Assembly: GCA_000063525.1 (NCBI GenBank)
Contig: CT978603.1
Coordinates: 2,103,105-2,167,104, forward strand
Source: Synechococcus sp. RCC307
GTDB taxonomy: Bacteria > Cyanobacteriota > Cyanobacteriia > PCC-6307 > Cyanobiaceae
Direction of reading: 5' to 3'
Length of the DNA: 64,000 bases
Shown: positions 1-64,000 of the stretch, piece by piece
Numbering within the stretch: the first letter of the stretch is position 1
Layout: each line of letters begins with the position of its first letter
Made by a program: the position numbers and the translations under genes
Notes under the pieces: generated by a model
What the model saw: the letters and a program-made list of their open reading frames with translations, nothing else
Databases searched by the model: none
Told to the model about the DNA's origin: nothing

Positions 1-1830
<1,830 letters not shown>

Positions 1831-1845
1831 GCCCCAGTCATACCG

Positions 1846-3300
1846 CTAAAGGAAACGCTTCAGGCGGATGGTGAAACGACTTCCCTCCCCCGGCACGGAG
1901 TGAACTGTGATTGATCCACCCATTCCATCGACAAGCATCTTGACGATGGAAAGGCCTAAACCAGAACTGCTCTGACCTTGGCGCAGCGTGACCCCTTCGG
2001 CCCGCTGAAAGCGCTCAAAAATGCGCTCAAGTTGGTCGTTGGCAATGCCCTGGCCTTGGTCGACAACCGTGACGGCTACTTCAAAGTTGTCAACCTGCAG
2101 ATCCAGAGCGATCGGACGGTCTGGTTCGGAGTACTTCACGGCATTCCCGATCAAGTTCTCCAGGCACTGAACCAGGCGATCGTGATCACCAATCGCCTCC
2201 ACCTCCTCAACCTGAGCAAGCTGATCAGTGATGGGGTTAGTGAAGGCTGCTCGAGCCAGCTTGAGGGATTGGAGGCAAGCTGCTTTGATCGCGAAAGGCT
2301 CCTGCAAAATCCGCAGCTGCCGGTTGTCGGCACGGCTGAGGTCCAGCAGATCGCTCAGCATGCGGTTGAGTCGCAAAGCTTCCTGATTGGCCACCGTTAG
2401 GGCATCACGGAACTGGGGCTTGAGATCATCGGCACGATTCAGAACCGATTGGATAAAGCCCGAAACAACGGTTAAGGGTGTTCGGAATTCATGGGAAATC
2501 GTTGAAGCAAATTGCTTTTGATTGGTGGCGGCCTGCTCCAACCGGCTCACCATGTGATTGAACTCACTAAGAATCGGCAACAGCTCAATGGGCTGCTTCT
2601 CTAACGAGATACTGGCACTATCAAGATCATCCAACTGAATACCGCTGAACTTGGTGCGCAAGTGCCGAATGGGACGAAAAATCAACAACAGGCAAGCCGC
2701 AAGCAACACCCACAAAGACACCATCAGCACCAACTCTGAAATGGTCTTCACGCGGTTGAGCGTGCCGTACAAAGCCATGTTGTAAATCGGCCGTACAAAG
2801 ATCAGTGATCCGGTCTGCTCTCCACCAGTCAGTTTCACCGACTTAATTGCCACGGCCTGGGGTGTGCCCCAACCAGAAATGGCGAATCGATCGGGTGAGT
2901 TTCGCACCAGCTTGGCGTAGCTCTCGAGTTGTTCCCTTGTGTAAATCCGTTGCGCTCCTTGGAGAGCCACCAAGCCGGCAGAACCATCAATCATCAGCAT
3001 CTTGTTGTCAAACAAAACCAGCCCCTGGAGCAACTTCTGGTAATCCTTCTGGCTACAGCAGTTGATGGCCTCTTCGGCTGTTAGGGAGTCCAGTTGGTTG
3101 TCAACATGATTCAACGGCCGGTCCAGATTGCGCGTGACGATCTGGTTGAGGGCACGGGATGTGTAGTGCCGCCAAAGCTGATTCGAGATCACGATGCTTC
3201 CCAAGGACTGAAAAACAATCAGCACCAACGCGGCATAGAAAAACCGGCGTGCAATCGACCAGTGTTGTTGGGGTCGACCGAAGGGCAGCAAAGGGCTCAT
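1846..3300 (-). CDS. Membrane sensor histidine kinase
   Basis: A 484-residue sensor kinase. Transmembrane segments at about residues 19-41 and 187-208 enclose a periplasmic domain of roughly 145 residues that I do not recognise. It is followed by a HAMP-like linker, a HisKA domain with His270 in the motif SHEFRTPL, and an HATPase domain with N box (NLIGNAVKYS), G1 (DQGQG) and G2 (GLGL, about 447). It lies 84 bases downstream of a PhnD-like binding protein gene on the same strand, and the regulator gene at 4488 is divergent from that pair. The likely circuit is binding protein, kinase, regulator. The signal is unknown. Confidence 0.93.
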   Translation of the reverse strand: MSPLLPFGRPQQHWSIARRFFYAALVLIVFQSLGSIVISNQLWRHYTSRALNQIVTRNLDRPLNHVDNQLDSLTAEEAINCCSQKDYQKLLQGLVLFDNKMLMIDGSAGLVALQGAQRIYTREQLESYAKLVRNSPDRFAISGWGTPQAVAIKSVKLTGGEQTGSLIFVRPIYNMALYGTLNRVKTISELVLMVSLWVLLAACLLLIFRPIRHLRTKFSGIQLDDLDSASISLEKQPIELLPILSEFNHMVSRLEQAATNQKQFASTISHEFRTPLTVVSGFIQSVLNRADDLKPQFRDALTVANQEALRLNRMLSDLLDLSRADNRQLRILQEPFAIKAACLQSLKLARAAFTNPITDQLAQVEEVEAIGDHDRLVQCLENLIGNAVKYSEPDRPIALDLQVDNFEVAVTVVDQGQGIANDQLERIFERFQRAEGVTLRQGQSSSGLGLSIVKMLVDGMGGSITVHSVPGEGSRFTIRLKRFL

Positions 3301-3384
3301 GGATTCAGACCTTCATCCTGATCTTTGAGCAGTGGAATCCCCCTCGAGAGGCTGGTGATCTTCTGGTGAAATTCGGGTGAATGC

Positions 3385-4419
3385 TCATCCAGCGGGAGCG
3401 TCAATATCGAGACAGGACTCGCGGCCACTGAGTTCTGAGCTCAATTCGCTAATGCGCCGGTTCTGCTCGAGATAGACATCATCAGCCGGCAGATCAAAAC
3501 CTGCGACCCCCATCACCTTCAGCAGCTCACCACTGCCTGAACCCGAAGACAAGTCCATTGCCGTCAAGGCTGACTGGATCGCCTTCAGGGCCTGATCGCG
3601 CTGCGGTGAGGAGTTACCTTCGGAAACAAGAACTGAGTAGTTGCGCTTCGGCTCGCTCAACCAAGCCACCTCGACATCAGCCTGCGCCGAGGGGGAAACC
3701 AGGCGCAGCGGGTCTTCAGCCTGACCTGGCATGAATGCGAAGTCATAGTCGCGGCTACTGGCGAAATAATCGGCTCGGTGACCATGGTGTGGTTCATAGG
3801 CGCATGATTTCAAGTCGCTGAGAGCCACCCCTTGATCTTTCATCTCAAGCAGTGGAGTCAAGAAAGATGAGCCCGAGCTTCTTGAGCCAAAAAGAACCCG
3901 CTTCCTCTTCAGCGATCGCAGGGGATTCTTCTCCTTGAGAGATTGCTTGAGAGCCGAACTGGCCTGTTTACTCACTAGCAAAACGTTGACAAACGATGGC
4001 TTCTCGACAGCCAGGGGCTGAATCAAGTTGTCTTTATCTTGCTCTTCCACTTGGGCCACACCAAGGGATCCAGCCCAAAGCAGATCAACCTTCCCAGAGA
4101 GGAGCAGTTGATGGCTGTGCGCATAATTAATTGCCGGAACGTATTCAACATCTATTTCACCAGACTTCTCTAGATAATCCTCGAGTGCTTTCATCTTCCG
4201 ATTCATTTTTTCTTGCTGGTAGTAAGGCTCTTCAGTAATACGAATCACCACCTTTCCATCCCCTGCCCCTGCCTGAGGCGGCTGAATTGAGCCTGCCTGA
4301 GGCTCACAGCCCAACAAAAGTCCTGCCAGTAATGAAGCGGCGCTCAGCGATGCCGTCTGCTGAAACGTCACCCACCTTCCGCCTGAGCCCATCAACCTAG
4401 CCAAGCCCTTAAGAGACAA
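3385..4419 (-). CDS. PhnD-like periplasmic substrate-binding lipoprotein
   Basis: A 344-residue protein of the phosphate/phosphonate-binding (PhnD) superfamily. The N-terminal hydrophobic stretch ends in the lipobox LLLGC (Cys38), so it is probably a membrane-anchored lipoprotein. Family features include the early beta strand IRITEEPYY and the segment LLSGKVDLLWAG. No ABC permease or ATPase gene is next to it. Instead its neighbours are a histidine kinase (downstream, same strand) and a response regulator (divergent, 68 bases away). This suggests a role as a ligand receptor feeding the kinase rather than in transport. The ligand cannot be read from the sequence. Confidence 0.85.
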   Translation of the reverse strand: MSLKGLARLMGSGGRWVTFQQTASLSAASLLAGLLLGCEPQAGSIQPPQAGAGDGKVVIRITEEPYYQQEKMNRKMKALEDYLEKSGEIDVEYVPAINYAHSHQLLLSGKVDLLWAGSLGVAQVEEQDKDNLIQPLAVEKPSFVNVLLVSKQASSALKQSLKEKNPLRSLKRKRVLFGSRSSGSSFLTPLLEMKDQGVALSDLKSCAYEPHHGHRADYFASSRDYDFAFMPGQAEDPLRLVSPSAQADVEVAWLSEPKRNYSVLVSEGNSSPQRDQALKAIQSALTAMDLSSGSGSGELLKVMGVAGFDLPADDVYLEQNRRISELSSELSGRESCLDIDAPAG

Positions 4420-4487
4420 GCCAGAGCTTGGGGACCAGCAAGCAATGCCTGATTAGCATCGAATGAGCTAAAGGCGCCCCATATTCG

Positions 4488-5177
4488 ATGAATCCTGCTG
4501 ACCAATCAATCCTGATCGCAGATGATGAAGCCAATATTTTGATGCTCTTGGAGATGGAGCTTCAAGCCGAAGGCTTTTCCACCATCGGCTGCGGCGACGG
4601 GGCCAAAGCCCTGGCTCAAATCAGGGAATCGGCTCCAGCAATTGCGCTGTTGGATTGGAATATGCCGATCATTACGGGGCTCGATGTCTGCCGCAGGCTG
4701 CGTGACACCGGCAATCGCATTCCGGTGATCATGATCACGGCCCGCGATGAAATGGATGACCGCGTCGCTGCCCTTGAGGCTGGCGCTGATGACTTCATCT
4801 CCAAACCCTTCAACATCCGTGAGGTCTTGGCGCGAGTCAAAGCTCTCTTGCGGCGCAGCACGGCGATCAGCCCGGATCAACTGAACTTTGGTGATCTGCA
4901 CCTCAATGGTGCTGAGCGGCGCTGCAGCTACGGGGGCCAGGAGCTCACCCTCACGGTGCGCGAATTTGATCTGCTGGAATGCTTTCTGCGCAACCCGCGG
5001 CAAGCCCTAAGCCGCACCCAACTGATCCAAAACGTCTGGGGTGAGGACTACTTCGGCGACGACAACGTGGTCGATGTGTATGTGCGCTACCTGAGGCGCA
5101 AGCTTGAAGAGGTCAAGCCCGACCGCATCATCCAGACCATCCGCGGCATCGGCTTTGCCCTGCGCGTTGACGAGTGA
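4488..5177 (+). CDS. OmpR/PhoB-family response regulator
   Basis: A 229-residue two-domain regulator. The receiver domain (about 7-120) has the acidic pair Asp12-Asp13, the phosphoacceptor Asp56 in LLDWNMP, and Lys106 in SKPF. The C-terminal winged helix (about 130-227) carries the typical TVREFDLLECFLRNP and VDVYVRYLRRKLE segments. It is divergent from the PhnD-like gene, which is followed by the histidine kinase, so it is the natural partner of that kinase. A hairpin terminator follows at 5274. The target promoters are not identifiable; the shared 68-bp divergent region is a candidate. Confidence 0.95.
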   Translation: MNPADQSILIADDEANILMLLEMELQAEGFSTIGCGDGAKALAQIRESAPAIALLDWNMPIITGLDVCRRLRDTGNRIPVIMITARDEMDDRVAALEAGADDFISKPFNIREVLARVKALLRRSTAISPDQLNFGDLHLNGAERRCSYGGQELTLTVREFDLLECFLRNPRQALSRTQLIQNVWGEDYFGDDNVVDVYVRYLRRKLEEVKPDRIIQTIRGIGFALRVDE

Positions 5178-5273
5178 TGCAGAACAACCAAGTCCCTGCT
5201 GCTTTCCGCTGGATCAAAACGGACTGCGGCCGAGCCAAGTACAACGAACTAGCAACCCGCTCTGGAGTGACAG

Positions 5274-5297
5274 CCAAGCTTCGGCTTGGTTGGTTTG
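5274..5297 (+). terminator. Intrinsic terminator after response regulator
   Basis: Perfect 6-bp stem CCAAGC/GCTTGG closed by a TTCG tetraloop, followed by a T-rich stretch. It ends the regulator transcript. The rest of 5178-5390 holds no gene I can support. Confidence 0.65.
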
Positions 5298-5390
5298 TTC
5301 TAGTCGCCTCACTACGCGACCTTCCCATCAAGAGCGAAGAGAAAGCATGAGTGATCAGGCTGCACTGACCTAATACGTCTGGCCCACCCC

Positions 5391-6098
5391 CTAATCAGAC
5401 TCTGAAGCATCGCTCTGCAAAGCCCGCTGCGCTGCTCGGCCCACCAGCCAAACCACGGCCAAGGTGGCCAGCACACCAACAATGCGCAAAGCCCAGGTGA
5501 AGCCATCCGCTTCCCCGGAGAGCACCTCACCAAAGCGGGCCACATCGCCTGCGAGCGCACCCAGGGCGCAAAAGAGAACTGTGCCCGGAAGAATGCCGAT
5601 CAAGCCAAGGCTGTAGTCGCGCAGCGACACAGCACTAAGGCCATAGGCCAGGTTGAGCAGGCTGAAGGGGAAAGCCGGGGAGAGCCGTGTGAGCAGCACC
5701 AGCCGCAACCCTTCACGGCTCACGGCCGTTTCGATCGCCTGGAGCCGCGGCCAGCGGGCCAGCCGTTGGCTGGCCCAGTCATGCAACCAATGGCGGCCCA
5801 GCAAAAACGTTGCCACCGCACCCAAGCAGGCCCCTAAAAACACCAAAGCGCTGCCGCCCCAGGTGCCATAGAGCACTCCGGCCAACATCGACGCCCACAC
5901 CCCAGGGAGCAACAGCGTTACCCACAGGGCATAAAGCGGCACGAACAACACGGCCCCCAGGGGGCTGCGCAGCAGCTCCAAAACCGTGTCCAGAGCGGGG
6001 GTCAGCTCGGCCATGGCCAGAACCGCCAACAAAGAGGATTCCGCCATGGTGACCGGTTCTGCCGTTAGGCGCGTTGACCAGCCGAGCGGATAGGACAT
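5391..6098 (-). CDS. TVP38/TMEM64 (DedA-like) family membrane protein
   Basis: A 235-residue polytopic membrane protein. The central part reads like the SNARE-associated/TVP38 domain: a hydrophobic N-terminal segment, then re-entrant glycine-rich helices (AGVLYGTWGGSALVFLGACLGA) and the later segment LLTRLSPAFPFSLLNLAYGL, matching the family R-x-x-P-x-x-P-F core. Members are thought to move lipids or affect membrane homeostasis; the exact role here is unknown. An internal Met18 is an alternative start, since neither start has a clear Shine-Dalgarno sequence. It is a single gene on its strand, divergent from the MscS gene. Confidence 0.85.
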   Translation of the reverse strand: MSYPLGWSTRLTAEPVTMAESSLLAVLAMAELTPALDTVLELLRSPLGAVLFVPLYALWVTLLLPGVWASMLAGVLYGTWGGSALVFLGACLGAVATFLLGRHWLHDWASQRLARWPRLQAIETAVSREGLRLVLLTRLSPAFPFSLLNLAYGLSAVSLRDYSLGLIGILPGTVLFCALGALAGDVARFGEVLSGEADGFTWALRIVGVLATLAVVWLVGRAAQRALQSDASESD

Positions 6099-6165
6099 CC
6101 GGAATTAACTTGCATTAATCAATAAGATTGTTGAGACTGGCGGGCCCGTAACCGAATCCCGCTGA

Positions 6166-7248
6166 ATGTCGCAGCCGCTCTTTGGCGAACTGGATCTCTT
6201 ACACAGCAACCAGGGTGTGCTGATCGGCACCGCTGGCTTGGTGGTGCTGTGGGTCGCCCTCACGCTGCTGGAACGCCGCGGCCGCCGGGTGGGTGCCCTG
6301 GTCTCCCGCACGGTGAAGCGCCCGCTCACCCTGGGCCTAGCTGCTGCGCTCTACGCCGGCTGGATCACCCAACTGCTGGAGCCGGCCACCAACAAACTCA
6401 ATGGCCTGGCCAGTGCGCGGCTGTCGGCCAGCTTGATGATCGTGGCCATCAGCTGGGCAACGATTCGCCTGGGCCATGCCGTGCTGCGCTCCCGCAGCTT
6501 TGAAGAGTGGCTGAAGGTGGAGGATCCAAAAGACGAGGCGATGTTGATCAGCCTCTTGGACCGGCTCTATGTGATCGGCGTGCTGGTGGTAGCCAGCGCT
6601 GCGCTGATGGTCGCCTTCGGTGTGTCCACCACCGCTGTCGCCACGCTGCTGGGCGGCGCGGGCATCGGCATCGGCTTTGGCACCCAACACATCTCCCAAA
6701 ACTTCCTCTCGGGATTCATGTTGTTTTTCAATCGCCCCTTTAAGGAAGGCGATTGGATCAGCACCACCGGCCTGGAGGGCACGGTGGAAAGCATCGGTTG
6801 GTATCACACCCGTTTGCGCACCTTTGACCGCCGGCCTCTCTATATCCCCAATGCGGTGTTTGCCACCAACCCGATTGAGAACCCGGGGCAGATGTACAAC
6901 CGCCGCATCAAAACAAGCCTGAGCCTTCGCTACGAAGACATCACCCGGGTCCAAACCGTCACCGAGCAGATCCGCTCGATGCTGGAAAACCATCCCGAGA
7001 TCGACCAGAACCAGACGATCCTGGTGAACTTCAACGAGTGGGATAGCTCGTCGGTGAACGTGATGATCTACTGCTTCACCCACACCACGGTGTGGAAAGA
7101 GTGGCTGGATGTGCAGCAGCAGGTGTTCCTCGATATCGCCCAGATCGTCAAAGGCGCAGGCGCTGATTTCGCCTTCCCCGCCACCACCTTCTACCCAGCG
7201 CCTCAGCTGCCTGAGGAGAACGCGATCCGCAAGCTCAACGTGGCCTGA
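6166..7248 (+). CDS. MscS-family mechanosensitive channel
   Basis: A 360-residue small-conductance channel that opens on hypo-osmotic shock. Three or four N-terminal transmembrane helices are followed by the glycine/alanine-rich pore helix (VATLLGGAGIGIGFGTQ, about 160-180) and the MscS beta domain (GDWISTTGLEGTVESIGWYHTRLRT is recognisable), then the C-terminal mixed domain. Its stop codon directly abuts the stop of valS on the other strand, with no base between them, so the two transcripts must overlap. Confidence 0.95.
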   Translation: MSQPLFGELDLLHSNQGVLIGTAGLVVLWVALTLLERRGRRVGALVSRTVKRPLTLGLAAALYAGWITQLLEPATNKLNGLASARLSASLMIVAISWATIRLGHAVLRSRSFEEWLKVEDPKDEAMLISLLDRLYVIGVLVVASAALMVAFGVSTTAVATLLGGAGIGIGFGTQHISQNFLSGFMLFFNRPFKEGDWISTTGLEGTVESIGWYHTRLRTFDRRPLYIPNAVFATNPIENPGQMYNRRIKTSLSLRYEDITRVQTVTEQIRSMLENHPEIDQNQTILVNFNEWDSSSVNVMIYCFTHTTVWKEWLDVQQQVFLDIAQIVKGAGADFAFPATTFYPAPQLPEENAIRKLNVA

Positions 7249-10005
7249 TCAGCTCAGATCAGCCAAACGCTGGCGGGCAAGCTGGGCTTGGGTTTCAGCC
7301 TCGGCCAAGTTGGCGCGGCACTCAGCTACCACGGCGGCTGGCGCCTTATCGGCGAAGTTGGGGTTGTCGAGGCGCTTTTGCAGCCCAGCGATCTCCTTCT
7401 CCGCCTTGGAGAGGTCTTTCGACAGGCGGCCCTTGAGGGCCTCAAGATCCACCAGGCCATCGATGGGCAGCAGCACCTGCAGCTCACCACTGACGCCGGC
7501 TAAAGCGCGGCCAGCCGGGGCATCCGCCAGCACCTCAACGGATTCAGCGCGGGTGAGTGCCGCAATATCAACGCTGGCGCGCCTCAGGCTTTCGGCCAAA
7601 TCAGAACGGGTGGTGATGAACCGCACCGGCGCAGCCTGCGATGGCTTCAACCCCGCCACCGCGCGCAGGTTGCGCACCACGCGAATGGCTTCAAATAGCT
7701 CGGAGAAGGAACGCTCCAGGGCCTCATCGAGGGCGGCCTCATCCAGCTCAGGCCAGCTCTGCAGCGCCAGATAGGTGGCGTCATCAGCGCCGGTGAGGGC
7801 ATGCCAGAGCTCTTCGCTGAGGTGGGGCATCAGCGGGTGCAACATCCGCTGCAACTCCTCCATCACCTGGGCGAGCACCTGACGGGCAGTGCGCTGATCA
7901 GCCAAGGCCTCAGCGCTGGGGTTCTCACCAGGGTTGAGCCGCCGCTTGCTGAGCTCCAGATACCAATCGCAAACCTCGTTCCAGGCGAACTCATAGAGAC
8001 CTTTGGCTGCTTCCCCCAAGCCATAGCTGCTGTAGCGGGCTGCCGTCTCGCGGTTGACGCGGGCCAAGCGGGAGAGGATCCAACGATCGGCCAACTGCAG
8101 CGCCGCAGGGTCCGGCTTACCAAGGCTCGCTGGGGTCTCGCCGCCCAAATTCATCAGGGCAAAGCGGGTGGCGTTCCAGAGCTTGTTGGCGAAGTTGCGG
8201 GAGGCCTCCACCGTGCCGGAGGTGTCGCTCTTGCGGTCGTAATCAAGGCGAATGTCTTGACCTGCACCGGCCACTTCGCGCACCAGGGCAAAGCGCAGGG
8301 CATCAGCGCCATAGCGGTCAATCAGCAGCAATGGATCAATGCCATTGCCGGCTGATTTGCTCATCTTGCGGTTGTTTTCATCGCGCACCAAGCCATGGAT
8401 ATAGACGTCGGCAAACGGCGTCTTGCCGGTGAACGCGCCGGCCATCATCGTCATCCGGGCCACCCAGAAAAAGATGATGTCGAAGCCGGTCACCAGCAAG
8501 CTGGTGGGATACCAACGCTGCAGGTCAGCCGCGTTCTGATCGGGCCAACCCAGGGTCGAGAAGGGCCACAGGCCGCTGGAAAACCAGGTATCGAGAGCGT
8601 CTTCGTCCTGCTCAATCTGCGCCTCAGCGCCGAACTGGGCGCGCGCTTTCTCCAGCGCCTCGGCTTCATTGCGCGCCACCACATAGGGGGTGGTGTCGGT
8701 GTAGCGGCCATCGCTTTCGCTGATCACAAACCAGGCCGGGATGCGATGGCCCCACCACAGCTGGCGGCTGATGCACCAATCGCGAATGTCGGTGAGCCAA
8801 TCGCGGTAGACCTTGCTCCAACGCTCCGGCACAAACTGCGGCTTGGCTTGATCGAGGGCTTCACGGCAACGGGCCGCTAACGGCTCAGCTTTGACAAACC
8901 ACTGGGTGGAGAGCAACGGCTCCACCGGCACCTTGCCGCGATCGGAATAGGGAACGCTGTGGCGGTGGGGCTCCACCTTCACCAGCAAGCCCTGCTCCTC
9001 CATGGCCGCCACCACGGCTTTGCGCGCTTCAAAGCGATCCAAACCGGCAAAGCGGCCGGCTTCACTGTTCATGCTGCCGTCTTTGGCCATCACCGTGATC
9101 AACGGCAAACCATGGCGCTGGCCGATGGCGAAGTCGTTGGGGTCATGGGCGGGCGTCACCTTGACGCAACCGGTACCGAACTCGGCCTCGACGTGCTCAT
9201 CAGCCACGATCGGAATCTCACGCCCCACCAACGGCAAGGTGAGGGTTTGGCCCACCAGGGAGCTGTAGCGCTCATCGCCGGGGTTTACCGCCACACCGGT
9301 GTCGCCGAGCATCGTTTCAGGGCGGGTGGTGGCGACTTCTAAATGGCCACTGCCATCGCTAAGGGGGTAGCGGAAATGCCAGAGGTGACCATCCACCTCT
9401 TTCATCTCCACCTCCAAATCACTCACCGCCGAACCGGAAGCCGGGCACCAATTCACCAGGTATTCGCCCCGGTAGATCAGGCCTTGCTCATGCAGGCTGA
9501 CGAAGGCTTCGATCACGGCCTGGCTGCAGCCGGCATCAAGGGTGAAGCGCTCCCGCTGCCAATCCACCGAGAAACCAAGACGCCGCAACTGGCTGACGAT
9601 GCGCCCGCCGCTTTCACCCTTCCAGGCCCAGCAGCGCTCTAAAAATCCCTCGCGGCCCAGCTCCTCTTTGCTGCTGCCCTCAGCCTTGAGCTGTTTTTCC
9701 AGGATTGTCTGAACCGCAATCGAGGCGTGGTCGGTACCAGGCAGGCAGAGCACGTTTTTGCCCTGCATCCGCTGAAAACGAACGATCGTGTCGATCAGCG
9801 CCGTGTTGAACGCATGGCCCATGTGCAGGCTGCCGGTCACGTTCGGTGGCGGCGTCACCAGCGAAAACGGTTCGCCAGGCGCCTCAGGATCCGGGTGAAA
9901 CGCCCCTGAAGATTCCCAGGCTTGTTGCCAGCGCGCCTCAGTGGCCTGGGGGTCGTAGGTCTTGGCCAGTTCGATCACTGCAGCGGCGCCCTTCTTGGGG
10001 GCCAT
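7249..10005 (-). CDS. valS: Valyl-tRNA synthetase
   Basis: Charges tRNA-Val. The 918-residue length is normal. The class I signature HMGH is at 61-64 (context [14 protein letters not shown]) and KMSKS near residue 545 ([10 protein letters not shown]). The editing domain contains the [11 protein letters not shown] motif. The C-terminus has the coiled-coil arm typical of ValRS ([18 protein letters not shown] region). The start at [10 protein letters not shown] adds about ten residues before the conserved LAKTYDPQ; a slightly later start is possible. Its cognate tRNA-Val(UAC) gene is also in this window, at 20383. Confidence 0.98.
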
Positions 10006-10042
10006 GGTCGCAAAGCACTGAACCTGTCCTCTGCAACTTCAG

Positions 10043-10537
10043 CTAGTGGTGATCAATCAAGAGCGAATGGCTCTGCTCCAGCTCATGGGCCAGCAAGCGC
10101 ATGAACCTGTCAAAGGCTGAAAGCGCAAGCACAATCATGGCCAAATTGATGAGCCAACCAAGAAGAAATAGCGGCCTAACCAGTAGATCAACATTGCCCT
10201 CTAAAGCAACCTTGATGGATTTCACCGCTTGATCCAGAGCTGCATCAGCCGCGGCAAAAACTGAAGCCAAAAACATCTGAGAGCTGCATTGCTTAATCTT
10301 GACTGCCAGCGAATCATCAATCGTTTTATAATAAATAGCCGTGCTGAGTTGATACTGAGCCAATAAAAAAATCAAAGCAAATTGCGTGAGCTGAGTCAGC
10401 TGCCTGAGCTCAAAAACCTCGCGGGTCTCAGCAATCAGCAAGGCAATGGCTAACACCCAAGCCAAAACACGCCCAATCAAGAGCCAGGCCCTTGGATTCA
10501 GAACTGGGATTCTCAGCGAGGCCATCCCTGCCGCCAA
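10043..10537 (-). CDS. Hypothetical membrane protein
   Basis: A 164-residue protein with hydrophobic segments near 18-38, 50-70 and 122-143, and a charged tail ending in IDHH. I recognise no family. Its A+T content is visibly higher than that of valS, which lies just downstream on the same strand. A second Met (residue 5) is an alternative start. It could be co-transcribed with valS (37-base gap). Confidence 0.65.
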   Translation of the reverse strand: MAAGMASLRIPVLNPRAWLLIGRVLAWVLAIALLIAETREVFELRQLTQLTQFALIFLLAQYQLSTAIYYKTIDDSLAVKIKQCSSQMFLASVFAAADAALDQAVKSIKVALEGNVDLLVRPLFLLGWLINLAMIVLALSAFDRFMRLLAHELEQSHSLLIDHH

Positions 10538-10604
10538 ACCGAAGCCTCATGATGTCGAGCACTGCGGGAGCTGGCAGCTTCATTCGGGCTCAAGGCGCTG
10601 ATCT

Positions 10605-11048
10605 CTAACGCCAGGGAATCGCCACCAACACATCCAGTTGCTGCCAGTTGCCCGGATCAGCCAGCACCAGCTCAGTGAGCTGGACCTGCTCGAGAGCAGC
10701 TCGCACATCAGCTTCAGCCAAAGGCCGCGCTGGGCCCAGCGGCATCACCAGCACCTGGGCTTCAGCCGGATCCGCCATCACTTTGAGATCGAGATCGCCG
10801 AGTTCGCGCTCAAAAAACAAACGCCGCAAACGCCCGGTCAACACCGGTCCCAAGGCATGGGCAAAGGCTTCCAATTCCTGCTGCTGCACGCCCGCGCCGC
10901 ACTGCAGCGCCAGCCAGATCAAAAACTTGGCCCAGCTTTCACGGGTCCACAGAGGCTCAAACTCCTCGCGCTGATGGCGCACCAATTCCTGCACCGCAAA
11001 GTGCAGCAATGCCCCCTGCAAATCGTTGTTGGACTGCGCTTCTGCCAC
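10605..11048 (-). CDS. Conserved hypothetical protein (soluble, 147 aa)
   Basis: A small soluble protein beginning with GTG. It is rich in Leu and Gln, with Trp residues in a helical N-terminal half (FEPLWTRESWAKFLIWLALQ) and a C-terminal half with alternating beta-like segments (AQVLVMPLG, LTELVLADPGNWQQLDVLVAIPW). No catalytic motif or membrane segment is seen. It is divergent from the LuxR-type gene with 56 bases between starts. The function is unknown. Confidence 0.65.
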   Translation of the reverse strand: MAEAQSNNDLQGALLHFAVQELVRHQREEFEPLWTRESWAKFLIWLALQCGAGVQQQELEAFAHALGPVLTGRLRRLFFERELGDLDLKVMADPAEAQVLVMPLGPARPLAEADVRAALEQVQLTELVLADPGNWQQLDVLVAIPWR

Positions 11049-11104
11049 TGGCTAACCGCACCACAATCCATCTCTCCTACCAGCAGATCAGACGAGCGCT
11101 GGCC

Positions 11105-11782
11105 ATGGACTGCACCACCCAACTGGGGATGCTGCGGGAACGGCGCCAGAGGGGGCAAGCCCTCCTCGCAGGCCAGCGGGTGGTGCTCTGCAGCCAAAGC
11201 TGGCCGCTATTGGTCAGCCAATCCACAGCGCTGCAGGGAGGCGCCGATGTGGTGGCGGCCTGCACCACCGAAGCGGAAGCCCGCCGGCACGTGCAGCAAC
11301 GCCGCCCGCACCTGCTGATCAGCCAAGACCAGCTGCAACAGGGATCCGGGCTCAGCCTGGTGAGCCACTGCAAGCAGATGCAACCGAGTTTGCAGACGCT
11401 GTTGATCGTCAGCCGGCCGCAGCACTTCCCTTGGCGGCAAATGCTGAGCTTGGGCGTGGATGCTGCCTGCAGCAGCGAGCAATTGGGCCGTGGCGTGCTG
11501 TTGCAGGCCTTGGAGCACCTGCAAGAAGACGGCACCTGCTTCATCGATCCAGCCTTGAAACGGGTGAATGCCCAGCGCCATCCGCACCTATCGCCAAGGC
11601 AACAGCAGGTGCTTGAGGGCCTACAAAGCCAGCACTCCCTGGCTGATCTAGCCCAGGAGCTGGGGGTGGCCCACAGCACCTTGAAGGGGTATGTGCGGGA
11701 GCTCTACGACAAGTTGGAGGTGCCCAGCCGGCACCTCGCTGTGCGCAAAGGCCAGCAGCTGGGCCTGCTGCAGGCAGACTGA
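11105..11782 (+). CDS. LuxR/NarL-type DNA-binding regulator with atypical receiver
   Basis: A 225-residue protein if it starts at the ATG of MDCTTQLGML; an upstream in-frame start at 11009 would overlap the divergent gene. The C-terminus is a LuxR helix-turn-helix: LSPRQQQVLEGL, then DLAQELGVAHSTLKGYVRELYDKLEV. The N-terminal half resembles a response-regulator receiver in secondary structure. The usual phosphoacceptor region reads HLLISQDQL, so the Asp is missing or shifted by one. It may respond without phosphorylation. The target genes are unknown. Confidence 0.8.
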   Translation: MDCTTQLGMLRERRQRGQALLAGQRVVLCSQSWPLLVSQSTALQGGADVVAACTTEAEARRHVQQRRPHLLISQDQLQQGSGLSLVSHCKQMQPSLQTLLIVSRPQHFPWRQMLSLGVDAACSSEQLGRGVLLQALEHLQEDGTCFIDPALKRVNAQRHPHLSPRQQQVLEGLQSQHSLADLAQELGVAHSTLKGYVRELYDKLEVPSRHLAVRKGQQLGLLQAD

Positions 11783-11801
11783 TGCTGTTGCACGCCTTCC
11801 C

Positions 11802-12062
11802 ATGGCCCTCGACCTCAACGATCCCGATCTCGAGCTGTCCGATTTGCTGTTCGCCTATCAGACCTGGGTGCTGGCGGTCCTCAACGACGAAAAGCTCAAT
11901 CCCGAGGGCGAAAAGCTCGCCACCGATGAGATCTCAGAAGACGCCATGAACGCCCTGCGTTTCCTGCCGGCGGAAGTGACATCCACCGTGGAGAGCACCC
12001 TGGCCTTGGCTTACGACGTGGATGCCGACGAGCTGACCAACCTGCTGTTCCCCGAGAGCTGA
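11802..12062 (+). CDS. Small acidic conserved protein (86 aa)
   Basis: Starts at ATG 11802 (MALDLNDPDLELSDLL), 19 bases after the regulator gene, so probably co-transcribed with it. It is strongly acidic and helical, with no cysteines, signal peptide or membrane segment. I do not recognise the family by name. The last 52 bases overlap the 3' end of the dienelactone hydrolase gene on the other strand. Confidence 0.65.
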   Translation: MALDLNDPDLELSDLLFAYQTWVLAVLNDEKLNPEGEKLATDEISEDAMNALRFLPAEVTSTVESTLALAYDVDADELTNLLFPES

Positions 12063-12787
12063 TCAACCAGGAACTGCATTGCAGCTGACCAGGCCTCATC
12101 GGCAACATGAGGGTCCCAGCGGGGCCCGTCATCCCGCATGAACGTGTGATCGGCCTCAAACAGCCTGCTGCTGTGGTTGATCCCGCTGGCTTGAAAAGCG
12201 GCAAGAACCTGCTGCAACGCTTCAGGTGGCACGTGGGGATCGAGGCTGCCGAACACGGTGAACACCGCCGCTTGAATCTGGTTCAAACGCTCAAGGGTGT
12301 CGGCGCGATCAGCACCGAGAACCCCGTCTTGCAAACCAGTGGGGTAGCAACAAACAGCCGCCTTCACGCGCTGATCCAAGGCTGCGCGCAGGGCTAGATG
12401 GCCCCCCAGGCAAAAGCCAAAGCTGATGAGCCGCTGGTCATCAACATTGGCTTGCTCGCCAAGCCAATCGAGCACGGCGTGGGCATCGGCGTCGTAAGCG
12501 GCAACCGGCGTTGCTTTGGCATCGGCATTGCCGCGTAGGCGGCCCACACCACCGGGTTCCATCACCGTGCCAGGGGGCTCAAGCCGGTGAAAGATCTCCG
12601 GTGCCGCCACCACGTAGCCGTAGCCAGCCAAACGGTTCGCCAGCCGCAGCATCGGCTCGCCTAATTGATAGATATCCGAGAAAAACACCACCCCCGGATA
12701 GCGGCCTTCGGCTTTGGGCTGGGCGACATGCAGCCGCATCAGCGAGCCATCCACCATCAACCCCTGCTGCTGCTGGGTGATCTGCAC
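12011..12787 (-). CDS. Dienelactone hydrolase family protein
   Basis: A 258-residue alpha/beta hydrolase. The DLH-type nucleophile elbow GFCLGG has Cys in place of Ser (FGFCLGGHLAL, about 122-132). Downstream are the Asp in FGSLDPHVP and the His in EADHTFMRDDGPRW, completing a Cys-Asp-His triad. The physiological substrate is unknown; family members cleave dienelactones or related esters. The C-terminal end (SGNSRLVSSSASTS) runs over the convergent small gene. Confidence 0.9.
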   Translation of the reverse strand: MQITQQQQGLMVDGSLMRLHVAQPKAEGRYPGVVFFSDIYQLGEPMLRLANRLAGYGYVVAAPEIFHRLEPPGTVMEPGGVGRLRGNADAKATPVAAYDADAHAVLDWLGEQANVDDQRLISFGFCLGGHLALRAALDQRVKAAVCCYPTGLQDGVLGADRADTLERLNQIQAAVFTVFGSLDPHVPPEALQQVLAAFQASGINHSSRLFEADHTFMRDDGPRWDPHVADEAWSAAMQFLVDQLSGNSRLVSSSASTS

Positions 12788-12951
12788 AGCGTCTTGGCAA
12801 AGCCCTCTTGACGCTAATAAGCGCAGAGAAAGCCGTCAGCAAAAGGGCTCACCAGAAACGCACCAGAACTCCTATCCAGACCCCCCAGAAGCACTACGAG
12901 AAATCCAAAAACCAAAGGAGAGGCTGCGGTTGTTGAGAACACAAACAACCG

Positions 12952-15900
12952 ATGACACCTACCTACACCAAACTGCAAATCGAAGCAGGTGGCGAAACCG
13001 AACTGCTGGAGCAAACCGGCGACCAGACGATGGTCGCCATGCAAGGCAAGACAGACTTTGCTATCCGCAATCAAGACGGAACAGCCAGCACCGCAGTCGA
13101 CCACAAATGGCACATGATCAGTGCTGAGCAAGTTGGCGAAAGCGGAAGTGTCATTTGGCAAAACGCTGAGACCGGAGCATTCCGCGAAACCAAATACAAC
13201 ATCGACAAGACCCAAAAAAATTGGACACAAAGCGGAGAAGCTCAAGAACTCACGACTAGTGAGCTCTACGCGCGGGAAGGCCAACACAAGACTGACCTCA
13301 ATGGTGATGGCTTTCAGAGCTCAAGCGAAGTCTTGCTGAAAGGCCCTGGCACTCAACAGCAAGGTTCATCTGAAATCATGCTGGAAGGCGATGGCCTCAT
13401 CAACAGCGCAAACAAGGTTGTTGGCCAATGGAAAGCAGACCGCAACACTGAATACTCGATCGAGGGAAAGGATAAAGCGCTATTTGCCATTGATAACAAT
13501 GGCAAAGTGACCTTCACCGGGGATGCATTTGCCTCAGACCCAAAAACCGCAACTGGTCCAACAGCCTATGAATTCACAGTCAAGGCCACCGATAAATCAA
13601 CGAATCAGAGTGTGAGCCAAACGGTCAAACTTCGACAAAGGCATGTCATCGAAGTAACCAGCAATGCTGGAGACACAAGCAAAGGCTCTTTTGGGTGGGC
13701 CGTGCAGCAGGCCAATCAGCTAGGGGCTAAAAACATTGCCTCCGAGATTCGCTTCAAAGAAAGCATGACAATTGAAAGCAAGAATGGATACCATCTCACG
13801 CATGGCGACGTCAAAATCAATAGTTATAACTCCAAAAATGTCTCCATTAAACGCACAGGCAATGGCTCAGCCTTCACCATCGGAGAATACGAATATGCAA
13901 ACAAACACGATGCTAATAAACAACCAGACCTTCAGGTAGAGGCCTCAAATATCAATATATTTAATACAACCGCCAAAGGCCAAGACGCTGCAAAAAATGG
14001 CGGCGGCGGCGGCGGATACGGGACAGGAGCGGGAGTACTTCATTACAACGGACACCTGACTTGGAGCAACAGTGTCGTCCAAGGGAATAGGGTCGTAGCT
14101 GGACATGGAGCAGAGATTGGCTCTGAGGGGAAAGGTGGCCGACTAAAAGTAGTGGGATTTGGCCGCACCACCCACGTGATGCACTATGAAGCCGAGCGAG
14201 GCGATCCTGGCCTTAGGGGAGGAGGACTAAATGATCGCAATCATAGTTTTGGAAACGGGAAAGTTGAGGGTGGCGCGCCAGGGGAAAAAGACCCCTATTT
14301 CTTTGGTTCAAACTGGAAAGGTCACCATGGAAAAAATGGCTCTAATGCACCGAATAGCGCTGGGCTAGGTGAAGGCGGCATTGGACCTGGAGCTGCTGGG
14401 GGCGGAGAGTACAGCCGCGCCAAAGACGTATTCAGCAAGGGCACTAAAGGGAACAGTGGAAAACCAGGAAAAGGCTCAAAGGCAGGCTACGGCGGAGGAC
14501 AGTCAGTAAACGGGAATGGTCAGATTGATGATTCGGATACAAGGGGATGGGGCGGCACGGCCGACGCAAAAAAAGGAGGACGCGGATCTGCGCAAGGCGC
14601 ATTCATGTCTTCATTAGCGCATAAAAATGACAAAAACTCGGTAACAATTAGGACAACTGATGCCCTAGGGAACAAAGCAGAGTCCTCAACTACAGCCGGC
14701 AAAACGAATAACATCCACAGCAGATATCTTGAAATCAAAATCGATAACTACCGGCAACATAAAAGCCATAGAACACCTGATATGCAGCGAGAGACAGTTC
14801 AAGCCGGCACATACAATACCGATCAAAGCGTGAACAAAACCAACCCATTTAATAACTCAGCTACATTCACTCAAGCACAAGACAAAGGGGCTACAGAGAT
14901 CACAGTGAGGTCAAACTCTTTTGTGGTTAAAGAGGATGAGGCCAACATCGTTGGGCAAACCATTGAACTTGATCCGGAAAAATCTCATGTCATCTTTTCA
15001 GGGATGCAAATCAACGACAAAAATACAGTCACGAGTGAAATTCAAAATTGGCAACAATGGAGAGATGGGATTTCAGGAATTATGCAGAAAGTCTATTCTG
15101 TGAAGACAGAGGATGCGATCCGAAATAGCAGAAAAGGATTTATAGAAACTTGGGGTTCCATAGCAATCCAAGCAGCTGGTCAGGCTGGCGCTAAAACAGG
15201 TCCAGCAAGTCTAATCTTAAATGCAGGAAAAGGGATCGTGAGTGAGCTAAAAGAAACAGCACGCATCGAGAAAGAGCTCAAAGAGAGAGAGGCAACTATC
15301 CAAGAACACAAGCGGGTAGAGAGCCACTTTGTGGAAGCGCTGAAAACAAATCCCATTCAGGTCACTGATGTAAGAACGCGCCCTCTTCACAACAATTTCC
15401 GCCTTGGCACTCACACGATCGAGTTCCAACCAGGACTTGATCCCTTGCTGAAATGGGAAGGCGTAAAAAATGGGCAGGCAATTATATCTGTCAACAATAG
15501 AGATTTTAACAATAGAACAGCAGACAATAAGGCTAAGCAGTTTTCGCTCTTCAAGCTAACAAAAGAACAGACAAAAGAGATGGAGAACATCGAGGATCAG
15601 AGCGCCTATCTCAATAGTTTCATTCAATTCAGGCAAGAAGCTGGCAATGGCTTTATCTCCGCAAGAATGGGAACCCAAACGAAATGGCTATTCGTTAAAA
15701 ACAATGCTCAAGATCCACAAACTGGAAACAGCAATGATCGAGTGGCAATTCAAAGAGATTACGGTGCAGGCTTGACTGACAAAACGAACTTGGTAGTTGA
15801 CACTTTTCAAGGCAATGATGTGATTCAAGGCGATCGAGGCAATAGCACAATCAATGCAGGGCGAGGGAATGACTACATCCAGCCCGGACTAGGGAAAGAT

Positions 15901-16806
15901 ATTGTCAAAGGGGGCGAAGGCATTGACACAGTCAGCTATGCCAATATCGAGCAAGCACTAAAGGCAAGGGTTAAGAACGGGAAAATCACTGTCAATTTTA
16001 AAAATGCAGCTGCAAAAAATACCACCATGGATGACGAGATCACAGGAGTAGAAAAATTTGTCTTCGGGAAGAATGCCGATGTTGATTTTGCAGGGCTAGC
16101 GCCTGCAGTGAAATACTCAACAACTGACCCAACAAGAACAACAAACAATCAAGTCACCAGGACAATCACCTTCCAGGAAGGCTCCACAATCAAAGGAGCA
16201 GAAGGAGATGAGAAATTCATCATTAACTTTGAGACCACAAAGGATTCAGCAACCAATCCCAATTCAATCCAAAAGGTGACGGTAGATGGGAGAGGGGGAA
16301 GAAACCAACTGGCGATTGCTGGCCTTGATTCGTTTATAGAGCAAGGGTATGAAGTCATCAATGATTCAAATTCCAAGGAAATTAAAATCAAAAAAGGAGA
16401 AACTGAACATGACATTGTTGATTACGACAATATTATGGGCAGCCCGAAAGTTGTCGACCAGAACAACCAACCCTTAAAAGTAAAAACCCTGCTTTCAAAT
16501 ACCGCAGCAATGGATATCGATGCTGAGGCTGCTGACCCACTAATCAATTATGGAGGCTTAAAAGAACTATCAACCATCAAACCAAGCGAAATGTTTGGCA
16601 GCGATCAACTGATCCTGCAAAACGGAGATAGCTCATTCAACGAATCAGTTGCCAATCTAGAGTTCAACCCAATCATTCAGGGCATGAGCGCAACTCAGGA
16701 TCCCATCAACATGATCCTGAGCGGCACAAGCAACAGCCTTGAAAATGATTTAAACAAACAACAGCAGCGTGACCCTCTGACCCAAGAACGCATCGATAGC
16801 TTCTAA
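12952..16806 (+). CDS. Large Gly-rich secreted protein with RTX-type repeats
   Basis: A 1284-residue protein with no Sec signal peptide. Visible parts in order: a Trp-containing N-terminal module with an EF-hand-like TDLNGDGFQ (about 105-113); a cadherin-like segment (about 150-225, ending EFTVKATDKSTNQSVSQ); a beta-helix-like region (235-345); a very Gly/Asn-rich stretch (about 348-550, with a run of six Gly); a helical, charged stretch (about 735-805); RTX calcium-binding nonapeptides (about 952-985, FQGNDVIQGDRGN, GRGNDYIQPGLGKD); and a beta-rich tail. RTX proteins usually leave by type I secretion and act at the cell surface. No secretion genes are adjacent. Base composition is clearly A+T-richer than flanking genes, consistent with accessory DNA. 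Confidence 0.85.
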   Translation: MTPTYTKLQIEAGGETELLEQTGDQTMVAMQGKTDFAIRNQDGTASTAVDHKWHMISAEQVGESGSVIWQNAETGAFRETKYNIDKTQKNWTQSGEAQELTTSELYAREGQHKTDLNGDGFQSSSEVLLKGPGTQQQGSSEIMLEGDGLINSANKVVGQWKADRNTEYSIEGKDKALFAIDNNGKVTFTGDAFASDPKTATGPTAYEFTVKATDKSTNQSVSQTVKLRQRHVIEVTSNAGDTSKGSFGWAVQQANQLGAKNIASEIRFKESMTIESKNGYHLTHGDVKINSYNSKNVSIKRTGNGSAFTIGEYEYANKHDANKQPDLQVEASNINIFNTTAKGQDAAKNGGGGGGYGTGAGVLHYNGHLTWSNSVVQGNRVVAGHGAEIGSEGKGGRLKVVGFGRTTHVMHYEAERGDPGLRGGGLNDRNHSFGNGKVEGGAPGEKDPYFFGSNWKGHHGKNGSNAPNSAGLGEGGIGPGAAGGGEYSRAKDVFSKGTKGNSGKPGKGSKAGYGGGQSVNGNGQIDDSDTRGWGGTADAKKGGRGSAQGAFMSSLAHKNDKNSVTIRTTDALGNKAESSTTAGKTNNIHSRYLEIKIDNYRQHKSHRTPDMQRETVQAGTYNTDQSVNKTNPFNNSATFTQAQDKGATEITVRSNSFVVKEDEANIVGQTIELDPEKSHVIFSGMQINDKNTVTSEIQNWQQWRDGISGIMQKVYSVKTEDAIRNSRKGFIETWGSIAIQAAGQAGAKTGPASLILNAGKGIVSELKETARIEKELKEREATIQEHKRVESHFVEALKTNPIQVTDVRTRPLHNNFRLGTHTIEFQPGLDPLLKWEGVKNGQAIISVNNRDFNNRTADNKAKQFSLFKLTKEQTKEMENIEDQSAYLNSFIQFRQEAGNGFISARMGTQTKWLFVKNNAQDPQTGNSNDRVAIQRDYGAGLTDKTNLVVDTFQGNDVIQGDRGNSTINAGRGNDYIQPGLGKDIVKGGEGIDTVSYANIEQALKARVKNGKITVNFKNAAAKNTTMDDEITGVEKFVFGKNADVDFAGLAPAVKYSTTDPTRTTNNQVTRTITFQEGSTIKGAEGDEKFIINFETTKDSATNPNSIQKVTVDGRGGRNQLAIAGLDSFIEQGYEVINDSNSKEIKIKKGETEHDIVDYDNIMGSPKVVDQNNQPLKVKTLLSNTAAMDIDAEAADPLINYGGLKELSTIKPSEMFGSDQLILQNGDSSFNESVANLEFNPIIQGMSATQDPINMILSGTSNSLENDLNKQQQRDPLTQERIDSF

Positions 16807-16840
16807 GCCTCTTGCCCAGGCAGTCATGAAATCGATTCAA

Positions 16841-16865
16841 GCCCCGCCGACGCGGGGCTTTTTTC
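16841..16865 (+). terminator. Intrinsic terminator after the RTX protein
   Basis: Stem GCCCCGC/GCGGGGC with a 4-base loop, followed by a run of T, 34 bases after the stop codon. Confidence 0.85.
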
Positions 16866-16952
16866 TACGCACCGAACTCGAGCAGGCTCGAAGCCAATCG
16901 CAGACCAGCTCCAATGCCGTGGCTAGAAACGGCTTACGCAATTGTTGAAGCC

Positions 16953-17297
16953 ATGCTCAAACCGTTGATCACTGCAGGCCTTCTGCTTGTTGCCACAGCA
17001 GGTTCAGCTCTGGCGCAAGTTCCCCCCAGCCAAGTGCGAGCAGCCAATTTGGCTCGCATGGAGGCTGAACGCATCAATGGCGGACTCAGCAAATACTTCA
17101 CCGCCAATTGCATGCACCGCTCAGGCGGCGGCAATTGCCTCGTCAATGAGAGCGCTGATGGCTACCTGTTCAACTTCCTGGGTGGAGCACCGGGCTGGGA
17201 AGTGAATCAGCAGCCCGCCACCGTGCAAACCAAGATCCTGATTGGCCCAGAAGGCAACCAGGTCAAAAAGGTCATCTACAACGGCGCCCCCCAATAG
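16953..17297 (+). CDS. Small secreted conserved protein (114 aa)
   Basis: The frame is open from 16914, but the ATG at 16953 places a clean Sec signal peptide at the N-terminus (MLKPLITAGLLLVATAGSALA, cut before Q). The mature part has two Cys (NCMHRSGGGNCL) that could form a disulfide, then a Gly-rich stretch and a short basic tail. I do not recognise a named family. It ends 11 bases before the next gene, so the two are probably one transcript. Confidence 0.75.
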   Translation: MLKPLITAGLLLVATAGSALAQVPPSQVRAANLARMEAERINGGLSKYFTANCMHRSGGGNCLVNESADGYLFNFLGGAPGWEVNQQPATVQTKILIGPEGNQVKKVIYNGAPQ

Positions 17298-17308
17298 GAG
17301 CAACACCC

Positions 17309-17692
17309 ATGGCTTTTCTGCTCAAGGTCCGCTGGGAGATCAAGCCCGGGATGCAAACCCAGTTTTGCGAGAGAGCCGATGTGCTTGCCGGGGTGATGCT
17401 GAATCATCCCGGTGTGCTCTGCTATCACGCCGATTACCCCGAGCCGAATCTGAGCGAATGGGTGGAGATCTATGCCAATGACGACACCTTCGCCTCCCAC
17501 CTCGATGACCCTGCCGCCAGCAAACCACTCGGCGAGCTGATTGATTGCTGCAGCAAGGTGTCGTGCCGTTGTTGGGGTGATCCCAACCCCGCCTCCAAAG
17601 AACGGCTCAAAGCCTTCGCCGCTGAATACCAGAACACTGGCAAGGGCTCTTTTGTGCTCAACCCCAACGCCGATCCTCACTCCCACATCTGA
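17309..17692 (+). CDS. ABM-fold (monooxygenase-like dimeric barrel) protein
   Basis: A 127-residue protein. The N-terminal 90 residues look like the antibiotic-biosynthesis-monooxygenase ferredoxin-like fold: FLLKVRWEIKPGM, then a helix, NHPGVLCYHADYPE, and WVEIYANDDTFASHLDDP. Members are small dimeric barrels, sometimes heme- or quinone-related. A Cys cluster (IDCCSKVSCRCWGDP) follows the fold and is unusual; it might bind metal. No cofactor or substrate can be assigned. Confidence 0.7.
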   Translation: MAFLLKVRWEIKPGMQTQFCERADVLAGVMLNHPGVLCYHADYPEPNLSEWVEIYANDDTFASHLDDPAASKPLGELIDCCSKVSCRCWGDPNPASKERLKAFAAEYQNTGKGSFVLNPNADPHSHI

Positions 17693-17701
17693 GGAGATGG
17701 A

Positions 17702-17935
17702 TCAGCGCCAGCGCTGATCCATCGAGCAATCCATGCAGTAATGCGAGCGAAATTTGGAGCTTGGTTGCTCCATCGACGTTCGCCAGTCGCTGTATTGGGG
17801 CGACTGCATGCGATTCAGTAGCCAGCTGACACTTCGCGCCTGGGATGCCGCAGAGTTGTGCTGTGCCAATGCGGGAGCTCCCAACGGCATCAGGGCCAGG
17901 ACAACCGCAATCAAGGCAACGAACTCACCATCCAT
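17702..17935 (-). CDS. Small exported protein (77 aa)
   Basis: Starting at Met 17935 gives a Sec signal peptide (DGEFVALIAVVLALMPLGAPALAQ) followed by a short, Ser- and Arg-rich mature part with two Cys (HYCMDCSMDQ). An upstream start at 17950 would add five residues. It is convergent with the ABM-fold gene. The family is not recognised; confidence rests on the signal peptide and the neighbouring set of similar small exported proteins. Confidence 0.5.
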   Translation of the reverse strand: MDGEFVALIAVVLALMPLGAPALAQHNSAASQARSVSWLLNRMQSPQYSDWRTSMEQPSSKFRSHYCMDCSMDQRWR

Positions 17936-18075
17936 GGGTCGATAGAGCACCTAGATCGACCTTCGCTCCGGCAAGACCGCCAAAGTGGGAAACAGGCCAT
18001 GCATTGACTGAAGATTGCCTGAAACCGCAGTGACGGATTGCTTTTAGAACCAACCAGGGTCTTCATCCCAAAACA

Positions 18076-18102
18076 CGGACCCTGCTTCGGCAGGGGCTTT
18101 TT
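18076..18102 (+). terminator. Orphan terminator at the head of the cassette array
   Basis: Perfect stem CCCTGC/GCAGGG around TTCG, then GC and five T. It has the same form as the terminators that close each downstream unit, yet no plus-strand ORF precedes it. The 17951-18075 stretch shows no gene, which suggests that a former first unit has been lost or decayed. Confidence 0.7.
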
Positions 18103-18113
18103 CATACCTAAAA

Positions 18114-18245
18114 CCCAGTGCTGACAGAGTCACCTGCTCTTCACCAGAACTGTTCTGACGCCTGACCAGAGGGTGACCAGGGGCTCACAAAACCAGCGGA
18201 GATGGTGCAGGTGTCCGGGAGAGATCCCACAACTGATTCAATCCA
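18114..18245 (+). repeat. Cassette leader repeat, copy 1
   Basis: The first of five ~130-nt leaders that share almost all bases from CCCAGTGCTGAC to just before the start codon. Shared blocks: GTCACCTG ... GGGTGACC (an inverted repeat of six or seven bases), CTTCACCAGAACTGTTCTGAC between its arms, ACAAAACCAGCGGAGATGGTGC, and the hairpin GGGA-GAGA-TCCC about 20 bases before the ATG. It precedes the ORF at 18246. Confidence 0.9.
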
Positions 18246-18470
18246 ATGAAGAAGCTCTTTGCTTTCGCTGTCGTTGCTGCACTTGGAGCTGGCACTGCTC
18301 TGCCAGTATCTGCCGGTACCGCAACAGCGCAGTCCATTTGGAATTCAAATCAAGCTGCTAGCCGCGCTCGTCAGCGGGTCCCTGCAGGTGCAGAAGTGAC
18401 TGATCGGCATTGCTCTTCGATTGACAATGGGAGGAACATTATTTGGACATGCAAGGTGACTTGGAAATAA
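18246..18470 (+). CDS. Cassette 1: small exported protein (74 aa)
   Basis: It has a typical Sec signal peptide (MKKLFAFAVVAALGAGTALPVSAG) and a mature part of about 50 residues with two Cys (RHCSSIDNG and WTCKVTW) that may form a disulfide. I do not recognise the family. Its start is fixed by the leader repeat, which ends at this ATG in a way shared with copies 2, 4 and 5. A terminator follows at 18505. Confidence 0.75.
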   Translation: MKKLFAFAVVAALGAGTALPVSAGTATAQSIWNSNQAASRARQRVPAGAEVTDRHCSSIDNGRNIIWTCKVTWK

Positions 18471-18504
18471 TCACAACTGTCTTGAAGGATTCCATCTACA
18501 TAAA

Positions 18505-18529
18505 GCCCCTGCTTCGACGGGGGCTTTTT
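18505..18529 (+). terminator. Terminator of cassette 1
   Basis: GCCCC/GGGGC stem around TGCTTCGACG, then five T. It is one of the near-identical terminators of the array and sits 35 bases after the stop codon. Confidence 0.85.
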
Positions 18530-18540
18530 ACTGCCCAAAT

Positions 18541-18671
18541 CCCAGCGCTGCCTTGGTCACCTGCTTTTCACCAGAACTATTCCGGCGGCTGACCAGAGGG
18601 TGACCAGAGCCTCCAAAAGTCAACGGTGATGGTGCAGGTGTTCGGGAGAGATCCCACAACCGACTCAATCC
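18541..18671 (+). repeat. Cassette leader repeat, copy 2
   Basis: Same layout as copy 1, with a complete GGTCACC ... GGTGACC inverted repeat, the inner ACCAGAACT block followed by ATTCC instead of GTTCT, and the GGGA-GAGA-TCCC hairpin. The two bases before that hairpin differ from copy 1 (TC for CC), while the flanking TGT/ACA pair is kept. Confidence 0.9.
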
Positions 18672-18887
18672 ATGGCCCTCACCGACAAAATCCTCACTGT
18701 TTTTGGTGGTTTCTTTGTTGTTCTTGGAGCTGTTGCCGTCAGCGCAGCACCCATCACTCCAACTCGCTTTAACCCTGCCTATCAGGTCAGAGCCGATCGT
18801 TGGCACCAAGACCACTACACACGGTTTCATCAGCAATACAACGTGGATGGTCCTGCTTCTGAGCGCTGGAATCAAAACCGCTTCTAA
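18672..18887 (+). CDS. Cassette 2: small membrane or exported protein (71 aa)
   Basis: The N-terminal hydrophobic segment (MALTDKILTVFGGFFVVLGAVAVSA) is either a signal peptide or an anchor. The mature part is rich in Arg, His, Gln and aromatic residues (WHQDHYTRFHQQYN). The first 13 residues closely resemble those of the cassette 5 protein (MTLYDNILTVFAG), while the rest does not, so the two share a head with different tails. Function unknown. Confidence 0.7.
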   Translation: MALTDKILTVFGGFFVVLGAVAVSAAPITPTRFNPAYQVRADRWHQDHYTRFHQQYNVDGPASERWNQNRF

Positions 18888-18911
18888 GCCGCTCAAAGGA
18901 CAACAGTCACG

Positions 18912-18936
18912 GCCCCTGCTTTAGCGGGGGCTTTTT
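18912..18936 (+). terminator. Terminator of cassette 2
   Basis: GCCCCTGC paired with GCGGGGGC, short TTTA loop, then five T, 24 bases after the stop codon. Confidence 0.85.
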
Positions 18937-18947
18937 CATGCTCAAAA

Positions 18948-19071
18948 CCCAGTGCTGACGGGGTCACCTGCCCTTCACCAGAACTGTTCTGACGCCTGAC
19001 CAGAGGGTGACCAGTGCCTCACAAAACCAGCGGAGATGGTGAGTTCATCAGAGAACCAAGGGGACCAAGCC
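18948..19071 (+). repeat. Cassette leader repeat, copy 3 (3' part replaced)
   Basis: Matches copy 1 almost base for base through ACAAAACCAGCGGAGATGGT, then departs. The GCAGGTGTCCGGGAGAGATCCC hairpin block is missing and an unrelated stretch with AAGGGGACC leads to the ATG. The GGTCACC/GGTGACC arms are intact. Confidence 0.85.
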
Positions 19072-19212
19072 ATGGGCGCCTTCATCTACGACACCAACGG
19101 AATGCTTCTCTTCTCAGGGCTCAACAAAGCTGCTGCCCTGGCCTACGCCAACTTGTTTGAACTAGCCCAATTCACCTTGGTCATCAGAGAGCCCAGAAAT
19201 CAAGGTCACTGA
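19072..19212 (+). CDS. Cassette 3: 46-residue protein
   Basis: A short ORF reading MGAFIYDTNGMLLFSGLN and ending EPRNQGH. It has no signal peptide and is mostly helical and hydrophobic in the middle (KAAALAYANLFELAQFTLVI). It lies exactly between leader copy 3 and a terminator, which is the main reason to accept it. AGGGGACC upstream of the ATG could act as a ribosome binding site, unlike the other units. Family unknown. Confidence 0.5.
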   Translation: MGAFIYDTNGMLLFSGLNKAAALAYANLFELAQFTLVIREPRNQGH

Positions 19213-19230
19213 ACCGATCGCTAATTCACG

Positions 19231-19255
19231 GCCCCTGCTTCGGCGGGGGCTTTTT
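19231..19255 (+). terminator. Terminator of cassette 3
   Basis: GCCCCTGC/GCGGGGGC stem-loop with five T, 18 bases after the stop codon, nearly identical to the terminators of cassettes 1 and 2. Confidence 0.85.
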
Positions 19256-19266
19256 CATGCTCAAAA

Positions 19267-19398
19267 CCCAGTGCTGACACAGTCACCTGCTCTTCACCAG
19301 AACTATTCCGACGGTTGACCAGAGGGTGACCAAAACCTCACAAAGCCAACGGAGATGGTGCAGGTGTCCGGGAGAGATCCCACAACCGAATCAATCCA
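19267..19398 (+). repeat. Cassette leader repeat, copy 4
   Basis: A full-length copy. The inverted-repeat arms read AGTCACC/GGTGACC, the inner block is ACCAGAACTATTCCGACGG, and the GGGA-GAGA-TCCC hairpin is present. It ends directly at the ATG of the cupin gene. Confidence 0.9.
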
Positions 19399-19914
19399 AT
19401 GCCCCGCTATCAAAAGACTGTCGCTGCTGCTTTCAGCGGAGTCGCTGTCTTGTTTGCTCCAGCCCTCGCCATTGCAACTCTCGTCACTGCACCGGTGCCT
19501 GCTCAAGGGGATCAGCAAGACCATGGCACTAAGCCTTGGGTTGTGAATATCGAAGAGCTCACAACCAACAACCAAAACTTCCGAACCACCTGGTGGACAG
19601 GGAAACAGTTGCAGATGACTGTGATGTCAATTCAGCCAGGAGAGGACATTGGGCTGGAAGTCCATCAAAAGGGTGATCAATTCATCCGGGTGGAAGAGGG
19701 AACAGCTCGCGTGCAAATGGGCACGAGCAAAACAAACCTGAGTTACGACAAAACGGTCGGAGATGACTGGGCAATGTTCATCCCAGAGGGCTATTGGCAC
19801 AACATCTCCAACGCAGGAAATGAAGAGCTCAAGGTGTATGTGCTTTATGCCCCGCCAGAGCATCCCGCTGGCACGATCCATCCAACGAAGGCCAGTGAGT
19901 CATCGCAGCCTTGA
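19399..19914 (+). CDS. Cassette 4: exported cupin-domain protein (171 aa)
   Basis: An N-terminal signal-like segment (about 1-35, AAAFSGVAVLFAPALAIA, probable cut near PVPAQ) precedes a single cupin domain: SIQPGEDIGLEVHQKGDQFIRV gives the first His/Glu motif and FIPEGYWHNISNAG the second His. These would hold a metal ion. The substrate is unknown. It is the largest and the only clearly assignable protein of the five cassettes, and is probably periplasmic. A terminator follows at 19938. Confidence 0.85.
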   Translation: MPRYQKTVAAAFSGVAVLFAPALAIATLVTAPVPAQGDQQDHGTKPWVVNIEELTTNNQNFRTTWWTGKQLQMTVMSIQPGEDIGLEVHQKGDQFIRVEEGTARVQMGTSKTNLSYDKTVGDDWAMFIPEGYWHNISNAGNEELKVYVLYAPPEHPAGTIHPTKASESSQP

Positions 19915-19937
19915 GCCAGCAGATGCTGTTGTGTATT

Positions 19938-19962
19938 GCCCCTGCAGATGCAGGGGCTTTTT
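19938..19962 (+). terminator. Terminator of cassette 4
   Basis: GCCCCTGC/GCAGGGGC stem with loop AGAT, then five T; it keeps the array pattern with compensating changes in the stem. Confidence 0.85.
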
Positions 19963-19973
19963 ACTGCCCAAAA

Positions 19974-20105
19974 CCCAGTGCTGACGCGGTCACCTGCTCT
20001 TCACCAGAACTGTTCTGACATCTGACCAGGGGGTGACCAAAGCCTCACAAAACCAGCGGTGATGGTGCAGGTGTCTGGGAGAGATCCCACAACCGACTGA
20101 AGACA
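19974..20105 (+). repeat. Cassette leader repeat, copy 5
   Basis: A full-length copy with GGTCACC/GGTGACC arms, inner ACCAGAACTGTTCTGAC and the GGGA-GAGA-TCCC hairpin. The bases before that hairpin are CT where other copies have CC or TC. It ends six bases after CGACTGA, at the ATG at 20106. Confidence 0.9.
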
Positions 20106-20297
20106 ATGACTCTCTACGACAACATCCTGACTGTTTTTGCCGGCGCCGCACTTGTCATTGCCGGAGCTACAGCTGCTTACACAGGCCCTCGATGCCCCGA
20201 CCCGCAAATATCAGAAAGCGGCCCGTGCCAAGGACAAATTTGTGGGTATGGCAATTGGGAAGTTTCAGATGCTGGCCCTTACAGCTACCGCTACTGA
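20106..20297 (+). CDS. Cassette 5: small exported or membrane protein (63 aa)
   Basis: The N-terminal hydrophobic segment (MTLYDNILTVFAGAALVIAG) resembles the head of the cassette 2 protein. The tail has three Cys (PRCPDPQ, GPCQGQICGYG) and ends in SYRY, unlike cassette 2. Probably exported or anchored. Function unknown. The array ends here with a last terminator, and the tRNA-Val gene follows on the other strand. Confidence 0.7.
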   Translation: MTLYDNILTVFAGAALVIAGATAAYTGPRCPDPQISESGPCQGQICGYGNWEVSDAGPYSYRY

Positions 20298-20321
20298 CGT
20301 TTCAACCTCCAGGGCTGCCTG

Positions 20322-20347
20322 GCCCCTGCTACTGCGGGGGCTTTTTT
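20322..20347 (+). terminator. Terminator of cassette 5, end of array
   Basis: GCCCCTGC/GCGGGGGC-type stem around TACT, then six T. No further leader copy follows. Confidence 0.85.
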
Positions 20348-20382
20348 CATGGCTGCGCATTCAATCGCAGCGGTTTTGACCA

Positions 20383-20454
20383 TGCCCGGTGCCGGGTTCG
20401 AACCAGCGACATCCTCTTTGTAAGAGAGGCGCTCTACCGCTGAGCTAACCGGGC
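20383..20454 (-). tRNA. tRNA-Val (anticodon UAC)
   Basis: Read on the minus strand, a 72-base cloverleaf: acceptor stem GCCCGGT/ACCGGGC with discriminator A, D arm with GCTCAGCGGTAGAGC, anticodon arm CCTCT-CTTACAA-AGAGG giving anticodon TAC, and T arm GGTTCGAACCC. No CCA is encoded. It sits at the boundary between the cassette array and the housekeeping stretch. Confidence 0.97.
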
Positions 20455-20516
20455 GGTTTGACCATTGTGCCAAGTGGCTTGAGCCTGGATCCTGAGCTCA
20501 GCTGGAACACCGCAAC

Positions 20517-20996
20517 CTGGCCAGCGGCCGCCGCCACGATCAAGCCACCTGGGCCATCAGCTGGCTGCTGGGGCTGGTCATTGCACTCCTGTGGGGATGG
20601 ACCAGCGGGCTCACAGCCGGGCTGGCTTTTCTGGTTGGTGGGCTGTGGCTCTCACCGGATCTCGACACCCTCAGCCGCCCCAGCAAACGTTGGGGCTGGC
20701 TAGCGGTCTTGTGGTGGCCCTACCGCCGCCTGGTGCGCCATCGCGGCTGGCTCTCCCACACCCCACTGCTGGGAACTGCCACCAGGCTGCTGCTGCTACT
20801 GGGCTGGCTGCTGCTGGCCCTGGTTGGGCTGCAAGCCATCGGCGGGCCAGGGCCGCTGTGGGGTATCCAACAGATTGAAACGCTGTGGCGGGCTTATCCA
20901 CAGCAACTGATCACAGCCCTAGTGGCGATTGAAGCCAGCGCCTGGCTGCATCTGCTGCAGGATGGCGACCCGATGCCACCCCCGTTGCGCCGGTGA
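20517..20996 (+). CDS. DUF2227-like membrane protein with non-standard start
   Basis: The frame encodes LASGRRHDQATW followed by hydrophobic helices and SPDLDTLSRPSKRWG, resembling the DUF2227 'metal-binding' cyanobacterial proteins, which usually begin M-x-SGR-x-HD. The frame is closed by TGA at 20493, and no ATG, GTG or TTG occurs in frame until TTG at 20709, which would cut off the conserved head. CTG at 20517 falls exactly where the family Met belongs, so a CTG start (or a mutated start) is likely. It ends with a 4-base GTGA overlap with mazG, suggesting coupling. Confidence 0.65.
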   Translation: MASGRRHDQATWAISWLLGLVIALLWGWTSGLTAGLAFLVGGLWLSPDLDTLSRPSKRWGWLAVLWWPYRRLVRHRGWLSHTPLLGTATRLLLLLGWLLLALVGLQAIGGPGPLWGIQQIETLWRAYPQQLITALVAIEASAWLHLLQDGDPMPPPLRR

Positions 20997-21796
20997 CTGA
21001 TCCCTCCCCCAGCAGCGCCGCCATCGAGAAGCTGATGGCCGTGGTGGCCCAACTGCGCAACCCCGAGGGCGGCTGCCCCTGGGATCTGGCGCAAACCCAC
21101 CAATCCCTGCTGCCCTACGTGCTGGAGGAGGCCCACGAGGTGGCCGATGCCCTGCGCTCGGGAGATGACACAGAACTCAGCGATGAACTCGGTGATCTAC
21201 TGCTTCAGGTGGTGCTGCATGCCCAGATCGCTGCCGAGCGTCAGGCCTTTGATTTGGCCCAGATCGCTGACGGCATCAGCGCCAAGTTGGTGCGGCGCCA
21301 TCCCCATGTCTTTGGCGGGGAAGCCCGCAGCTGGGATGAGATCAAGGCCGAGGAGCGCGCGGCCCGCGGCCAGAGCGACGCCAGCCTCAGTGATCGCCTG
21401 CGCCGCAAAGTGCGCGGCTTGGGACCCTTGGCCGGCGCCATGGTGATCTCTCGCAAAGCGGCAGCAGCGGGCTTCGAGTGGGACTCGATGGAGGGGGTCT
21501 GGGAGAAGGTGCACGAGGAGCTCGATGAGCTCAAAGAAGCGGTGGCCAGCGGCGATCAAGCCCACGCCGAAAGCGAGCTCGGCGATCTCCTGTTCACCCT
21601 GGTGAATGTGGCGCGCTGGTGTGAACTCAGCCCCCAAGAAGGCCTCAACGGCACCAACCAGCGCTTCCTGCAACGCTTCGCCAAGGTGGAAGCCGCCCTG
21701 GGTGGCGACCTCTCCGGCCGCAACATCAAAGAACTCGAAGGCCTCTGGCAGAAAGCCAAGGCTGAGCTGCGCTCAGAGCAAGGTGACCGCGCCTGA
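20993..21796 (+). CDS. mazG: MazG-family nucleoside triphosphate pyrophosphohydrolase
   Basis: A 267-residue hydrolase that removes pyrophosphate from (d)NTPs. Two MazG domains: the first with CPWDLAQTHQSLLPYVLEEAHEV and ELSDELGDLLLQVVLHAQ (the EExxE and DELGD metal-binding helices), the second with KVHEELDELKEA and AESELGDLLFTLVN. It starts with GTG overlapping the previous stop codon. Its 3' end overlaps the convergent carbonic anhydrase gene by 24 bases. Confidence 0.95.
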   Translation: MTDPSPSSAAIEKLMAVVAQLRNPEGGCPWDLAQTHQSLLPYVLEEAHEVADALRSGDDTELSDELGDLLLQVVLHAQIAAERQAFDLAQIADGISAKLVRRHPHVFGGEARSWDEIKAEERAARGQSDASLSDRLRRKVRGLGPLAGAMVISRKAAAAGFEWDSMEGVWEKVHEELDELKEAVASGDQAHAESELGDLLFTLVNVARWCELSPQEGLNGTNQRFLQRFAKVEAALGGDLSGRNIKELEGLWQKAKAELRSEQGDRA

Positions 21797-22507
21797 AGCG
21801 ATATCGAAATAACTGGGTTGGATCTTGAGCCGGCCTTCAGCAACGGCCTGCTGCAACACCGCACTGCGCTCAGAGAGCTGGGCAGCGGCATAAACCGCGT
21901 TGTGCTGAATGCCGCGCGGCAGGTCATCGCGCGGTTCTAAAGCCGCACGGATCGGCGTCACCAACTCCTCCAACAAGGGGGTTAACGGGTCTTTGCCCAA
22001 AGCCGCCGTGACGGCACCGCAGCCGCTGTGGCCCATCACCAGGATCAGCGGCACCTGCAGCAGCTCAACGGCGTATTCCAAAGAGGCCACCCCTTCGTTG
22101 AAGGCGGTGTTGCCAGCACTGCGCACACCAAATAATTCCCCGGCGCCAGCGCAAAAAATCCACTCCACTGGAATGCGTGAATCGGCGCAGGTGAGCACGG
22201 CCGCCCAGGGGTGCTGGCCTTTGGCCAGGGCCTTGGGATCCACCTGGCAGTGCTCCCCCAGCAAGGCCTGCAGCAAGGTCATCCGCAGCTGCGGGTCCTG
22301 CTCTTGGGCCGCCCGGCTCCAGGCCGCCGCGAAGCGGGCATTGCCCGCCTGCAAGGCCTGCAGTGGTTCGTCGTGGGGGCTGCACACGGCCAGCCGCTCC
22401 ATCAGTGAGGGATCCGCAGCGCCGGCGATCGCCGGCTGCGGCCGCCAGGCCAACCCCAAGCTCGCCAGTCCCAAGGTCTGCAAAAGCTGCCTGCGGCTGC
22501 TGCCCAT
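21773..22507 (-). CDS. Secreted beta-class carbonic anhydrase
   Basis: Interconverts CO2 and bicarbonate. From the chosen start, Met 22507, the protein is 244 residues and begins [17 protein letters not shown], a twin-arginine-like signal that ends near AIAGA. A good AGGAGG lies just before this ATG; the frame is open further upstream but without such a site. The zinc ligands and dyad are Cys107, Asp109 and Arg111 in TCADSR, and His160 and Cys163 in GHSGCG, the beta-class pattern. It is probably periplasmic, so outside the carboxysome. Similar extracytoplasmic enzymes are known in cyanobacteria. Confidence 0.92.
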
Positions 22508-22577
22508 CGAGGTCCCTCCTGACAAGGGTGCTTGCTCCGTTCTTAGCTGGAGTGATCGGCCGCCACCACAACCCGCC

Positions 22578-23426
22578 ATGACCAGCTCCGGTTGGATTGA
22601 TGAACACCACAACGGGGTGCGCTACGGCCTAGCCGGTGCGGTGCTACACGAAGAGCACAGCCCGTTTCAGCGCGTCACGATCATTGAGAGCGACCGCTAC
22701 GGCAAAGGGCTGCTGCTCGATGGCTGCTGGATGACCGCTGAGCGGCAAGAACGGCACTACCACGAGGCCCTGGTGCATCCGGCCCTGTGCAGCGCCGAGC
22801 GCATTGAGCGAGTGCTGGTGATCGGCGGCGGTGATGGCGGCACAGCCCGCGAGTGCCTGCGCCATGGGGAGGTGCAGCAGCTGGATTTGGTGGAGATCGA
22901 TGGCCGTGTGGTGGAGCTCAGCCAGCAGCACCTACCGAGCATCGGCGGCAGTGCCTGGAGCGATCGCCGGCTGCAGCTCACGATTGGCGATGGCATTGCC
23001 TGGGCCGCCAATGCCGCTGACGGGAGCTACGACGTGGTGCTGGTGGATGGCTCCGATCCAGCTGGCCCCGCCGAAGGGCTCTTCAATCGCGCCTTTTTTG
23101 AGCATTGCCGCCGCCTATTGCGGCCTGGCGGTGTGTTTGGCACCCAAAGCGAATCACCTGAGGCCTTCCGCCAAGTGCATCTGGACACGGTGCAGCTGCT
23201 GAGGGAGGTGTTCGGCCATGCCGATCCGCTCTATGGCTGGGTGCCGATGTATCCCAGCGGCTGGTGGAGCTGGACCTTTGCCGCCACGGATAGCGCCCGC
23301 TACCGCCAGGCCAAGCCGGAACGCGCTGCTGCCGTGGCTGCCAGCTGTGAGATCTGGAGCCCCCGCTGGCAACGGGGGGGGTTTGATGCGATTCCCGCCG
23401 GCATCGAGCGGGCCTTGGAGACTTAA
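22578..23426 (+). CDS. speE: Spermidine synthase
   Basis: Transfers aminopropyl from decarboxylated SAM to putrescine. A 282-residue protein from ATG 22578 ([18 protein letters not shown]). The frame continues far upstream, but only as antisense of the carbonic anhydrase gene. Family motifs: the SAM site [27 protein letters not shown], and [18 protein letters not shown]. It lies three bases before speB, which makes its substrate putrescine, so the two form a polyamine unit. Confidence 0.96.
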
Positions 23427-23429
23427 ACG

Positions 23430-24299
23430 ATGACGGCGATACCCAAAGAGTTGTTCAACCGCGACGGCGCCATCTACATGGGGGCCCAGCGCGATCCAGC
23501 CGGCTGCCAGGTGGGCCTGTTTGGCGTGCCCTACGACGGCACCACCTCCTTTCGCCCCGGCACCCGCTTTGGCCCGGCCGCCATCCGCCAGGTGAGCGAT
23601 GGCCTGGAGACCTATGACCCCCAACTGGATGCCGATCTCGAGGACATCGCCTTCGCGGATCTGGGCGCTGTTGAGATCTCCTTTGGGGCTCCTGAGCCGG
23701 TGGTGGAGGCCGTGCGGCAAGCCACCAATGCCGTGCTGGACCTTGGGCTCAAACCCTTAATGCTCGGCGGCGAGCACTCCATCAGCAGCGGCGCGGTGGC
23801 GGCTGTGGCGGAGCGCTATCCGGATCTGGTGCTGCTTCAGCTCGATGCCCATGCCGATCTGCGCGAGAGCTGGCTAGGAGGCCGCCATAGCCATGCCTGC
23901 GCCATGCGGCGCTGCCTGGAGGTGTTGCCCAGCGGTGAGCTCCTGCAGCTCGCCATCCGCAGCGGCACCAAGCAGGAATTCCAAGAATTGCGGCGGGAAC
24001 AACGGCTGGTGGGGATGCAACAGCTCGCCGCGCGGTTGCAGGCCATCCAAGGCCGGCCGCTGTACTTAACCGTTGATCTGGATTGGTTTGATCCCTCGGT
24101 GATGCCCGGCACTGGCACCCCCGAACCAGGCGGCTACCTGTGGGCAGATTTCACTGAGCTAACGGCTCTGCTGCAGAGGCAGAACCTGGTGGCCGCTGAT
24201 GTGGTGGAGCTAGCCCCCGGACTCGATTCCAGTGGCTGCAGCAGCGTGCTGGCCGCCAAGGTGGTGCGCAGCCTGCTGCTCAGCCTCGCGGCGCCGTGA
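23430..24299 (+). CDS. speB: Agmatinase
   Basis: Hydrolyses agmatine to putrescine and urea. A 289-residue ureohydrolase with all metal-site motifs: GGEHSIS, QLDAHADLRE and TVDLDWFDPSVMPGTGTPEPGG. It is directly downstream of speE, giving putrescine for spermidine synthesis; the urea released can go to the urease encoded at 44.8-50.2 kb. It is distinct from the second ureohydrolase at 61056, which has DRHVD instead of DAHAD. Confidence 0.95.
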   Translation: MTAIPKELFNRDGAIYMGAQRDPAGCQVGLFGVPYDGTTSFRPGTRFGPAAIRQVSDGLETYDPQLDADLEDIAFADLGAVEISFGAPEPVVEAVRQATNAVLDLGLKPLMLGGEHSISSGAVAAVAERYPDLVLLQLDAHADLRESWLGGRHSHACAMRRCLEVLPSGELLQLAIRSGTKQEFQELRREQRLVGMQQLAARLQAIQGRPLYLTVDLDWFDPSVMPGTGTPEPGGYLWADFTELTALLQRQNLVAADVVELAPGLDSSGCSSVLAAKVVRSLLLSLAAP

Positions 24300-24520
24300 G
24301 ACCTGAGAGGCGCAGCTGCTGACTATCGGCGGGTTTGACGCCTTGATGCTCGTGATGGCCCCAGTCCGGCAGCTCTGGCGGCTTGGCGGTCCAGTGGTGG
24401 CAGCTCAAATCCGCAGTCAGGTCGGGATGGAGCATCACCCTGCGCAGCCGGCACCAGGAGGAATCCGCTGCCGGATGGCAGTGGCGACAACTGCGGCAGC
24501 AAGGCCTCGCTGACATCCAC
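24280..24520 (-). other. Uncertain small ORFs, possible frameshifted gene
   Basis: The 24300-24628 gap holds two overlapping minus-strand frames: 24323-24520 (MDVSEALLPQLSPLPSG...) and 24280-24516 (…LPDWGHHEHQGVKPADSQQLRL...). The first half of one frame and the second half of the other look the most protein-like, as if one small gene had been split by a frameshift. I recognise no family and cannot exclude chance. Nothing else is seen in the gap. Confidence 0.25.
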
Positions 24521-24628
24521 CCAACTGAAGTGGTTTTAACGTAATGACGTCACCAGTGGCGCCAATGGTCCGCACCACAATCCCCAGGTTGTCTACGGGA
24601 GACTGAAGCAAATCTGTGGCCCGCCACG

Positions 24629-25708
24629 ATGCTGCACACCCCCCTATTTGAGCTCTGCCGTGAAGCCGGTGGCCGCATGGTGCCGTTTGCCGGCTGGGAG
24701 ATGGCGGTGCAATTCGAGGGCCTGATGGCCGAGCACCGGGCTGTACGGCAACGCTGCGGTGTGTTCGATATCTCGCACATGGGCGTGCTGACGCTCACGG
24801 GATCAGGCGTCAAAGACAAACTCCAGGGGCTGGTGCCCAGCGATCTGCAGCGCATTGGCCCCGGCGAAGCCCAATACACGGTTCTTCTGAATGAAGCCGG
24901 TGGCATCCGCGACGACCTGATCGTTTACGACCGCAGCGACACCGAAGTGGTGGTGGTGATCAACGCCGCCTGCGCCGACAGCGACACCGCCTGGATCAAG
25001 CAACAACTCGAACCCCAAGGGGTGAGCGTTAGCGACCGCAAAGCTGGTGGCGTTCTGCTGGCGCTGCAGGGCCCTGAAGCCGTGGGTCGCCTGGAGCGGC
25101 TCTGCGGCGAGAGCCTGGCGGGCGTGCCGCGCTTTGGCCACCGCGACCTGACCATCAAGGGAGAGCCCGTGTTTGCCGCCCGCACCGGCTACACCGGTGA
25201 AGACGGCTTTGAGCTGTTGCTCACAGCCAGCGCCGGCCAGTCCCTATGGCGCCAGCTGCTTGAGGACGGCGTGGCGCCTTGCGGCCTGGGCGCCCGCGAC
25301 AGCCTGCGCCTGGAAGCGGCCATGCACCTCTATGGCAACGACATGGATGCCAACACCAGCCCGCTGGAATGCGGCCTCGGCTGGCTGGTGCACCTGGAGA
25401 TGCCGATCGAGTTTGTAGGCCGCGAAGCGCTCGAGCGCCAAACCGCCGAAGGCGTCAGCCGCAAGCTGGTGGGGCTACAGCTGCAAGGCCGGGCCATTGC
25501 TCGCCACGACTACCCGGTGCTGCACAACGGTGAGCCCGTGGGGGTTGTCACCAGCGGCACCTTCTCGCCAACCCTGGAGCACCCGGTCGCCCTGGCCTCG
25601 GTGCGGGCGGATTTGGCCAAGCTCGGCAACGAACTGATGGTGGAGATCCGCGGCCGCCAAGAACCAGCGGTGGTGGTCAAGCGGCCCTTCTACCGGCGGC
25701 AGGGGTAG
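24629..25708 (+). CDS. gcvT: Glycine cleavage system T protein (aminomethyltransferase)
   Basis: The tetrahydrofolate-dependent aminomethyl transfer step of the glycine cleavage system, which recycles photorespiratory glycine. The 359-residue length is normal. Motifs: RMVPFAGWEMAVQF, VFDISHMGVLTLTG, AARTGYTGEDGFEL and the C-terminal GVVTSGTFSPTLEHPVALA. The start at MLHTPLFEL has no upstream in-frame alternative close by. No glycine riboswitch was seen upstream. The other subunits are not in the window. Confidence 0.96.
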   Translation: MLHTPLFELCREAGGRMVPFAGWEMAVQFEGLMAEHRAVRQRCGVFDISHMGVLTLTGSGVKDKLQGLVPSDLQRIGPGEAQYTVLLNEAGGIRDDLIVYDRSDTEVVVVINAACADSDTAWIKQQLEPQGVSVSDRKAGGVLLALQGPEAVGRLERLCGESLAGVPRFGHRDLTIKGEPVFAARTGYTGEDGFELLLTASAGQSLWRQLLEDGVAPCGLGARDSLRLEAAMHLYGNDMDANTSPLECGLGWLVHLEMPIEFVGREALERQTAEGVSRKLVGLQLQGRAIARHDYPVLHNGEPVGVVTSGTFSPTLEHPVALASVRADLAKLGNELMVEIRGRQEPAVVVKRPFYRRQG

Positions 25709-25754
25709 GCACCCCCCGCGTGGGATCATCCGGGGTTACTGACGTTCCCCCACC

Positions 25755-27569
25755 ATGCGCAGCCACTCCTGCGGCGATCTGCGCAGCGATGCCATCGACA
25801 GCACCGTTCTGCTCAGCGGCTGGGTGGATCGCCGCCGAGACCATGGCGGGGTGATCTTCATCGACCTGCGTGATCGCAGTGGCACCGTGCAGATCACGGT
25901 GGACCCCGATCTCGGCGCCGAGGCCTTCGCTGTTGCTGAACACCTGCGCAATGAAACGGTGCTGCAGGTGGAAGGGCGGGTGCGCGCCCGCCCCGATGAA
26001 TCCCGCAACGAGCGCCTGGCCACTGGCGAGGTGGAAGTGCTGGCCCAGCGCCTGAAGGTGCTCAATGCCCCCAGCCGCAACCTGCCGTTTGCGGTTTCCG
26101 TGCACGACGACGAGCAGGTGCGCGAGGAGCTGCGCCTGCGGCACCGCTATCTGGATCTGCGCCGCGAGCGCATGCGCCGCAACCTCAGCCTGCGGCACCA
26201 AACGGTGCAAACCGCGCGCCGCTTCCTCGAAGACGAGGGCTTCATCGAAGTGGAAACGCCGGTGCTGACCCGCTCCACCCCAGAGGGCGCCCGCGACTAC
26301 TTGGTGCCATCACGCGTGTGCGGTGGTGAGTGGTTTGCCCTGCCCCAATCACCACAGCTGTTCAAGCAGCTGCTGATGGTGGGCGGACTGGAGCGGTACT
26401 ACCAAGTGGCCCGCTGCTTCCGCGACGAAGACCTCAGGGCCGATCGCCAGCCGGAATTCACCCAGCTGGACATGGAGATGAGCTTCCTGGATCAAGAGCA
26501 GATCCTCGATCTCAATGAGCGCCTGATCGGCCGCATCTGGAAGCTGGTGAAAGGTGTGGAGCTCTCGCTGCCGCTACCGCGCATGACCTGGCATGAGGCC
26601 ATGGAGCGCTACGGCACCGATCGGCCCGACACGCGTTACGGCATGGAGCTGGTGGGCGTCAGCGACATCGTTGCTGACATGGGCTTCAAGGTGTTCTCCG
26701 GCGCGGTTGCCGCTGGTGGCTCGGTCAAATGCATCACCGTGCCAGGTGGCAATGACAAGGTCAGCAATGTGCGCATCAAGCCCGGCGGTGATGTGTTCAG
26801 CGAAGCGCAAAAGGCTGGAGCAGGCGGCTTGGCCTTCATCCGGGTGCGCGACGGCGGTGAGATCGACACCATCGGCGCCATCAAAGACAACCTCAGCGAT
26901 GAGAAAAAAGCTCAACTGCTGCAGCGCACCGGCGCCGAGCCCGGCAGTTTGATCCTGTTCGGTGCCGGCGATACCGCAACGGTGAACAAGGCTCTCGATC
27001 GGGTGCGCCAATACCTGGCCAAAGAGCTGGAGATGGTGCCGGCTGAGGCCTGGAACTTCCTCTGGGTGGTGGATTTCCCGATGTTCGAATTCAACGCCGA
27101 CGAGAACCGGCTCGAAGCGCTGCATCACCCGTTCTGCGCTGCCAACCCCGAGGACCTTGGCGACGATCCAGCCCTATGGAGCGAGCGGCTGCCCACGGCC
27201 CGCGCCCAGGCCTACGACCTGGTGCTCAATGGCCTGGAGCTCGGCGGGGGTTCGCTGCGCATCCACGATGCGGCCTTGCAGAACCAGGTGCTGCAGACCA
27301 TTGGCCTGGCCCAAGAGGAAGCCCAAGAGCAATTTGGCTTCCTGCTCGAAGCCCTGGAGATGGGCGCCCCACCCCACGGCGGCATTGCCTTTGGCCTCGA
27401 TCGCATGGTGATGCTGCTGGCGGGTGAGGAGTCGATCCGCGACACGATTGCCTTCCCCAAGACGCAACAGGCCCGCTGCCTGATGACATCTGCCCCAGGC
27501 GGTGCCAGCGACAAGCAACTCGAGGAATTGCATGTGGCCAGCACCTGGGTGGAACCGGAAGAAAACTGA
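25755..27569 (+). CDS. aspS: Aspartyl-tRNA synthetase (bacterial type)
   Basis: A 604-residue class II synthetase. The N-terminal OB fold ([23 protein letters not shown]) binds the anticodon. Motif 2 is [23 protein letters not shown], the bacterial GAD insertion domain lies between, and motif 3 is [16 protein letters not shown]. It lies 46 bases downstream of gcvT on the same strand. Picocyanobacterial AspRS may be non-discriminating if the genome lacks AsnRS, but this cannot be judged here. Confidence 0.98.
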
Positions 27570-27629
27570 ATCAGAATTTTCCTCTTGTCGCAGATAAGTC
27601 CAAGTTGAGACTGTCCTATGGGAGCGGCC

Positions 27630-28742
27630 ATGACAAACCGTCAGGCCAGTTCCAAACGCCGCTCGACAGCGGACCTCGTGCGCCTGTATCTGCAGGACAT
27701 CGGCCGCGTCGACCTGCTCAGCCACGAAGAAGAGCTCACCCTCGCCCGGCTTGTCCAAAAGCGAGAGCAGCTTGTGGTGGAGCGCCGCGGCCTTTGCAGC
27801 AAACATCCCGACGTGGCTCGCCTGGAGGCTCTTGAGGAGCAACGGCTACGGGAAACCTCAAAGCTGGGCCATCAACCCTCCCAAAGCCAATGGGCTCAGG
27901 CTTGCGGGCTAAGCGCGGGCGAACTGCGCGCCCAGGTGCAGGCGGGCAATAAGGCCTGGGCCGAATTGCTCGACATGAGCCCCGGCGATCTGCAACGGCA
28001 ACTGCTGCATGGACGCCGCGCCAAGGAGCGCATGATCCAGGCCAACCTGCGCCTGGTGGTGGCCGTTGCCAAGAAATACCAGCACCGCGGCATGGAGCTG
28101 CTCGATCTGGTGCAAGAGGGCACCCTCGGCCTCGAGCGGGGCGTTGAGAAATACGACCCCACCCGCGGCTTCCGCTTCAGCACCTACGCCTACTGGTGGA
28201 TCCGGCAGGGAATCACCCGTGCCATCGCCACCCAAAGCCGCACGATTCGCTTGCCGGTGCACATCACCGAAAAGCTCAACCGCATCAAAAAAGCCCAACG
28301 CGACATCGCCAGCCGCCTGGGCCGCACCGCCACGCTCAAGGATCTTTCCCAAGAACTCCAGCTCTCTGAGGAGGTGGTGCGCCAGACCCTGATGCGCGTG
28401 CCGCGCTCGGTGTCACTCGACACCCGCGTTGGCCGTGACATGGACACCGAACTGGGCGACCTGCTCGAAGACGGCATGCCCACCCCCGAGCAGCGGCTCA
28501 CCCGCGAAAAGCTGCACGACGATCTGCTGGTGCTGCTGAATGAGCTCAGCGGCCGCGAAGCCCGCGTGATCCGGCTGCGCTTCGGGCTCGATGACGACAC
28601 GCCCCAAACCCTGGCGGAAATTGGCAAAACCCTGGATCTCTCCCGCGAGCGGGTGCGCCAAATCGAATCGCGGGCCCTGCACAAATTGCGCCTGCCCGAA
28701 CGCCGCGGCCGCGTCCGCGACTACATGGAAGACCTCGATTAA
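27630..28742 (+). CDS. RNA polymerase sigma-70 family factor (group 2-like)
   Basis: A 370-residue RpoD-related sigma factor. The start at ATG 27630 is preferred because GGGAG sits five to eight bases upstream; ATG 27618 is in frame too. Region 1.2 is LVRLYLQDIGRVDLLSHEEE, region 2 has NLRLVVAVAKKYQHRGMELLDLVQEG and FRFSTYAYWWIRQGITRAI, and region 4.2 has the helix-turn-helix TLAEIGKTLDLSRERVRQIES. It lacks the long N-terminal part of the primary sigma factor, so it is an alternative group 2 factor. Which one (SigB/C/D/E) is not clear. Confidence 0.93.
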   Translation: MTNRQASSKRRSTADLVRLYLQDIGRVDLLSHEEELTLARLVQKREQLVVERRGLCSKHPDVARLEALEEQRLRETSKLGHQPSQSQWAQACGLSAGELRAQVQAGNKAWAELLDMSPGDLQRQLLHGRRAKERMIQANLRLVVAVAKKYQHRGMELLDLVQEGTLGLERGVEKYDPTRGFRFSTYAYWWIRQGITRAIATQSRTIRLPVHITEKLNRIKKAQRDIASRLGRTATLKDLSQELQLSEEVVRQTLMRVPRSVSLDTRVGRDMDTELGDLLEDGMPTPEQRLTREKLHDDLLVLLNELSGREARVIRLRFGLDDDTPQTLAEIGKTLDLSRERVRQIESRALHKLRLPERRGRVRDYMEDLD

Positions 28743-28793
28743 GTCTCCCTGTTCTTCCAGCAACCCACCGCCTCATCTCCAACCCCAGCCGTC

Positions 28794-29279
28794 ATGGCCC
28801 ATCTCGCCCCACCCATCGACATCGGCATCCCCACCAACCAACGCCTGGAAATTGCCGAAGGCTTAGGCCGCCTGTTGGCCGATAGCTACGTGCTCTACCT
28901 CAAGACCCACGGCTTCCACTGGAACGTGACCGGGCCGATGTTCACCTCGCTCCACACGATGTTCATGGAGCAATACACCGAGCTGTGGACAGCCCTCGAT
29001 GAAATCGCTGAGCGGATTCGCGCCCTCGGCCAGCTGGCCCCGACGGGCGGCCGCCGCTACGCCGAACTCTCCAGCATTGAAGAGTGCAACGAATCACCGG
29101 AAGCCCTGGCCATGGTGGCTGAGCTGGTGCGGGGCCATGAAGCTGTGGCCCGCACCGCCCGCGGCGTGCTGCCGTTAGCAGAAGCCGCTGGTGATGGTCC
29201 CACCGCTGATCTGCTCAATGCGCGCCTGCAAATCCACGAAAAGACCGCCTGGATGCTGCGGGCGCTGCTCGAGGGCTGA
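28794..29279 (+). CDS. dps: Dps-family ferritin-like protein
   Basis: A 161-residue Dps monomer: it forms 12-subunit shells that oxidise and store iron and protect DNA from peroxide. The ferroxidase ligands lie in the helix KTHGFHWNVTGPMFTSLHTMF (His) and TELWTALDEIAERIRALG (Asp/Glu). The C-terminal helix ends KTAWMLRALLEG. It lies 51 bases after the sigma factor gene on the same strand. Confidence 0.93.
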   Translation: MAHLAPPIDIGIPTNQRLEIAEGLGRLLADSYVLYLKTHGFHWNVTGPMFTSLHTMFMEQYTELWTALDEIAERIRALGQLAPTGGRRYAELSSIEECNESPEALAMVAELVRGHEAVARTARGVLPLAEAAGDGPTADLLNARLQIHEKTAWMLRALLEG

Positions 29280-29281
29280 GC

Positions 29282-32282
<3,001 letters not shown>

Positions 32283-32291
32283 GCCGTTGCT

Positions 32292-32960
32292 ATGAGCAGC
32301 ACCACCATTGCCCTGCTGTCGGGCGGGCTGGATTCCGCCACCGCCGCAGCGTTAGCCAGAGAAGCCGGCCATCGCGTCATTGGCCTGTCGTTTGATTACG
32401 GCCAGCGCCACCAACGGGAGCTCAGGGCGGCCGCTGAGGTGGCGCAAGCTCTGGGCCTTGCTGAGCACCACACGATCAATGTCAACTTGGCGGCCTGGGG
32501 TGGCTCCTCCCTCACCGACCTGGATCAACCCGTTCCCGATCAAGGCGTGCAAGACGGCGTGATCCCAAGCACCTACGTGCCCGGCCGCAACACCGTGTTC
32601 ATTGCCCTGGGGCTGAGCCTGGCGGAAGCCAAAGGTGCCGAGCGCCTGGTGCTGGGGGTCAACGCCATCGACTACTCCGGCTATCCCGACTGCCGGCCGG
32701 ACTACCTCGATGCCTATCAGCACCTGGCGGATCTAGCGAGCCGCAGCGGCCGCGAGGGTCATGGCACCCAGCTTTGGGCACCGCTGGTGGAGTGGAGCAA
32801 AACCAAGATCGTGGAGGAGGCCCTACGGCTGAACGTGCCGATTGCCAGCACCTGGAGCTGTTACGCCGGCGGGGACCATCCCTGCGGCGTCTGCGACAGC
32901 TGCCGCATTCGTGATGCGGCCCTGCGCGAAGCCGGGCGCCCTGATCTCGCCAGCCGATGA
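32292..32960 (+). CDS. queC: 7-cyano-7-deazaguanine synthase
   Basis: Converts carboxydeazaguanine to preQ0 with ATP and ammonia. 222 residues. The PP-loop motif [13 protein letters not shown] is near the N-terminus. The zinc-binding cysteines are in the C-terminal stretch [19 protein letters not shown]. It follows queE directly, so the operon supplies two successive steps of preQ0 synthesis. It overlaps the start of pabB by four bases. Confidence 0.97.
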
Positions 32961-34246
32961 ACCCGCTGCCCTGGTGGGAGCCGCTGCAGCTCGCGGCGGC
33001 CTTGCAGCAGCGCTACGGGCACCAGGGCTTGGTGTGGCTGGATGGCGATGGCAGTCAGCGGGGCCGCTATGCCGTACTGGCAGCTGGCCCCAGCGAGCAG
33101 GTGCGATGCGATGGCTTGCCATATGACCCAGGAGCCAGCGATCCGTTTGCAGCTTTACAGCAGGCCTTCGCCCGCGGACCCGGGCACTGGCTGGGCTGGC
33201 TCAGCTATGAGGCCGCCGCCTGGATTGAGCCTGGAGAGCACTGGCACCGCCCGGCGATGGCTCAGCTCTGGGCCGGCCATTACAAGGTGGTGGTCGAACT
33301 GGATCTCCAGCAACGGCAACTGCAATTGCGCGGTGAAGGCCCACAACGCTCGGAACTGGAGCAGTTGCTGCTGCAACCACAACCCAGCCTGGAGAGCGGC
33401 GATGACGTGATCCCCCTCACGGGGTGGCAGTGGCTCACCAGCAACGCGGACTACGGCCGCCAAGTGCAGCAGGTGCGCGAATGGATCAGCGCTGGTGATC
33501 TCTTCCAGGCCAACCTCACGGCCTGCGCCGAACAGCAGCTCAACGACCCGGTCGACCCCCTGGCCCTCTACCGGCGCCTACGCCGCCAGTGCCCAGCCCC
33601 CTTTGGCGGGCTGATGTTGGCTAACCGCGATGAAGGCGTGCTGAGCACATCGCCGGAACGGTTCCTGCAGGTGAGCGCCCATGGCCTGGTGGAAACCAGA
33701 CCGATCAAAGGCACCCGGCCCCGCCACAGCGATCCAAGCCGCGATGCCGATGCAGCTGCCGAGCTGGTTTGCAGCGCCAAAGACCGCGCCGAGAACGTGA
33801 TGATTGTCGATCTGATGCGCAACGATCTGGGCCGCGTCTGCCGCAGCGGCAGCATCGAGGTTCCCCAATTGGTAGGGCTTGAGAGCTACCGGCAAGTGCA
33901 TCACCTCACCTCGGTCGTGACTGGCCAACTGAACGATCCCAGCGATCTAGCTGGACTGCTGCGGGCCTGCTGGCCTGGCGGCTCGATCACTGGTGCCCCA
34001 AAAATTCGCACCTGCCAGCAACTCAATGCATTGGAGCCTGTGGCGCGCGGTCCCTATTGCGGCAGCTTTTTCCATCGCCGCCCCGATGGCAGCTTCGACA
34101 GCAACATCCTGATTCGCAGCCTGTTGCTCAAAGGTTCAACCGTGCGCGTCCATGGCGGTTGCGGCATCGTGGCCGACTCCGACCCAACTTTGGAAACCGA
34201 AGAACTGGGATGGAAAGTGCAACCACTGCTGCGGGCCTTGAGTTGA
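32957..34246 (+). CDS. pabB: Aminodeoxychorismate synthase component I
   Basis: A 429-residue chorismate-binding enzyme making 4-amino-4-deoxychorismate for folate. The C-terminal chorismate domain has the PIKGTRPR motif with the active-site Lys typical of PabB/TrpE relatives, then [13 protein letters not shown] and GGSITGAPK. The following gene is a PabC-like lyase, which supports PabB over anthranilate synthase. The start overlaps the queC stop codon. Confidence 0.92.
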
Positions 34247-34247
34247 G

Positions 34248-35039
34248 ATGAGCCACGCCATCGCCTGGGTTGAGCAGCAATGGGGGCATCCCGACCGCTT
34301 AGGAGTGCCCGTCAGTGATCGCGGCGTCGGCCTAGCCGACGGGGTGTTTGAAACCCTGCTGATTCGAAGCGGCGTGCCTCAACTGCTCGAGCAGCATCTG
34401 CAGCGCTGGCGGGAGGGGGCCACTTGGCTGCAGCTTCCCGAACCACCGAATCAACAGCAGGTGGAGCAATGGATCGCCGAAGCCATGCGCCGCAGCGGCA
34501 TTGCCGATGGAGCCCTGCGCATCAACTGGAGCCGGGGCAGTGGCGGCCGCGGCCTACAACCTCCTGCGCAAGCAAAAGGGCGCTGCTGGGGCAGCTTGTA
34601 TCCCCACCAACCCAGCTTCCAGCGGCAACAAGTGGTGATCAGCGAACGGGTGCAGCGCTGGGCCGACGACCCATTGAAGGGATGCAAAACCCTCGACTAC
34701 AGCGCCATGGTGCTGGCCCGACTGGAAGCCAGCCAAGCCGGTGCCAGCGATGTGCTGCTGCGCAGCAGCCAAGGCGGTCTTTGCTGCGGCAGCAGCGCCA
34801 ATCTGCTGGTGCAAGAGGGCGGGCAATGGCTCACGCCGCCGCTTAGCAGCGGCGCCTTGCCCGGAGTGATGCGAGCTCGCGGTGTCGCGATGGGGCTGAT
34901 CCAAGAAGCGCACCTGGCCGACTCTCTACCGGCTGAGCAACCCGCGCTGCTGCTCAACAGCCTGGATTGCCGCCCCTTAAATCACATCGCTGAGCCGCTT
35001 GCGGAGCCTCTGTTTGTGCAACTTTTGGGTTCAGATTGA
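34248..35039 (+). CDS. pabC: Aminodeoxychorismate lyase-like PLP enzyme
   Basis: A 263-residue class IV aminotransferase-fold protein. PabC releases pyruvate from aminodeoxychorismate to leave 4-aminobenzoate. The PLP-binding Lys is in LKGCKTLDYSAMVLARLEA, and the N-terminal DRGVGLADGVFETLL and the GGLCCGSSANLL segment are family-typical. Directly after pabB with one base between, so one operon with it. A branched-chain aminotransferase role is less likely given the context. Confidence 0.9.
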   Translation: MSHAIAWVEQQWGHPDRLGVPVSDRGVGLADGVFETLLIRSGVPQLLEQHLQRWREGATWLQLPEPPNQQQVEQWIAEAMRRSGIADGALRINWSRGSGGRGLQPPAQAKGRCWGSLYPHQPSFQRQQVVISERVQRWADDPLKGCKTLDYSAMVLARLEASQAGASDVLLRSSQGGLCCGSSANLLVQEGGQWLTPPLSSGALPGVMRARGVAMGLIQEAHLADSLPAEQPALLLNSLDCRPLNHIAEPLAEPLFVQLLGSD

Positions 35040-35162
35040 ACCGTTCTATTTTTCAATTTGAAAGAAAAATGAAAATCCACGCTGGAATCATCAGAGCGTG
35101 ACGATTGACACGGTTTCCCATGGGTGCTTGTGCATTGATGGTGATCCAACAGGTCTTGATCC

Positions 35163-35408
35163 ATGTCTCTGGGCTGCTGCAGCTACAGGAATGACGACGA
35201 TCGGATGGTGATCCTGCGCTGTTTTGGCAGCGATGGTTTTTACCTCGAGCGCGTCATCTTCCCATTTGAAGTTCTGAACTTTGTGGCTCCTCCAGAGGCT
35301 GAGGTTGAGATTTGGAGCCATTCGATCGGCAGCCCCGAACTGGTGGCAACGCATCCCATTCGAGAACTCGTCGCCCCAGAACCAGCCGAGTTGGTGAATA
35401 GTAACTAA
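35163..35408 (+). CDS. DUF1830 family protein
   Basis: An 81-residue protein typical of cyanobacteria. It opens with CCSYRNDDDRMVILRCFG and continues FYLERVIFPFEVLNFVAPPEAEVEIWSH, a small beta-rich fold. The role is unknown. It is monocistronic. The following 270 bases up to 35678 hold no gene I can support. Confidence 0.85.
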   Translation: MSLGCCSYRNDDDRMVILRCFGSDGFYLERVIFPFEVLNFVAPPEAEVEIWSHSIGSPELVATHPIRELVAPEPAELVNSN

Positions 35409-35678
35409 CAGCCAAATCAGCTCTTACAGCCATACACAGTGCTGGGCACTCAGATGTAAGGCGCAGAGAAATTTGAAGAACTCGAGCCTTGCATGAAATC
35501 TGATTGTTTGACATACCTTTTAGATGCGAGTGAAACCTGTCTTAATAAATATCAACCACAACAAGTCAAATCCAGCTTTAGCGATATCAGTAGTCATTAG
35601 CGCCAACTGGACCCGATAAACCTTAAACCCAAATCAGTGTGGTTTAATTGCTGAGCGCAAAATATCCAATTCTCGATT

Positions 35679-36965
35679 GTGTCCAGGACTTATATATTAT
35701 TCACAGGCCTTATTGGCTGGTCTTCCTTATATGTTCCAGCGAAAGCCTGGACGCAATTACTAAATAGCCATGACCAGACGAAGCCTAAACAACAAATTGA
35801 GGTGAATAACGGAAGTGCCGCTGAGCAAGACAAACCTCTGATCAGCGAAGTCCAGCTGCCCGCAGAAGGTAAAGCCATCACCATCGGCGATCCGCTGGCT
35901 CACCAAACCTGGAAGTGCGACGTTTTCATGCTCCCTCGCTCCCACGCTTGCATCGGCCCCCTTGGGATACATCAGCCGCGCAACCTGTTTGAGCACATAA
36001 TTCAAAAGGGCGCCAATTATGCCGCCCTATACGGACCATCGATGGTGAATAGCAACGGTGTTGACCTTGGTGGGCTCATCCAGACCGAACTTAGCCGCAC
36101 CCTTATCAGCAGCGGTGTGAGCTACGCGAATAAACAGATCAAGAAGATCCCCTTCTTCGCGCAGACCACCCTCGGCCTGGACGCAGCCACAAGCAGCGAC
36201 CTCACCGGATACCTCGACAGCTTCATGCGCCTCAAGACGATCGGCTACGACAACGAGGGCGATCCCATGGGCCTGATGTTTGGTCAAGCTCGGGTCACCC
36301 TCGAAACCTCTGCACAACCTCAGGTGAACGTGGGCCTGGGTAGTCGCTTTCGCCTTGGGGATGAAGCAATTGTCGGTCTGAACGGCTTCTGGGATCTCCG
36401 CACAACCAACTACTCCACTGCATACACCCGGTGGGGCATTGGCGCTGAGGGCTTCTGGAAGAGCTTTGAGTTGCGGAATAACTGGTACATCAATGGTTCT
36501 GCCGACAAAAACATCACCATCAACAACATCGACTACGTCGAACGGGTCGTTCCGGGTTGGGATGTGGAAGTGGGCTACCGCATTCCCTCTTATCCCCAGC
36601 TGGCTATTTTTGTCCGCGGGTTCAACTGGGACTACCAAGATCACAGTGACAACAGTGGCATCGAAGGCTCTGTGAACTGGCAGGCCACACCCCACGCCAA
36701 TCTGGAGCTGTGGGTGTCGAATGAAATCCCGGCATACCCCACCGACTCGAACGACACCATCGGCAATCAGCCTGGCCCCTACATCGGTGCTCGCGTTCGT
36801 CTAACCGGTCGCCCAGTGGTCTTCACCAAGAGCAACACCAAGCAGAACCTCCTCACCCAAATGACCCAACCCGTCCGGCGTCGCTATGAGGTGCTGCTTG
36901 AGCGCGTGAAAGAACCGACAAAAGGGGAAAACGGATCAATCACTTCTATTGCCCAAGGAATTTAA
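35679..36965 (+). CDS. Inverse-autotransporter-like outer-membrane beta-barrel
   Basis: A 428-residue protein starting at GTG. It has a signal peptide ending AKA (residue ~23), then a low-complexity linker and alternating amphipathic strands with Gly-Leu-Gly turns (QARVTLETSAQPQVNVGLGSRFRLGD, LNGFWDLRTTNYST). The end of the barrel resembles the intimin/invasin translocator close, M-x-x-PVRRRYEVLLERV. Intimins carry passenger domains after this point, but only about 20 residues follow here. It may be a bare barrel or porin-like protein. The start codon region is A+T-rich with no clear ribosome binding site. Confidence 0.65.
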   Translation: MSRTYILFTGLIGWSSLYVPAKAWTQLLNSHDQTKPKQQIEVNNGSAAEQDKPLISEVQLPAEGKAITIGDPLAHQTWKCDVFMLPRSHACIGPLGIHQPRNLFEHIIQKGANYAALYGPSMVNSNGVDLGGLIQTELSRTLISSGVSYANKQIKKIPFFAQTTLGLDAATSSDLTGYLDSFMRLKTIGYDNEGDPMGLMFGQARVTLETSAQPQVNVGLGSRFRLGDEAIVGLNGFWDLRTTNYSTAYTRWGIGAEGFWKSFELRNNWYINGSADKNITINNIDYVERVVPGWDVEVGYRIPSYPQLAIFVRGFNWDYQDHSDNSGIEGSVNWQATPHANLELWVSNEIPAYPTDSNDTIGNQPGPYIGARVRLTGRPVVFTKSNTKQNLLTQMTQPVRRRYEVLLERVKEPTKGENGSITSIAQGI

Positions 36966-37000
36966 AAAGACCAACTCACCACAAAATTCTCTCTTTAGAA

Positions 37001-37846
37001 ATGAGAAAAGCAATGAACTTCAAAGCAACCTGGTATGGAGCCCAAGCGCTTCTAGTCACAGGCGCCACACTGACATCTAGCTTCTTAGGTGCTGGAGATG
37101 CTCTAGCACAAAGCATGCCTGCCATTTGTCAAACTCCAGGAGCACTTGCATCACTTCCATGCAGAGGAACACCAAGCTCTTTCTTCATAACAATTGTGGA
37201 GATGGGTCTTTGCAAAAGCGAGCCCATACAGGCCTCTATCTTTGAGCGAAAGCCTGCGGAATGCGTAAAAACCTACCCTTCTGGCGATGCCGAAGGTTCT
37301 GAAGAAATCGAAATTGCAAGCGGTGCGCCATTACAACTAGGAAAGATAGATGACTTTCCATTTGGCGACTACCAGAATGCGTACGTGATAGTAAAGAAGA
37401 GGTTTGGATATACAGCAAGCTACAACGTTGGCGGGATCGTTTTTAGTACTACTGGAGTCACCCTAAATCCCAATTCTGATTCTTATGTCGGACAGATGGC
37501 CGCAGGTGTGGCTGCGCAGAGATTTAATCTCAACCTAGAGAATTTTGAATCGGGAACGGGAGCATGCTCGACTACGTTTGGCCCGGCAACATTTCCGGAC
37601 AACCCCGGCTCATTAAGGGCAATTCTTGTTAATTCATCCAATCAAAACCCTGGGGGCTGCAGCAATAGTGTTGATCGCTTAATCGGTTCTTTCAAATTCG
37701 CCAACCCTATCTCCATAAATGAAAATGCAGCCTTGACTGTTAAGTTTATGGTCAAGAATTTTGGTGTCTTCTTTCAAGAAGGTGACGCAGGGGCTATTGA
37801 GGCAGTTGGCGGTCCTTTCCGATCTCATTTCACAGTATCTCGGTAA
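37001..37846 (+). CDS. Secreted protein of unknown function (281 aa)
   Basis: Signal peptide about 1-37 (ending GAGDALAQ). The mature part has six Cys, of which the pairs near PAICQTPG/LPCRG and GLCKSE/AECVK suggest disulfides, then a beta-rich stretch (RFGYTASYNVGGIVFSTTG) and GACSTTFG/GGCSNSV. No family recognised. It lies 35 bases after the barrel gene and shares its higher A+T content, so it may be a partner of the barrel. The following 37847-38058 is A+T-rich and empty. Confidence 0.65.
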   Translation: MRKAMNFKATWYGAQALLVTGATLTSSFLGAGDALAQSMPAICQTPGALASLPCRGTPSSFFITIVEMGLCKSEPIQASIFERKPAECVKTYPSGDAEGSEEIEIASGAPLQLGKIDDFPFGDYQNAYVIVKKRFGYTASYNVGGIVFSTTGVTLNPNSDSYVGQMAAGVAAQRFNLNLENFESGTGACSTTFGPATFPDNPGSLRAILVNSSNQNPGGCSNSVDRLIGSFKFANPISINENAALTVKFMVKNFGVFFQEGDAGAIEAVGGPFRSHFTVSR

Positions 37847-38058
37847 AATTAGAATAAATGCCACTCTTAAGTTATTGCAAAGTATTCCAAATTCTCAATC
37901 GAATGTCAGGGATTAAGGCACATTATTGATGGCTTTATTTTGCTCACCAAGTCGCTAAATCGTTTTTGCTGGTAAAGGCTTGGCCTGCGACTGCTGTTGA
38001 ACTAATGACACAGATCGACCTGAGCAATGCTCAACCCCTAACGCGATAAATCCTCTAC

Positions 38059-38769
38059 TCAAACGCTGAGGAACTTCTCCACCACGTCCTGACTGAGTTC
38101 GGTGGTGGGTCCACTGGCCACAATCCCGCCGCGCTGCATCGCGTAGTAGCGATCAGCCTGCCGCACGAAATGCAGGTGCTGCTCCACCAGCAGCACACTG
38201 ATTCCTTGCTCGCGAATGATGCGCCGCACCGCCTGTTCAATGTCTTGCACGATGTTGGGCTGAATGCCTTCGGTGGGTTCATCCAGCAGCAACAGCGACG
38301 GCTTGCCCATCAAGGCCCGGGCAATCGCCAATTGCTGCTGTTGCCCGCCACTGAGGTCGCCTCCTTTGCGGGGCAAGAAGTCACGCAAAATCGGAAACAG
38401 CTCATACACAAAAGGATCAATCCGTTTCTGACGGCCCATCCCCCCCGGCCGCGCTTCTAGGCCCAACAGCAGGTTTTCCTCAACAGTGAGTTGGGGAATG
38501 ATTTCGCGCCCCTGGGGCACGTAGCCCACACCGGCGCGAGCCCGCTGGTGGGGCGGCTGCCGGTCGAGGCACTGCTCAGCAAAGTTGATCTGACCGCTGC
38601 GGGGCTTGAGCAAACCAATAATGCTTTTCAGCAAGGTGGTTTTGCCGACGCCATTGCGGCCGATCAGACACACCATCTCCCCAGAATTCACGGTGAGGTC
38701 CACATCCCGCAGGATGTGGCTCTCGCCGTAGTAGGTGTTCAAGGCGCGAATCTCGAGCTGTTCCATCAC
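38059..38769 (-). CDS. urtE: Urea ABC transporter ATP-binding protein UrtE
   Basis: A 236-residue ATPase of the branched-chain amino-acid (LivF) type. Walker A GRNGVGKTT, signature LSGGQQQQLAIARAL, Walker B LLLLDEPTEGIQP. The opening IRALNTYYGESHILRDVDL is that of UrtE. It overlaps urtD by four bases and is the last gene of the urtABCDE operon on the minus strand, whose proteins import urea at low concentration. Confidence 0.95.
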   Translation of the reverse strand: MMEQLEIRALNTYYGESHILRDVDLTVNSGEMVCLIGRNGVGKTTLLKSIIGLLKPRSGQINFAEQCLDRQPPHQRARAGVGYVPQGREIIPQLTVEENLLLGLEARPGGMGRQKRIDPFVYELFPILRDFLPRKGGDLSGGQQQQLAIARALMGKPSLLLLDEPTEGIQPNIVQDIEQAVRRIIREQGISVLLVEQHLHFVRQADRYYAMQRGGIVASGPTTELSQDVVEKFLSV

Positions 38770-39515
38770 ATCTCCTCCTGGGTGCCGAGATAAACCTCAA
38801 TGACTTGGGGGTCCTGCTGGATCTGATCCATGGACCCCTCACACAACACATGGCCTTGATGCAGCACCGTGACCGGGCTGTTGAGCCGGCGAATGAACTC
38901 CATGTCGTGCTCAATCACCAACACGGTGTGATCCCCGGCTAACGACTTGAGCAAGTCAGCCGTTAGATCAGTTTCCTCATCAGTCAGCCCAGCCACCGGT
39001 TCATCCACCAGCAGCAGGTCGGGGTCTTGGCCCACCAACATGGCGATCTCCAGCCACTGCTTTTGGCCGTGTGAGAGGGAACCCGCTAGCCAATCAGCGC
39101 GGTTCTGCAGATTGACGATCTCCATCAAGTGCTGCACCTGATCACGCTGATCAGCCGTGAGCCGGCCGAAGAGCAAATCCAGGGGCTGCTTCGGGCGACT
39201 GACCGCCAGAGCCAAGTTTTCTTGAACGCTGAGCTTTTCAAACACCCGCGGACTTTGAAACTTGCGGCCAATGCCGAGCCGGGCGATGCGGTGCTCACGG
39301 GCACCCACCAACGAGCGTCCCTTGAACACCACCTGGCCTTCGGTGGGCTTGGTCTTGCCGGTGATCACATCCAAGAAGGTGGTTTTGCCAGCACCATTGG
39401 GGCCAATCACCGCTCTGAGCTCGCCCGGTTGGAGGCTGAGATTGAGATCCCGCAGGGCCAGAAAGCCGTCGAAGCTGACGGTGATCTGGCGCAACTCCAA
39501 GAGAGGAGTCGTCAT
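38766..39515 (-). CDS. urtD: Urea ABC transporter ATP-binding protein UrtD
   Basis: A 249-residue ATPase (LivG type), partner of UrtE. Walker A GPNGAGKTTFLDVITGKTKP, signature segment LSHGQKQWLEIAML (the H replacing G is usual in UrtD), Walker B LLLVDEPVAGLTDEE. Starts inside the end of urtC by four bases, indicating translational coupling. Confidence 0.95.
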   Translation of the reverse strand: MTTPLLELRQITVSFDGFLALRDLNLSLQPGELRAVIGPNGAGKTTFLDVITGKTKPTEGQVVFKGRSLVGAREHRIARLGIGRKFQSPRVFEKLSVQENLALAVSRPKQPLDLLFGRLTADQRDQVQHLMEIVNLQNRADWLAGSLSHGQKQWLEIAMLVGQDPDLLLVDEPVAGLTDEETDLTADLLKSLAGDHTVLVIEHDMEFIRRLNSPVTVLHQGHVLCEGSMDQIQQDPQVIEVYLGTQEEM

Positions 39516-40639
39516 GGCTGCACCTCCTCATTGCCATCAATTTCCAGCTTGGGATAGGTCGCCAACTTGCGAACCCAGCCCACCTTTGAAAGCAGATTTT
39601 GAGGGCCATCGGTTTTGAACCAACCGATCACACCCTCAGGCAACACTGTGACGACCAGGATGAACAAACCGCCCTGGATAAACAGCCAGCCCTGAGGCCA
39701 GGCCTCAGACACCAGGCTCTTGGCATACATGATCACAACGGCGCCGAAGATCGCCCCCACGAGCGTGCCGCGGCCGCCCACGGCCACCCAAATCACCATC
39801 TCAATCGAGAAGGGAACCGCCATGTATTGCGGTGAAACGATGCCGGACTGCACGGTGAACAGCGCGCCGCCAATGCCGGCCAAACCACCGGCAATGGCAA
39901 AGACAATGGTCTTAAACAGCGTGGGATTGAAGCCGGTGAAGCGCAGCCGTGGTTCGTCATCACGAATGGCAATCAGCACATCGCCAAAGCGGCCCTTCAC
40001 CACCCAACGCACGAACAGCCAAGCCAGAAACACCAGAACACAGGTCACCCAGAAGAAGTACCGCTGCATCTCTGGGGAGCCCACCATCTGACCAAACAGC
40101 TGAGTCACATCGGTTTTGAGGCCATTGGTGCCATTGATCAGCTTCTGCTGGCCGTTGAAGAAGTTGAAAAAAACCAACAGCGCAGCCTGGGTGAGGATCG
40201 AGAAGTAGACCCCCTTGATGCGATTGCGGAACACCATGTTCCCGAGCAGCGCAGCCAACAGTGATGGAACCAACCAGATGGCAATCAGCGTGAACAACGG
40301 GTTGTGAAACGGCTCCCAGAAAAACGGCAACCGATCTACGCCGTACAAGCTGAAGAACTCAGGGATGCCATTGGGTTGGCCAGACGAGCTGTTGAGCTGC
40401 AAATACATCGCAGCCCCATAACCACCCAAGGCAAAAAAGATGCCCTGACCGAGGCTGAGTAATCCGGTGAAGCCCCAGATCAGGTCAATTCCCAAAGCAA
40501 CGATGGCCAGCGATAGAAAGCGGCCGAGCAGGTTGAGGCGAAACACTGGCAGCACTGCCGGGGCGGCGATGGCCACGGCCACGATCACCGCCCAAAACAC
40601 CAGCCACCGCCAGCGCTGTTGTTGAAAGGCTTGGAACAT
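39512..40639 (-). CDS. urtC: Urea ABC transporter permease UrtC
   Basis: A 375-residue multi-spanning permease of the LivM family. Recognisable segments are LIWGFTGLLSLGQGIFFALGGYGAAMYL near the N-terminus and GRFGDVLIAIRDDEPRLRFTGFNP in the ATPase-contact loop. It lies four bases downstream of urtB and overlaps urtD by four bases. Confidence 0.95.
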   Translation of the reverse strand: MFQAFQQQRWRWLVFWAVIVAVAIAAPAVLPVFRLNLLGRFLSLAIVALGIDLIWGFTGLLSLGQGIFFALGGYGAAMYLQLNSSSGQPNGIPEFFSLYGVDRLPFFWEPFHNPLFTLIAIWLVPSLLAALLGNMVFRNRIKGVYFSILTQAALLVFFNFFNGQQKLINGTNGLKTDVTQLFGQMVGSPEMQRYFFWVTCVLVFLAWLFVRWVVKGRFGDVLIAIRDDEPRLRFTGFNPTLFKTIVFAIAGGLAGIGGALFTVQSGIVSPQYMAVPFSIEMVIWVAVGGRGTLVGAIFGAVVIMYAKSLVSEAWPQGWLFIQGGLFILVVTVLPEGVIGWFKTDGPQNLLSKVGWVRKLATYPKLEIDGNEEVQP

Positions 40640-40643
40640 CAGC

Positions 40644-41798
40644 TCAGGCCTCCACCATGCGTCCCTTCTGCGGGAACAAGCCCGCGGGACGGAACTGCAA
40701 GAACACCACGATCAAGGCGAAGACCAGCACCTGGGCCATGCTCGTGGTGGCAAAAAACTGAACGGTGCTCTCCAGCGGTGCCGGCATGTCGGGCCAGATC
40801 GTCAACAAGCGTCCGGCGCCGATCAAGTCGGTGAGTAAGCCGATCGCAAAGGAGGCGATCACGGTGCCAAGCAAATTGCCCACACCACCGAGCACCACCA
40901 CCATGAAGCAGCCAACGATGTAGGAGGTGCCCACATTCGGGCCCACCGATCCCAGCAACGACACGGCCACTCCGGCGATCCCAGCTAGGCCAGAGCCGAT
41001 GCCAAAGGTGAGCACATCCACCGTGTCGGTGGGGATGCCAAGGCAGTCACTCATCTCGCGGTTTTGGGTCACCGCACGAATCCGCATCCCCCAGACGCTG
41101 CGATTCAAGAACCAGGTGACCCCCACCACCGCAAGGATCGTGATCACGATGATCACCAGGCGCGGCACCGGGAAGGTGAGATCCATAAATTCAATGCCGC
41201 CACGCATCCATTTCGGTGCGGTCACATCCACGTTCCGGGATGTGGCACGGGCAATCTTGCTGATCTGGGAGGCCAACACGCTGCCGAACAGCACTCCAGC
41301 AAGAGCCGAAACGCCCCAGCTACCGGCCCGCACCCAACGGCTGCGGGGACCTTGCAAGAGATCCTGCGGCAGCACCAAGGGAAGCGAAAAGCCCAGCACC
41401 AAGGCCAGCACCACACCGGCGGCTTGGGCCAGCGGCACGCTGCGCACGAACTGCTGCAGGATCAAGCTCACGCCCCAAGTCGCCAATAGAGTTTCCAGTG
41501 GACTGCCGTAGAGACGGCGAATAACAGTGCGCTCGAGCAGGATCCCCACCACACCGCTGGTGATAAAGGCAATCGGGATCGCGACCAAGACGTAGAGGTT
41601 GTAAACCGGCTGCAGCGCAGGCAGTTTGAAAATCAGCTGAACCACATAGGTGGTGTAAGCCCCGAGCATGATCAGCTCGCCATGGGCGAGGTTGATCACA
41701 CCCATCAGGCCAAAGACGATCGCCAGTCCAAGTGCTGCCACCAGCAAAACCGAGCCGATGGCAACCCCGTTGAACAAGCTTTCAAAAAGCAGTTGCAC
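40644..41798 (-). CDS. urtB: Urea ABC transporter permease UrtB
   Basis: The LivH-type permease of the urea transporter. The frame is open to GTG 41876, but that would place a terminator-like hairpin (41840-41865) inside the coding sequence. I prefer GTG 41798, which gives 384 residues starting MQLLFESLFNGVAIGSVLLV, where LivH/UrtB proteins normally begin. Neither start has a clear Shine-Dalgarno sequence. Signature loop RAVTQNREMSDCLGIPTDTVD is present. The central region has a longer linker than plain LivH. Confidence 0.9.
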   Translation of the reverse strand: MQLLFESLFNGVAIGSVLLVAALGLAIVFGLMGVINLAHGELIMLGAYTTYVVQLIFKLPALQPVYNLYVLVAIPIAFITSGVVGILLERTVIRRLYGSPLETLLATWGVSLILQQFVRSVPLAQAAGVVLALVLGFSLPLVLPQDLLQGPRSRWVRAGSWGVSALAGVLFGSVLASQISKIARATSRNVDVTAPKWMRGGIEFMDLTFPVPRLVIIVITILAVVGVTWFLNRSVWGMRIRAVTQNREMSDCLGIPTDTVDVLTFGIGSGLAGIAGVAVSLLGSVGPNVGTSYIVGCFMVVVLGGVGNLLGTVIASFAIGLLTDLIGAGRLLTIWPDMPAPLESTVQFFATTSMAQVLVFALIVVFLQFRPAGLFPQKGRMVEA

Positions 41799-41839
41799 GG
41801 AAGTGGGGGGAGACGAAAACAGCCAATGAAAAGACGAAA

Positions 41840-41865
41840 GGAGGAGCCCCAACGGGGACTCCTCC
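41840..41865 (-). terminator. Terminator-like hairpin between urtA and urtB
   Basis: On the minus strand GGAGGAG-T-CCCC, loop GTT, then GGGG-CTCCTCC, followed by TTTCGTCTTTTC. It lies in the urtA-urtB gap. A partial terminator here would make more binding protein than permease, as is common in ABC operons. Confidence 0.7.
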
Positions 41866-41907
41866 AGAGGAATCACTCAAAGGAGTGAGTCAGCCTGATT
41901 CAAAGGA

Positions 41908-43200
41908 TCAGAGCTTGTACTTCTCGCCCTTGCTGGGATCGGTCCAGTCGCAAGCAAAGCCTTTGGAGGTGGGCTCGAACTGGTTCCAGGTCTGGGGATC
42001 GATGGGGTTGTCGGACTCCTCGATGATTTCGAACTGACCATCTGAGGTGATCTTGCCGATCCGCACGATCTGAGAGATGTGGTGGTTCGGACGCACTTCG
42101 ATCGGACCTTGGGGAGCGTCGAAGGTGACGCCAACCAGGGCTTCGCGAACTTTGTCGTCGTCGAAGGTGCCGGCCTTCTCAACCGCCTTCTTCCACAGAT
42201 AAACCATGTTGTAAGCCGACTCCTGAGGGTCAGCCACCACACGGTCAGCGCCGTACTTGGCCTTGAAGTCAGCAGCGAACTTCTTGGAAGCCGGGGTGTC
42301 GATGGACATCATGTAGTTCCAAGCGCCGTAGTGGCCCTCGAGGAACTCAGGTCCAATGGTGCTGATCTCTTCTTCCGCGATGGAGTAGCTCATCACGTAG
42401 TAGCCATTGGCAGGGGTGATGCCTGCGTCCTGGATCTGCTTGAAGAAGGCGACGTTCTGGTCGCCGTTGAGGGTGTTGATGATCACACCGCCATCGGGCA
42501 GAGCCTTCTTGATCTTGGCGATGATCGGAGCCACCTCGGTGTTGCCCAGGGGCAGGTAGTCCTCACCCACCACCTCGCCGCCGAGCGACTTGAGCTGCTC
42601 TTTGGTGATGGTGTTGGAGGTGCGGGGGAAGACGTAGTCCGAACCCACCAGGAAGAAGGGCTTACCAGCGGCGGGCGAGTTCTTGTACATGAAGAACGTC
42701 GCAGGCTCCGACTGCTGGTTCGGAGTTGCACCGGTGTAGAAGATGTTGTTGGAGCACTCCTGACCCTCGTACTGAATCGGGTAGTAGAGGAAGGCGTTCT
42801 TCGACTCGTAGACCGGCAGCATGGCCTTACGGCTCGCCGAGGTCCAACCACCGAAGACCACAGGCACCTTGTCCTGATCGATCAGCTTTTTGGACTTCTC
42901 AGCGAAGGTGGGCCAATCCGAGGCACCGTCTTCGACGATGTACTCGATCTTGTACTTCTTGCCGTCGACTTCAACGCCGCCAGCAGCGTTGATTTCATCG
43001 ATCGCCATTTTCTCGGTATCCACCAGGGTGGACTCAGAGATGGCCATCGTGCCGGTGAGCGAGTGGAGGATGCCCACCGTCACGGTGTCGTCGTACTCGA
43101 CGTTGGAGGCTTGATCACCACCACCGCAAGCGGTGACGCTCAGGCCCAGAGCCGAAGCCGCAGCAGCGGCCATCAGGCGCCGGGAAAGGGAGAACTTCAT
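41908..43200 (-). CDS. urtA: Urea ABC transporter substrate-binding protein UrtA
   Basis: A 430-residue periplasmic binding protein. The signal peptide carries a lipobox-like SVTACGGG (Cys near 25). The mature part opens VTVGILHSLTGTMAISESTLV and includes DGASDWPTFAEKSKKL, FGGWTSASRKAMLPV and YPIQYEGQECSNNIFYTGA, all typical of UrtA. It is the first gene of the operon, under a promoter with a perfect NtcA-type site at 43276-43289. This fits expression under nitrogen shortage. Confidence 0.97.
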   Translation of the reverse strand: MKFSLSRRLMAAAAASALGLSVTACGGGDQASNVEYDDTVTVGILHSLTGTMAISESTLVDTEKMAIDEINAAGGVEVDGKKYKIEYIVEDGASDWPTFAEKSKKLIDQDKVPVVFGGWTSASRKAMLPVYESKNAFLYYPIQYEGQECSNNIFYTGATPNQQSEPATFFMYKNSPAAGKPFFLVGSDYVFPRTSNTITKEQLKSLGGEVVGEDYLPLGNTEVAPIIAKIKKALPDGGVIINTLNGDQNVAFFKQIQDAGITPANGYYVMSYSIAEEEISTIGPEFLEGHYGAWNYMMSIDTPASKKFAADFKAKYGADRVVADPQESAYNMVYLWKKAVEKAGTFDDDKVREALVGVTFDAPQGPIEVRPNHHISQIVRIGKITSDGQFEIIEESDNPIDPQTWNQFEPTSKGFACDWTDPSKGEKYKL

Positions 43201-43248
43201 GAGTCAATCCGTACGGAATGAAGCGGAACGCCAAAGGGCGAAGAATCG

Positions 43249-43289
43249 ACAATACGGATCACAAATGCCCTTCTTGTAATGACAGCTAC
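43249..43289 (-). promoter_or_regulatory. NtcA-type promoter of urtABCDE
   Basis: On the minus strand GTA-GCTGTCAT-TAC (43289-43276), the perfect GTA-N8-TAC palindrome. After 21 bases comes TATTGT (43254-43249), a TAN3T -10 box. That is the canonical architecture of NtcA-activated cyanobacterial promoters. The inferred transcript starts about 40 bases before the urtA ATG. Confidence 0.88.
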
Positions 43290-43299
43290 CGTTTTGCTC

Positions 43300-43917
43300 T
43301 TAGCGAGCCAAAGTTGACGCTCCAGGTAGCTGTTGCAACAAAAATGACTCGACTTCGGTGACGCCTTCACCACTGCGCAGGTTGGTGAAACACCAGGGGC
43401 GATCACCTCGCATCATGACGGTGTCGCTCTCCATCACAGCCAAATCAGCGCCCACCAAGGAAGCTAAATCGATCTTGTTGATCACCAACAAATCAGAGCG
43501 TGTGATTCCTGGCCCGCCTTTGCGCGGGATCTTGTCGCCGGCCGCCACATCAATGACATAGATGCAAAGGTCCACCAGCTCAGGACTGAAGCTGGCCGCC
43601 AGGTTGTCGCCGCCACTCTCCACCAAAACCAGATCCAAACCAGGAAAGGCCTGCTCGAGTTCTTCCACCGCCGCCCGGTTGATGGAGCAGTCCTCACGGA
43701 TGGCCGTGTGGGGGCAGCCGCCGGTTTCCACACCGCGAATGCGCTGGGGCTCCAGCGCTCCAGCGCGAGTCAAAAACTGGGCATCTTCTTGCGTGTAGAT
43801 GTCGTTGGTGACCACAGCCAGCTGCAACTGATCCCGCAAGCGGCGGCAGAGCACCTCAACCAGCGCTGTTTTGCCAGACCCCACGGGGCCAGCCACCCCA
43901 ACCCGCAAACGACTCAT
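43300..43917 (-). CDS. ureG: Urease accessory GTPase UreG
   Basis: Drives GTP-dependent nickel delivery to urease. The 205-residue protein starts at Met 43917 ([23 protein letters not shown]); an upstream start at 43953 adds an unlikely 12 residues. P-loop GPVGSGKT, the metal site in [17 protein letters not shown] (Cys-Pro-His), and NKIDLA for guanine recognition. It is separated from ureF by an oppositely oriented transporter gene. The urtA NtcA site lies just beyond its stop codon. Confidence 0.96.
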
Positions 43918-44013
43918 AGCGCAGCGTGCACTAGCTGCATGTTGGCAAGCCAAAGCGCCTCGTAATCTGAATTTCTTCGCTGAGAGGTCATCGACGCCAT
44001 CACCCTGCTGGCG

Positions 44014-44787
44014 TTGATCATCTGCGGCCTCGCAGGCGGCTTCATCAACACCGTGGCTGCCAGTGGGGCCACCGTGGTGGTGCCTTCAATGATTGGGCTG
44101 GGATTGGAGGCTGGAGTGGCCAATGGCACCAGCCGGCTGGCCGCAGTGGCGGGCCTGGCCACAGCCACCTGGCGCTTCCATCAAGCCGGTGCCATCCCCT
44201 GGCTGCTCACGCTGAAAGCCACCGTGCCAATGGTGGCTGGAGCGATCGCGGGGTCCCTGTTGGCCACAGCCCTCAGTGATCAATGGATCACCTGGGCAAT
44301 TGCAGGCTCACTGCTGTTTGTGCTGATCTGCCTGATCAGCCAGCCCACACGGCTGCTGCAGCAAGACGAGCCCAGCTCCAAGGAAACCGAGACCCAGCTC
44401 GGGCCACTCTTCTATCTATTGATGGCCGCCACCGGCTTTTGGGCCGGCTTCATCGCCCTCGGTTCGGGTGTGATGACGCTGCTGGTGTTGGTGCTCGCCG
44501 GCGGCATCCCGTTGAAGACCGCCAACATCCTCAAATGCTTTGTGCGCTTGAGCTCCAGCCTGGTGGCCCTGCTGATTTTTGGGCTCAGGGGCGACATCAA
44601 CTGGCTCTGGGCGCTGCCCCTGGCCCTATCCGGCATGGCCGGAGCCCATCTCGGCGCCAGGCTCGCCCTAGGGGATGGGGCCACGCAATTGATCTTCCGC
44701 GCCCTGATTGCCGTGGTGGGCTTGGAAGTGCTGAGCTTCCTCTGGCGCCTTGGGCTGCCGCAAAACCTGATGGGAGCCTTGGCCTAG
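44014..44787 (+). CDS. TauE/SafE family (UPF0721) membrane transporter
   Basis: A 257-residue polytopic protein. The two-repeat pattern is visible: [36 protein letters not shown] and then [37 protein letters not shown]. The family exports sulfite, sulfoacetate or related anions, or works as a permease. The first in-frame start after TGA 43981 is TTG 44014, which trims the first helix a little; ATC or CTG starts in between would restore about eight residues. It lies opposite to ureG and ureF and splits the urease accessory genes. Confidence 0.85.
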
Positions 44788-44792
44788 AAGGC

Positions 44793-45470
44793 TCAACTGC
44801 GAAACAGGCGGCTGTAGAGCTCAGCGTGCTGGAGCTGGGCCAACCCCGCTCCAACCCCGGAACTCCATAGCTGATGGGGATCCACCCCCGCCAACGCCTT
44901 GGCCTGGCTATCAATCACTGGAGCCAGCGCCAGTTGCAAGCGCTGACCTTGCGTGGGGCCCAGCGGCACCAAGCGCACAGCAGCGCTGATCTGATTGGCC
45001 ACCCAACTGAACAAATAGCCCTGGCGCAGGGCCTCAGCCTCAACACCCAAACAACAGCCAGCCCAGCACCAGGCCGCCGGCCAGCTCAGATCCAAGGCGC
45101 CATCGGGCAAGGGCCAGCCCAACTCAGCCAGCAGTTGCAAGAGAGAGCGGCCCATCTGCCGCTGTTGCTGGCGCAACTCCAAGGCTTCGCGCTGCGCCAG
45201 CAACCAACCATCAAGATCGCGGAGTTGTGCTTCAGCGCCGGCTTCAGCAGCGGTTTGCCACTGCTGCAACCACTGCTGCATGGGTTCCAGCGCGGCAGTC
45301 TCCAGCCGCACCACGCCCTGACGCAACTCAGCCTCAAGCCAATCGCCCACGTCCTGCGGCGAAGCGAGCTGGCCGCGTTGCACCAGCACCTCAAGGCCTT
45401 CGGAGTAGCTGAACGCGCCCACCGGCAAGGCAGGGCTGACCAACTGCAGCAGCGCTAGAGGAGCACTCAT
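44793..45470 (-). CDS. ureF: Urease accessory protein UreF
   Basis: A 225-residue helical protein which, with UreD and UreG, forms the activation complex on apo-urease. It opens LALLQLVSPALPVGAFSYSEGLE, the family signature. The C-terminus (LYSRLFRS) is typical. It overlaps ureE by four bases. Its 3' end lies five bases from the convergent TauE-like gene. Confidence 0.95.
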   Translation of the reverse strand: MSAPLALLQLVSPALPVGAFSYSEGLEVLVQRGQLASPQDVGDWLEAELRQGVVRLETAALEPMQQWLQQWQTAAEAGAEAQLRDLDGWLLAQREALELRQQQRQMGRSLLQLLAELGWPLPDGALDLSWPAAWCWAGCCLGVEAEALRQGYLFSWVANQISAAVRLVPLGPTQGQRLQLALAPVIDSQAKALAGVDPHQLWSSGVGAGLAQLQHAELYSRLFRS

Positions 45471-45940
45471 GCGTGGTGGTGATGATCAGCTGAGCCGTAG
45501 GCGCCTCCCTCGGGGCAAAAGGGCGCCTCTTGCTGGTCGAGTTGCAGTCCCCGTTGGCGCAGCATCTGCTCCAACACCGAATCCGCCAGCAAACGCAATT
45601 CCTGGGGGTGCACCTCCAACGCCACGTGGCGATTCCCCAGGTGATACGCCGCCTGCAGCAGAGCCAACGGCTGAGACGCTCTGACCACCACCACTGGTTC
45701 TGGCGCCGCGGCCACCACCACCTGTGGTGTGCCCTCGGCATCGGCGAGGCCGCATCCGGGGATCAGCTGTTGACCGCGCGGCAACTGAAGCAACACGGCG
45801 CGGCCATCCTCCAAATAGCGGCGACCTCGGCAGACCCGCCGTTCAGCAGCGCTCAACGGCAAGCGCGGCAAGGTGGCGGATGCATCACCATCCAACTGCT
45901 GCGTCAGCACCATGGGAGTGTCGCCTTGGGTCAAAAGCAC
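45467..45940 (-). CDS. ureE: Urease accessory protein UreE (nickel chaperone)
   Basis: A 157-residue nickel-binding chaperone. The N-terminal domain has RGRRYLEDGRAVLLQLPRGQQL and the C-terminal domain YHLGNRHVALEVHPQELRLLADSVLEQMLRQRG, with the conserved metal-binding GNRH. The tail has a short His cluster, DHHHHA, likely for extra nickel. It is translated just before ureF on the same strand. It is divergent from ureD. Confidence 0.95.
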   Translation of the reverse strand: MLLTQGDTPMVLTQQLDGDASATLPRLPLSAAERRVCRGRRYLEDGRAVLLQLPRGQQLIPGCGLADAEGTPQVVVAAAPEPVVVVRASQPLALLQAAYHLGNRHVALEVHPQELRLLADSVLEQMLRQRGLQLDQQEAPFCPEGGAYGSADHHHHA

Positions 45941-46006
45941 GTCCTCTTTGGGTCAGCTTTGCGGCGCGATGGCGCCAATCCGGTCATAACCGCTACCAAC
46001 CAAACC

Positions 46007-46939
46007 ATGACCGACACCCCAAACCAGCTGCCGCCCTGGCGTGGTTCGGTGAGCTTGGACTTTGAACTAGCAGCCGATGGCACCACCCAATGGCAGGGGG
46101 GAGCCCGCTCACCGCTCAAGCTGCTGCGTCATTTCACAGCCGGCGATGGCCGCTGTGTGATGCCGCTGCTCCACACCGCTGGCGGACTGGTGGGCGGCGA
46201 TCAGCTCGAGATTGCCCTGCACGCCGCCGCCGGCAGCCGCAGCTTCCTCACCAGCGTGGCGGCCCAAAAGATCTATGGCAGTCGCGGCCGCTCCCGGGTG
46301 CAACCGCAGGGGCGCTGGGCCCAAATCACGTTGCAGGCCGAGCTCGAAGCCGGCGCCGATCTGGAATGGCTACCGCAGGAAACCGTGGTGTTCGCCGGAG
46401 CCTTGCTGGAGCAGCAGCAACAGATCACGGTGGCGCCTGGCGCCAGTTGGCTGGGGGCTGATGTGGTGCGCTTGGGCCGCACGGCCCGCGGCGAAGACCT
46501 GGGCGCCGGGCGCTTTTGCAACAGCCTCAGCATTCGCCGCGGTGAGCAGTGGTCTGTGGTGGAGCGGCTCTCCCTGGAGCAGGAACAACTGCCCAATCCC
46601 CACGGCATGGGCGGCGAGCCGGTGCTGGGAACGCTGATCTGGATCGCTCCAGAACCCCTGGAAAACGAACAGCTAGCCCAGCTGTTGAAGGGTGGAAGAG
46701 CCGACCGCGAGGGGCTCAGCGGCACGATGGCCATCGGGCCACTCGAGCCTGGCCTGATCGCGCGCTACCGAGGTGGGTCCAGCCAAGCCGCACGCCTCTG
46801 GTTCTTCCGGCTGTGGCGGCGCATTCGCGCCGTGCAGGGCCTGAGTGAACCGAGCTGGCCGCGCACCTGGCCATTTCAAGAAGCTGAATTGGCCCTCAAC
46901 CCAGAGCCTGCAACAACAGCCACCACAGCGGCACGCTGA
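46007..46939 (+). CDS. ureD: Urease accessory protein UreD (UreH)
   Basis: A 310-residue beta-helix scaffold binding apo-urease. It starts at ATG 46007 (MTDTPNQLPPWRGSVSLDFEL); the frame is open upstream but overlaps ureE antisense. Signature stretches are LLHTAGGLVGGDQLEIALH and LTSVAAQKIYGSRG, then LEWLPQETVVFAGA and DVVRLGRTARGE. Its last 44 bases overlap the convergent AEC-type gene. Confidence 0.95.
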   Translation: MTDTPNQLPPWRGSVSLDFELAADGTTQWQGGARSPLKLLRHFTAGDGRCVMPLLHTAGGLVGGDQLEIALHAAAGSRSFLTSVAAQKIYGSRGRSRVQPQGRWAQITLQAELEAGADLEWLPQETVVFAGALLEQQQQITVAPGASWLGADVVRLGRTARGEDLGAGRFCNSLSIRRGEQWSVVERLSLEQEQLPNPHGMGGEPVLGTLIWIAPEPLENEQLAQLLKGGRADREGLSGTMAIGPLEPGLIARYRGGSSQAARLWFFRLWRRIRAVQGLSEPSWPRTWPFQEAELALNPEPATTATTAAR

Positions 46940-47789
46940 ACAGCGCCAACAGCGTGCTGGCAAACACCAAGCCCGCCGCTTCGCTCACATCACGCGATGA
47001 TGCCTCAGCGATTAACAACACAGAGATCGCCGTTGGGGCCGCCGCCTGCAACACCAACACATCACGCACCAACGCCGGCTGAGCCGTGATGGCCGCCAAA
47101 GCCCACATCACAGCCGGCAGCAGCAGCAATTTGGCCAGCAATGCGGGACGCAACACCTCAAGCGCAGGGGCGTTGACCTCGCCGCTGCGCAGCATCACGC
47201 CAAGCCGCATGCCCAGCAGCAACAAGGCCAGCACAATCACGACCCGAGCTGGCCACCACAACCAACTCGCCATGACTGGCGCCAGGGGCGTGAGCTGCAG
47301 CAGCACAGCCAGGGTCATGCCTTGCACCGAGGGGCTGCGGACCAGATGAGCCACCAGGCTGCGGCCTGAGATCCGAGCACCACTGATCAAGGGCGGCCCC
47401 ACCGTCCAGGTGATGAGGCTGCCGACGATGTCGTAGATGACGGCAAAGGCCAGGCCAGCCGGGGGCAACAGGGCCAGCACCACCGGCACACCGAAATAAC
47501 CCGTGTTCCCCGTGACCGCTCCCAGGCGCGTTACCCCCCAGGGCAACCAACGACGCCACAGCGGCCACAACAGCAGCAGCAGGCTGCCGCCAATCAAGCC
47601 CAAGGTGAGCAGGGCCGCGCCCAGCACATCCCAATGCACACCCGAGCGCAGCACCAACCCCGCAATGCTCAAGGGCACGCCAAAGCGCACCAAAGGCGGT
47701 GCCAAGCGCACGGGCCACAACGGGCGGTGCCAACCAAAAAGCAGGCCAAAGCCCAGGCAGGGCAACAGTTCCAGCATCAGTTGCAGCAC
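46896..47789 (-). CDS. AEC (auxin efflux carrier) family transporter
   Basis: A 297-residue membrane protein with about ten helices. The central hinge motif [15 protein letters not shown] is characteristic of AEC/BASS-like carriers, as is the second repeat ending [31 protein letters not shown]. Family members carry malonate, other organic anions or unknown metabolites. It lies opposite to ureD and ureA, within the urease genes. No direct connection to urea can be shown. Confidence 0.88.
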
Positions 47790-47869
47790 TGGGCCTTGGC
47801 AAAAAGGTTCAGCGCAAACCTTTACGGCTCACGCTTCTTTGCCAGCGTGTCAGAAGCAGCCGCTCTGTG

Positions 47870-48172
47870 ATGCATCTCTCTCCCCAGGAGAAAGACAAAC
47901 TGTTGGTGGTGACCGCCGCCCTGCTCGCTGAGCGACGCTTGCAGCGGGGCCTGAAGTTGAACCATCCCGAAGCGGTGGCCTTCCTCAGCCTGCAAATCCT
48001 GGAAGGGGCCCGTGACGGCACAACCGTGGCGGAACTCATGCAGGTGGGCAGCACCTGGCTCAGCCGTCATCAAGTGATGGACGGCGTGGCTGAACTGGTC
48101 AGTGAGGTTCAGATGGAAGCCACCTTCCCCGACGGCACCAAGCTCGTCACCCTGCACCAACCGATCCGCTGA
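47870..48172 (+). CDS. ureA: Urease gamma subunit
   Basis: The 100-residue UreA, opening [23 protein letters not shown] with a central [22 protein letters not shown] and a closing [14 protein letters not shown], as in all bacterial ureases. The start ATG at 47870 gives the standard length. It is followed by ureB after three bases. The promoter in 47790-47869 is not obvious; no NtcA palindrome was found there. Confidence 0.98.
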
Positions 48173-48175
48173 ACC

Positions 48176-48490
48176 ATGGCAGCAATGATTCCCGGCGAAT
48201 TGCTTCCCGAACCCGGCGAGCTGGAGCTCAACGCCGGCCGGCCCGTGACCACCGTGCTGGTGGCCAACACCGGTGATCGCCCGGTGCAGGTGGGATCCCA
48301 CTTCCACTTTGCGGAGGCTAACGCAGCCCTGCGCTTCGATCGCGAGGCGGCCCGCGGCCAACGGCTCGACATCGCCGCTGGAACGGCGATCCGCTTTGAG
48401 CCTGGTGATGAACGCCAAGTGCAACTCGTCCCCTTCAGCGGCGCCCGCCGCGTCGTGGGGTTTAACGCCCAGATCAACGGAGACCTCTGA
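48176..48490 (+). CDS. ureB: Urease beta subunit
   Basis: The 104-residue Ure[19 protein letters not shown], then [21 protein letters not shown] and [20 protein letters not shown], all conserved. It lies between ureA and ureC with one base overlapping the ureC start. Confidence 0.98.
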
Positions 48491-50199
48491 TGCCGTATCG
48501 GATTGATCGTCGGACCTATGCCGAGACCTATGGCCCCACCACAGGCGACCGGGTTCGGCTCGCCGATACCGAGCTGATCCTCGAAGTCGAGAAGGACTAC
48601 ACCGTCTATGGCGATGAAGTGAAGTTTGGCGGCGGCAAGGTCATCCGTGATGGCATGGGCCAAGGCCAGACCAGCCGCGCTGCGGGTGCCGTCGACACGG
48701 TGATTACCAACGCCCTGATCCTGGATTGGTGGGGCATCGTCAAAGCCGATGTGGGCCTCAAAGACGGCCGCATCTGCGCCATCGGCAAAGCGGGCAATCC
48801 CGACATCAGCGATGGGGTGACCATCCCCATCGGACCTGGAACCGAAGCCATTGCCGGTGAGGGGCACATCCTCACGGCCGGCGGCATCGACACCCACATC
48901 CACTTCATTTGCCCGCAGCAGATCGAAACGGCGATCGCCAGTGGTGTCACCACGCTGCTGGGGGGTGGCACCGGACCAGCCACGGGCACCAACGCCACCA
49001 CCTGCACGCCAGGGGCGTTTCACATCAGCCGCATGCTGCAGGCAGCCGATGGGTTGCCGGTGAATCTGGGCTTTTTCGGCAAGGGCAATGCGAGCACCCC
49101 TGAAGCCCTCGATGAGCAGGTGCGTGCCGGTGCCTGCGGCCTCAAATTGCATGAGGACTGGGGCACCACCCCAGCAGCGATCGATTGCTGTTTAGGCGTG
49201 GCCGATCGCTTCGATGTGCAGGTCTGCATCCACACCGACACCCTTAATGAGGCGGGGTTTGTGGAAGACACCATCGCCGCCATCAAAGGCCGCACGATTC
49301 ACACCTTCCACACCGAAGGTGCTGGCGGCGGCCATGCCCCCGACATCATCCGCATCTGCGGTGAAACCAATGTGCTGCCCAGCAGCACCAATCCCACCAG
49401 GCCCTACACGCGCAACACGCTCGAGGAGCACCTCGACATGTTGATGGTGTGCCACCACCTGGATTCCTCGATTCCCGAGGACGTGGCCTTTGCTGAATCG
49501 CGGATTCGCCGCGAAACCATTGCCGCCGAAGACATCCTTCACGACCTGGGCGCTTTCAGCATCATTGCCAGCGACTCCCAGGCCATGGGACGCGTGGGTG
49601 AGGTGATCACCCGCACCTTCCAGACCGCCCACAAGATGAAGGTGCAACGGGGGGTGCTCGAGGGCGACAACAGCCGCAACGACAACACGCGCCTGAAGCG
49701 CTACATCGCCAAGGTGACGATCAACCCCGCCATCGCCCATGGCCTCGACCATCAAGTGGGCTCGGTGGAAGTGGGCAAGTTGGCGGATCTGGTGCTGTGG
49801 AAGCCGGGATTCTTTGGCGTCAAACCCGAGCTGGTGCTCAAGGGCGGCTCAATTGCCTGGGCTCAGATGGGCGATGCCAATGCCTCGATTCCCACGCCTG
49901 GCCCAGTGCATGGCCGACCGATGTTCGCCAGCTTCGGCGGGGCCATGGCCCCCTCGTGCCTCACCTTCCTCAGCCAAGCGGGCCTCGATGCCGGCGTTCC
50001 TGAAGCCTTAGGGCTGCGCACGCCGTGCGTGCCGGTGCAGAACACCCGCGGCATCGGCAAAGCGCAGATGAAAAACAACATCGCCCTACCAAAGGTGGAG
50101 GTGGATCCCGAGACCTATGAAGTGTTTGCCGACGGCGAACTGCTCACCTGCGAGCCGGCGGAGGTGCTGCCCATGGCCCAGCGCTACTTCTTGCTTTAA
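48490..50199 (+). CDS. ureC: Urease alpha (catalytic) subunit
   Basis: The 569-residue catalytic subunit; hydrolyses urea to ammonia and carbamate using two nickel ions. Nickel ligands: GIDTHIHFI (HxH), the carbamylated Lys in [16 protein letters not shown], and histidines in [12 protein letters not shown] and [17 protein letters not shown]. The active-site flap MVCHHLD is present. Substrate comes from UrtABCDE, agmatinase and the guanidine hydrolase. Its stop overlaps the convergent gene at 50196. Confidence 0.99.
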
Positions 50200-50708
50200 G
50201 GCTGACAACAGTCGCGCAGCCCCAAGGCCTGGCGAATCTCGCCCAAGCGCTCACCCAGGCGCAGAAAATCTTGGGGGGAGAATTGCATCAAAGGCAGGGT
50301 GCGCTGACCGAGCCAAACACCACGCCAGAACTGCCAGAGGTCGCGGCGGCTATGGCGATAGACAGGCGGATAAAAGTGATGGGAGACCAAGGCCAACAAA
50401 CGCTGATGCCAGCGGCGGCAACGGCGGTCATTACCCATAGAAAAGCCCACCACAAAGGCCTCATCAGCTGTGGAATAGCCCCGGTTCAACAGGATGTGCA
50501 GGCAATCGTGCAGGTCCAGGCACGCGGCACCCGGCAGGGCCACAGGGCTATCGGGATCTTCAAACAACCAGAGCGAGAGCGGCAGCTTCGACTCTTCATC
50601 GAGGCCGGTGCTGACCCGCTTAAAGAGCTCCAAAAAGGACTGCTCGTCATCGAATGGCGGCCCGATGCCCACAGCGGAAGCAAGCGCGAGGAAGACGCAC
50701 GGTCTCAC
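50196..50708 (-). CDS. Coq4-like protein with HDxxH-x11-E motif
   Basis: A 170-residue protein starting at GTG (a second GTG at 50672 is possible). The segment [18 protein letters not shown] has His67-Asp68-x-x-His71 followed by Glu83, the HDxxHx11E metal motif of Coq4 proteins, which help ubiquinone synthesis. The rest is helical and Leu/Arg-rich. In cyanobacteria the quinone would be plastoquinone; the role is not established. It lies convergent with ureC. The identification rests on one motif, so it is tentative. Confidence 0.55.
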
Positions 50709-50877
50709 TTAGACCCACGCGTCTGATGTTGCAACCGCGACCATTGTGGTGTTTTTGGTGTTGCTCGTAACAAACCCGAAAACTGCCACGTAGGCAGGCC
50801 CTGGCTCGGTAGCAAGCGTGACCTTGATAGGGGTTGGCCAAACGGAACAATCCAGGCAATACCCCCTGCACCGTCCT

Positions 50878-52317
50878 GTGTTTGAGAGCTACGCCGCCTC
50901 CAGCGGCTTTGACGAATACCTGCACCAACCCCGGGCTTCAGGCTCCTCACTCGGTGAATTAATGGCCCGGCTCAGCGCCATCGGGCTGGAGCAGCTCAAC
51001 CAGGACCACCGCGGCGCCGAACAACTCCTCAAGCGCCTGGGCGCCACCTTTCGCCTCTACAACAACGACAGCCAAGCCAGTGAACGGATCCTGCCGTTTG
51101 ATCCGCTGCCGCGGCTGATTGATCAACAGGACTGGCAGCGCCTCGATCAAGGGCTCAAACAACGGCTCGAAGCGATCGATTGCTTCCTCGCCGACATCTA
51201 TGGCAAGCGCCAAATTCTCAGTGACGGGGTGATCCCGCTGGAGGCGATCGAATCCAGCCTCGGTTGGCGGCCACAAATGCAAGGGCTCAAGCCTCCCCAG
51301 CAGCGCTGGTGCCACATCTCAGGCCTGGATCTGATCCGCGATGGTGAAGGCACCTGGCGGGTGCTGGAAGACAACCTGCGTTGCCCCTCCGGCGTGGCCT
51401 ACTTCCTGGAAAACAGGCGGGTGATGAAACAGCTGTTTGGTGATCTGTTCCAACGGCAGCGGGTGGCCCCCATTGATGACTACCCCTCCAAGTTGCTGCG
51501 CATGCTCAAGGGCCTCGCACCCTGGAGCCCGGAACCCTATGTGGTGATCCTCACGCCCGGGGTTCATAACAGCGCCTACTTCGAGCACAGCTACTTGGCC
51601 CGCCTGATGGGGGTTCAGCTGGTGGAAGGCAGCGATCTCACCTGTGAAGGCGGCAAGGTTTGGCTGCGCAGCACCTCAGGGCTCAGCCGCGTTGATGTGA
51701 TCTACCGCCGCATCGACGACGACTTCCTCGATCCCCAATGCTTCCGCCCTGATTCCATGCTGGGTGTTCCAGGGCTGATGGATTGTTATGCCGCAGGCCA
51801 AGTTGCCATTGCCAATACCCCTGGCACCGGGGTCGCTGACGACAAACTGATCTACACCTACATCCCCGAGATCATTCGCTACTACCTCGGCGAAGACACG
51901 ATCATTCCCAACGTCGAGACCTACCGCTGCTCTGACCCCTCTGATCGCGCCTTTGTGCTCGACAACTTGGAGCAGCTGGTGGTGAAGGCGGTGTCCGAAG
52001 CCGGTGGCTACGGCATGTTGATCGGTCCAGCCTCCAGCTCCGAGCAGCGCGCCCAGTTCCGCGAGGAGATCCTTGGCAATCCCCGCAATTTCATTGCGCA
52101 GCCAACGTTGCAACTCTCCACGGTTCCGGCCCTCAGCGAAGGGGAGCTCTATCCCTGCCATGTGGACCTGCGCCCCTATGTGCTGCGCGGGCAATCCACT
52201 TGGGTGACCCCAGGCGGTCTCACCCGTGTGGCCCTCAAACGCAATTCCTTGGTGGTGAATTCATCCCAGGGTGGCGGTAGCAAAGACACCTGGGTGGTTC
52301 CATGCTCTGCCGTGTAG
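50878..52317 (+). CDS. Circularly permuted ATP-grasp protein
   Basis: A 479-residue protein of the DUF404/DUF407 circularly permuted ATP-grasp type. GTG 50878 is chosen because it gives MFESYAASSGFDEYL, the usual family head; GTG 50818 is in frame too. Conserved parts: LEDNLRCPSGVAYFLENR, VVILTPGVHNSAYFEHSYLARLMG and DVIYRRIDDDFLDP. It overlaps the next gene by 16 bases. Together with the alpha-E and transglutaminase genes it forms a trio seen in many bacteria and proposed to make and process a peptide-like product. Confidence 0.92.
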   Translation: MFESYAASSGFDEYLHQPRASGSSLGELMARLSAIGLEQLNQDHRGAEQLLKRLGATFRLYNNDSQASERILPFDPLPRLIDQQDWQRLDQGLKQRLEAIDCFLADIYGKRQILSDGVIPLEAIESSLGWRPQMQGLKPPQQRWCHISGLDLIRDGEGTWRVLEDNLRCPSGVAYFLENRRVMKQLFGDLFQRQRVAPIDDYPSKLLRMLKGLAPWSPEPYVVILTPGVHNSAYFEHSYLARLMGVQLVEGSDLTCEGGKVWLRSTSGLSRVDVIYRRIDDDFLDPQCFRPDSMLGVPGLMDCYAAGQVAIANTPGTGVADDKLIYTYIPEIIRYYLGEDTIIPNVETYRCSDPSDRAFVLDNLEQLVVKAVSEAGGYGMLIGPASSSEQRAQFREEILGNPRNFIAQPTLQLSTVPALSEGELYPCHVDLRPYVLRGQSTWVTPGGLTRVALKRNSLVVNSSQGGGSKDTWVVPCSAV

Positions 52318-53252
52318 CCGACAGCCTCTACTGGATTTTCCGCTACATCGAGCGCGCCGAAAATCTGGTGCGTTTTCTCGAGGTGGGCTGGAGCGTCTCG
52401 CTCGATAACCCCTCTGGCAATCCCAGCCAATGGACCTCACTGATTGATGCCTGCGCCGACCGGCGTCTGTTTGAAGAGCTGCATCCAACAGCCAGCCCAA
52501 CCGATGTGATCACCTTCATCACCCGGCAACCAGAGAACCCCAACGCCATCAGCAATTGCATCGCGATTGCCCGCGAAAACGCGCGCCAAATCCGCGACAC
52601 CCTTCCAACAGATCTGTTTGAAGAGCTCAATGCGCTTCACCTGCTGCTGCAGGACGACCCGCTGTTCTGGCACCAACGTCTCCCCGAGCAACTGCAACAG
52701 ATTCGGCGCAGCTGCCAAACCCTCTATGGCCTGCAAAACAGCACGATGCAGCGGGACCAAAGCTGGCTGTTCGCCAACCTCGGCTGCCTGATAGAGCGGG
52801 CCGACAAAACGGCCCGCATGCTGGATGTGAAGTACTTCCTGCTGCTGCCAAGCCCGGAAGACGTGGGCGGGCCGCTCGATGAATTGCAATGGATCGCCCT
52901 GCTGCGCTCTCTCAGCGGCTATCAGATGTTTCGGCGAAAGCAGTCGCTAGAGATCACACCAGCGCGCGTGGCCGGATTTGTATTGCTCAACCGTCAATTC
53001 CCCCGCTCGGTGAGCTACTGCATTGAGGAAATCATCAGCACGGTGGATCGCATCGAACGCAGCACTGCCAACCCGGTTCAAGCTGACTTGCGCCAGGCCC
53101 TTGAGGCGTTGCGAATCACCTGGACGACGATGCCAATTGAGGACCTCATCAACACAGGCCTGCACCAAGGCATCGATCATCTGCAAAGCCAGCTCAATGC
53201 CGTGCATGGCCAGTTGCAGCAGACCTACTTCACCACCTCCCCATGCGCGTAA
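52302..53252 (+). CDS. Alpha-E domain protein (DUF403)
   Basis: A 316-residue helical protein. It opens MLCRVADSLYWIFRYIERAENLVRFLEV, the diagnostic alpha-E start, and keeps LGCLIERADKTARMLDVKYF in the middle. The biochemical role is unknown. It is coupled by 16- and 10-base overlaps to the ATP-grasp gene upstream and the transglutaminase gene downstream, so all three are probably translated together. Confidence 0.92.
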   Translation: MLCRVADSLYWIFRYIERAENLVRFLEVGWSVSLDNPSGNPSQWTSLIDACADRRLFEELHPTASPTDVITFITRQPENPNAISNCIAIARENARQIRDTLPTDLFEELNALHLLLQDDPLFWHQRLPEQLQQIRRSCQTLYGLQNSTMQRDQSWLFANLGCLIERADKTARMLDVKYFLLLPSPEDVGGPLDELQWIALLRSLSGYQMFRRKQSLEITPARVAGFVLLNRQFPRSVSYCIEEIISTVDRIERSTANPVQADLRQALEALRITWTTMPIEDLINTGLHQGIDHLQSQLNAVHGQLQQTYFTTSPCA

Positions 53253-54139
53253 GGATCCGGCATCAACTGAGTTATTCCTACGAGCATCCGGTGCTGTTGG
53301 GACCGCATCGGATCTGCTTGCAACCGCGGCCGTTGGGCTTTCAGGCGCTGCGCAGCCACAACCTGCGCTTCAACCCCGAGCCGTGCCATCGCTTTTCGCT
53401 GTTATGCGCCAGTGGCGATCAAATCGAAAAGGTGCGTTTCGTTGGCAACACCGACCGGCTCGATGTGATTGCTGAATCAGAAGTAATCACCACAGAGCCG
53501 CCACTGCTGCATCTCTGCCTGGAGGATCAACCACCCCAACTGCCCTACCGAATTGGTGAGCTGAACAGCGACCTGAACAGCCATCTGCAGGGTTGGCTGC
53601 CCAATGGCCAGCACGATCCGCTCGCGATTGCCCTGGCCCAAGACGCTTTGATCGGCAGCGACAACCACTGCCTGCGCTTTCTGCAGCAACTGATCGAGAT
53701 CATCCAAGAACGGGTGAGCTACACCCAGCGCAACCACGGGCCGGCCTGGTCGGCTGGACGCACCCTGCGCGAACGGGTCGGTTCCTGCCGCGACCTGGCG
53801 GTGGTGATGATCGAATGCTGCCGCTGCATCGGACTGCCAGCCCGCTTTGTCAGCGGCTATCACTTCGCCATTCCCAAGCCGGACCGCTACGACCTGCACG
53901 CTTGGGCTGAGGTGTATCTCCCTGGGGCTGGTTGGCGCGGCTTTGATCCCAGCGGCCAAGGGGCCATTGATGAGCGCTATGTGCCGCTGGTGAGTTCCTC
54001 CAAACCCGAGCTCACCGCCGCTATCAACGGAAGTTTCAGTGGGCCGGCCAACACCCAAAGCGAGTTGAATTGGAGCATCGAAGCCACCGAGCTGGAGAGC
54101 TCACCAACTAACGCCGTGGAGCTTGGGCAGCGGAGCTGA
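53243..54139 (+). CDS. Transglutaminase-like cysteine protease
   Basis: A 298-residue protein with an N-terminal beta domain (MRVRIRHQLSYSYEHPVLLGPH) and a transglutaminase core. The catalytic Cys lies in RVGSCRDLAVVMIECCRCIG, the His in DLHAWAEVYLPGAGWRGFDPS with the following Asp. Such proteins are commonly peptidases or amide-bond remodelling enzymes. Third gene of the ATP-grasp/alpha-E trio. Its 3' end overlaps the cupin-like gene by 39 bases. Confidence 0.92.
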   Translation: MRVRIRHQLSYSYEHPVLLGPHRICLQPRPLGFQALRSHNLRFNPEPCHRFSLLCASGDQIEKVRFVGNTDRLDVIAESEVITTEPPLLHLCLEDQPPQLPYRIGELNSDLNSHLQGWLPNGQHDPLAIALAQDALIGSDNHCLRFLQQLIEIIQERVSYTQRNHGPAWSAGRTLRERVGSCRDLAVVMIECCRCIGLPARFVSGYHFAIPKPDRYDLHAWAEVYLPGAGWRGFDPSGQGAIDERYVPLVSSSKPELTAAINGSFSGPANTQSELNWSIEATELESSPTNAVELGQRS

Positions 54140-54592
54140 GTTGGCGGTGATGGCCAGCAACCGGGGAATGCGGCCGCTGTTGTAGACGCGAAATTCCCGT
54201 GCCACCGATGCATCGGCCTCACGCACGGCCTGATTCATCACCACCGAGCCTTCCTCGTCGGAAATCGAGCGATGAAAGGTTCCTGGTGGGATCCGCAGGA
54301 TGTCGCCACCGGCCTCCAGCCGCACGATGTGAAACGGATAGTTCCAACGGAAATTGATCAGATAGAAGGTGCGGCCGCCCTGCACAGCCAACAGGTTGTC
54401 CTCTTGATGAGGATGCAAATAAAACTGCCAAGCCCCGGTTTCCTTGTCATCAGGAGGACTCACCGCCGGTCCGGAATGCACCACCAAATCGCGGGCATTG
54501 GAATCGGCGATGGTGACGTCGAAAAACCGCACCGCTGGAGTATCACGGAAGCGCTGATAAGGAATCAGCTCGAACATGGGCACAGGACCCAT
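54101..54592 (-). CDS. Cupin-fold protein
   Basis: A 163-residue protein with a jelly-roll pattern: FYLHPHQEDNLLAVQGGRTFYLINFR, then RLEAGGDILRIPPGTFHRSISDEEGS, where His/Glu residues could hold a metal. It resembles small dTDP-sugar epimerase-like or regulatory cupins but no catalytic assignment is possible. Met 54577 is an alternative start. Convergent with the transglutaminase gene. Confidence 0.7.
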   Translation of the reverse strand: MGPVPMFELIPYQRFRDTPAVRFFDVTIADSNARDLVVHSGPAVSPPDDKETGAWQFYLHPHQEDNLLAVQGGRTFYLINFRWNYPFHIVRLEAGGDILRIPPGTFHRSISDEEGSVVMNQAVREADASVAREFRVYNSGRIPRLLAITANSAPLPKLHGVSW

Positions 54593-54641
54593 CAGATCAC
54601 CCGGTTATTTCTTTCATTCAGACAAAACTGGTTAGGGCGCG

Positions 54642-55256
54642 ATGCAGGCATTGATACAACCCGAGCAACTTGTCATCGCGGATTCACCCAAGCTGCAACT
54701 GCGGCATGCACCCGCGTGGGTGGATCCCGCCACCGCAACGCTGTGGTTGGAGCAGTTGCAGCAGGACGTTCCCTGGAAACAGGAATCGATCCAGCTCTAC
54801 GGCAAACGCCATCCTCTGCCGCGCCTGACCTGCTGGATGGCCGATCCGGGCTGCGGCTATCGCTACTCAGGCCTCGACAATGTGGTGGAGCCTTGGTCGC
54901 CAACAGCGCAACGGATCCGCGAGCAGCTCAATGAACTCAGTGGCTGGCGCTTCAATTCACTGCTGTTGAACCTCTACCGGGATGGTCGCGACGCCATGGG
55001 TTTCCATGCCGACGATGAACCGGAACTAGACCCCACAGCTCCCATCGCCTCACTGTCACTGGGCGTCAGCCGCACCTTTCGCTTCAAGCCCAAGAAAGGA
55101 CATCAGGGCAATGATTTCGATCTCGAGCTGGGCCACGGCGCCCTGTTGCTGATGGATCCACCGACCCAACTGCATTGGCTGCATGGCTTACCCAAACGCC
55201 TACGGGTGAACCAGTGCCGACTGAATCTCACCTTTCGGGTGGTGCAGCAAGCATGA
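54642..55256 (+). CDS. AlkB-like 2-oxoglutarate/Fe(II) dioxygenase
   Basis: A 204-residue AlkB-family protein that oxidatively removes alkyl groups from DNA or RNA bases. Iron ligands are His and Asp in GFHADDEPELDP and a later His near QLHWLHGLPKR. The 2-oxoglutarate Arg lies in KRLRVNQCRLNLTFR. N-terminal segment LPRLTCWMADPGCGYRYSG fits ALKBH2/3-like bacterial proteins. Divergent from the cupin gene. Confidence 0.88.
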   Translation: MQALIQPEQLVIADSPKLQLRHAPAWVDPATATLWLEQLQQDVPWKQESIQLYGKRHPLPRLTCWMADPGCGYRYSGLDNVVEPWSPTAQRIREQLNELSGWRFNSLLLNLYRDGRDAMGFHADDEPELDPTAPIASLSLGVSRTFRFKPKKGHQGNDFDLELGHGALLLMDPPTQLHWLHGLPKRLRVNQCRLNLTFRVVQQA

Positions 55257-55278
55257 TGGTGTCGTGATTACCCCTGTC

Positions 55279-55452
55279 ATGGCCCGCCACAGCAGCCATC
55301 AATCACCAGCGCGGCTCACAAGCCTGATCGCATCGCTGCGGCTTCGCTATGCCGAAGCTGATCACCGCGGCGATGCCCAAGCCAAGCAAACCCTGTTCCA
55401 AGAAGCCATCTATCTCGGGATCCAGCCGGAGCTGTTCACTCAGCCGCAGTGA
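55279..55452 (+). CDS. Small helical protein (57 aa)
   Basis: From ATG 55279 (MARHSSHQSPARLTSLIASLRLRYAEAD): a short, basic, helical protein ending GIQPELFTQPQ. The frame continues upstream to GTG 55264. It lies between the AlkB-like gene and the TIM-barrel gene with a four-base overlap to the latter, as expected for a real operon member. Family not recognised. Confidence 0.6.
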   Translation: MARHSSHQSPARLTSLIASLRLRYAEADHRGDAQAKQTLFQEAIYLGIQPELFTQPQ

Positions 55453-56288
55453 AAACGCTGCTGTTTCACACCCTCTGGGGTTGGCCCGGCAGCCTGAAAG
55501 CAGCCAGTCGCTACGCCCAGCAAGCCGGCTTTGATGGCCTCGAAGCCAACCTTGAGCATCCCTGCTTCAAGGGCTGGCGACCTGAAGACGTGACAACCCT
55601 GCTGAACCAGCAGAGCCAGCAACTCATCGTTGAAATCACCACCGGTGGTGGTTACACCCCCAGGCTCGAACTCAGCCCCGAGCAACACCTCGCCGAGCTG
55701 GAAGCCAAGTTGGAGCAGGCCTGTGAGCTGGCGCCGCTGCGCATCAACTTGATCACAGGCAGCGACTGCTGGCCCATGGCGCAGCAGCACAGCTTTCTCG
55801 AGCGCTGCTTGCAATTGCTCAGCCACACTCCGGTGCCGGTGAGTTTGGAAACGCACCGCAGCCGCAGCCTGTTCAATCCTTGGGCCATCGAAGACATCCT
55901 CAAGGCCCATCCCACCTTGCGGCTCACCGCCGATGTGAGCCATTGGTGCGTGGTCGCCGAGCGCTTGATGAGCCCGGAACTCCACCCCATCCAGGCGATG
56001 GCCAGCCATGTGGATCACATTCATGCCCGGGTGGGCCATGAGCAGGGCGCTGGCGTTCCCCACCCCTTCGCCGCAAGCTGGCGGGAAGCTCTCGAGGCCC
56101 ATGCCCAGTGCTGGTCGCTGTTTGCTCAGCAGCGTCTCCAATCAGGGCAGCCGGTCACACTCACACCGGAATTTGGGCCTGATGGCTACATGCCCCTTCA
56201 CCCAGAGAGCGGAGAGCCACTGGCGGATGTCGCCACGATCAATCAATTGATGGCGGACTGGCTGCGCAGTGATGGCTGGTTGAGCTGA
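55449..56288 (+). CDS. Xylose-isomerase-like TIM-barrel protein
   Basis: A 279-residue sugar-phosphate isomerase/epimerase (AP endonuclease 2 fold) protein starting at GTG. Metal-ligand areas: SLETHRSRSLFNPWAIEDI, LTADVSHWCVVAERL and DHIHARVGHEQGAGVPHP, closing with LTPEFGPDGYM. The substrate is unknown. Its last 46 bases overlap the end of the Rieske gene on the other strand. Confidence 0.85.
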   Translation: MKTLLFHTLWGWPGSLKAASRYAQQAGFDGLEANLEHPCFKGWRPEDVTTLLNQQSQQLIVEITTGGGYTPRLELSPEQHLAELEAKLEQACELAPLRINLITGSDCWPMAQQHSFLERCLQLLSHTPVPVSLETHRSRSLFNPWAIEDILKAHPTLRLTADVSHWCVVAERLMSPELHPIQAMASHVDHIHARVGHEQGAGVPHPFAASWREALEAHAQCWSLFAQQRLQSGQPVTLTPEFGPDGYMPLHPESGEPLADVATINQLMADWLRSDGWLS

Positions 56289-57298
56289 GCCTCAGCCAGC
56301 AAGCGCTGATAGAGCTGCTGCCACTGCACGATCCGCTGCTCGAGTTGATGCACGGGTCCTGGCACCCAATCGCAGCGATAACCCAGCTGCACTGATTCGA
56401 CCAGACGGCGGTCCTCCTGCAAAAACTCCAGCAACTGCTGCTTCCAAATCTCAACATCCAAGGGATGGTTGGAACTGGCAAACAAGCGCAGTTGCAGCTG
56501 ACAGGAGCTCAGCTCCAAGGGCAGAAACTCCAGCAGGGCCATCCGCCCATCGGGCCACAGCAAGACATGGGTCCAAGGGGGCAACCCAAAGGTGAAAAAC
56601 GATCCGCCTTCAGGATGCGGAGTGACCAAGGCGTTGCCCAGGTCCGTGATGAGGTGGCGATAGTCACGCACCGGTCCCTGTTCACGGTGCAGCGTCGTGG
56701 GATGGGCAATGGCGACGTGATAGTCGTCAAGTGTGTTGTCGTGCGCCACTTTCCAATTGCACTGCAGGCTGAGGCTGCTGCTGGCCTGCTGCTGCAAGGG
56801 CGCCTGCCACTGCCCGCCCGCCTGCTCATGGATGAGCTGCAGCTGCTGGGCTAAGGGGATGGGCGAGTCGGCCAAAGCCACCCAGATCAGCGGCCCATCC
56901 TGCTGAGCTGGCAACGCTTCAAGGGGCCAATCAGCCCGGCTCAGGGCAGCAACAAACCCATCTTCCCGGGCGGCCGCTAACAGCTCGCCTTCAAGGTTGT
57001 AGGTCCAGCCGTGATAGGGGCAAACCAACTTGCGGCAAGCCAGGGCCGCGCCATCAGCGGGCAACAGCTCAACGCCGCGATGGGGGCAGCGGTTGCGAAA
57101 ACAGCGCACCACACCATCCCGCTCACGGGTGAGCAGCAGCGATTCACCCAACAACTGCAGCGCCAAAGCTTGGCCCGGCTGCAGTTGCGAAACAGCAATC
57201 AGCGGGTGCCACCACTGCTTGGCGTAGCCATCGCGCTCCCACTGGGCGATAGCTGGATCTTGATAAAGCCAGCCCGGAAGAAACGCCAGCTCAGGCAT
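56243..57298 (-). CDS. Rieske non-heme iron oxygenase, last gene of the guanidine operon
   Basis: A 351-residue oxygenase alpha subunit. The Rieske [2Fe-2S] ligands are Cys71-x-His73 and Cys93-x-x-His96 (CPHRG ... CPYHGW). The mononuclear iron site lies in HDNTLDDYHVAIAHPTTLH (Asp and two His). It belongs to the group with choline, carnitine and N-demethylating oxygenases. Its start overlaps the ABC ATPase stop by one base (ATGA), so it is translationally coupled to the guanidine transport genes. A role in freeing guanidine from an N-substituted compound is a guess from context. No reductase partner is adjacent. Confidence 0.88.
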   Translation of the reverse strand: MPELAFLPGWLYQDPAIAQWERDGYAKQWWHPLIAVSQLQPGQALALQLLGESLLLTRERDGVVRCFRNRCPHRGVELLPADGAALACRKLVCPYHGWTYNLEGELLAAAREDGFVAALSRADWPLEALPAQQDGPLIWVALADSPIPLAQQLQLIHEQAGGQWQAPLQQQASSSLSLQCNWKVAHDNTLDDYHVAIAHPTTLHREQGPVRDYRHLITDLGNALVTPHPEGGSFFTFGLPPWTHVLLWPDGRMALLEFLPLELSSCQLQLRLFASSNHPLDVEIWKQQLLEFLQEDRRLVESVQLGYRCDWVPGPVHQLEQRIVQWQQLYQRLLAEAQLNQPSLRSQSAIN

Positions 57299-58065
57299 CA
57301 GACCAGCGCGGGCTCCAATTGCCGCAATACCCCAGCCAAGGTGCGGCGCTTCTCGAGAAAAGCAGGACTCAAGCGCAATTGATTCAGATCACTCTTGTCG
57401 AGATCTACCTCAACCGTGCTGACAATTCGGCCGGGGTGAGGCGCCAACACATGCACCCGCTGAGCCAGCACCAAGGCCTCCTCCACATCGTGGGTGATCA
57501 ACAACACCGTGAGGCCAGTGCGCTGCCAGAGCTGCAGCAGAAAATCCTGCATGGCCTCACGAATCTGCAAATCCAGGGCACCAAAGGGCTCATCGAGGAG
57601 CAACACCTTTGGATTGGTTGCCAAGGTGCGGGCAATGGCAACCCGCTGCTGCATCCCGCCCGAGAGTTCACGGGGCAGCTTTCTGGCTGCATCCTGCAGA
57701 CCCACCACCTCGAGGAAGTAGGCGGTCCGCTCGTTGATGTCGCGCTGCGGCAAGCCCTGCAAGCGCATGCCAAAGGCAACATTCTCAGCCGCGCTTAGCC
57801 ACGGGTAGAGGCTGTATTTCTGAAACACCATGCCGCGATCTGGACCCGGACCCTGAACCGCTTGACCATCCACGCGAACCTGGCCTGAGCTCGGCTGCTC
57901 AAGACCCGCGATCAAGCGCAGGATCGTGCTCTTGCCCGAGCCTGAACTCCCCACCAAAGAGAGAAACTCGCCAGAGCGCAGAGCAAAGCTGATATCGCGC
58001 AACACCTCTTTCCTGTGCTGACCCGAGCCAAAGGTTTTGCCGAGATGGCGGACCTGCAATTCCAT
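57298..58065 (-). CDS. ABC transporter ATPase (guanidine operon, NrtD/SsuB type)
   Basis: A 255-residue ATPase. Walker A VGSSGSGKSTILRLIAGLEQ, signature ELSGGMQQRVAIARTL, Walker B VLLLDEPFGALD, switch His in LLITHDVEEAL. It lies three bases after the permease gene. It is the equivalent of the ATPase gene in the Synechocystis sll1077-sll1082 guanidine cluster (a recalled comparison). Confidence 0.92.
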   Translation of the reverse strand: MELQVRHLGKTFGSGQHRKEVLRDISFALRSGEFLSLVGSSGSGKSTILRLIAGLEQPSSGQVRVDGQAVQGPGPDRGMVFQKYSLYPWLSAAENVAFGMRLQGLPQRDINERTAYFLEVVGLQDAARKLPRELSGGMQQRVAIARTLATNPKVLLLDEPFGALDLQIREAMQDFLLQLWQRTGLTVLLITHDVEEALVLAQRVHVLAPHPGRIVSTVEVDLDKSDLNQLRLSPAFLEKRRTLAGVLRQLEPALV

Positions 58066-58068
58066 CGT

Positions 58069-58887
58069 TTACAGAGCCCAGCGGCACGACAACCGCAACA
58101 ACAGACGGAAGCCCATATCGATCGCAAAGCCAATCAAGCCCAGCACGATCAACTCGGCAAAGATCTGATCCGTGCGGAAGAAACGCTGCGCCAGCTGAAT
58201 GCGTTTGCCCAAGCCCACCTCAGCAGCCACCAATTCGGCCACAACAACCAAGTTCCATGAGGTGGCGATGTTGATGCGCAGGGTGTCGATGATGCTGGGC
58301 AAGCTGTAGCGCGCCACCACCTGCACCAACACCTGACGGCCGCGGCCACCCAGGGTGAGGGTGGTTTCAATCAACTCTTTGGGAACGAACTTGACGGCAT
58401 CCATCACCATCAAGACGTTGAAATAAACAGTGCCCAGAAAAATCAGCGCAATCTTGGGCTCTTCACCTATCCCCAAATAGATGATCAACAGGGGAATGAA
58501 CGCCGCGGCCGGCATGTAGCGCAGCATCGCGATCAAGGGCTCACACAGGGCGCAGATCGCGGGATACACACCCATGCAGATGCCCAAGGGCACAGCCACG
58601 AGCGTGGCCAAGAAGAACCCGGCAAACACCCGGCCGGTGCTGGCCACGATGTCCTGGAACAGGATCCCCTCCCGTGCCATCGAGGCCAGCGACTCCAGCA
58701 CCGCCGCTGGAGACGGCAAAAATTTGCCGTCCACCAGTTCCAGGGCACTGATCACCGTCCACAGCAATAGCGGGATCAGCAGGGAAGACACCTGCAAACC
58801 GCTGCGCACCAACGGTGATGGAGTGGCTCCAATCGACAGCAATGGCAGGGGCTTAGCGCCCCCGCCATCCGTTGCTGACGCCACCAT
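58069..58887 (-). CDS. ABC transporter permease (guanidine operon)
   Basis: A 272-residue permease of the nitrate/sulfonate/bicarbonate class, six helices. The EAA-like loop reads VKFVPKELIETTLTLGGRGRQVLVQVVARYSLPSIIDTLRI. Its ATG overlaps the stop codon of the binding-protein gene by one base. It probably moves guanidine or a guanidine-bearing solute. Confidence 0.92.
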   Translation of the reverse strand: MVASATDGGGAKPLPLLSIGATPSPLVRSGLQVSSLLIPLLLWTVISALELVDGKFLPSPAAVLESLASMAREGILFQDIVASTGRVFAGFFLATLVAVPLGICMGVYPAICALCEPLIAMLRYMPAAAFIPLLIIYLGIGEEPKIALIFLGTVYFNVLMVMDAVKFVPKELIETTLTLGGRGRQVLVQVVARYSLPSIIDTLRINIATSWNLVVVAELVAAEVGLGKRIQLAQRFFRTDQIFAELIVLGLIGFAIDMGFRLLLRLSCRWAL

Positions 58888-59885
58888 TAGGACGCAGCGA
58901 TGGTCTTGATGAAGGAGGGATCAAACAGGTTGCTCATGTCGGGCTTTTCAGGAATGAAGCCCACGGAGACCATGAAGTCAGCCATCTTCTGGGCGGCATA
59001 GGGCATGTGTTGCATGCCATCGCCATCACTGAAGGCCTCCAGGTTCTGATCGACCGAGAAGAAGGTGGTGCCGGCCTTGTACTGCTCGTACTCAGCGGTC
59101 GGGATGCCAGCACGCTTGGCCATGATTTGCTCCGATTTTTCGGGGTTGGCAGCCATGAACTCGCGCACATCCCACCAGGTCTTGACGATCTTCTGAACAT
59201 CCTCAGGGCGTTCTTTGATCAGATCACCACTGACAGTCAGCAAGTCAGGGATTGCACCGGGGTATTCCTTTGAGCTGGCGATGACATGGGCGCCGTCACG
59301 CTGCATGGCGGTGCCGGTGTAAGGAGGGAACGCGCCAACGGCATCCACCTTGCCGGCAGCAAATGCCGTCGCAGCCTGATCGGTCGGCATGCCCTTGATG
59401 ATCACGTCATCACGGCTGAGGCCGACATCACGCAAAGCCAGGCTCAGCAGGAAATCATCCACAACACCCTCTTCAACGGCAACCGTTTTGCCTTTGAGAT
59501 CGGTGATGGTTTCGATCGCCTTATCAGCAATGATTTGATCATTGCCAGCTGAATTGTCATTGACCAGAACAACAACTTCGCCGCCATTCTCTCCGGGCAA
59601 GAAGGAGATGGTGTCATTCAGAGTTTGAGAGTTGCCATCAATTTTGCCGGCGGCAAACGTTTCCATCGATTGGACATAGCCGTCAAACCATTTCATCTCA
59701 ACATTGACGCCATTCTTTTCAAATAGCTTCTCCTCAACGGCAATAGCCCAAGGCCACCAACCAGCCCAATTGCTGTAACCCAAAACAATGGGCTCACCGC
59801 CAATGGATGTGGAAGGCTTGGAGCAAGCCACAGCCAACACCACCGCCAAGCCGGCAAATAAGAGATTTCGAAGTTGTTTGGTCAT
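58887..59885 (-). CDS. ABC transporter substrate-binding lipoprotein (guanidine operon)
   Basis: Starting at Met 59885 gives MTKQLRNLLFAGLAVVLAVACSKP, a lipoprotein signal with the lipobox AVAC; an in-frame start at 59984 would put hydrophobic material in front of it. The mature part (about 310 residues) is of the NMT1/SsuA/CmpA type: EPIVLGYSNWAGWWPWAIAVEEKLFEKNGV, then AGKIDGNSQTLNDTISF. In Synechocystis the homologous position in the guanidine cluster holds sll1080. It is the likely receptor for guanidine or a derivative. Confidence 0.92.
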   Translation of the reverse strand: MTKQLRNLLFAGLAVVLAVACSKPSTSIGGEPIVLGYSNWAGWWPWAIAVEEKLFEKNGVNVEMKWFDGYVQSMETFAAGKIDGNSQTLNDTISFLPGENGGEVVVLVNDNSAGNDQIIADKAIETITDLKGKTVAVEEGVVDDFLLSLALRDVGLSRDDVIIKGMPTDQAATAFAAGKVDAVGAFPPYTGTAMQRDGAHVIASSKEYPGAIPDLLTVSGDLIKERPEDVQKIVKTWWDVREFMAANPEKSEQIMAKRAGIPTAEYEQYKAGTTFFSVDQNLEAFSDGDGMQHMPYAAQKMADFMVSVGFIPEKPDMSNLFDPSFIKTIAAS

Positions 59886-59920
59886 GACACTGCAATAAGG
59901 ACAACACGCAAGAACGCTGC

Positions 59921-60619
59921 TCAGGCCATGGCCAGAGCAGGTTCCAAGGTGTTTTGGCGAGCCGATCGCAGCCAGGCATGCCAAACATCGATGCCCTCAC
60001 CAGTGAGAGCGGACACCGAAATCACACTGGCTTTGGGATTGATGCTGTTGATGTTGCGGCGAAAGGTCTCAAGCTCAACCGGCAGATACGGCAGCAGATC
60101 AATCTTGGTGATGAGGACCACATCAGCCTGGCGAAACATCAGCGGGTACTTCAACGGCTTGTCCTCACCTTCAGTGACACTGAGAAGCGCCACTTTGTGA
60201 TGTTCACCCACTTCAAATTCAGCAGGGCAAACCAAATTCCCCACGTTTTCAACCCACAGCAGATCCAGCTGATTTGGGTTGAGCCGCTCACGCAACAACT
60301 TCAGGCCGCCACTGACCATGGCGGCATCGAGATGGCAGGAGCGCCCGGTGGTAATCGGCACCACCGGAATGCCCACAGCCTCCAAGCGCTCCGCATCCAA
60401 TTGGGTGGTCATGTCGCCTTCCAAGACAGCCATGGACCACTCCTGAGCCAACTGAGGTAAGGAGCGCTCAAGCAATGCTGTTTTGCCCGCCCCGGGGCTA
60501 CTCATCACATTGAGGGCCAGCACCTGCCAAGCCTCAAAGTGCTCACGGTTGTGCTCGGCTTGGTGCTGATTGGCCGCCAGCAAATTCATGCCGAGGCGAT
60601 CTTCTAAAGGCAAATGCAT
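59921..60619 (-). CDS. hypB: HypB-like nickel-insertion GTPase (guanidine operon)
   Basis: A 232-residue SIMIBI-class GTPase. P-loop [14 protein letters not shown], metal site in [24 protein letters not shown] and the guanine motif [10 protein letters not shown]. In this context it serves the nickel-dependent guanidine hydrolase rather than a hydrogenase, since no hydrogenase genes are present. It lies 35 bases before the binding-protein gene and 30 after hypA. Confidence 0.94.
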
Positions 60620-60649
60620 GACAAGAGAGGTTGGAGAACTGTTTTGCCT

Positions 60650-61051
60650 TCAGACGCGCTGGAGCGATAGAGCTTGTGACTCAACAGCGCTCTGAAGGGA
60701 CGTGCGGTAGTCGATGCTGCGAATTCGCAATTCGCGGCCACTGACGATCTCCTCAAGAGGGTGATCGCAGCAGGGAGAGCGGTAAGCACCCTCAGGAGTT
60801 GGGCTGTAGGTGCCATTGCAGACCAAGCAACGACCCACAAAGGGGATCTCTTCGATCTGCAGCTGCGCGCCATCAAGCCAGCTGCCAGCAACAGCCGCCT
60901 GAAAGGTGAAGCGCAGCTGCTCAGGCTCAACGCAGGTGAAGCGGCCCACATCCAAATGGATGGTGTCCACCATCGCCTGAGGCGATGCCTGCTCCTCGCG
61001 CCATTGCTGAAGAGCCAGGAGCAGGCACTTGGTCATGTCGACCTCATGCAT
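60650..61051 (-). CDS. hypA: HypA-like nickel chaperone (guanidine operon)
   Basis: A 133-residue HypA/HybF protein. It opens MHEVDMTKCLLLALQQW, with the nickel-binding N-terminal Met-His-Glu. Zinc site CLVCNGTY ... SPCCDHP. It delivers nickel together with HypB. Four bases separate it from gdmH. The set gdmH-hypA-hypB is the known guanidine hydrolase arrangement. Confidence 0.94.
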   Translation of the reverse strand: MHEVDMTKCLLLALQQWREEQASPQAMVDTIHLDVGRFTCVEPEQLRFTFQAAVAGSWLDGAQLQIEEIPFVGRCLVCNGTYSPTPEGAYRSPCCDHPLEEIVSGRELRIRSIDYRTSLQSAVESQALSLQRV

Positions 61052-61055
61052 GGGA

Positions 61056-62246
61056 TCACCTCCAGGCCTGATCCACCTGCATGTTGCAAGTGGGGTTGAT
61101 CCAACTGGGCTTCTCTTTGCGGGGCAGCTGGCCGCTCACCACCAGGTGGGCCATGGTGTCGCAGATCACCCGCGCGGCCATCAGCGATGTCATGTCACTG
61201 ATGTCATAGGGAGGGGAAACCTCCACCAACTCCAGGCCACAGACCGGCACATTGCGGACGATCAGCTCGAGCAACTTCAGGGCTTCGCGGGGCAACAACC
61301 CCCCTGGCTCTGGCCAACCGGTGCCTGGAACAAAACCGGCATCGATGCAGTCGATGTCAAAGGAGATGTAGACGCAATCGGTGCCATCGGTGGCCCGTTC
61401 AATGGCATAGCGGGCGGCTGCCTCCAGACCCATCTCGGTGATGTCGGTGACCGTGAGCACATTGGTGCCGCGCTCACGGCAAACCTTCACCCCCTCGCGG
61501 GGCACTTGCCAGCCACCAATCCCCAGCTGCACCAGGTTCTGAGCCGGTGCGTTGGCCATGTTCGTGGCATGGAACCACGGACAGGTGTGCATCCGTTCAT
61601 CGAGATCGATCTCTTGGGTGTCGACATGGCGATCGAAGTGGATGATCCCCACCTTCTTGTCGCCGAGGTGTCGGCAAACCCCACGGACTGTTGGAAAACC
61701 AATGGAGTGATCACCACCCAAGAGGATTGGGAAGGCCCCGCTGGCAAAGACGTGGGCGACCCCCTTGGAGATCTGATCAAAGCTTTTCTCGTTGTTGGCT
61801 GGGATGGTGAAGACATCACCCACATCACAGAGGGTGATTTGCTCGCGCAGATCCACACCCATCTCGTAGTTGTACGGGGTGTAGAGCGCTGAAATCCTGC
61901 GAATTCCCTGAGGCCCAAAGCGCGTTCCTGGGCGATAGGTGGTGCCGCAATCGTGGGGAATGCCCACCACCGCCACGTCAAATTCGCCGACCCGGTTCAC
62001 GTCCTCGAGATAGGGCGCCTTCATGAAGGTGTTGATGCCCGCGTAATGGGGCAACTCACCGCGAGAAAAGGTGGAGATATTGCGGTCCACGATGCTGTGG
62101 GCCGCTTCCAATCCCAGGCGCTTGGCCTGATCCACCTCTTGCTGCCATCCGGTGAGGGGCAGGCGTTGCTCTTTTTCCAGGGCCGCCATCCCCTCACTGG
62201 GATGGCTGCGCTCGAAGCCCCCAGGGGAGCCACTTGTGGACGTCAT
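61056..62246 (-). CDS. gdmH: Guanidine hydrolase (GdmH), nickel-dependent ureohydrolase
   Basis: A 396-residue arginase-fold enzyme. Metal-site motifs: GGDHSIG (His180), HFDRHVDT (Asp205, His207, Asp209) and SFDIDCIDAGFVPGTGWPEPGG (Asp297, Asp299). The longer N-terminus and DRHVD in place of DAHxD set it apart from agmatinase. GdmH of Synechocystis (Sll1077) hydrolyses guanidine to urea and ammonia with nickel supplied by its HypA/HypB-like partners, and both genes follow here. Upstream are a guanidine-I-like riboswitch and an NtcA-type palindrome. The ATG has no clear Shine-Dalgarno sequence. Confidence 0.92.
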   Translation of the reverse strand: MTSTSGSPGGFERSHPSEGMAALEKEQRLPLTGWQQEVDQAKRLGLEAAHSIVDRNISTFSRGELPHYAGINTFMKAPYLEDVNRVGEFDVAVVGIPHDCGTTYRPGTRFGPQGIRRISALYTPYNYEMGVDLREQITLCDVGDVFTIPANNEKSFDQISKGVAHVFASGAFPILLGGDHSIGFPTVRGVCRHLGDKKVGIIHFDRHVDTQEIDLDERMHTCPWFHATNMANAPAQNLVQLGIGGWQVPREGVKVCRERGTNVLTVTDITEMGLEAAARYAIERATDGTDCVYISFDIDCIDAGFVPGTGWPEPGGLLPREALKLLELIVRNVPVCGLELVEVSPPYDISDMTSLMAARVICDTMAHLVVSGQLPRKEKPSWINPTCNMQVDQAWR

Positions 62247-62252
62247 TGCAGG

Positions 62253-62357
62253 GGAGTGCGAGTGAGTGCGGTCTCCCAGGCTTTTGTTCCACCGACGAAC
62301 CGGAAAAGCTGGTTGGAAACAGTTGGCTCACTCACCCAGACGGGGCGGTTGGAGCGC
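62253..62357 (-). promoter_or_regulatory. Guanidine-I (ykkC-type) riboswitch-like leader
   Basis: On the minus strand the core GGAACAAAAGCCTGGGAG (62290-62273) followed by ACC matches the conserved guanidine-I block GGNNNAAAAGCCNGGGAGA. Upstream, GCGCTCCAACCG and CTGGGTGAGTGAGCC stand where the other two conserved segments would be but are divergent. GTGAGTG there can pair with CACTCAC just after the core. It is 7-110 bases before gdmH, the known target of this riboswitch class. Confidence 0.62.
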
Positions 62358-62409
62358 TGGTTTCCACAAACCGCCTATCCAATCTCCGGCTGCGATAGAC
62401 CCCAATGCG

Positions 62410-62423
62410 GTAACAGGCGATAC
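62410..62423 (-). promoter_or_regulatory. NtcA-type site upstream of the guanidine operon
   Basis: GTA-TCGCCTGT-TAC on the minus strand, a perfect GTA-N8-TAC palindrome, 164 bases before the gdmH ATG and 15 bases past the cobA stop. A start of transcription about 42 bases from its centre would fall right at the 5' side of the riboswitch-like element. The -10 box is weak (GAGATT at the expected spacing). Confidence 0.6.
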
Positions 62424-62437
62424 CCGTTGTTGAGTGT

Positions 62438-63250
62438 TTAAGCAGGGGCGTTTTGAGGGCTGCGCGCTATGGGCTGCGGCATCGTCACGGGGGCTGGCAT
62501 GGGCGCACAACCAGGGATTCGCTGCTCCACCACCTCACCGATCACAACGATGGCCGGGGCACTGAAACCCTGCTCATCGGCGGCATCAGCGAGATCCTCC
62601 AGCGTGGCAATCAGATGCTTTTGGCCATTCACGCTGCCCTGCTGAATGATGGCGGCAGGCGTGGTTCCCGCCAGTCCGCCGGCCTGCAACTCCTCGCAGA
62701 TGCGAGCCAAGTTGTGCAGGCCCATGTAGATGACGAGGCCATCACTGCAAGCGGCCAACGCGCGCCAATCCACCGCTGGCCGGCCTTTATCAATTTCTTC
62801 GTGGCCAGTGACAAAGGTCACCGATGAACCGGCACGGCGATGGGTCACCGGAATCCCGACATAGGCCGGCGCCGCAATGCCAGAGGTGACCCCGGGAACC
62901 ACCTCAACAGGCACACCGCGCTTGGCCAAATAAGCGGCTTCCTCACCACCACGACCAAACAGAAAAGGATCGCCCCCTTTCAACCGCACCACACAACGGC
63001 AACGTCCTGCCAACTGCAGCAACAACGCATTGGTGCTGGGTTGCGGCACGGAATGGTGGCCGCGCCGTTTGCCGACCGGATGAATCTCGCAGCCCTCAGG
63101 AACCAACTCCAGTAACTCCATCGGCACCAAGGAGTCATGCACCAAGGCATCACAACGTTGCAGCAGACGATGGGCCCGCAACGTCAACAACTCAGGGTCT
63201 CCAGGACCTGCTCCCACCAAATAAATAATGCCGGGCGTGTCAGTGGTCAT
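62438..63250 (-). CDS. cobA: Uroporphyrinogen-III C-methyltransferase
   Basis: A 270-residue SUMT that makes precorrin-2 for siroheme and cobalamin, siroheme being needed for nitrite and sulfite reductases. Motifs: YLVGAGPGDPELLTLRAHRLLQ, VRLKGGDPFLFGRGGEEA, GVTSGIAAPAYVGIPVTHR and VIYMG. Single-domain form without the CysG dehydrogenase part. It overlaps the next upstream gene by four bases, suggesting coupling with a CbiX-like chelatase. Confidence 0.96.
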   Translation of the reverse strand: MTTDTPGIIYLVGAGPGDPELLTLRAHRLLQRCDALVHDSLVPMELLELVPEGCEIHPVGKRRGHHSVPQPSTNALLLQLAGRCRCVVRLKGGDPFLFGRGGEEAAYLAKRGVPVEVVPGVTSGIAAPAYVGIPVTHRRAGSSVTFVTGHEEIDKGRPAVDWRALAACSDGLVIYMGLHNLARICEELQAGGLAGTTPAAIIQQGSVNGQKHLIATLEDLADAADEQGFSAPAIVVIGEVVEQRIPGCAPMPAPVTMPQPIARSPQNAPA

Positions 63251-63906
63251 GGCAAGTCCAACAACAGCTCGAAGAGAAATTGACGCGTGGCAGGGTGCTC
63301 TAGCAGAGCCAGACCACCCCCCTGCTGAGCACTGAGGTGGGCTGTCATGCGATTGGGGGCCAAAGCAAGCGGCAACACCCGATCAAGCTCTGCATCACAG
63401 GTGTCAGCACTCCGCAAAGGAAGGCCAAGCTCCTGGCTAAGAACGTGCAGATAGCGGTCAGCAATCCCCGGACGAAGGGGGTGATGAACAACCACCTGAC
63501 GTTCAGCTTCGCATCCCAACTGGCGCAAATGCTGGAGCCAGGGCTGCCAAGCCCCCAAAAAAGGCAAGGCCATCACCTGATGGCCAAGACCGCGCAATCG
63601 CTGGCGAATTGCCGGAACATCAACGCGCACGTGGCTTCCCGGCGTTAACAACAACGGCACCAACAAAAGCTTCTGGCGCGGCGGTAATTCAACGGGTTCA
63701 GCTGTTAACGCCTGCACCCACACCGCGGCGCCCCTGGCTTGAGCGAGCTCATCGAGCAGGCATTGCAACACAGCAGGAACAGCCCCTCCGCCATGGCCAT
63801 GCACGACCACCAACAGAGGCCAAGGCCCAGCCGCAGCCTGGCCCTGTAACAACGGCCACCACTGAATGGCCACCTCAGCTGATGAACTCCTGGTTCGTTG
63901 CGCCAT
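63247..63906 (-). CDS. CbiX/SirB-like chelatase family protein
   Basis: A 219-residue protein. LLVVVHGHGGGAVPAVLQ resembles the N-terminal HGS metal motif of CbiX-type chelatases, followed by LLLVPLLLTPGSHVRVDVPAIRQRL, which matches the family's P-L-F-L-x-x-G-x-H-V segment. Only one repeat is obvious. It is coupled to cobA (precorrin-2 or sirohydrochlorin supply), which supports sirohydrochlorin ferrochelatase or cobaltochelatase. The exact metal is unknown. Confidence 0.78.
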   Translation of the reverse strand: MAQRTRSSSAEVAIQWWPLLQGQAAAGPWPLLVVVHGHGGGAVPAVLQCLLDELAQARGAAVWVQALTAEPVELPPRQKLLLVPLLLTPGSHVRVDVPAIRQRLRGLGHQVMALPFLGAWQPWLQHLRQLGCEAERQVVVHHPLRPGIADRYLHVLSQELGLPLRSADTCDAELDRVLPLALAPNRMTAHLSAQQGGGLALLEHPATRQFLFELLLDLP

Positions 63907-63915
63907 CCCATCACG

Positions 63916-64000
63916 ATGCCATCGCCACGAGCGCTGCCACGGTCACGACGCTCCAGCCGCGTCAGAACGGCTGAACGACGGACTAGCTACTCCCGTCCCC
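63916..64000 (+). CDS. Possible start of a plus-strand gene cut by the window end
   Basis: From ATG 63916 a frame stays open to the last base (MPSPRALPRSRRSSRVRTAE...). It is divergent from the CbiX-like gene, a plausible place for a new gene, but 28 codons are too few to identify and there is no clear ribosome binding site. It may be chance. Confidence 0.2.
   Translation, partial: MPSPRALPRSRRSSRVRTAERRTSYSRP

Follow-up and report, generated by a model that had tools for sequence, protein, structure and literature searches.

What joins a row of short, mostly unrelated genes behind one repeated upstream element is the question raised by five head-to-tail units in Synechococcus sp. RCC307, which we analysed within a 64,000-nucleotide stretch of its genome (the window). 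The initial annotation described each unit as a common RNA leader, a different short ORF and a terminator, and this layout was confirmed: terminator, leader and ORF follow one another five times, with ORFs of 74, 71, 46, 171 and 63 aa (Table 1). A 175-nt terminator-plus-leader block recurs five times (starts at 18074, 18501, 18908, 19227 and 19934; 75–90% identity to the first copy), and a 26-nt terminator repeat occurs six times, forming both the first and the last element of the array. The description of the leader as the same ~130 nt in all five units applies to four cassettes; cassette 3 has only the first ~98 nt, through GATGGTG, and in the leader alignment its 5′ UTR is unrelated to those of the others. 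Our preferred reading, to which we assign a probability of roughly 0.8, is that the leaders are regulated promoters of a regulon of small secreted proteins controlled by a substrate-binding protein, a sensor kinase and a response regulator, with binding, signal and function predicted from sequence.

Table 1. Positions of the array elements, the neighbouring tRNA and the candidate regulatory genes within the window.
Feature	Position	Strand	Basis
Whole array, 2.35-kb unit missing in congener G070; abuts tRNA-Val(TAC) 3′ end	18027..20379	+	blastn vs G070 empty site, 3-bp ACC overlap; empty-site sequence
Terminator 0, before cassette 1	18077..18102	+	repeat family D2
Operator/promoter 1 (probable): 11-bp steps of TCACC/TGACC units, then GATGGTG	18130..18207	+	copy alignment
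5′ UTR 1 (inferred), with GGGA-GAGA-TCCC hairpin	18208..18245	+	alignment, fold
ORF 1, 74 aa, Sec-type N-terminus	18246..18470	+	ORF list
Terminator 1	18504..18529	+	repeat family D2
Operator/promoter 2 (probable)	18557..18634	+	copy alignment
ORF 2, 71 aa, distantly paralogous to ORF 5; N-terminus hydrophobic	18672..18887	+	ORF list, repeat and sequence comparison
Terminator 2	18911..18936	+	repeat family D2
Operator/promoter 3 (probable); homology break right after GATGGTG	18964..19041	+	copy alignment
ORF 3, 46 aa, looks cytosolic; second, diverged copy of a small protein common in the family; own 5′ UTR	19072..19212	+	sequence comparison
Terminator 3	19230..19255	+	repeat family D2
Operator/promoter 4 (probable)	19283..19360	+	copy alignment
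ORF 4, 171 aa, cupin (PF07883) behind a signal-like N-terminus	19399..19914	+	domain search
Terminator 4	19937..19962	+	repeat family D2
Operator/promoter 5 (probable)	19990..20067	+	copy alignment
ORF 5, 63 aa, hydrophobic N-terminus	20106..20297	+	ORF list
Terminator 5	20321..20346	+	repeat family D2
tRNA-Val(TAC), landmark of the insertion	20383..20454	-	RNA gene search
TCACC pair, one mismatch, 84 bp 5′ of a large RTX/W_rich_C gene that may be another target	12849..12868	+	pattern scan
1284-aa protein with RTX repeats and W_rich_C; may be a secreted member of the regulon	12952..16806	+	domain search
Sensor histidine kinase (HisKA/HATPase), proposed partner of the regulator	1846..3300	-	domain search
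Three 11-bp-phased TCACC units right 5′ of the kinase gene; candidate autoregulatory operator	3350..3380	-	pattern scan
PhnD-like substrate-binding protein (PF12974), lipobox-like LLLGC motif	3385..4419	-	domain search
OmpR/PhoB-type response regulator, proposed DNA-binding partner	4488..5177	+	domain search, ortholog comparison

The element is not confined to the array. BLAST searches of the complete genome (2,224,914 bp) with the leader returned eight copies, three of them outside the array (two near 966 kb, 1.1 kb apart, and one at 1661 kb), and related promoters were also found in other genera. With at most one mismatch, the two-unit pattern TCACCN6TCACCAGAA has 14 sites in the genome versus 0 for a reversed-pattern control, although at least three of them (833, 943 and 2212 kb) look incidental; in the window the pattern has 8 matches versus 0.44 expected. 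The leader copy number is far beyond chance. The site at 1656 kb lies 5′ of an exported-looking 68-aa ORF. A weak leader match in genome G198 falls among ribosomal-protein genes and was put down to chance. A search of IMG/VR for viral carriage gave no exact match to either operator form.

Across 13 aligned copies from three genomes (the window's genome, its congener G070 and G168 from a second genus), a 78-bp core runs without gaps and can be written in 11-bp steps as TCACCTGCTCT / TCACCAGAACT / GTTCTGACGCC / TGACCAGAGGG / TGACCAGGGGC / TCACAAAACCA, then GCGGAGATGGTG, with peaks of information content that recur at fixed places of the step. At 95 sites from all genomes, 130 of 135 extra CACC/TGACC units are in phase 0 or 1 modulo 11, a count that excludes the two search units of each site and comes from related copies, not independent samples. 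These direct repeats, about 11 bp apart, stand at a fixed distance 5′ of a −10-like box, GATGGT, whose A2 and T6 are kept in 13/13 own-type copies, and the absence of a good −35 box would fit an activator-dependent promoter. Neither cassette 3 nor the 1661-kb copy is homologous to the other leaders beyond about GATGGTG; the ~35 nt 3′ of the core, which both lack, would be an optional 5′ UTR. For regulators of the OmpR/PhoB family, the usual operator consists of direct repeats set in tandem every 11 bp. Because the repeats are phased at 11 bp, the distance to the −10-like box is fixed, homology breaks off after that box and the element co-occurs with one response regulator (see below), the repeated leader is probably a promoter with evenly spaced candidate regulator sites and not an RNA element.

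Genes for a candidate regulator lie about 13 kb from the array, within the same window. They encode a sensor kinase, a PhnD-like binding protein and a response regulator with receiver (PF00072) and winged-helix (PF00486) domains. The units upstream of the kinase gene read TCACCCGAATT/TCACCAGAAGA/TCACCAG, and repeats occupy the corresponding position in four to five other genomes too; against this, more distant genomes with the kinase have its gene abutting or overlapping that of the binding protein, and no repeats lie between the two. A survey of 400 family genomes, including Prochlorococcus sp. MIT 0701, Synechococcus UW105 and UW140 and single-cell genomes, identified kinase orthologs (N-terminal match E<1e-40) in 15, and the binding-protein gene adjoins the kinase gene in 13 of these. 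Two or more exact operator pairs were present in 12 of the 15 kinase-positive genomes versus 2 of the 385 others (Fisher p=1.4e-18, kinship ignored), and within genus g34 alone in 9/11 versus 2/20 (p=1.3e-4). Against the association, two of the kinase-negative genomes, G245 and the incomplete G311, have 2–3 exact pairs; the kinase-positive G221, G318 and G331 have none, with one-mismatch sites in G221 and G318. Response-regulator orthologs (63–93% identity; next best 54%) occur in exactly the 15 kinase-positive genomes, and their recognition helix is nearly invariant. G164, from a third genus, has a regulator that is 53% identical, a site near the regulator gene and then a double-glycine (GG) peptide at unchanged spacing.

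Under the proposed mechanism, the PhnD-like lipoprotein would sense an extracellular ligand and act on the membrane kinase, which would phosphorylate the OmpR-type response regulator. The phosphorylated regulator would bind the tandem, 11-bp-spaced TCACCAG-like units, substituting for a −35 box, and would recruit RNA polymerase to the −10-like GATGGT, activation being the presumed direction of control. The outcome would be one short terminated mRNA per unit, so genes for secreted proteins could, we propose, be gained, lost and swapped singly while kept in one regulon. The cargo, whose secretion and biological role we infer, consists mostly of small Sec/TM-type proteins in the window's genome and mostly of double-glycine peptides in relatives.

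That four of the five products are exported or membrane-bound, as had been suggested, is plausible because ORFs 1, 2, 4 and 5 have hydrophobic N-termini. The claim that the ORFs are not conserved was borne out: the cargo genes are mostly unrelated, apart from the distantly paralogous ORFs 2 and 5. Cargo in the window's genome comprises small Sec/TM-type proteins, one cupin and ORF 3, and none of the array ORFs has a GG leader. The cupin matched two unannotated short Listeria phage records by protein search and one PHROG of unknown function. ORF 3 shares 39 of 46 residues with its G070 counterpart (dN 0.09, dS 0.47), and the 966-kb ORF gives dN 0.11 and dS 0.85 against its own; this purifying selection indicates that the two genes are not decayed. 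In relatives, short ORFs lie at +120 to +142 behind an equally spaced promoter, whose −10-like box is GATCTT at about +72 versus GATGGT at +71 in the window's genome. A GG-type ORF follows the relatives' promoter in 27 of 43 cases versus 97 of 2000 random positions, and some of this cargo scores above cutoff for TIGR03798 (Nif11 leader family) or TIGR03949 (class IIb bacteriocin). The relatives' promoter stands before dozens of predicted double-glycine peptides, some of the Nif11 type (prochlorosin-like) and some resembling class IIb bacteriocins. LanM is present in all seven triad-bearing relatives tested and absent from the window's genome and G070. The window's genome has a weak C39 domain match (E 2.8e-9) versus E<1e-30 in relatives, and no strong C39 peptidase exporter was found in it; in G070 the C39-like domain is likewise weak only.

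The same data bear on other explanations. A structured RNA acting in cis on each ORF, such as a riboswitch, a thermosensor or an sRNA-target leader, would suit a long conserved 5′ region, and there is a small GGGA-GAGA-TCCC hairpin near the leader end in most copies; the RNAalifold energy of the 13 own-type copies is also lower than that of 99% of column-shuffled controls. However, that energy is −4.17 kcal/mol and the covariation term is 0.01; the low rank of the energy probably reflects CACCA units pairing with TGGTG. Single-sequence folds of the five leaders show no excess (z-scores 0.17, 0.32, 2.04, −1.05 and −0.24), RNAalifold returned no consensus structure for 43 leaders of relatives, Rfam gave no leader match at gathering or relaxed thresholds, and conservation tracks the 11-bp grid and ends past the −10-like box. 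We therefore reject the common RNA leader and consider a structured RNA highly improbable; what stands of the earlier reading is that different genes share one upstream element and that the contents vary between close strains. It is unlikely that the element is a promoter bound by another OmpR-family protein, e.g. PhoB or RpaB. Such a regulator would be available, as the genome encodes further members (e.g. G000:C1:498670, 47% identical to the candidate), and OmpR-family proteins typically recognise 11-bp direct repeats, but the operator arrays are nearly confined to the small minority of genomes with this kinase and regulator, and repeats also stand 5′ of the kinase gene itself. Near-identical leaders and the paralogy of ORFs 2 and 5 might instead suggest a simple duplication of recent date whose ORFs have decayed and lost their function, an explanation to which we give hardly any credence: most cargo genes are unrelated, both tested pairs are under purifying selection and related promoters occur elsewhere in the genome and in other genera.

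Comparison between close strains revealed differing cassette contents and an array that is polymorphic for presence and absence. G070 has the tRNA-Val and flanking genes as in the window, with 18027–20379 cleanly missing, and its own array, near tmRNA, has different contents; G119 also lacks the array. These differences, the insertion at a tRNA 3′ end and a single cassette on the matching side of the same tRNA in G294 would agree with units that move as gene cassettes, either integron-like or within a tRNA-targeted element, and whose leader is mainly a recombination site. We nevertheless find this improbable. The insert consists of the five cassettes only, without an integrase; no second copy of the tRNA end (att repeat) was found in the window; and the integron reading was rejected on integrase searches, which gave no above-cutoff match in four genomes and none whatever in the window's genome. 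Moreover, the junctions share 3 bp only, no attC-like fold was seen, many cassettes of relatives lie away from tRNAs, and homologous recombination between blocks would suffice. Swapping of cassettes by recombination between the repeats, as initially suggested, is possible; the array may have been gained by homologous recombination or with a helper element, and its absence from G070 may be a loss. More speculatively, the regulated promoters of our preferred reading might form a platform for export genes, in which near-identical operator/terminator blocks not only regulate but also offer landing sites for homologous recombination, a gene enters the regulon by acquiring a block, and the regulator persists across picocyanobacteria as cargo and route of export vary. 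An example of gene capture would then be ORF 3, whose product is a diverged version of a widespread small protein and whose 5′ UTR is its own.

Two-component regulons of small secreted peptides are a known kind of system; the specific link between regulator, operator and cargo was not found in the full-text, mostly open-access literature searched, which contained no description of the operator, the regulator or the array. In Gram-positive bacteria, class II bacteriocins and related peptides belong to two-component regulons such as pln and blp, whose regulators are of the LytTR type and sense a peptide pheromone. The likeness lies in many scattered genes for small double-glycine peptides, one direct-repeat operator and one two-component system, whereas here the regulator is OmpR-type, a PhnD-like binding protein is involved and the cargo of the window's genome is non-GG. 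Pho box promoters, bound by PhoB, have tandem 11-bp direct repeats 5′ of a −10 box and lack a good −35, and their targets are phosphate-uptake genes. Our promoters share this spacing and architecture but use TCACCAG rather than CTTAACC-like units, in numbers of three to five, and their predicted targets are small secreted proteins. To our knowledge, the many small secreted peptides of picocyanobacteria, prochlorosins included, have no known function or trigger. A single module of regulator and sensor, together with a simple rule for the operator, would link dozens of peptide genes in several genera and thus make the question of their regulation testable, the module being a candidate for the peptide switch and the ligand of the PhnD-like protein one that should point to inducing conditions. 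Triad-bearing relatives resemble the prochlorosin system (ProcA/ProcM; PMC10783134) in placing Nif11-leader peptides under the promoter and encoding LanM, unlike the window's genome, which has no LanM; that paper speaks of nearby regulators in general terms only. In S. elongatus PCC 7942, EbfG1-4 are small secreted GG-motif proteins, transcriptionally responsive to an extracellular signal and encoded in one polycistronic operon with no matching regulator described (PMC4997328). The array in the window differs from that operon in being built of single promoter–terminator units.

Because a single cassette of the family genome G294, which carries a double-glycine peptide, lies immediately 3' of the same tRNA-Val that also borders the RCC307 array, this tRNA gene is suggested to be a hotspot common to both. 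Two proteins are encoded at the left border of the array, one small and apparently exported, the other with an ABM domain, and both are kept at the empty site of the congener G070.

Downstream of the 1661-kb leader copy in RCC307, an apparent single long gene extends over two overlapping frames (173 + 336 aa), possibly through a frameshift, and its C-terminal part is similar to a leader-preceded protein of G070. Two or three exact operator pairs (paired TCACC units) are present in G245 and G311, both genomes without the kinase, and may represent either remnants or targets of another regulator. Elsewhere in the window, the 5' ureB sRNA called by Rfam probably reflects conserved urease coding sequence rather than the sRNA itself.

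Coordinates of the features discussed
Feature	Location	Strand
G294 cassette	L157:540-864 (extracted locus)	
Left-border protein genes	window 16944-17692	
Apparent split gene, RCC307	L159:8402-9992 (extracted locus)	
5' ureB sRNA call	window 48645-48931	minus

What the first reader, a model, noticed from the sequence alone, without database searches (positions are those of the whole stretch)
18114..20105. Common leader looks like a structured, possibly regulatory RNA
In all copies GTCACC and GGTGAC form inverted-repeat arms around a conserved ACCAGAACT block. In four copies a GGGA-GAGA-TCCC hairpin with a GNRA loop sits about 20 bases before the ATG, flanked by TGT/ACA that can pair while the two bases between them change (CC, TC, CC, CT). 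No normal Shine-Dalgarno sequence is near the ATG: the only purine run is inside the hairpin. This fits a translational switch or protein-binding site.
Basis: partly seen in the sequence, partly recalled or inferred. Interest (0 to 1): 0.58.

Follow-up and report, generated by a model that had tools for sequence, protein, structure and literature searches.

The report
Shared promoter of a secreted-protein regulon
The repeated 'leader' is mostly not a structured RNA but a shared gene switch: six evenly spaced docking sites on the DNA, probably for a control protein encoded nearby, followed by a short hairpin at the start of the message, and in related ocean cyanobacteria the same switch stands in front of many bacteriocin-like peptide genes and of secreted proteins.

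Summary
The observed letters are real, but most of the 'leader' is promoter DNA. Each copy is an ungapped 77-nt block of six 11-bp units (consensus TNACCAG-N4; the third is degenerate) and a -10-like hexamer (xAxxxT in 45 of 45 copies). The GTCACC/GGTGAC 'stem' pairs fully only in the five window copies (5 of 45), without compensation, and is explained by the repeat unit. The short GGGA-GAGA-TCCC hairpin is better supported as RNA: a stem recurs at that position in 32 of 42 distinct leaders (shuffles 3.0±1.7), with different sequences. Formal covariation is absent or not significant.

The likely regulator lies in the window: a PhoB/OmpR-type response regulator (4488-5177) beside a histidine kinase and a PhnD-like binding protein. 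Its ortholog occurs in 13 of 14 curated array genomes among 400 and is nearly confined to them. Exact unit pairs number 131 in 15 regulator-positive genomes versus 19 in 34 negative ones. Phased units also precede the kinase gene in 6 of 10 genomes. Targets in relatives are Nif11 and double-glycine RiPP/bacteriocin precursors, RTX proteins and small secreted proteins. Binding, start sites, signal and direction of control are untested.

The parts
18080..18095 (+). intrinsic-terminator-like hairpin + T run before unit 1 (similar ones at 18504-18529, 18911-18936, 19230-19255, 19937-19962, and after the last gene 20321-20346)
   Evidence: isolates each leader from upstream transcription
18130..18195 (+). 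copy u1: six phased 11-bp units (TCACCTG, TCACCAG, GTTCTGA, TGACCAG, TGACCAG, TCACAAA)
18201..18206 (+). u1 predicted -10 element GATGGT; predicted start of transcription about 18212-18214 (inferred)
   Evidence: A at position 2 and T at position 6 in 45 of 45 copies
18217..18228 (+). u1 hairpin GGGA-GAGA-TCCC at the predicted 5' end of the mRNA
18246..18470 (+). u1 gene, 74 aa, signal-peptide-like N-terminus by eye, no Pfam family
   Evidence: relative under the same promoter in L052
18557..18633 (+). copy u2: six units and -10 (18628-18633); hairpin 18644-18655; gene 18672-18887 (71 aa)
18964..19040 (+). copy u3: six units and -10 (19035-19040); no GGGA hairpin; AAGGGG before the gene 19072-19212 (46 aa)
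19283..19359 (+). copy u4: six units and -10 (19354-19359); hairpin 19370-19381; gene 19399-19914 (171 aa, cupin)
19990..20066 (+). copy u5: six units and -10 (20061-20066); hairpin 20077-20088; gene 20106-20297 (63 aa)
12849..12925 (+). weak copy of the promoter (E = 0.0035 in the own-genus search) before the 1284-aa gene
12952..16806 (+). 1284-aa protein with an RTX repeat (PF00353) and W_rich_C (PF07483); relatives in G270, G294, G316 carry strong copies of the promoter
3348..3380 (-). three phased units TCACCCG-N4-TCACCAG-N4-TCACCAG directly upstream of the kinase gene (putative autoregulation)
   Evidence: 2-3 units in the same intergenic place in G070, G270, G294, G316, G276
1846..3300 (-). 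sensor histidine kinase (HisKA + HATPase_c)
3385..4419 (-). PhnD-like periplasmic binding protein (PF12974), no ABC transporter genes seen beside it; possible ligand sensor
4488..5177 (+). PhoB/OmpR-family response regulator (PF00072 + PF00486), proposed activator of the leaders

Best explanation
The common leader is a promoter cassette plus a short 5' untranslated region. Six head-to-tail 11-bp units (TNACCAG-N4) lie on one face of the helix and form a binding array for a PhoB/OmpR-type response regulator; a weak -10 (GATGGT or GATCTT) follows 16 nt after the start of the sixth unit. Transcription should begin about 6-8 nt further on, so the mRNA would carry a roughly 30-35 nt leader with a small hairpin at its 5' end. 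The regulator is most likely the one at 4488-5177, phosphorylated by the kinase at 1846-3300, perhaps with the PhnD-like protein as ligand sensor, and it probably also controls the kinase gene through the units at 3348-3380. The regulon consists of secreted products: small signal-peptide proteins and an RTX protein here; Nif11 and double-glycine RiPP/bacteriocin precursors and RTX proteins in relatives. Shown by computation: the repeat phase, the fixed geometry, the regulator-array co-occurrence and linkage, the target classes. Inferred: binding, activation, start site, signal, and the hairpin's job (most likely protecting the 5' end or setting translation without a Shine-Dalgarno).
For: 11-bp phase: z about 20 over 45 copies; G221 has six near-perfect units. 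-10: A2 and T6 in 45 of 45. A terminator-like hairpin lies before each window copy. Regulator: ortholog at 67-100% identity in 15 of 400 family genomes; 14 of these 400 have curated arrays (two spurious rows dropped) and 13 have both (Fisher p 1.7e-21; raw, uncurated counts 16, 17 and 13 of 400, p 1.5e-18). Exact pairs TNACCAG-N4-TNACCAG: 131 in 15 regulator-positive genomes (backward control 1) against 19 in 34 others (control 5). Linkage: phased units before the kinase gene in 6 of 10 genomes where kinase and binding protein were both found; arrays beside the regulator in G270, G294, G316, G276. PhoB itself is missing (no match at E<=1e-50) from array genomes G029 and G221, both 99% complete. 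Targets: 32 of 40 fetched sites have the full architecture and about 22 of these 32 a GG-leader peptide; Nif11 72 and 64 bits (cut-off 32.3), cerein-7B class 29.3 bits (cut-off 21.5); RTX 107 bits. Hairpin.
Against: No binding, expression or start-site data. WH7803 (G245) has at least two array promoters but no ortholog of the regulator. G331 has the regulator and no array found (63% complete); G318 has arrays by the model but no exact pair. The genomes are related, so the Fisher values overstate independence. The unit resembles the 11-bp boxes before a pstS-like gene of the same genome, so PhoB or another paralog could share the sites. Covariation of the hairpin is not demonstrated. The window's own small proteins other than the cupin hit no family, and none is a GG peptide.
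Confidence: 0.77

Rival explanations
1. One reading: a roughly 120-nt structured leader RNA, with a GTCACC/GGTGAC stem around ACCAGAACT and a hairpin near the ATG, that switches translation.
For: Arms and hairpin are present as letters in the window copies; a short hairpin recurs at a fixed place.
Against: Arms pair fully in 5 of 45 copies, uncompensated; an 11-bp direct repeat explains them; no Rfam match at E<=1; promoter-part windows fold no better than shuffles (mean z -0.1, -0.2, 0.1); copy 3 and L007 keep the array and lose the GGGA hairpin.
Confidence: 0.05
2. The array is an ordinary Pho box and the regulator is PhoB/SphR (gene at G000:709476, L061), so that these genes are phosphate-starvation genes.
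For: Same 11-bp phase; TAACCAG-TCTT-TAACTGC-GACT-TAACAGA upstream of a pstS-like gene; published cyanobacterial box CTTAACCT with 3-bp linker (PMC1906773, passages).
Against: PhoB is in 19 of 20 array-less genomes tested but not found (E<=1e-50) in array genomes G029 and G221, both 99% complete; drafts G316 and G326 have only a paralog-level match; the arrays follow the other regulator; the unit is TCACCAG/TGACCAG rather than TTAACC.
Confidence: 0.1
3. The units are a repetitive element that spread through these genomes and sits upstream of genes by accident or through mobility, without regulation.
For: Up to 26 exact pairs in one genome (G270), often with near-identical sequence; five tandem copies in the window.
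Against: Ungapped geometry with an invariant xAxxxT hexamer in all 45 copies; 32 of 40 fetched sites have the full architecture, 31 of them with an ORF of 35 aa or more starting within 300 nt; dependence on one regulator gene.
Confidence: 0.05
4. The regulator and arrays are as described, but the 5' hairpin has no RNA function: the G-run/C-run is an initially transcribed or DNA-level element.
For: No significant covariation; folding energies only slightly below shuffles (mean z -0.81 over 42); near-invariant sequence inside each class.
Against: Ten stem types at the same position, 32 of 42 against 3.0+-1.7 in shuffles, replicated at 23 of 28 other sites against 1.8+-1.2; paired lengthening GGGAA/TTCCC in three copies.
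Confidence: 0.25

Closest known systems
Pho box promoters (PhoB of E. coli, SphR of cyanobacteria)
   Same: Tandem 8-bp repeats with 3-bp linkers, i.e. an 11-bp phase, ending close upstream of the -10; regulator of the same family (PMC1906773 passages)
   Different: Six units of TNACCAG; a different regulator by co-occurrence; targets are secreted peptides and RTX proteins, not phosphate uptake
PhoP/RegX3 boxes of actinobacteria (recalled, not looked up)
   Same: 11-nt direct repeat units with a GTTCACC core
   Different: Distant phylum; regulator and targets unrelated; resemblance only
Periplasmic binding protein plus kinase sensors such as LuxPQ or HptRSA (recalled)
   Same: A stand-alone binding protein encoded beside a sensor kinase
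   Different: Ligand unknown here; no paper on such a system in Synechococcus in my listing
Nif11 and CCRG-2/double-glycine RiPP and bacteriocin precursors of cyanobacteria
   Same: Peptides under the variant promoter in G276 and G270 match TIGR03798 and TIGR03949 above cut-off
   Different: Described families of the target proteins; the shared promoter and the regulator are what is added here

Membership tests
Known structured RNA (Rfam 15) | match at gathering threshold, or at E<=1 in a focused search | tested here: not met
   no match in 18050-20350 (one search's only nearby hit is a tRNA at 20383-20454)
Structured RNA with conserved helices | compensatory changes in the proposed helices | tested here: not met
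   arms: none; GGGA hairpin: 0 two-sided changes in 17 sequences; variant hairpin: 3 cells, 67 of 500 shuffles as high
PhoB/OmpR-type response-regulator promoter | direct repeats at constant 11-bp phase | tested here: met
   lag-11 0.445 against 0.260+-0.009
PhoB/OmpR-type response-regulator promoter | array ends at a fixed distance before a -10 element | tested here: met
   unit 6 to -10 is 16 nt in both promoter classes and in G221; A2/T6 in 45 of 45
PhoB/OmpR-type response-regulator promoter | binding of the regulator and regulator-dependent transcription | not testable with these tools
   co-occurrence and linkage only
Pho regulon (PhoB/SphR) | controlled by PhoB; presence follows phoB | tested here: not met
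   PhoB not found at E<=1e-50 in array genomes G029 and G221 (99% complete); found in 19 of 20 array-less genomes
OmpR/PhoB-family response regulators (the gene at 4488-5177) | receiver plus winged-helix Trans_reg_C domain | tested here: met
   PF00072 and PF00486 over cut-off
PhoB equivalog (TIGR02154) for the gene at 4488-5177 | score over 296.2 bits | tested here: not met
   217.8 bits
RiPP/bacteriocin precursors as targets | Nif11 or GG-leader family model over cut-off | tested here: met
   in relatives only: TIGR03798 72 and 64 bits, TIGR03949 29.3 bits; four of the window's own small targets tested: no hit

The most novel reading that the evidence does not exclude
One undescribed two-component system, perhaps sensing a phosphorus compound or another small molecule through a PhnD-like protein, is the master switch of the exported peptide and RTX arsenal of a set of picocyanobacteria. 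Its promoter-plus-hairpin cassette behaves as a module that has been copied in front of unrelated genes, so that new secreted proteins enter the regulon by acquiring the cassette.
Probability: 0.45. Interest if true: 0.72.

Novelty: new member of a known kind. Interest (0 to 1): 0.58.

Why it matters
It names a candidate regulator and its exact binding array for bacteriocin-like peptides, Nif11 RiPP precursors and RTX proteins in picocyanobacteria, so that the question of when these abundant organisms release such peptides becomes testable by one deletion or one DNA-binding assay. It also corrects a plausible misreading: conserved inverted-repeat letters upstream of genes can be phased direct repeats for a DNA-binding protein rather than an RNA fold.

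Tried and rejected
RNA stem GTCACC/GGTGAC: rejected. Rfam: nothing. PhoB as regulator: disfavoured. Sigma-70 -35/-10 scan: no site in the leaders. Viral contigs with an exact pattern: 0 stretches. Genome contigs with the same pattern: 6 stretches, one of them (L074, Desulfonatronovibrio) unrelated. Paper searches: TCACCAG with Synechococcus, 21 papers, the 15 listed look unrelated by title; secreted peptides with a response regulator and kinase with PhnD: nothing on this system in the listings; all ten searches used. HptA/HptS gave nothing useful.

Rows dropped: G161 and G284 from the 16 array genomes (no phased units); L046-L048, L054, L056, L058, L060 as chance or misplaced; G070:C95 (cut by the contig end) and G029:C22 (no locus given). 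G134 and G164 (53-54% identity) were not counted as orthologs. Of 40 fetched pair sites, 8 failed the architecture rule (L159 and L191 look real; L170, L178, L187, L189, L193, L196 look like chance pairs). Of 23 regex GG hits I discount L171. In one search one row (L078) was first read at the wrong copy; corrected.
Full report
1. What is there. Five leader copies (75-90% identical to the first over 175 nt) each follow an intrinsic-terminator-like hairpin with a T run and precede five small genes of 46-171 aa, one a cupin. The own genome (2.22 Mb, one contig) has three further strong copies and a weak one at window 12849, before the 1284-aa RTX gene. By relatives this is a picocyanobacterium: two loci from a named Synechococcus MAG (SW22112_bin_11) match those of same-genus genome G070, and the WH7803 locus matches that of G245.

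2. The arms are not an RNA stem. I collected 45 copies (43 distinct cores) from genomes searched with a sequence-only model built from 14 copies. They align without a gap over 77 nt as six 11-mers: TCACCWG, TCACCAG, a degenerate third unit, TNACCAG, TNACCAG (main class) and TCACMAR. In a variant class unit 5 is lost and unit 6 and the -10 are both shifted by one base, so that the distance between them stays 16 nt. Lag-11 self-match is 0.445 against 0.260+-0.009 in 300 shuffle rounds. GTCACC/GGTGAC pair 6 of 6 in 5 of 45 copies (the window's own) and at least 5 of 6 in 7 of 45, never by compensation. G221 shows the design plainly, with six near-perfect TCACCAG-like units.

3. A -10 and a short leader. 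The hexamer after the array is xAxxxT in 45 of 45 copies: GATGGT 18, GATCTT 12, others 15, including AATAGT. No sigma-70 -35/-10 pair was found there, as expected of an activator-dependent promoter. L038 joins a variant promoter to the main-class hairpin without a gap. The start site (18212-18214 for u1) is inferred from the usual spacing, not measured.

4. The hairpin. A stem of at least 4 Watson-Crick pairs starting 3-8 nt after the estimated start occurs in 32 of 42 distinct leaders, against 3.0+-1.7 (maximum 8) in shuffles; 10 stem types are seen; at other places of the leader counts are 0-11 of about 43. At sites fetched later it is 23 of 28 against 1.8+-1.2. Against this: energies are only modestly below shuffles (mean z -0.81 over 42; promoter windows near 0; coding -0.30), and covariation is absent in the main class (0 two-sided changes in 17 rows) and not significant in the variant class (3 cells; 67 of 500 shuffles). 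The outer TGT/ACA pairs break in several copies without compensation. I read it as a 5'-terminal hairpin whose role (mRNA stability or translation without a Shine-Dalgarno) is unproven. Translation without a Shine-Dalgarno is considered likely in Prochlorococcus, possibly by ribosomal protein S1 (passages of PMC5607370).

5. The regulator. Nine Trans_reg_C proteins were found in the own genome; one lies in the window (4488-5177). Among 35 chosen genomes its ortholog (67% identity or more) is in 14 of 15 with arrays and 0 of 20 without; array-less G101 keeps a 67%-identical fragment with a stop. In the family draw of 400 (same handles, taken to be the same draw) arrays were found in 16, of which I drop two as spurious; the ortholog is in 15; both in 13 (Fisher 1.7e-21; raw, uncurated counts 1.5e-18). 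The exceptions: WH7803 has arrays and no ortholog; G221 has arrays that only the laxer search found; G331 (63% complete) has none found. Within genus g34, 10 of 31 genomes have both, one arrays only, one regulator only. Exact unit pairs: 131 in 15 positive genomes (backward control 1), 19 in 34 others (control 5). PhoB does not follow the arrays, although the pstS-like promoter of this genome has similar 11-bp boxes.

6. Linkage. Of 64 kb on both strands, the only stretches with three or more good phased units are the five leaders and 3348-3380 (-), directly before the kinase gene. Two to three units stand in the same binding-protein/kinase gap in G070, G270, G294, G316 and G276: 6 of 10 genomes in which both genes were found, the window's included. 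Beside the regulator, G270, G294, G316 and G276 carry an array before a 71-77 aa secreted-looking protein. In these 13 neighbourhoods plus the window, exact pairs number 16 with 0 in the reversed control.

7. Targets. Genes behind the arrays in relatives: RTX proteins (L017, PF00353 107 bits), relatives of the window's 1284-aa protein (L020-L022), and in G270, G276, G029 and G259 many short peptides. Of 40 fetched pair sites, 32 have the full architecture, and about 22 of these a double-glycine leader. Six such peptides were scanned: two match Nif11-leader RiPP precursors and one a class IIb bacteriocin family above cut-off; two match CCRG-2 and/or CTB models below cut-off (one of them also scores on another RiPP model below cut-off) and one matches nothing. 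The window's own small targets other than the cupin match nothing over cut-off.

8. Known or new. The kind (a phased response-regulator promoter) is known; this regulon, its regulator and its link to exported peptides appeared in none of my ten paper searches' listings, which cover only open-licence papers and were read mostly as titles and abstract starts.

Noticed in passing
L086 (G000:C1:1207614, pstS-like gene), upstream: TAACCAG-TCTT-TAACTGC-GACT-TAACAGA, three 11-bp phased boxes, a likely Pho box of this genome.
   Followed up: partly
L026/L070 (WH7803) and other variant-class leaders: AAGGAGT near the predicted 5' end is complementary to ACTCCTT shortly before the ATG, enclosing the GGGGG/CCCCC hairpin; seen by eye, could be an outer stem.
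   Followed up: no
G101:C1:351853-352305: A fragment 67% identical to the window regulator with a stop codon, in a genome without arrays: apparent joint loss.
   Followed up: no
window 48645-48931 (-): Rfam 5_ureB_sRNA at 130 bits; possibly only the conserved ureB coding sequence read in antisense.
   Followed up: no
window 11009-11782 (+): A LuxR-type HTH regulator lies just before the RTX gene at 12952.
   Followed up: no
WH7803 (G245): At least two array promoters but no ortholog of the regulator: a relict, or a different regulator.
   Followed up: partly
L012 / G070:C232: G070 also has a tandem run of leader copies, including an ortholog of the u3 gene with the array and without the GGGA hairpin.
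   Followed up: partly
G168:C29 (L083): A long CACT repeat tract sits between the variant promoter and a GG peptide gene.
   Followed up: no
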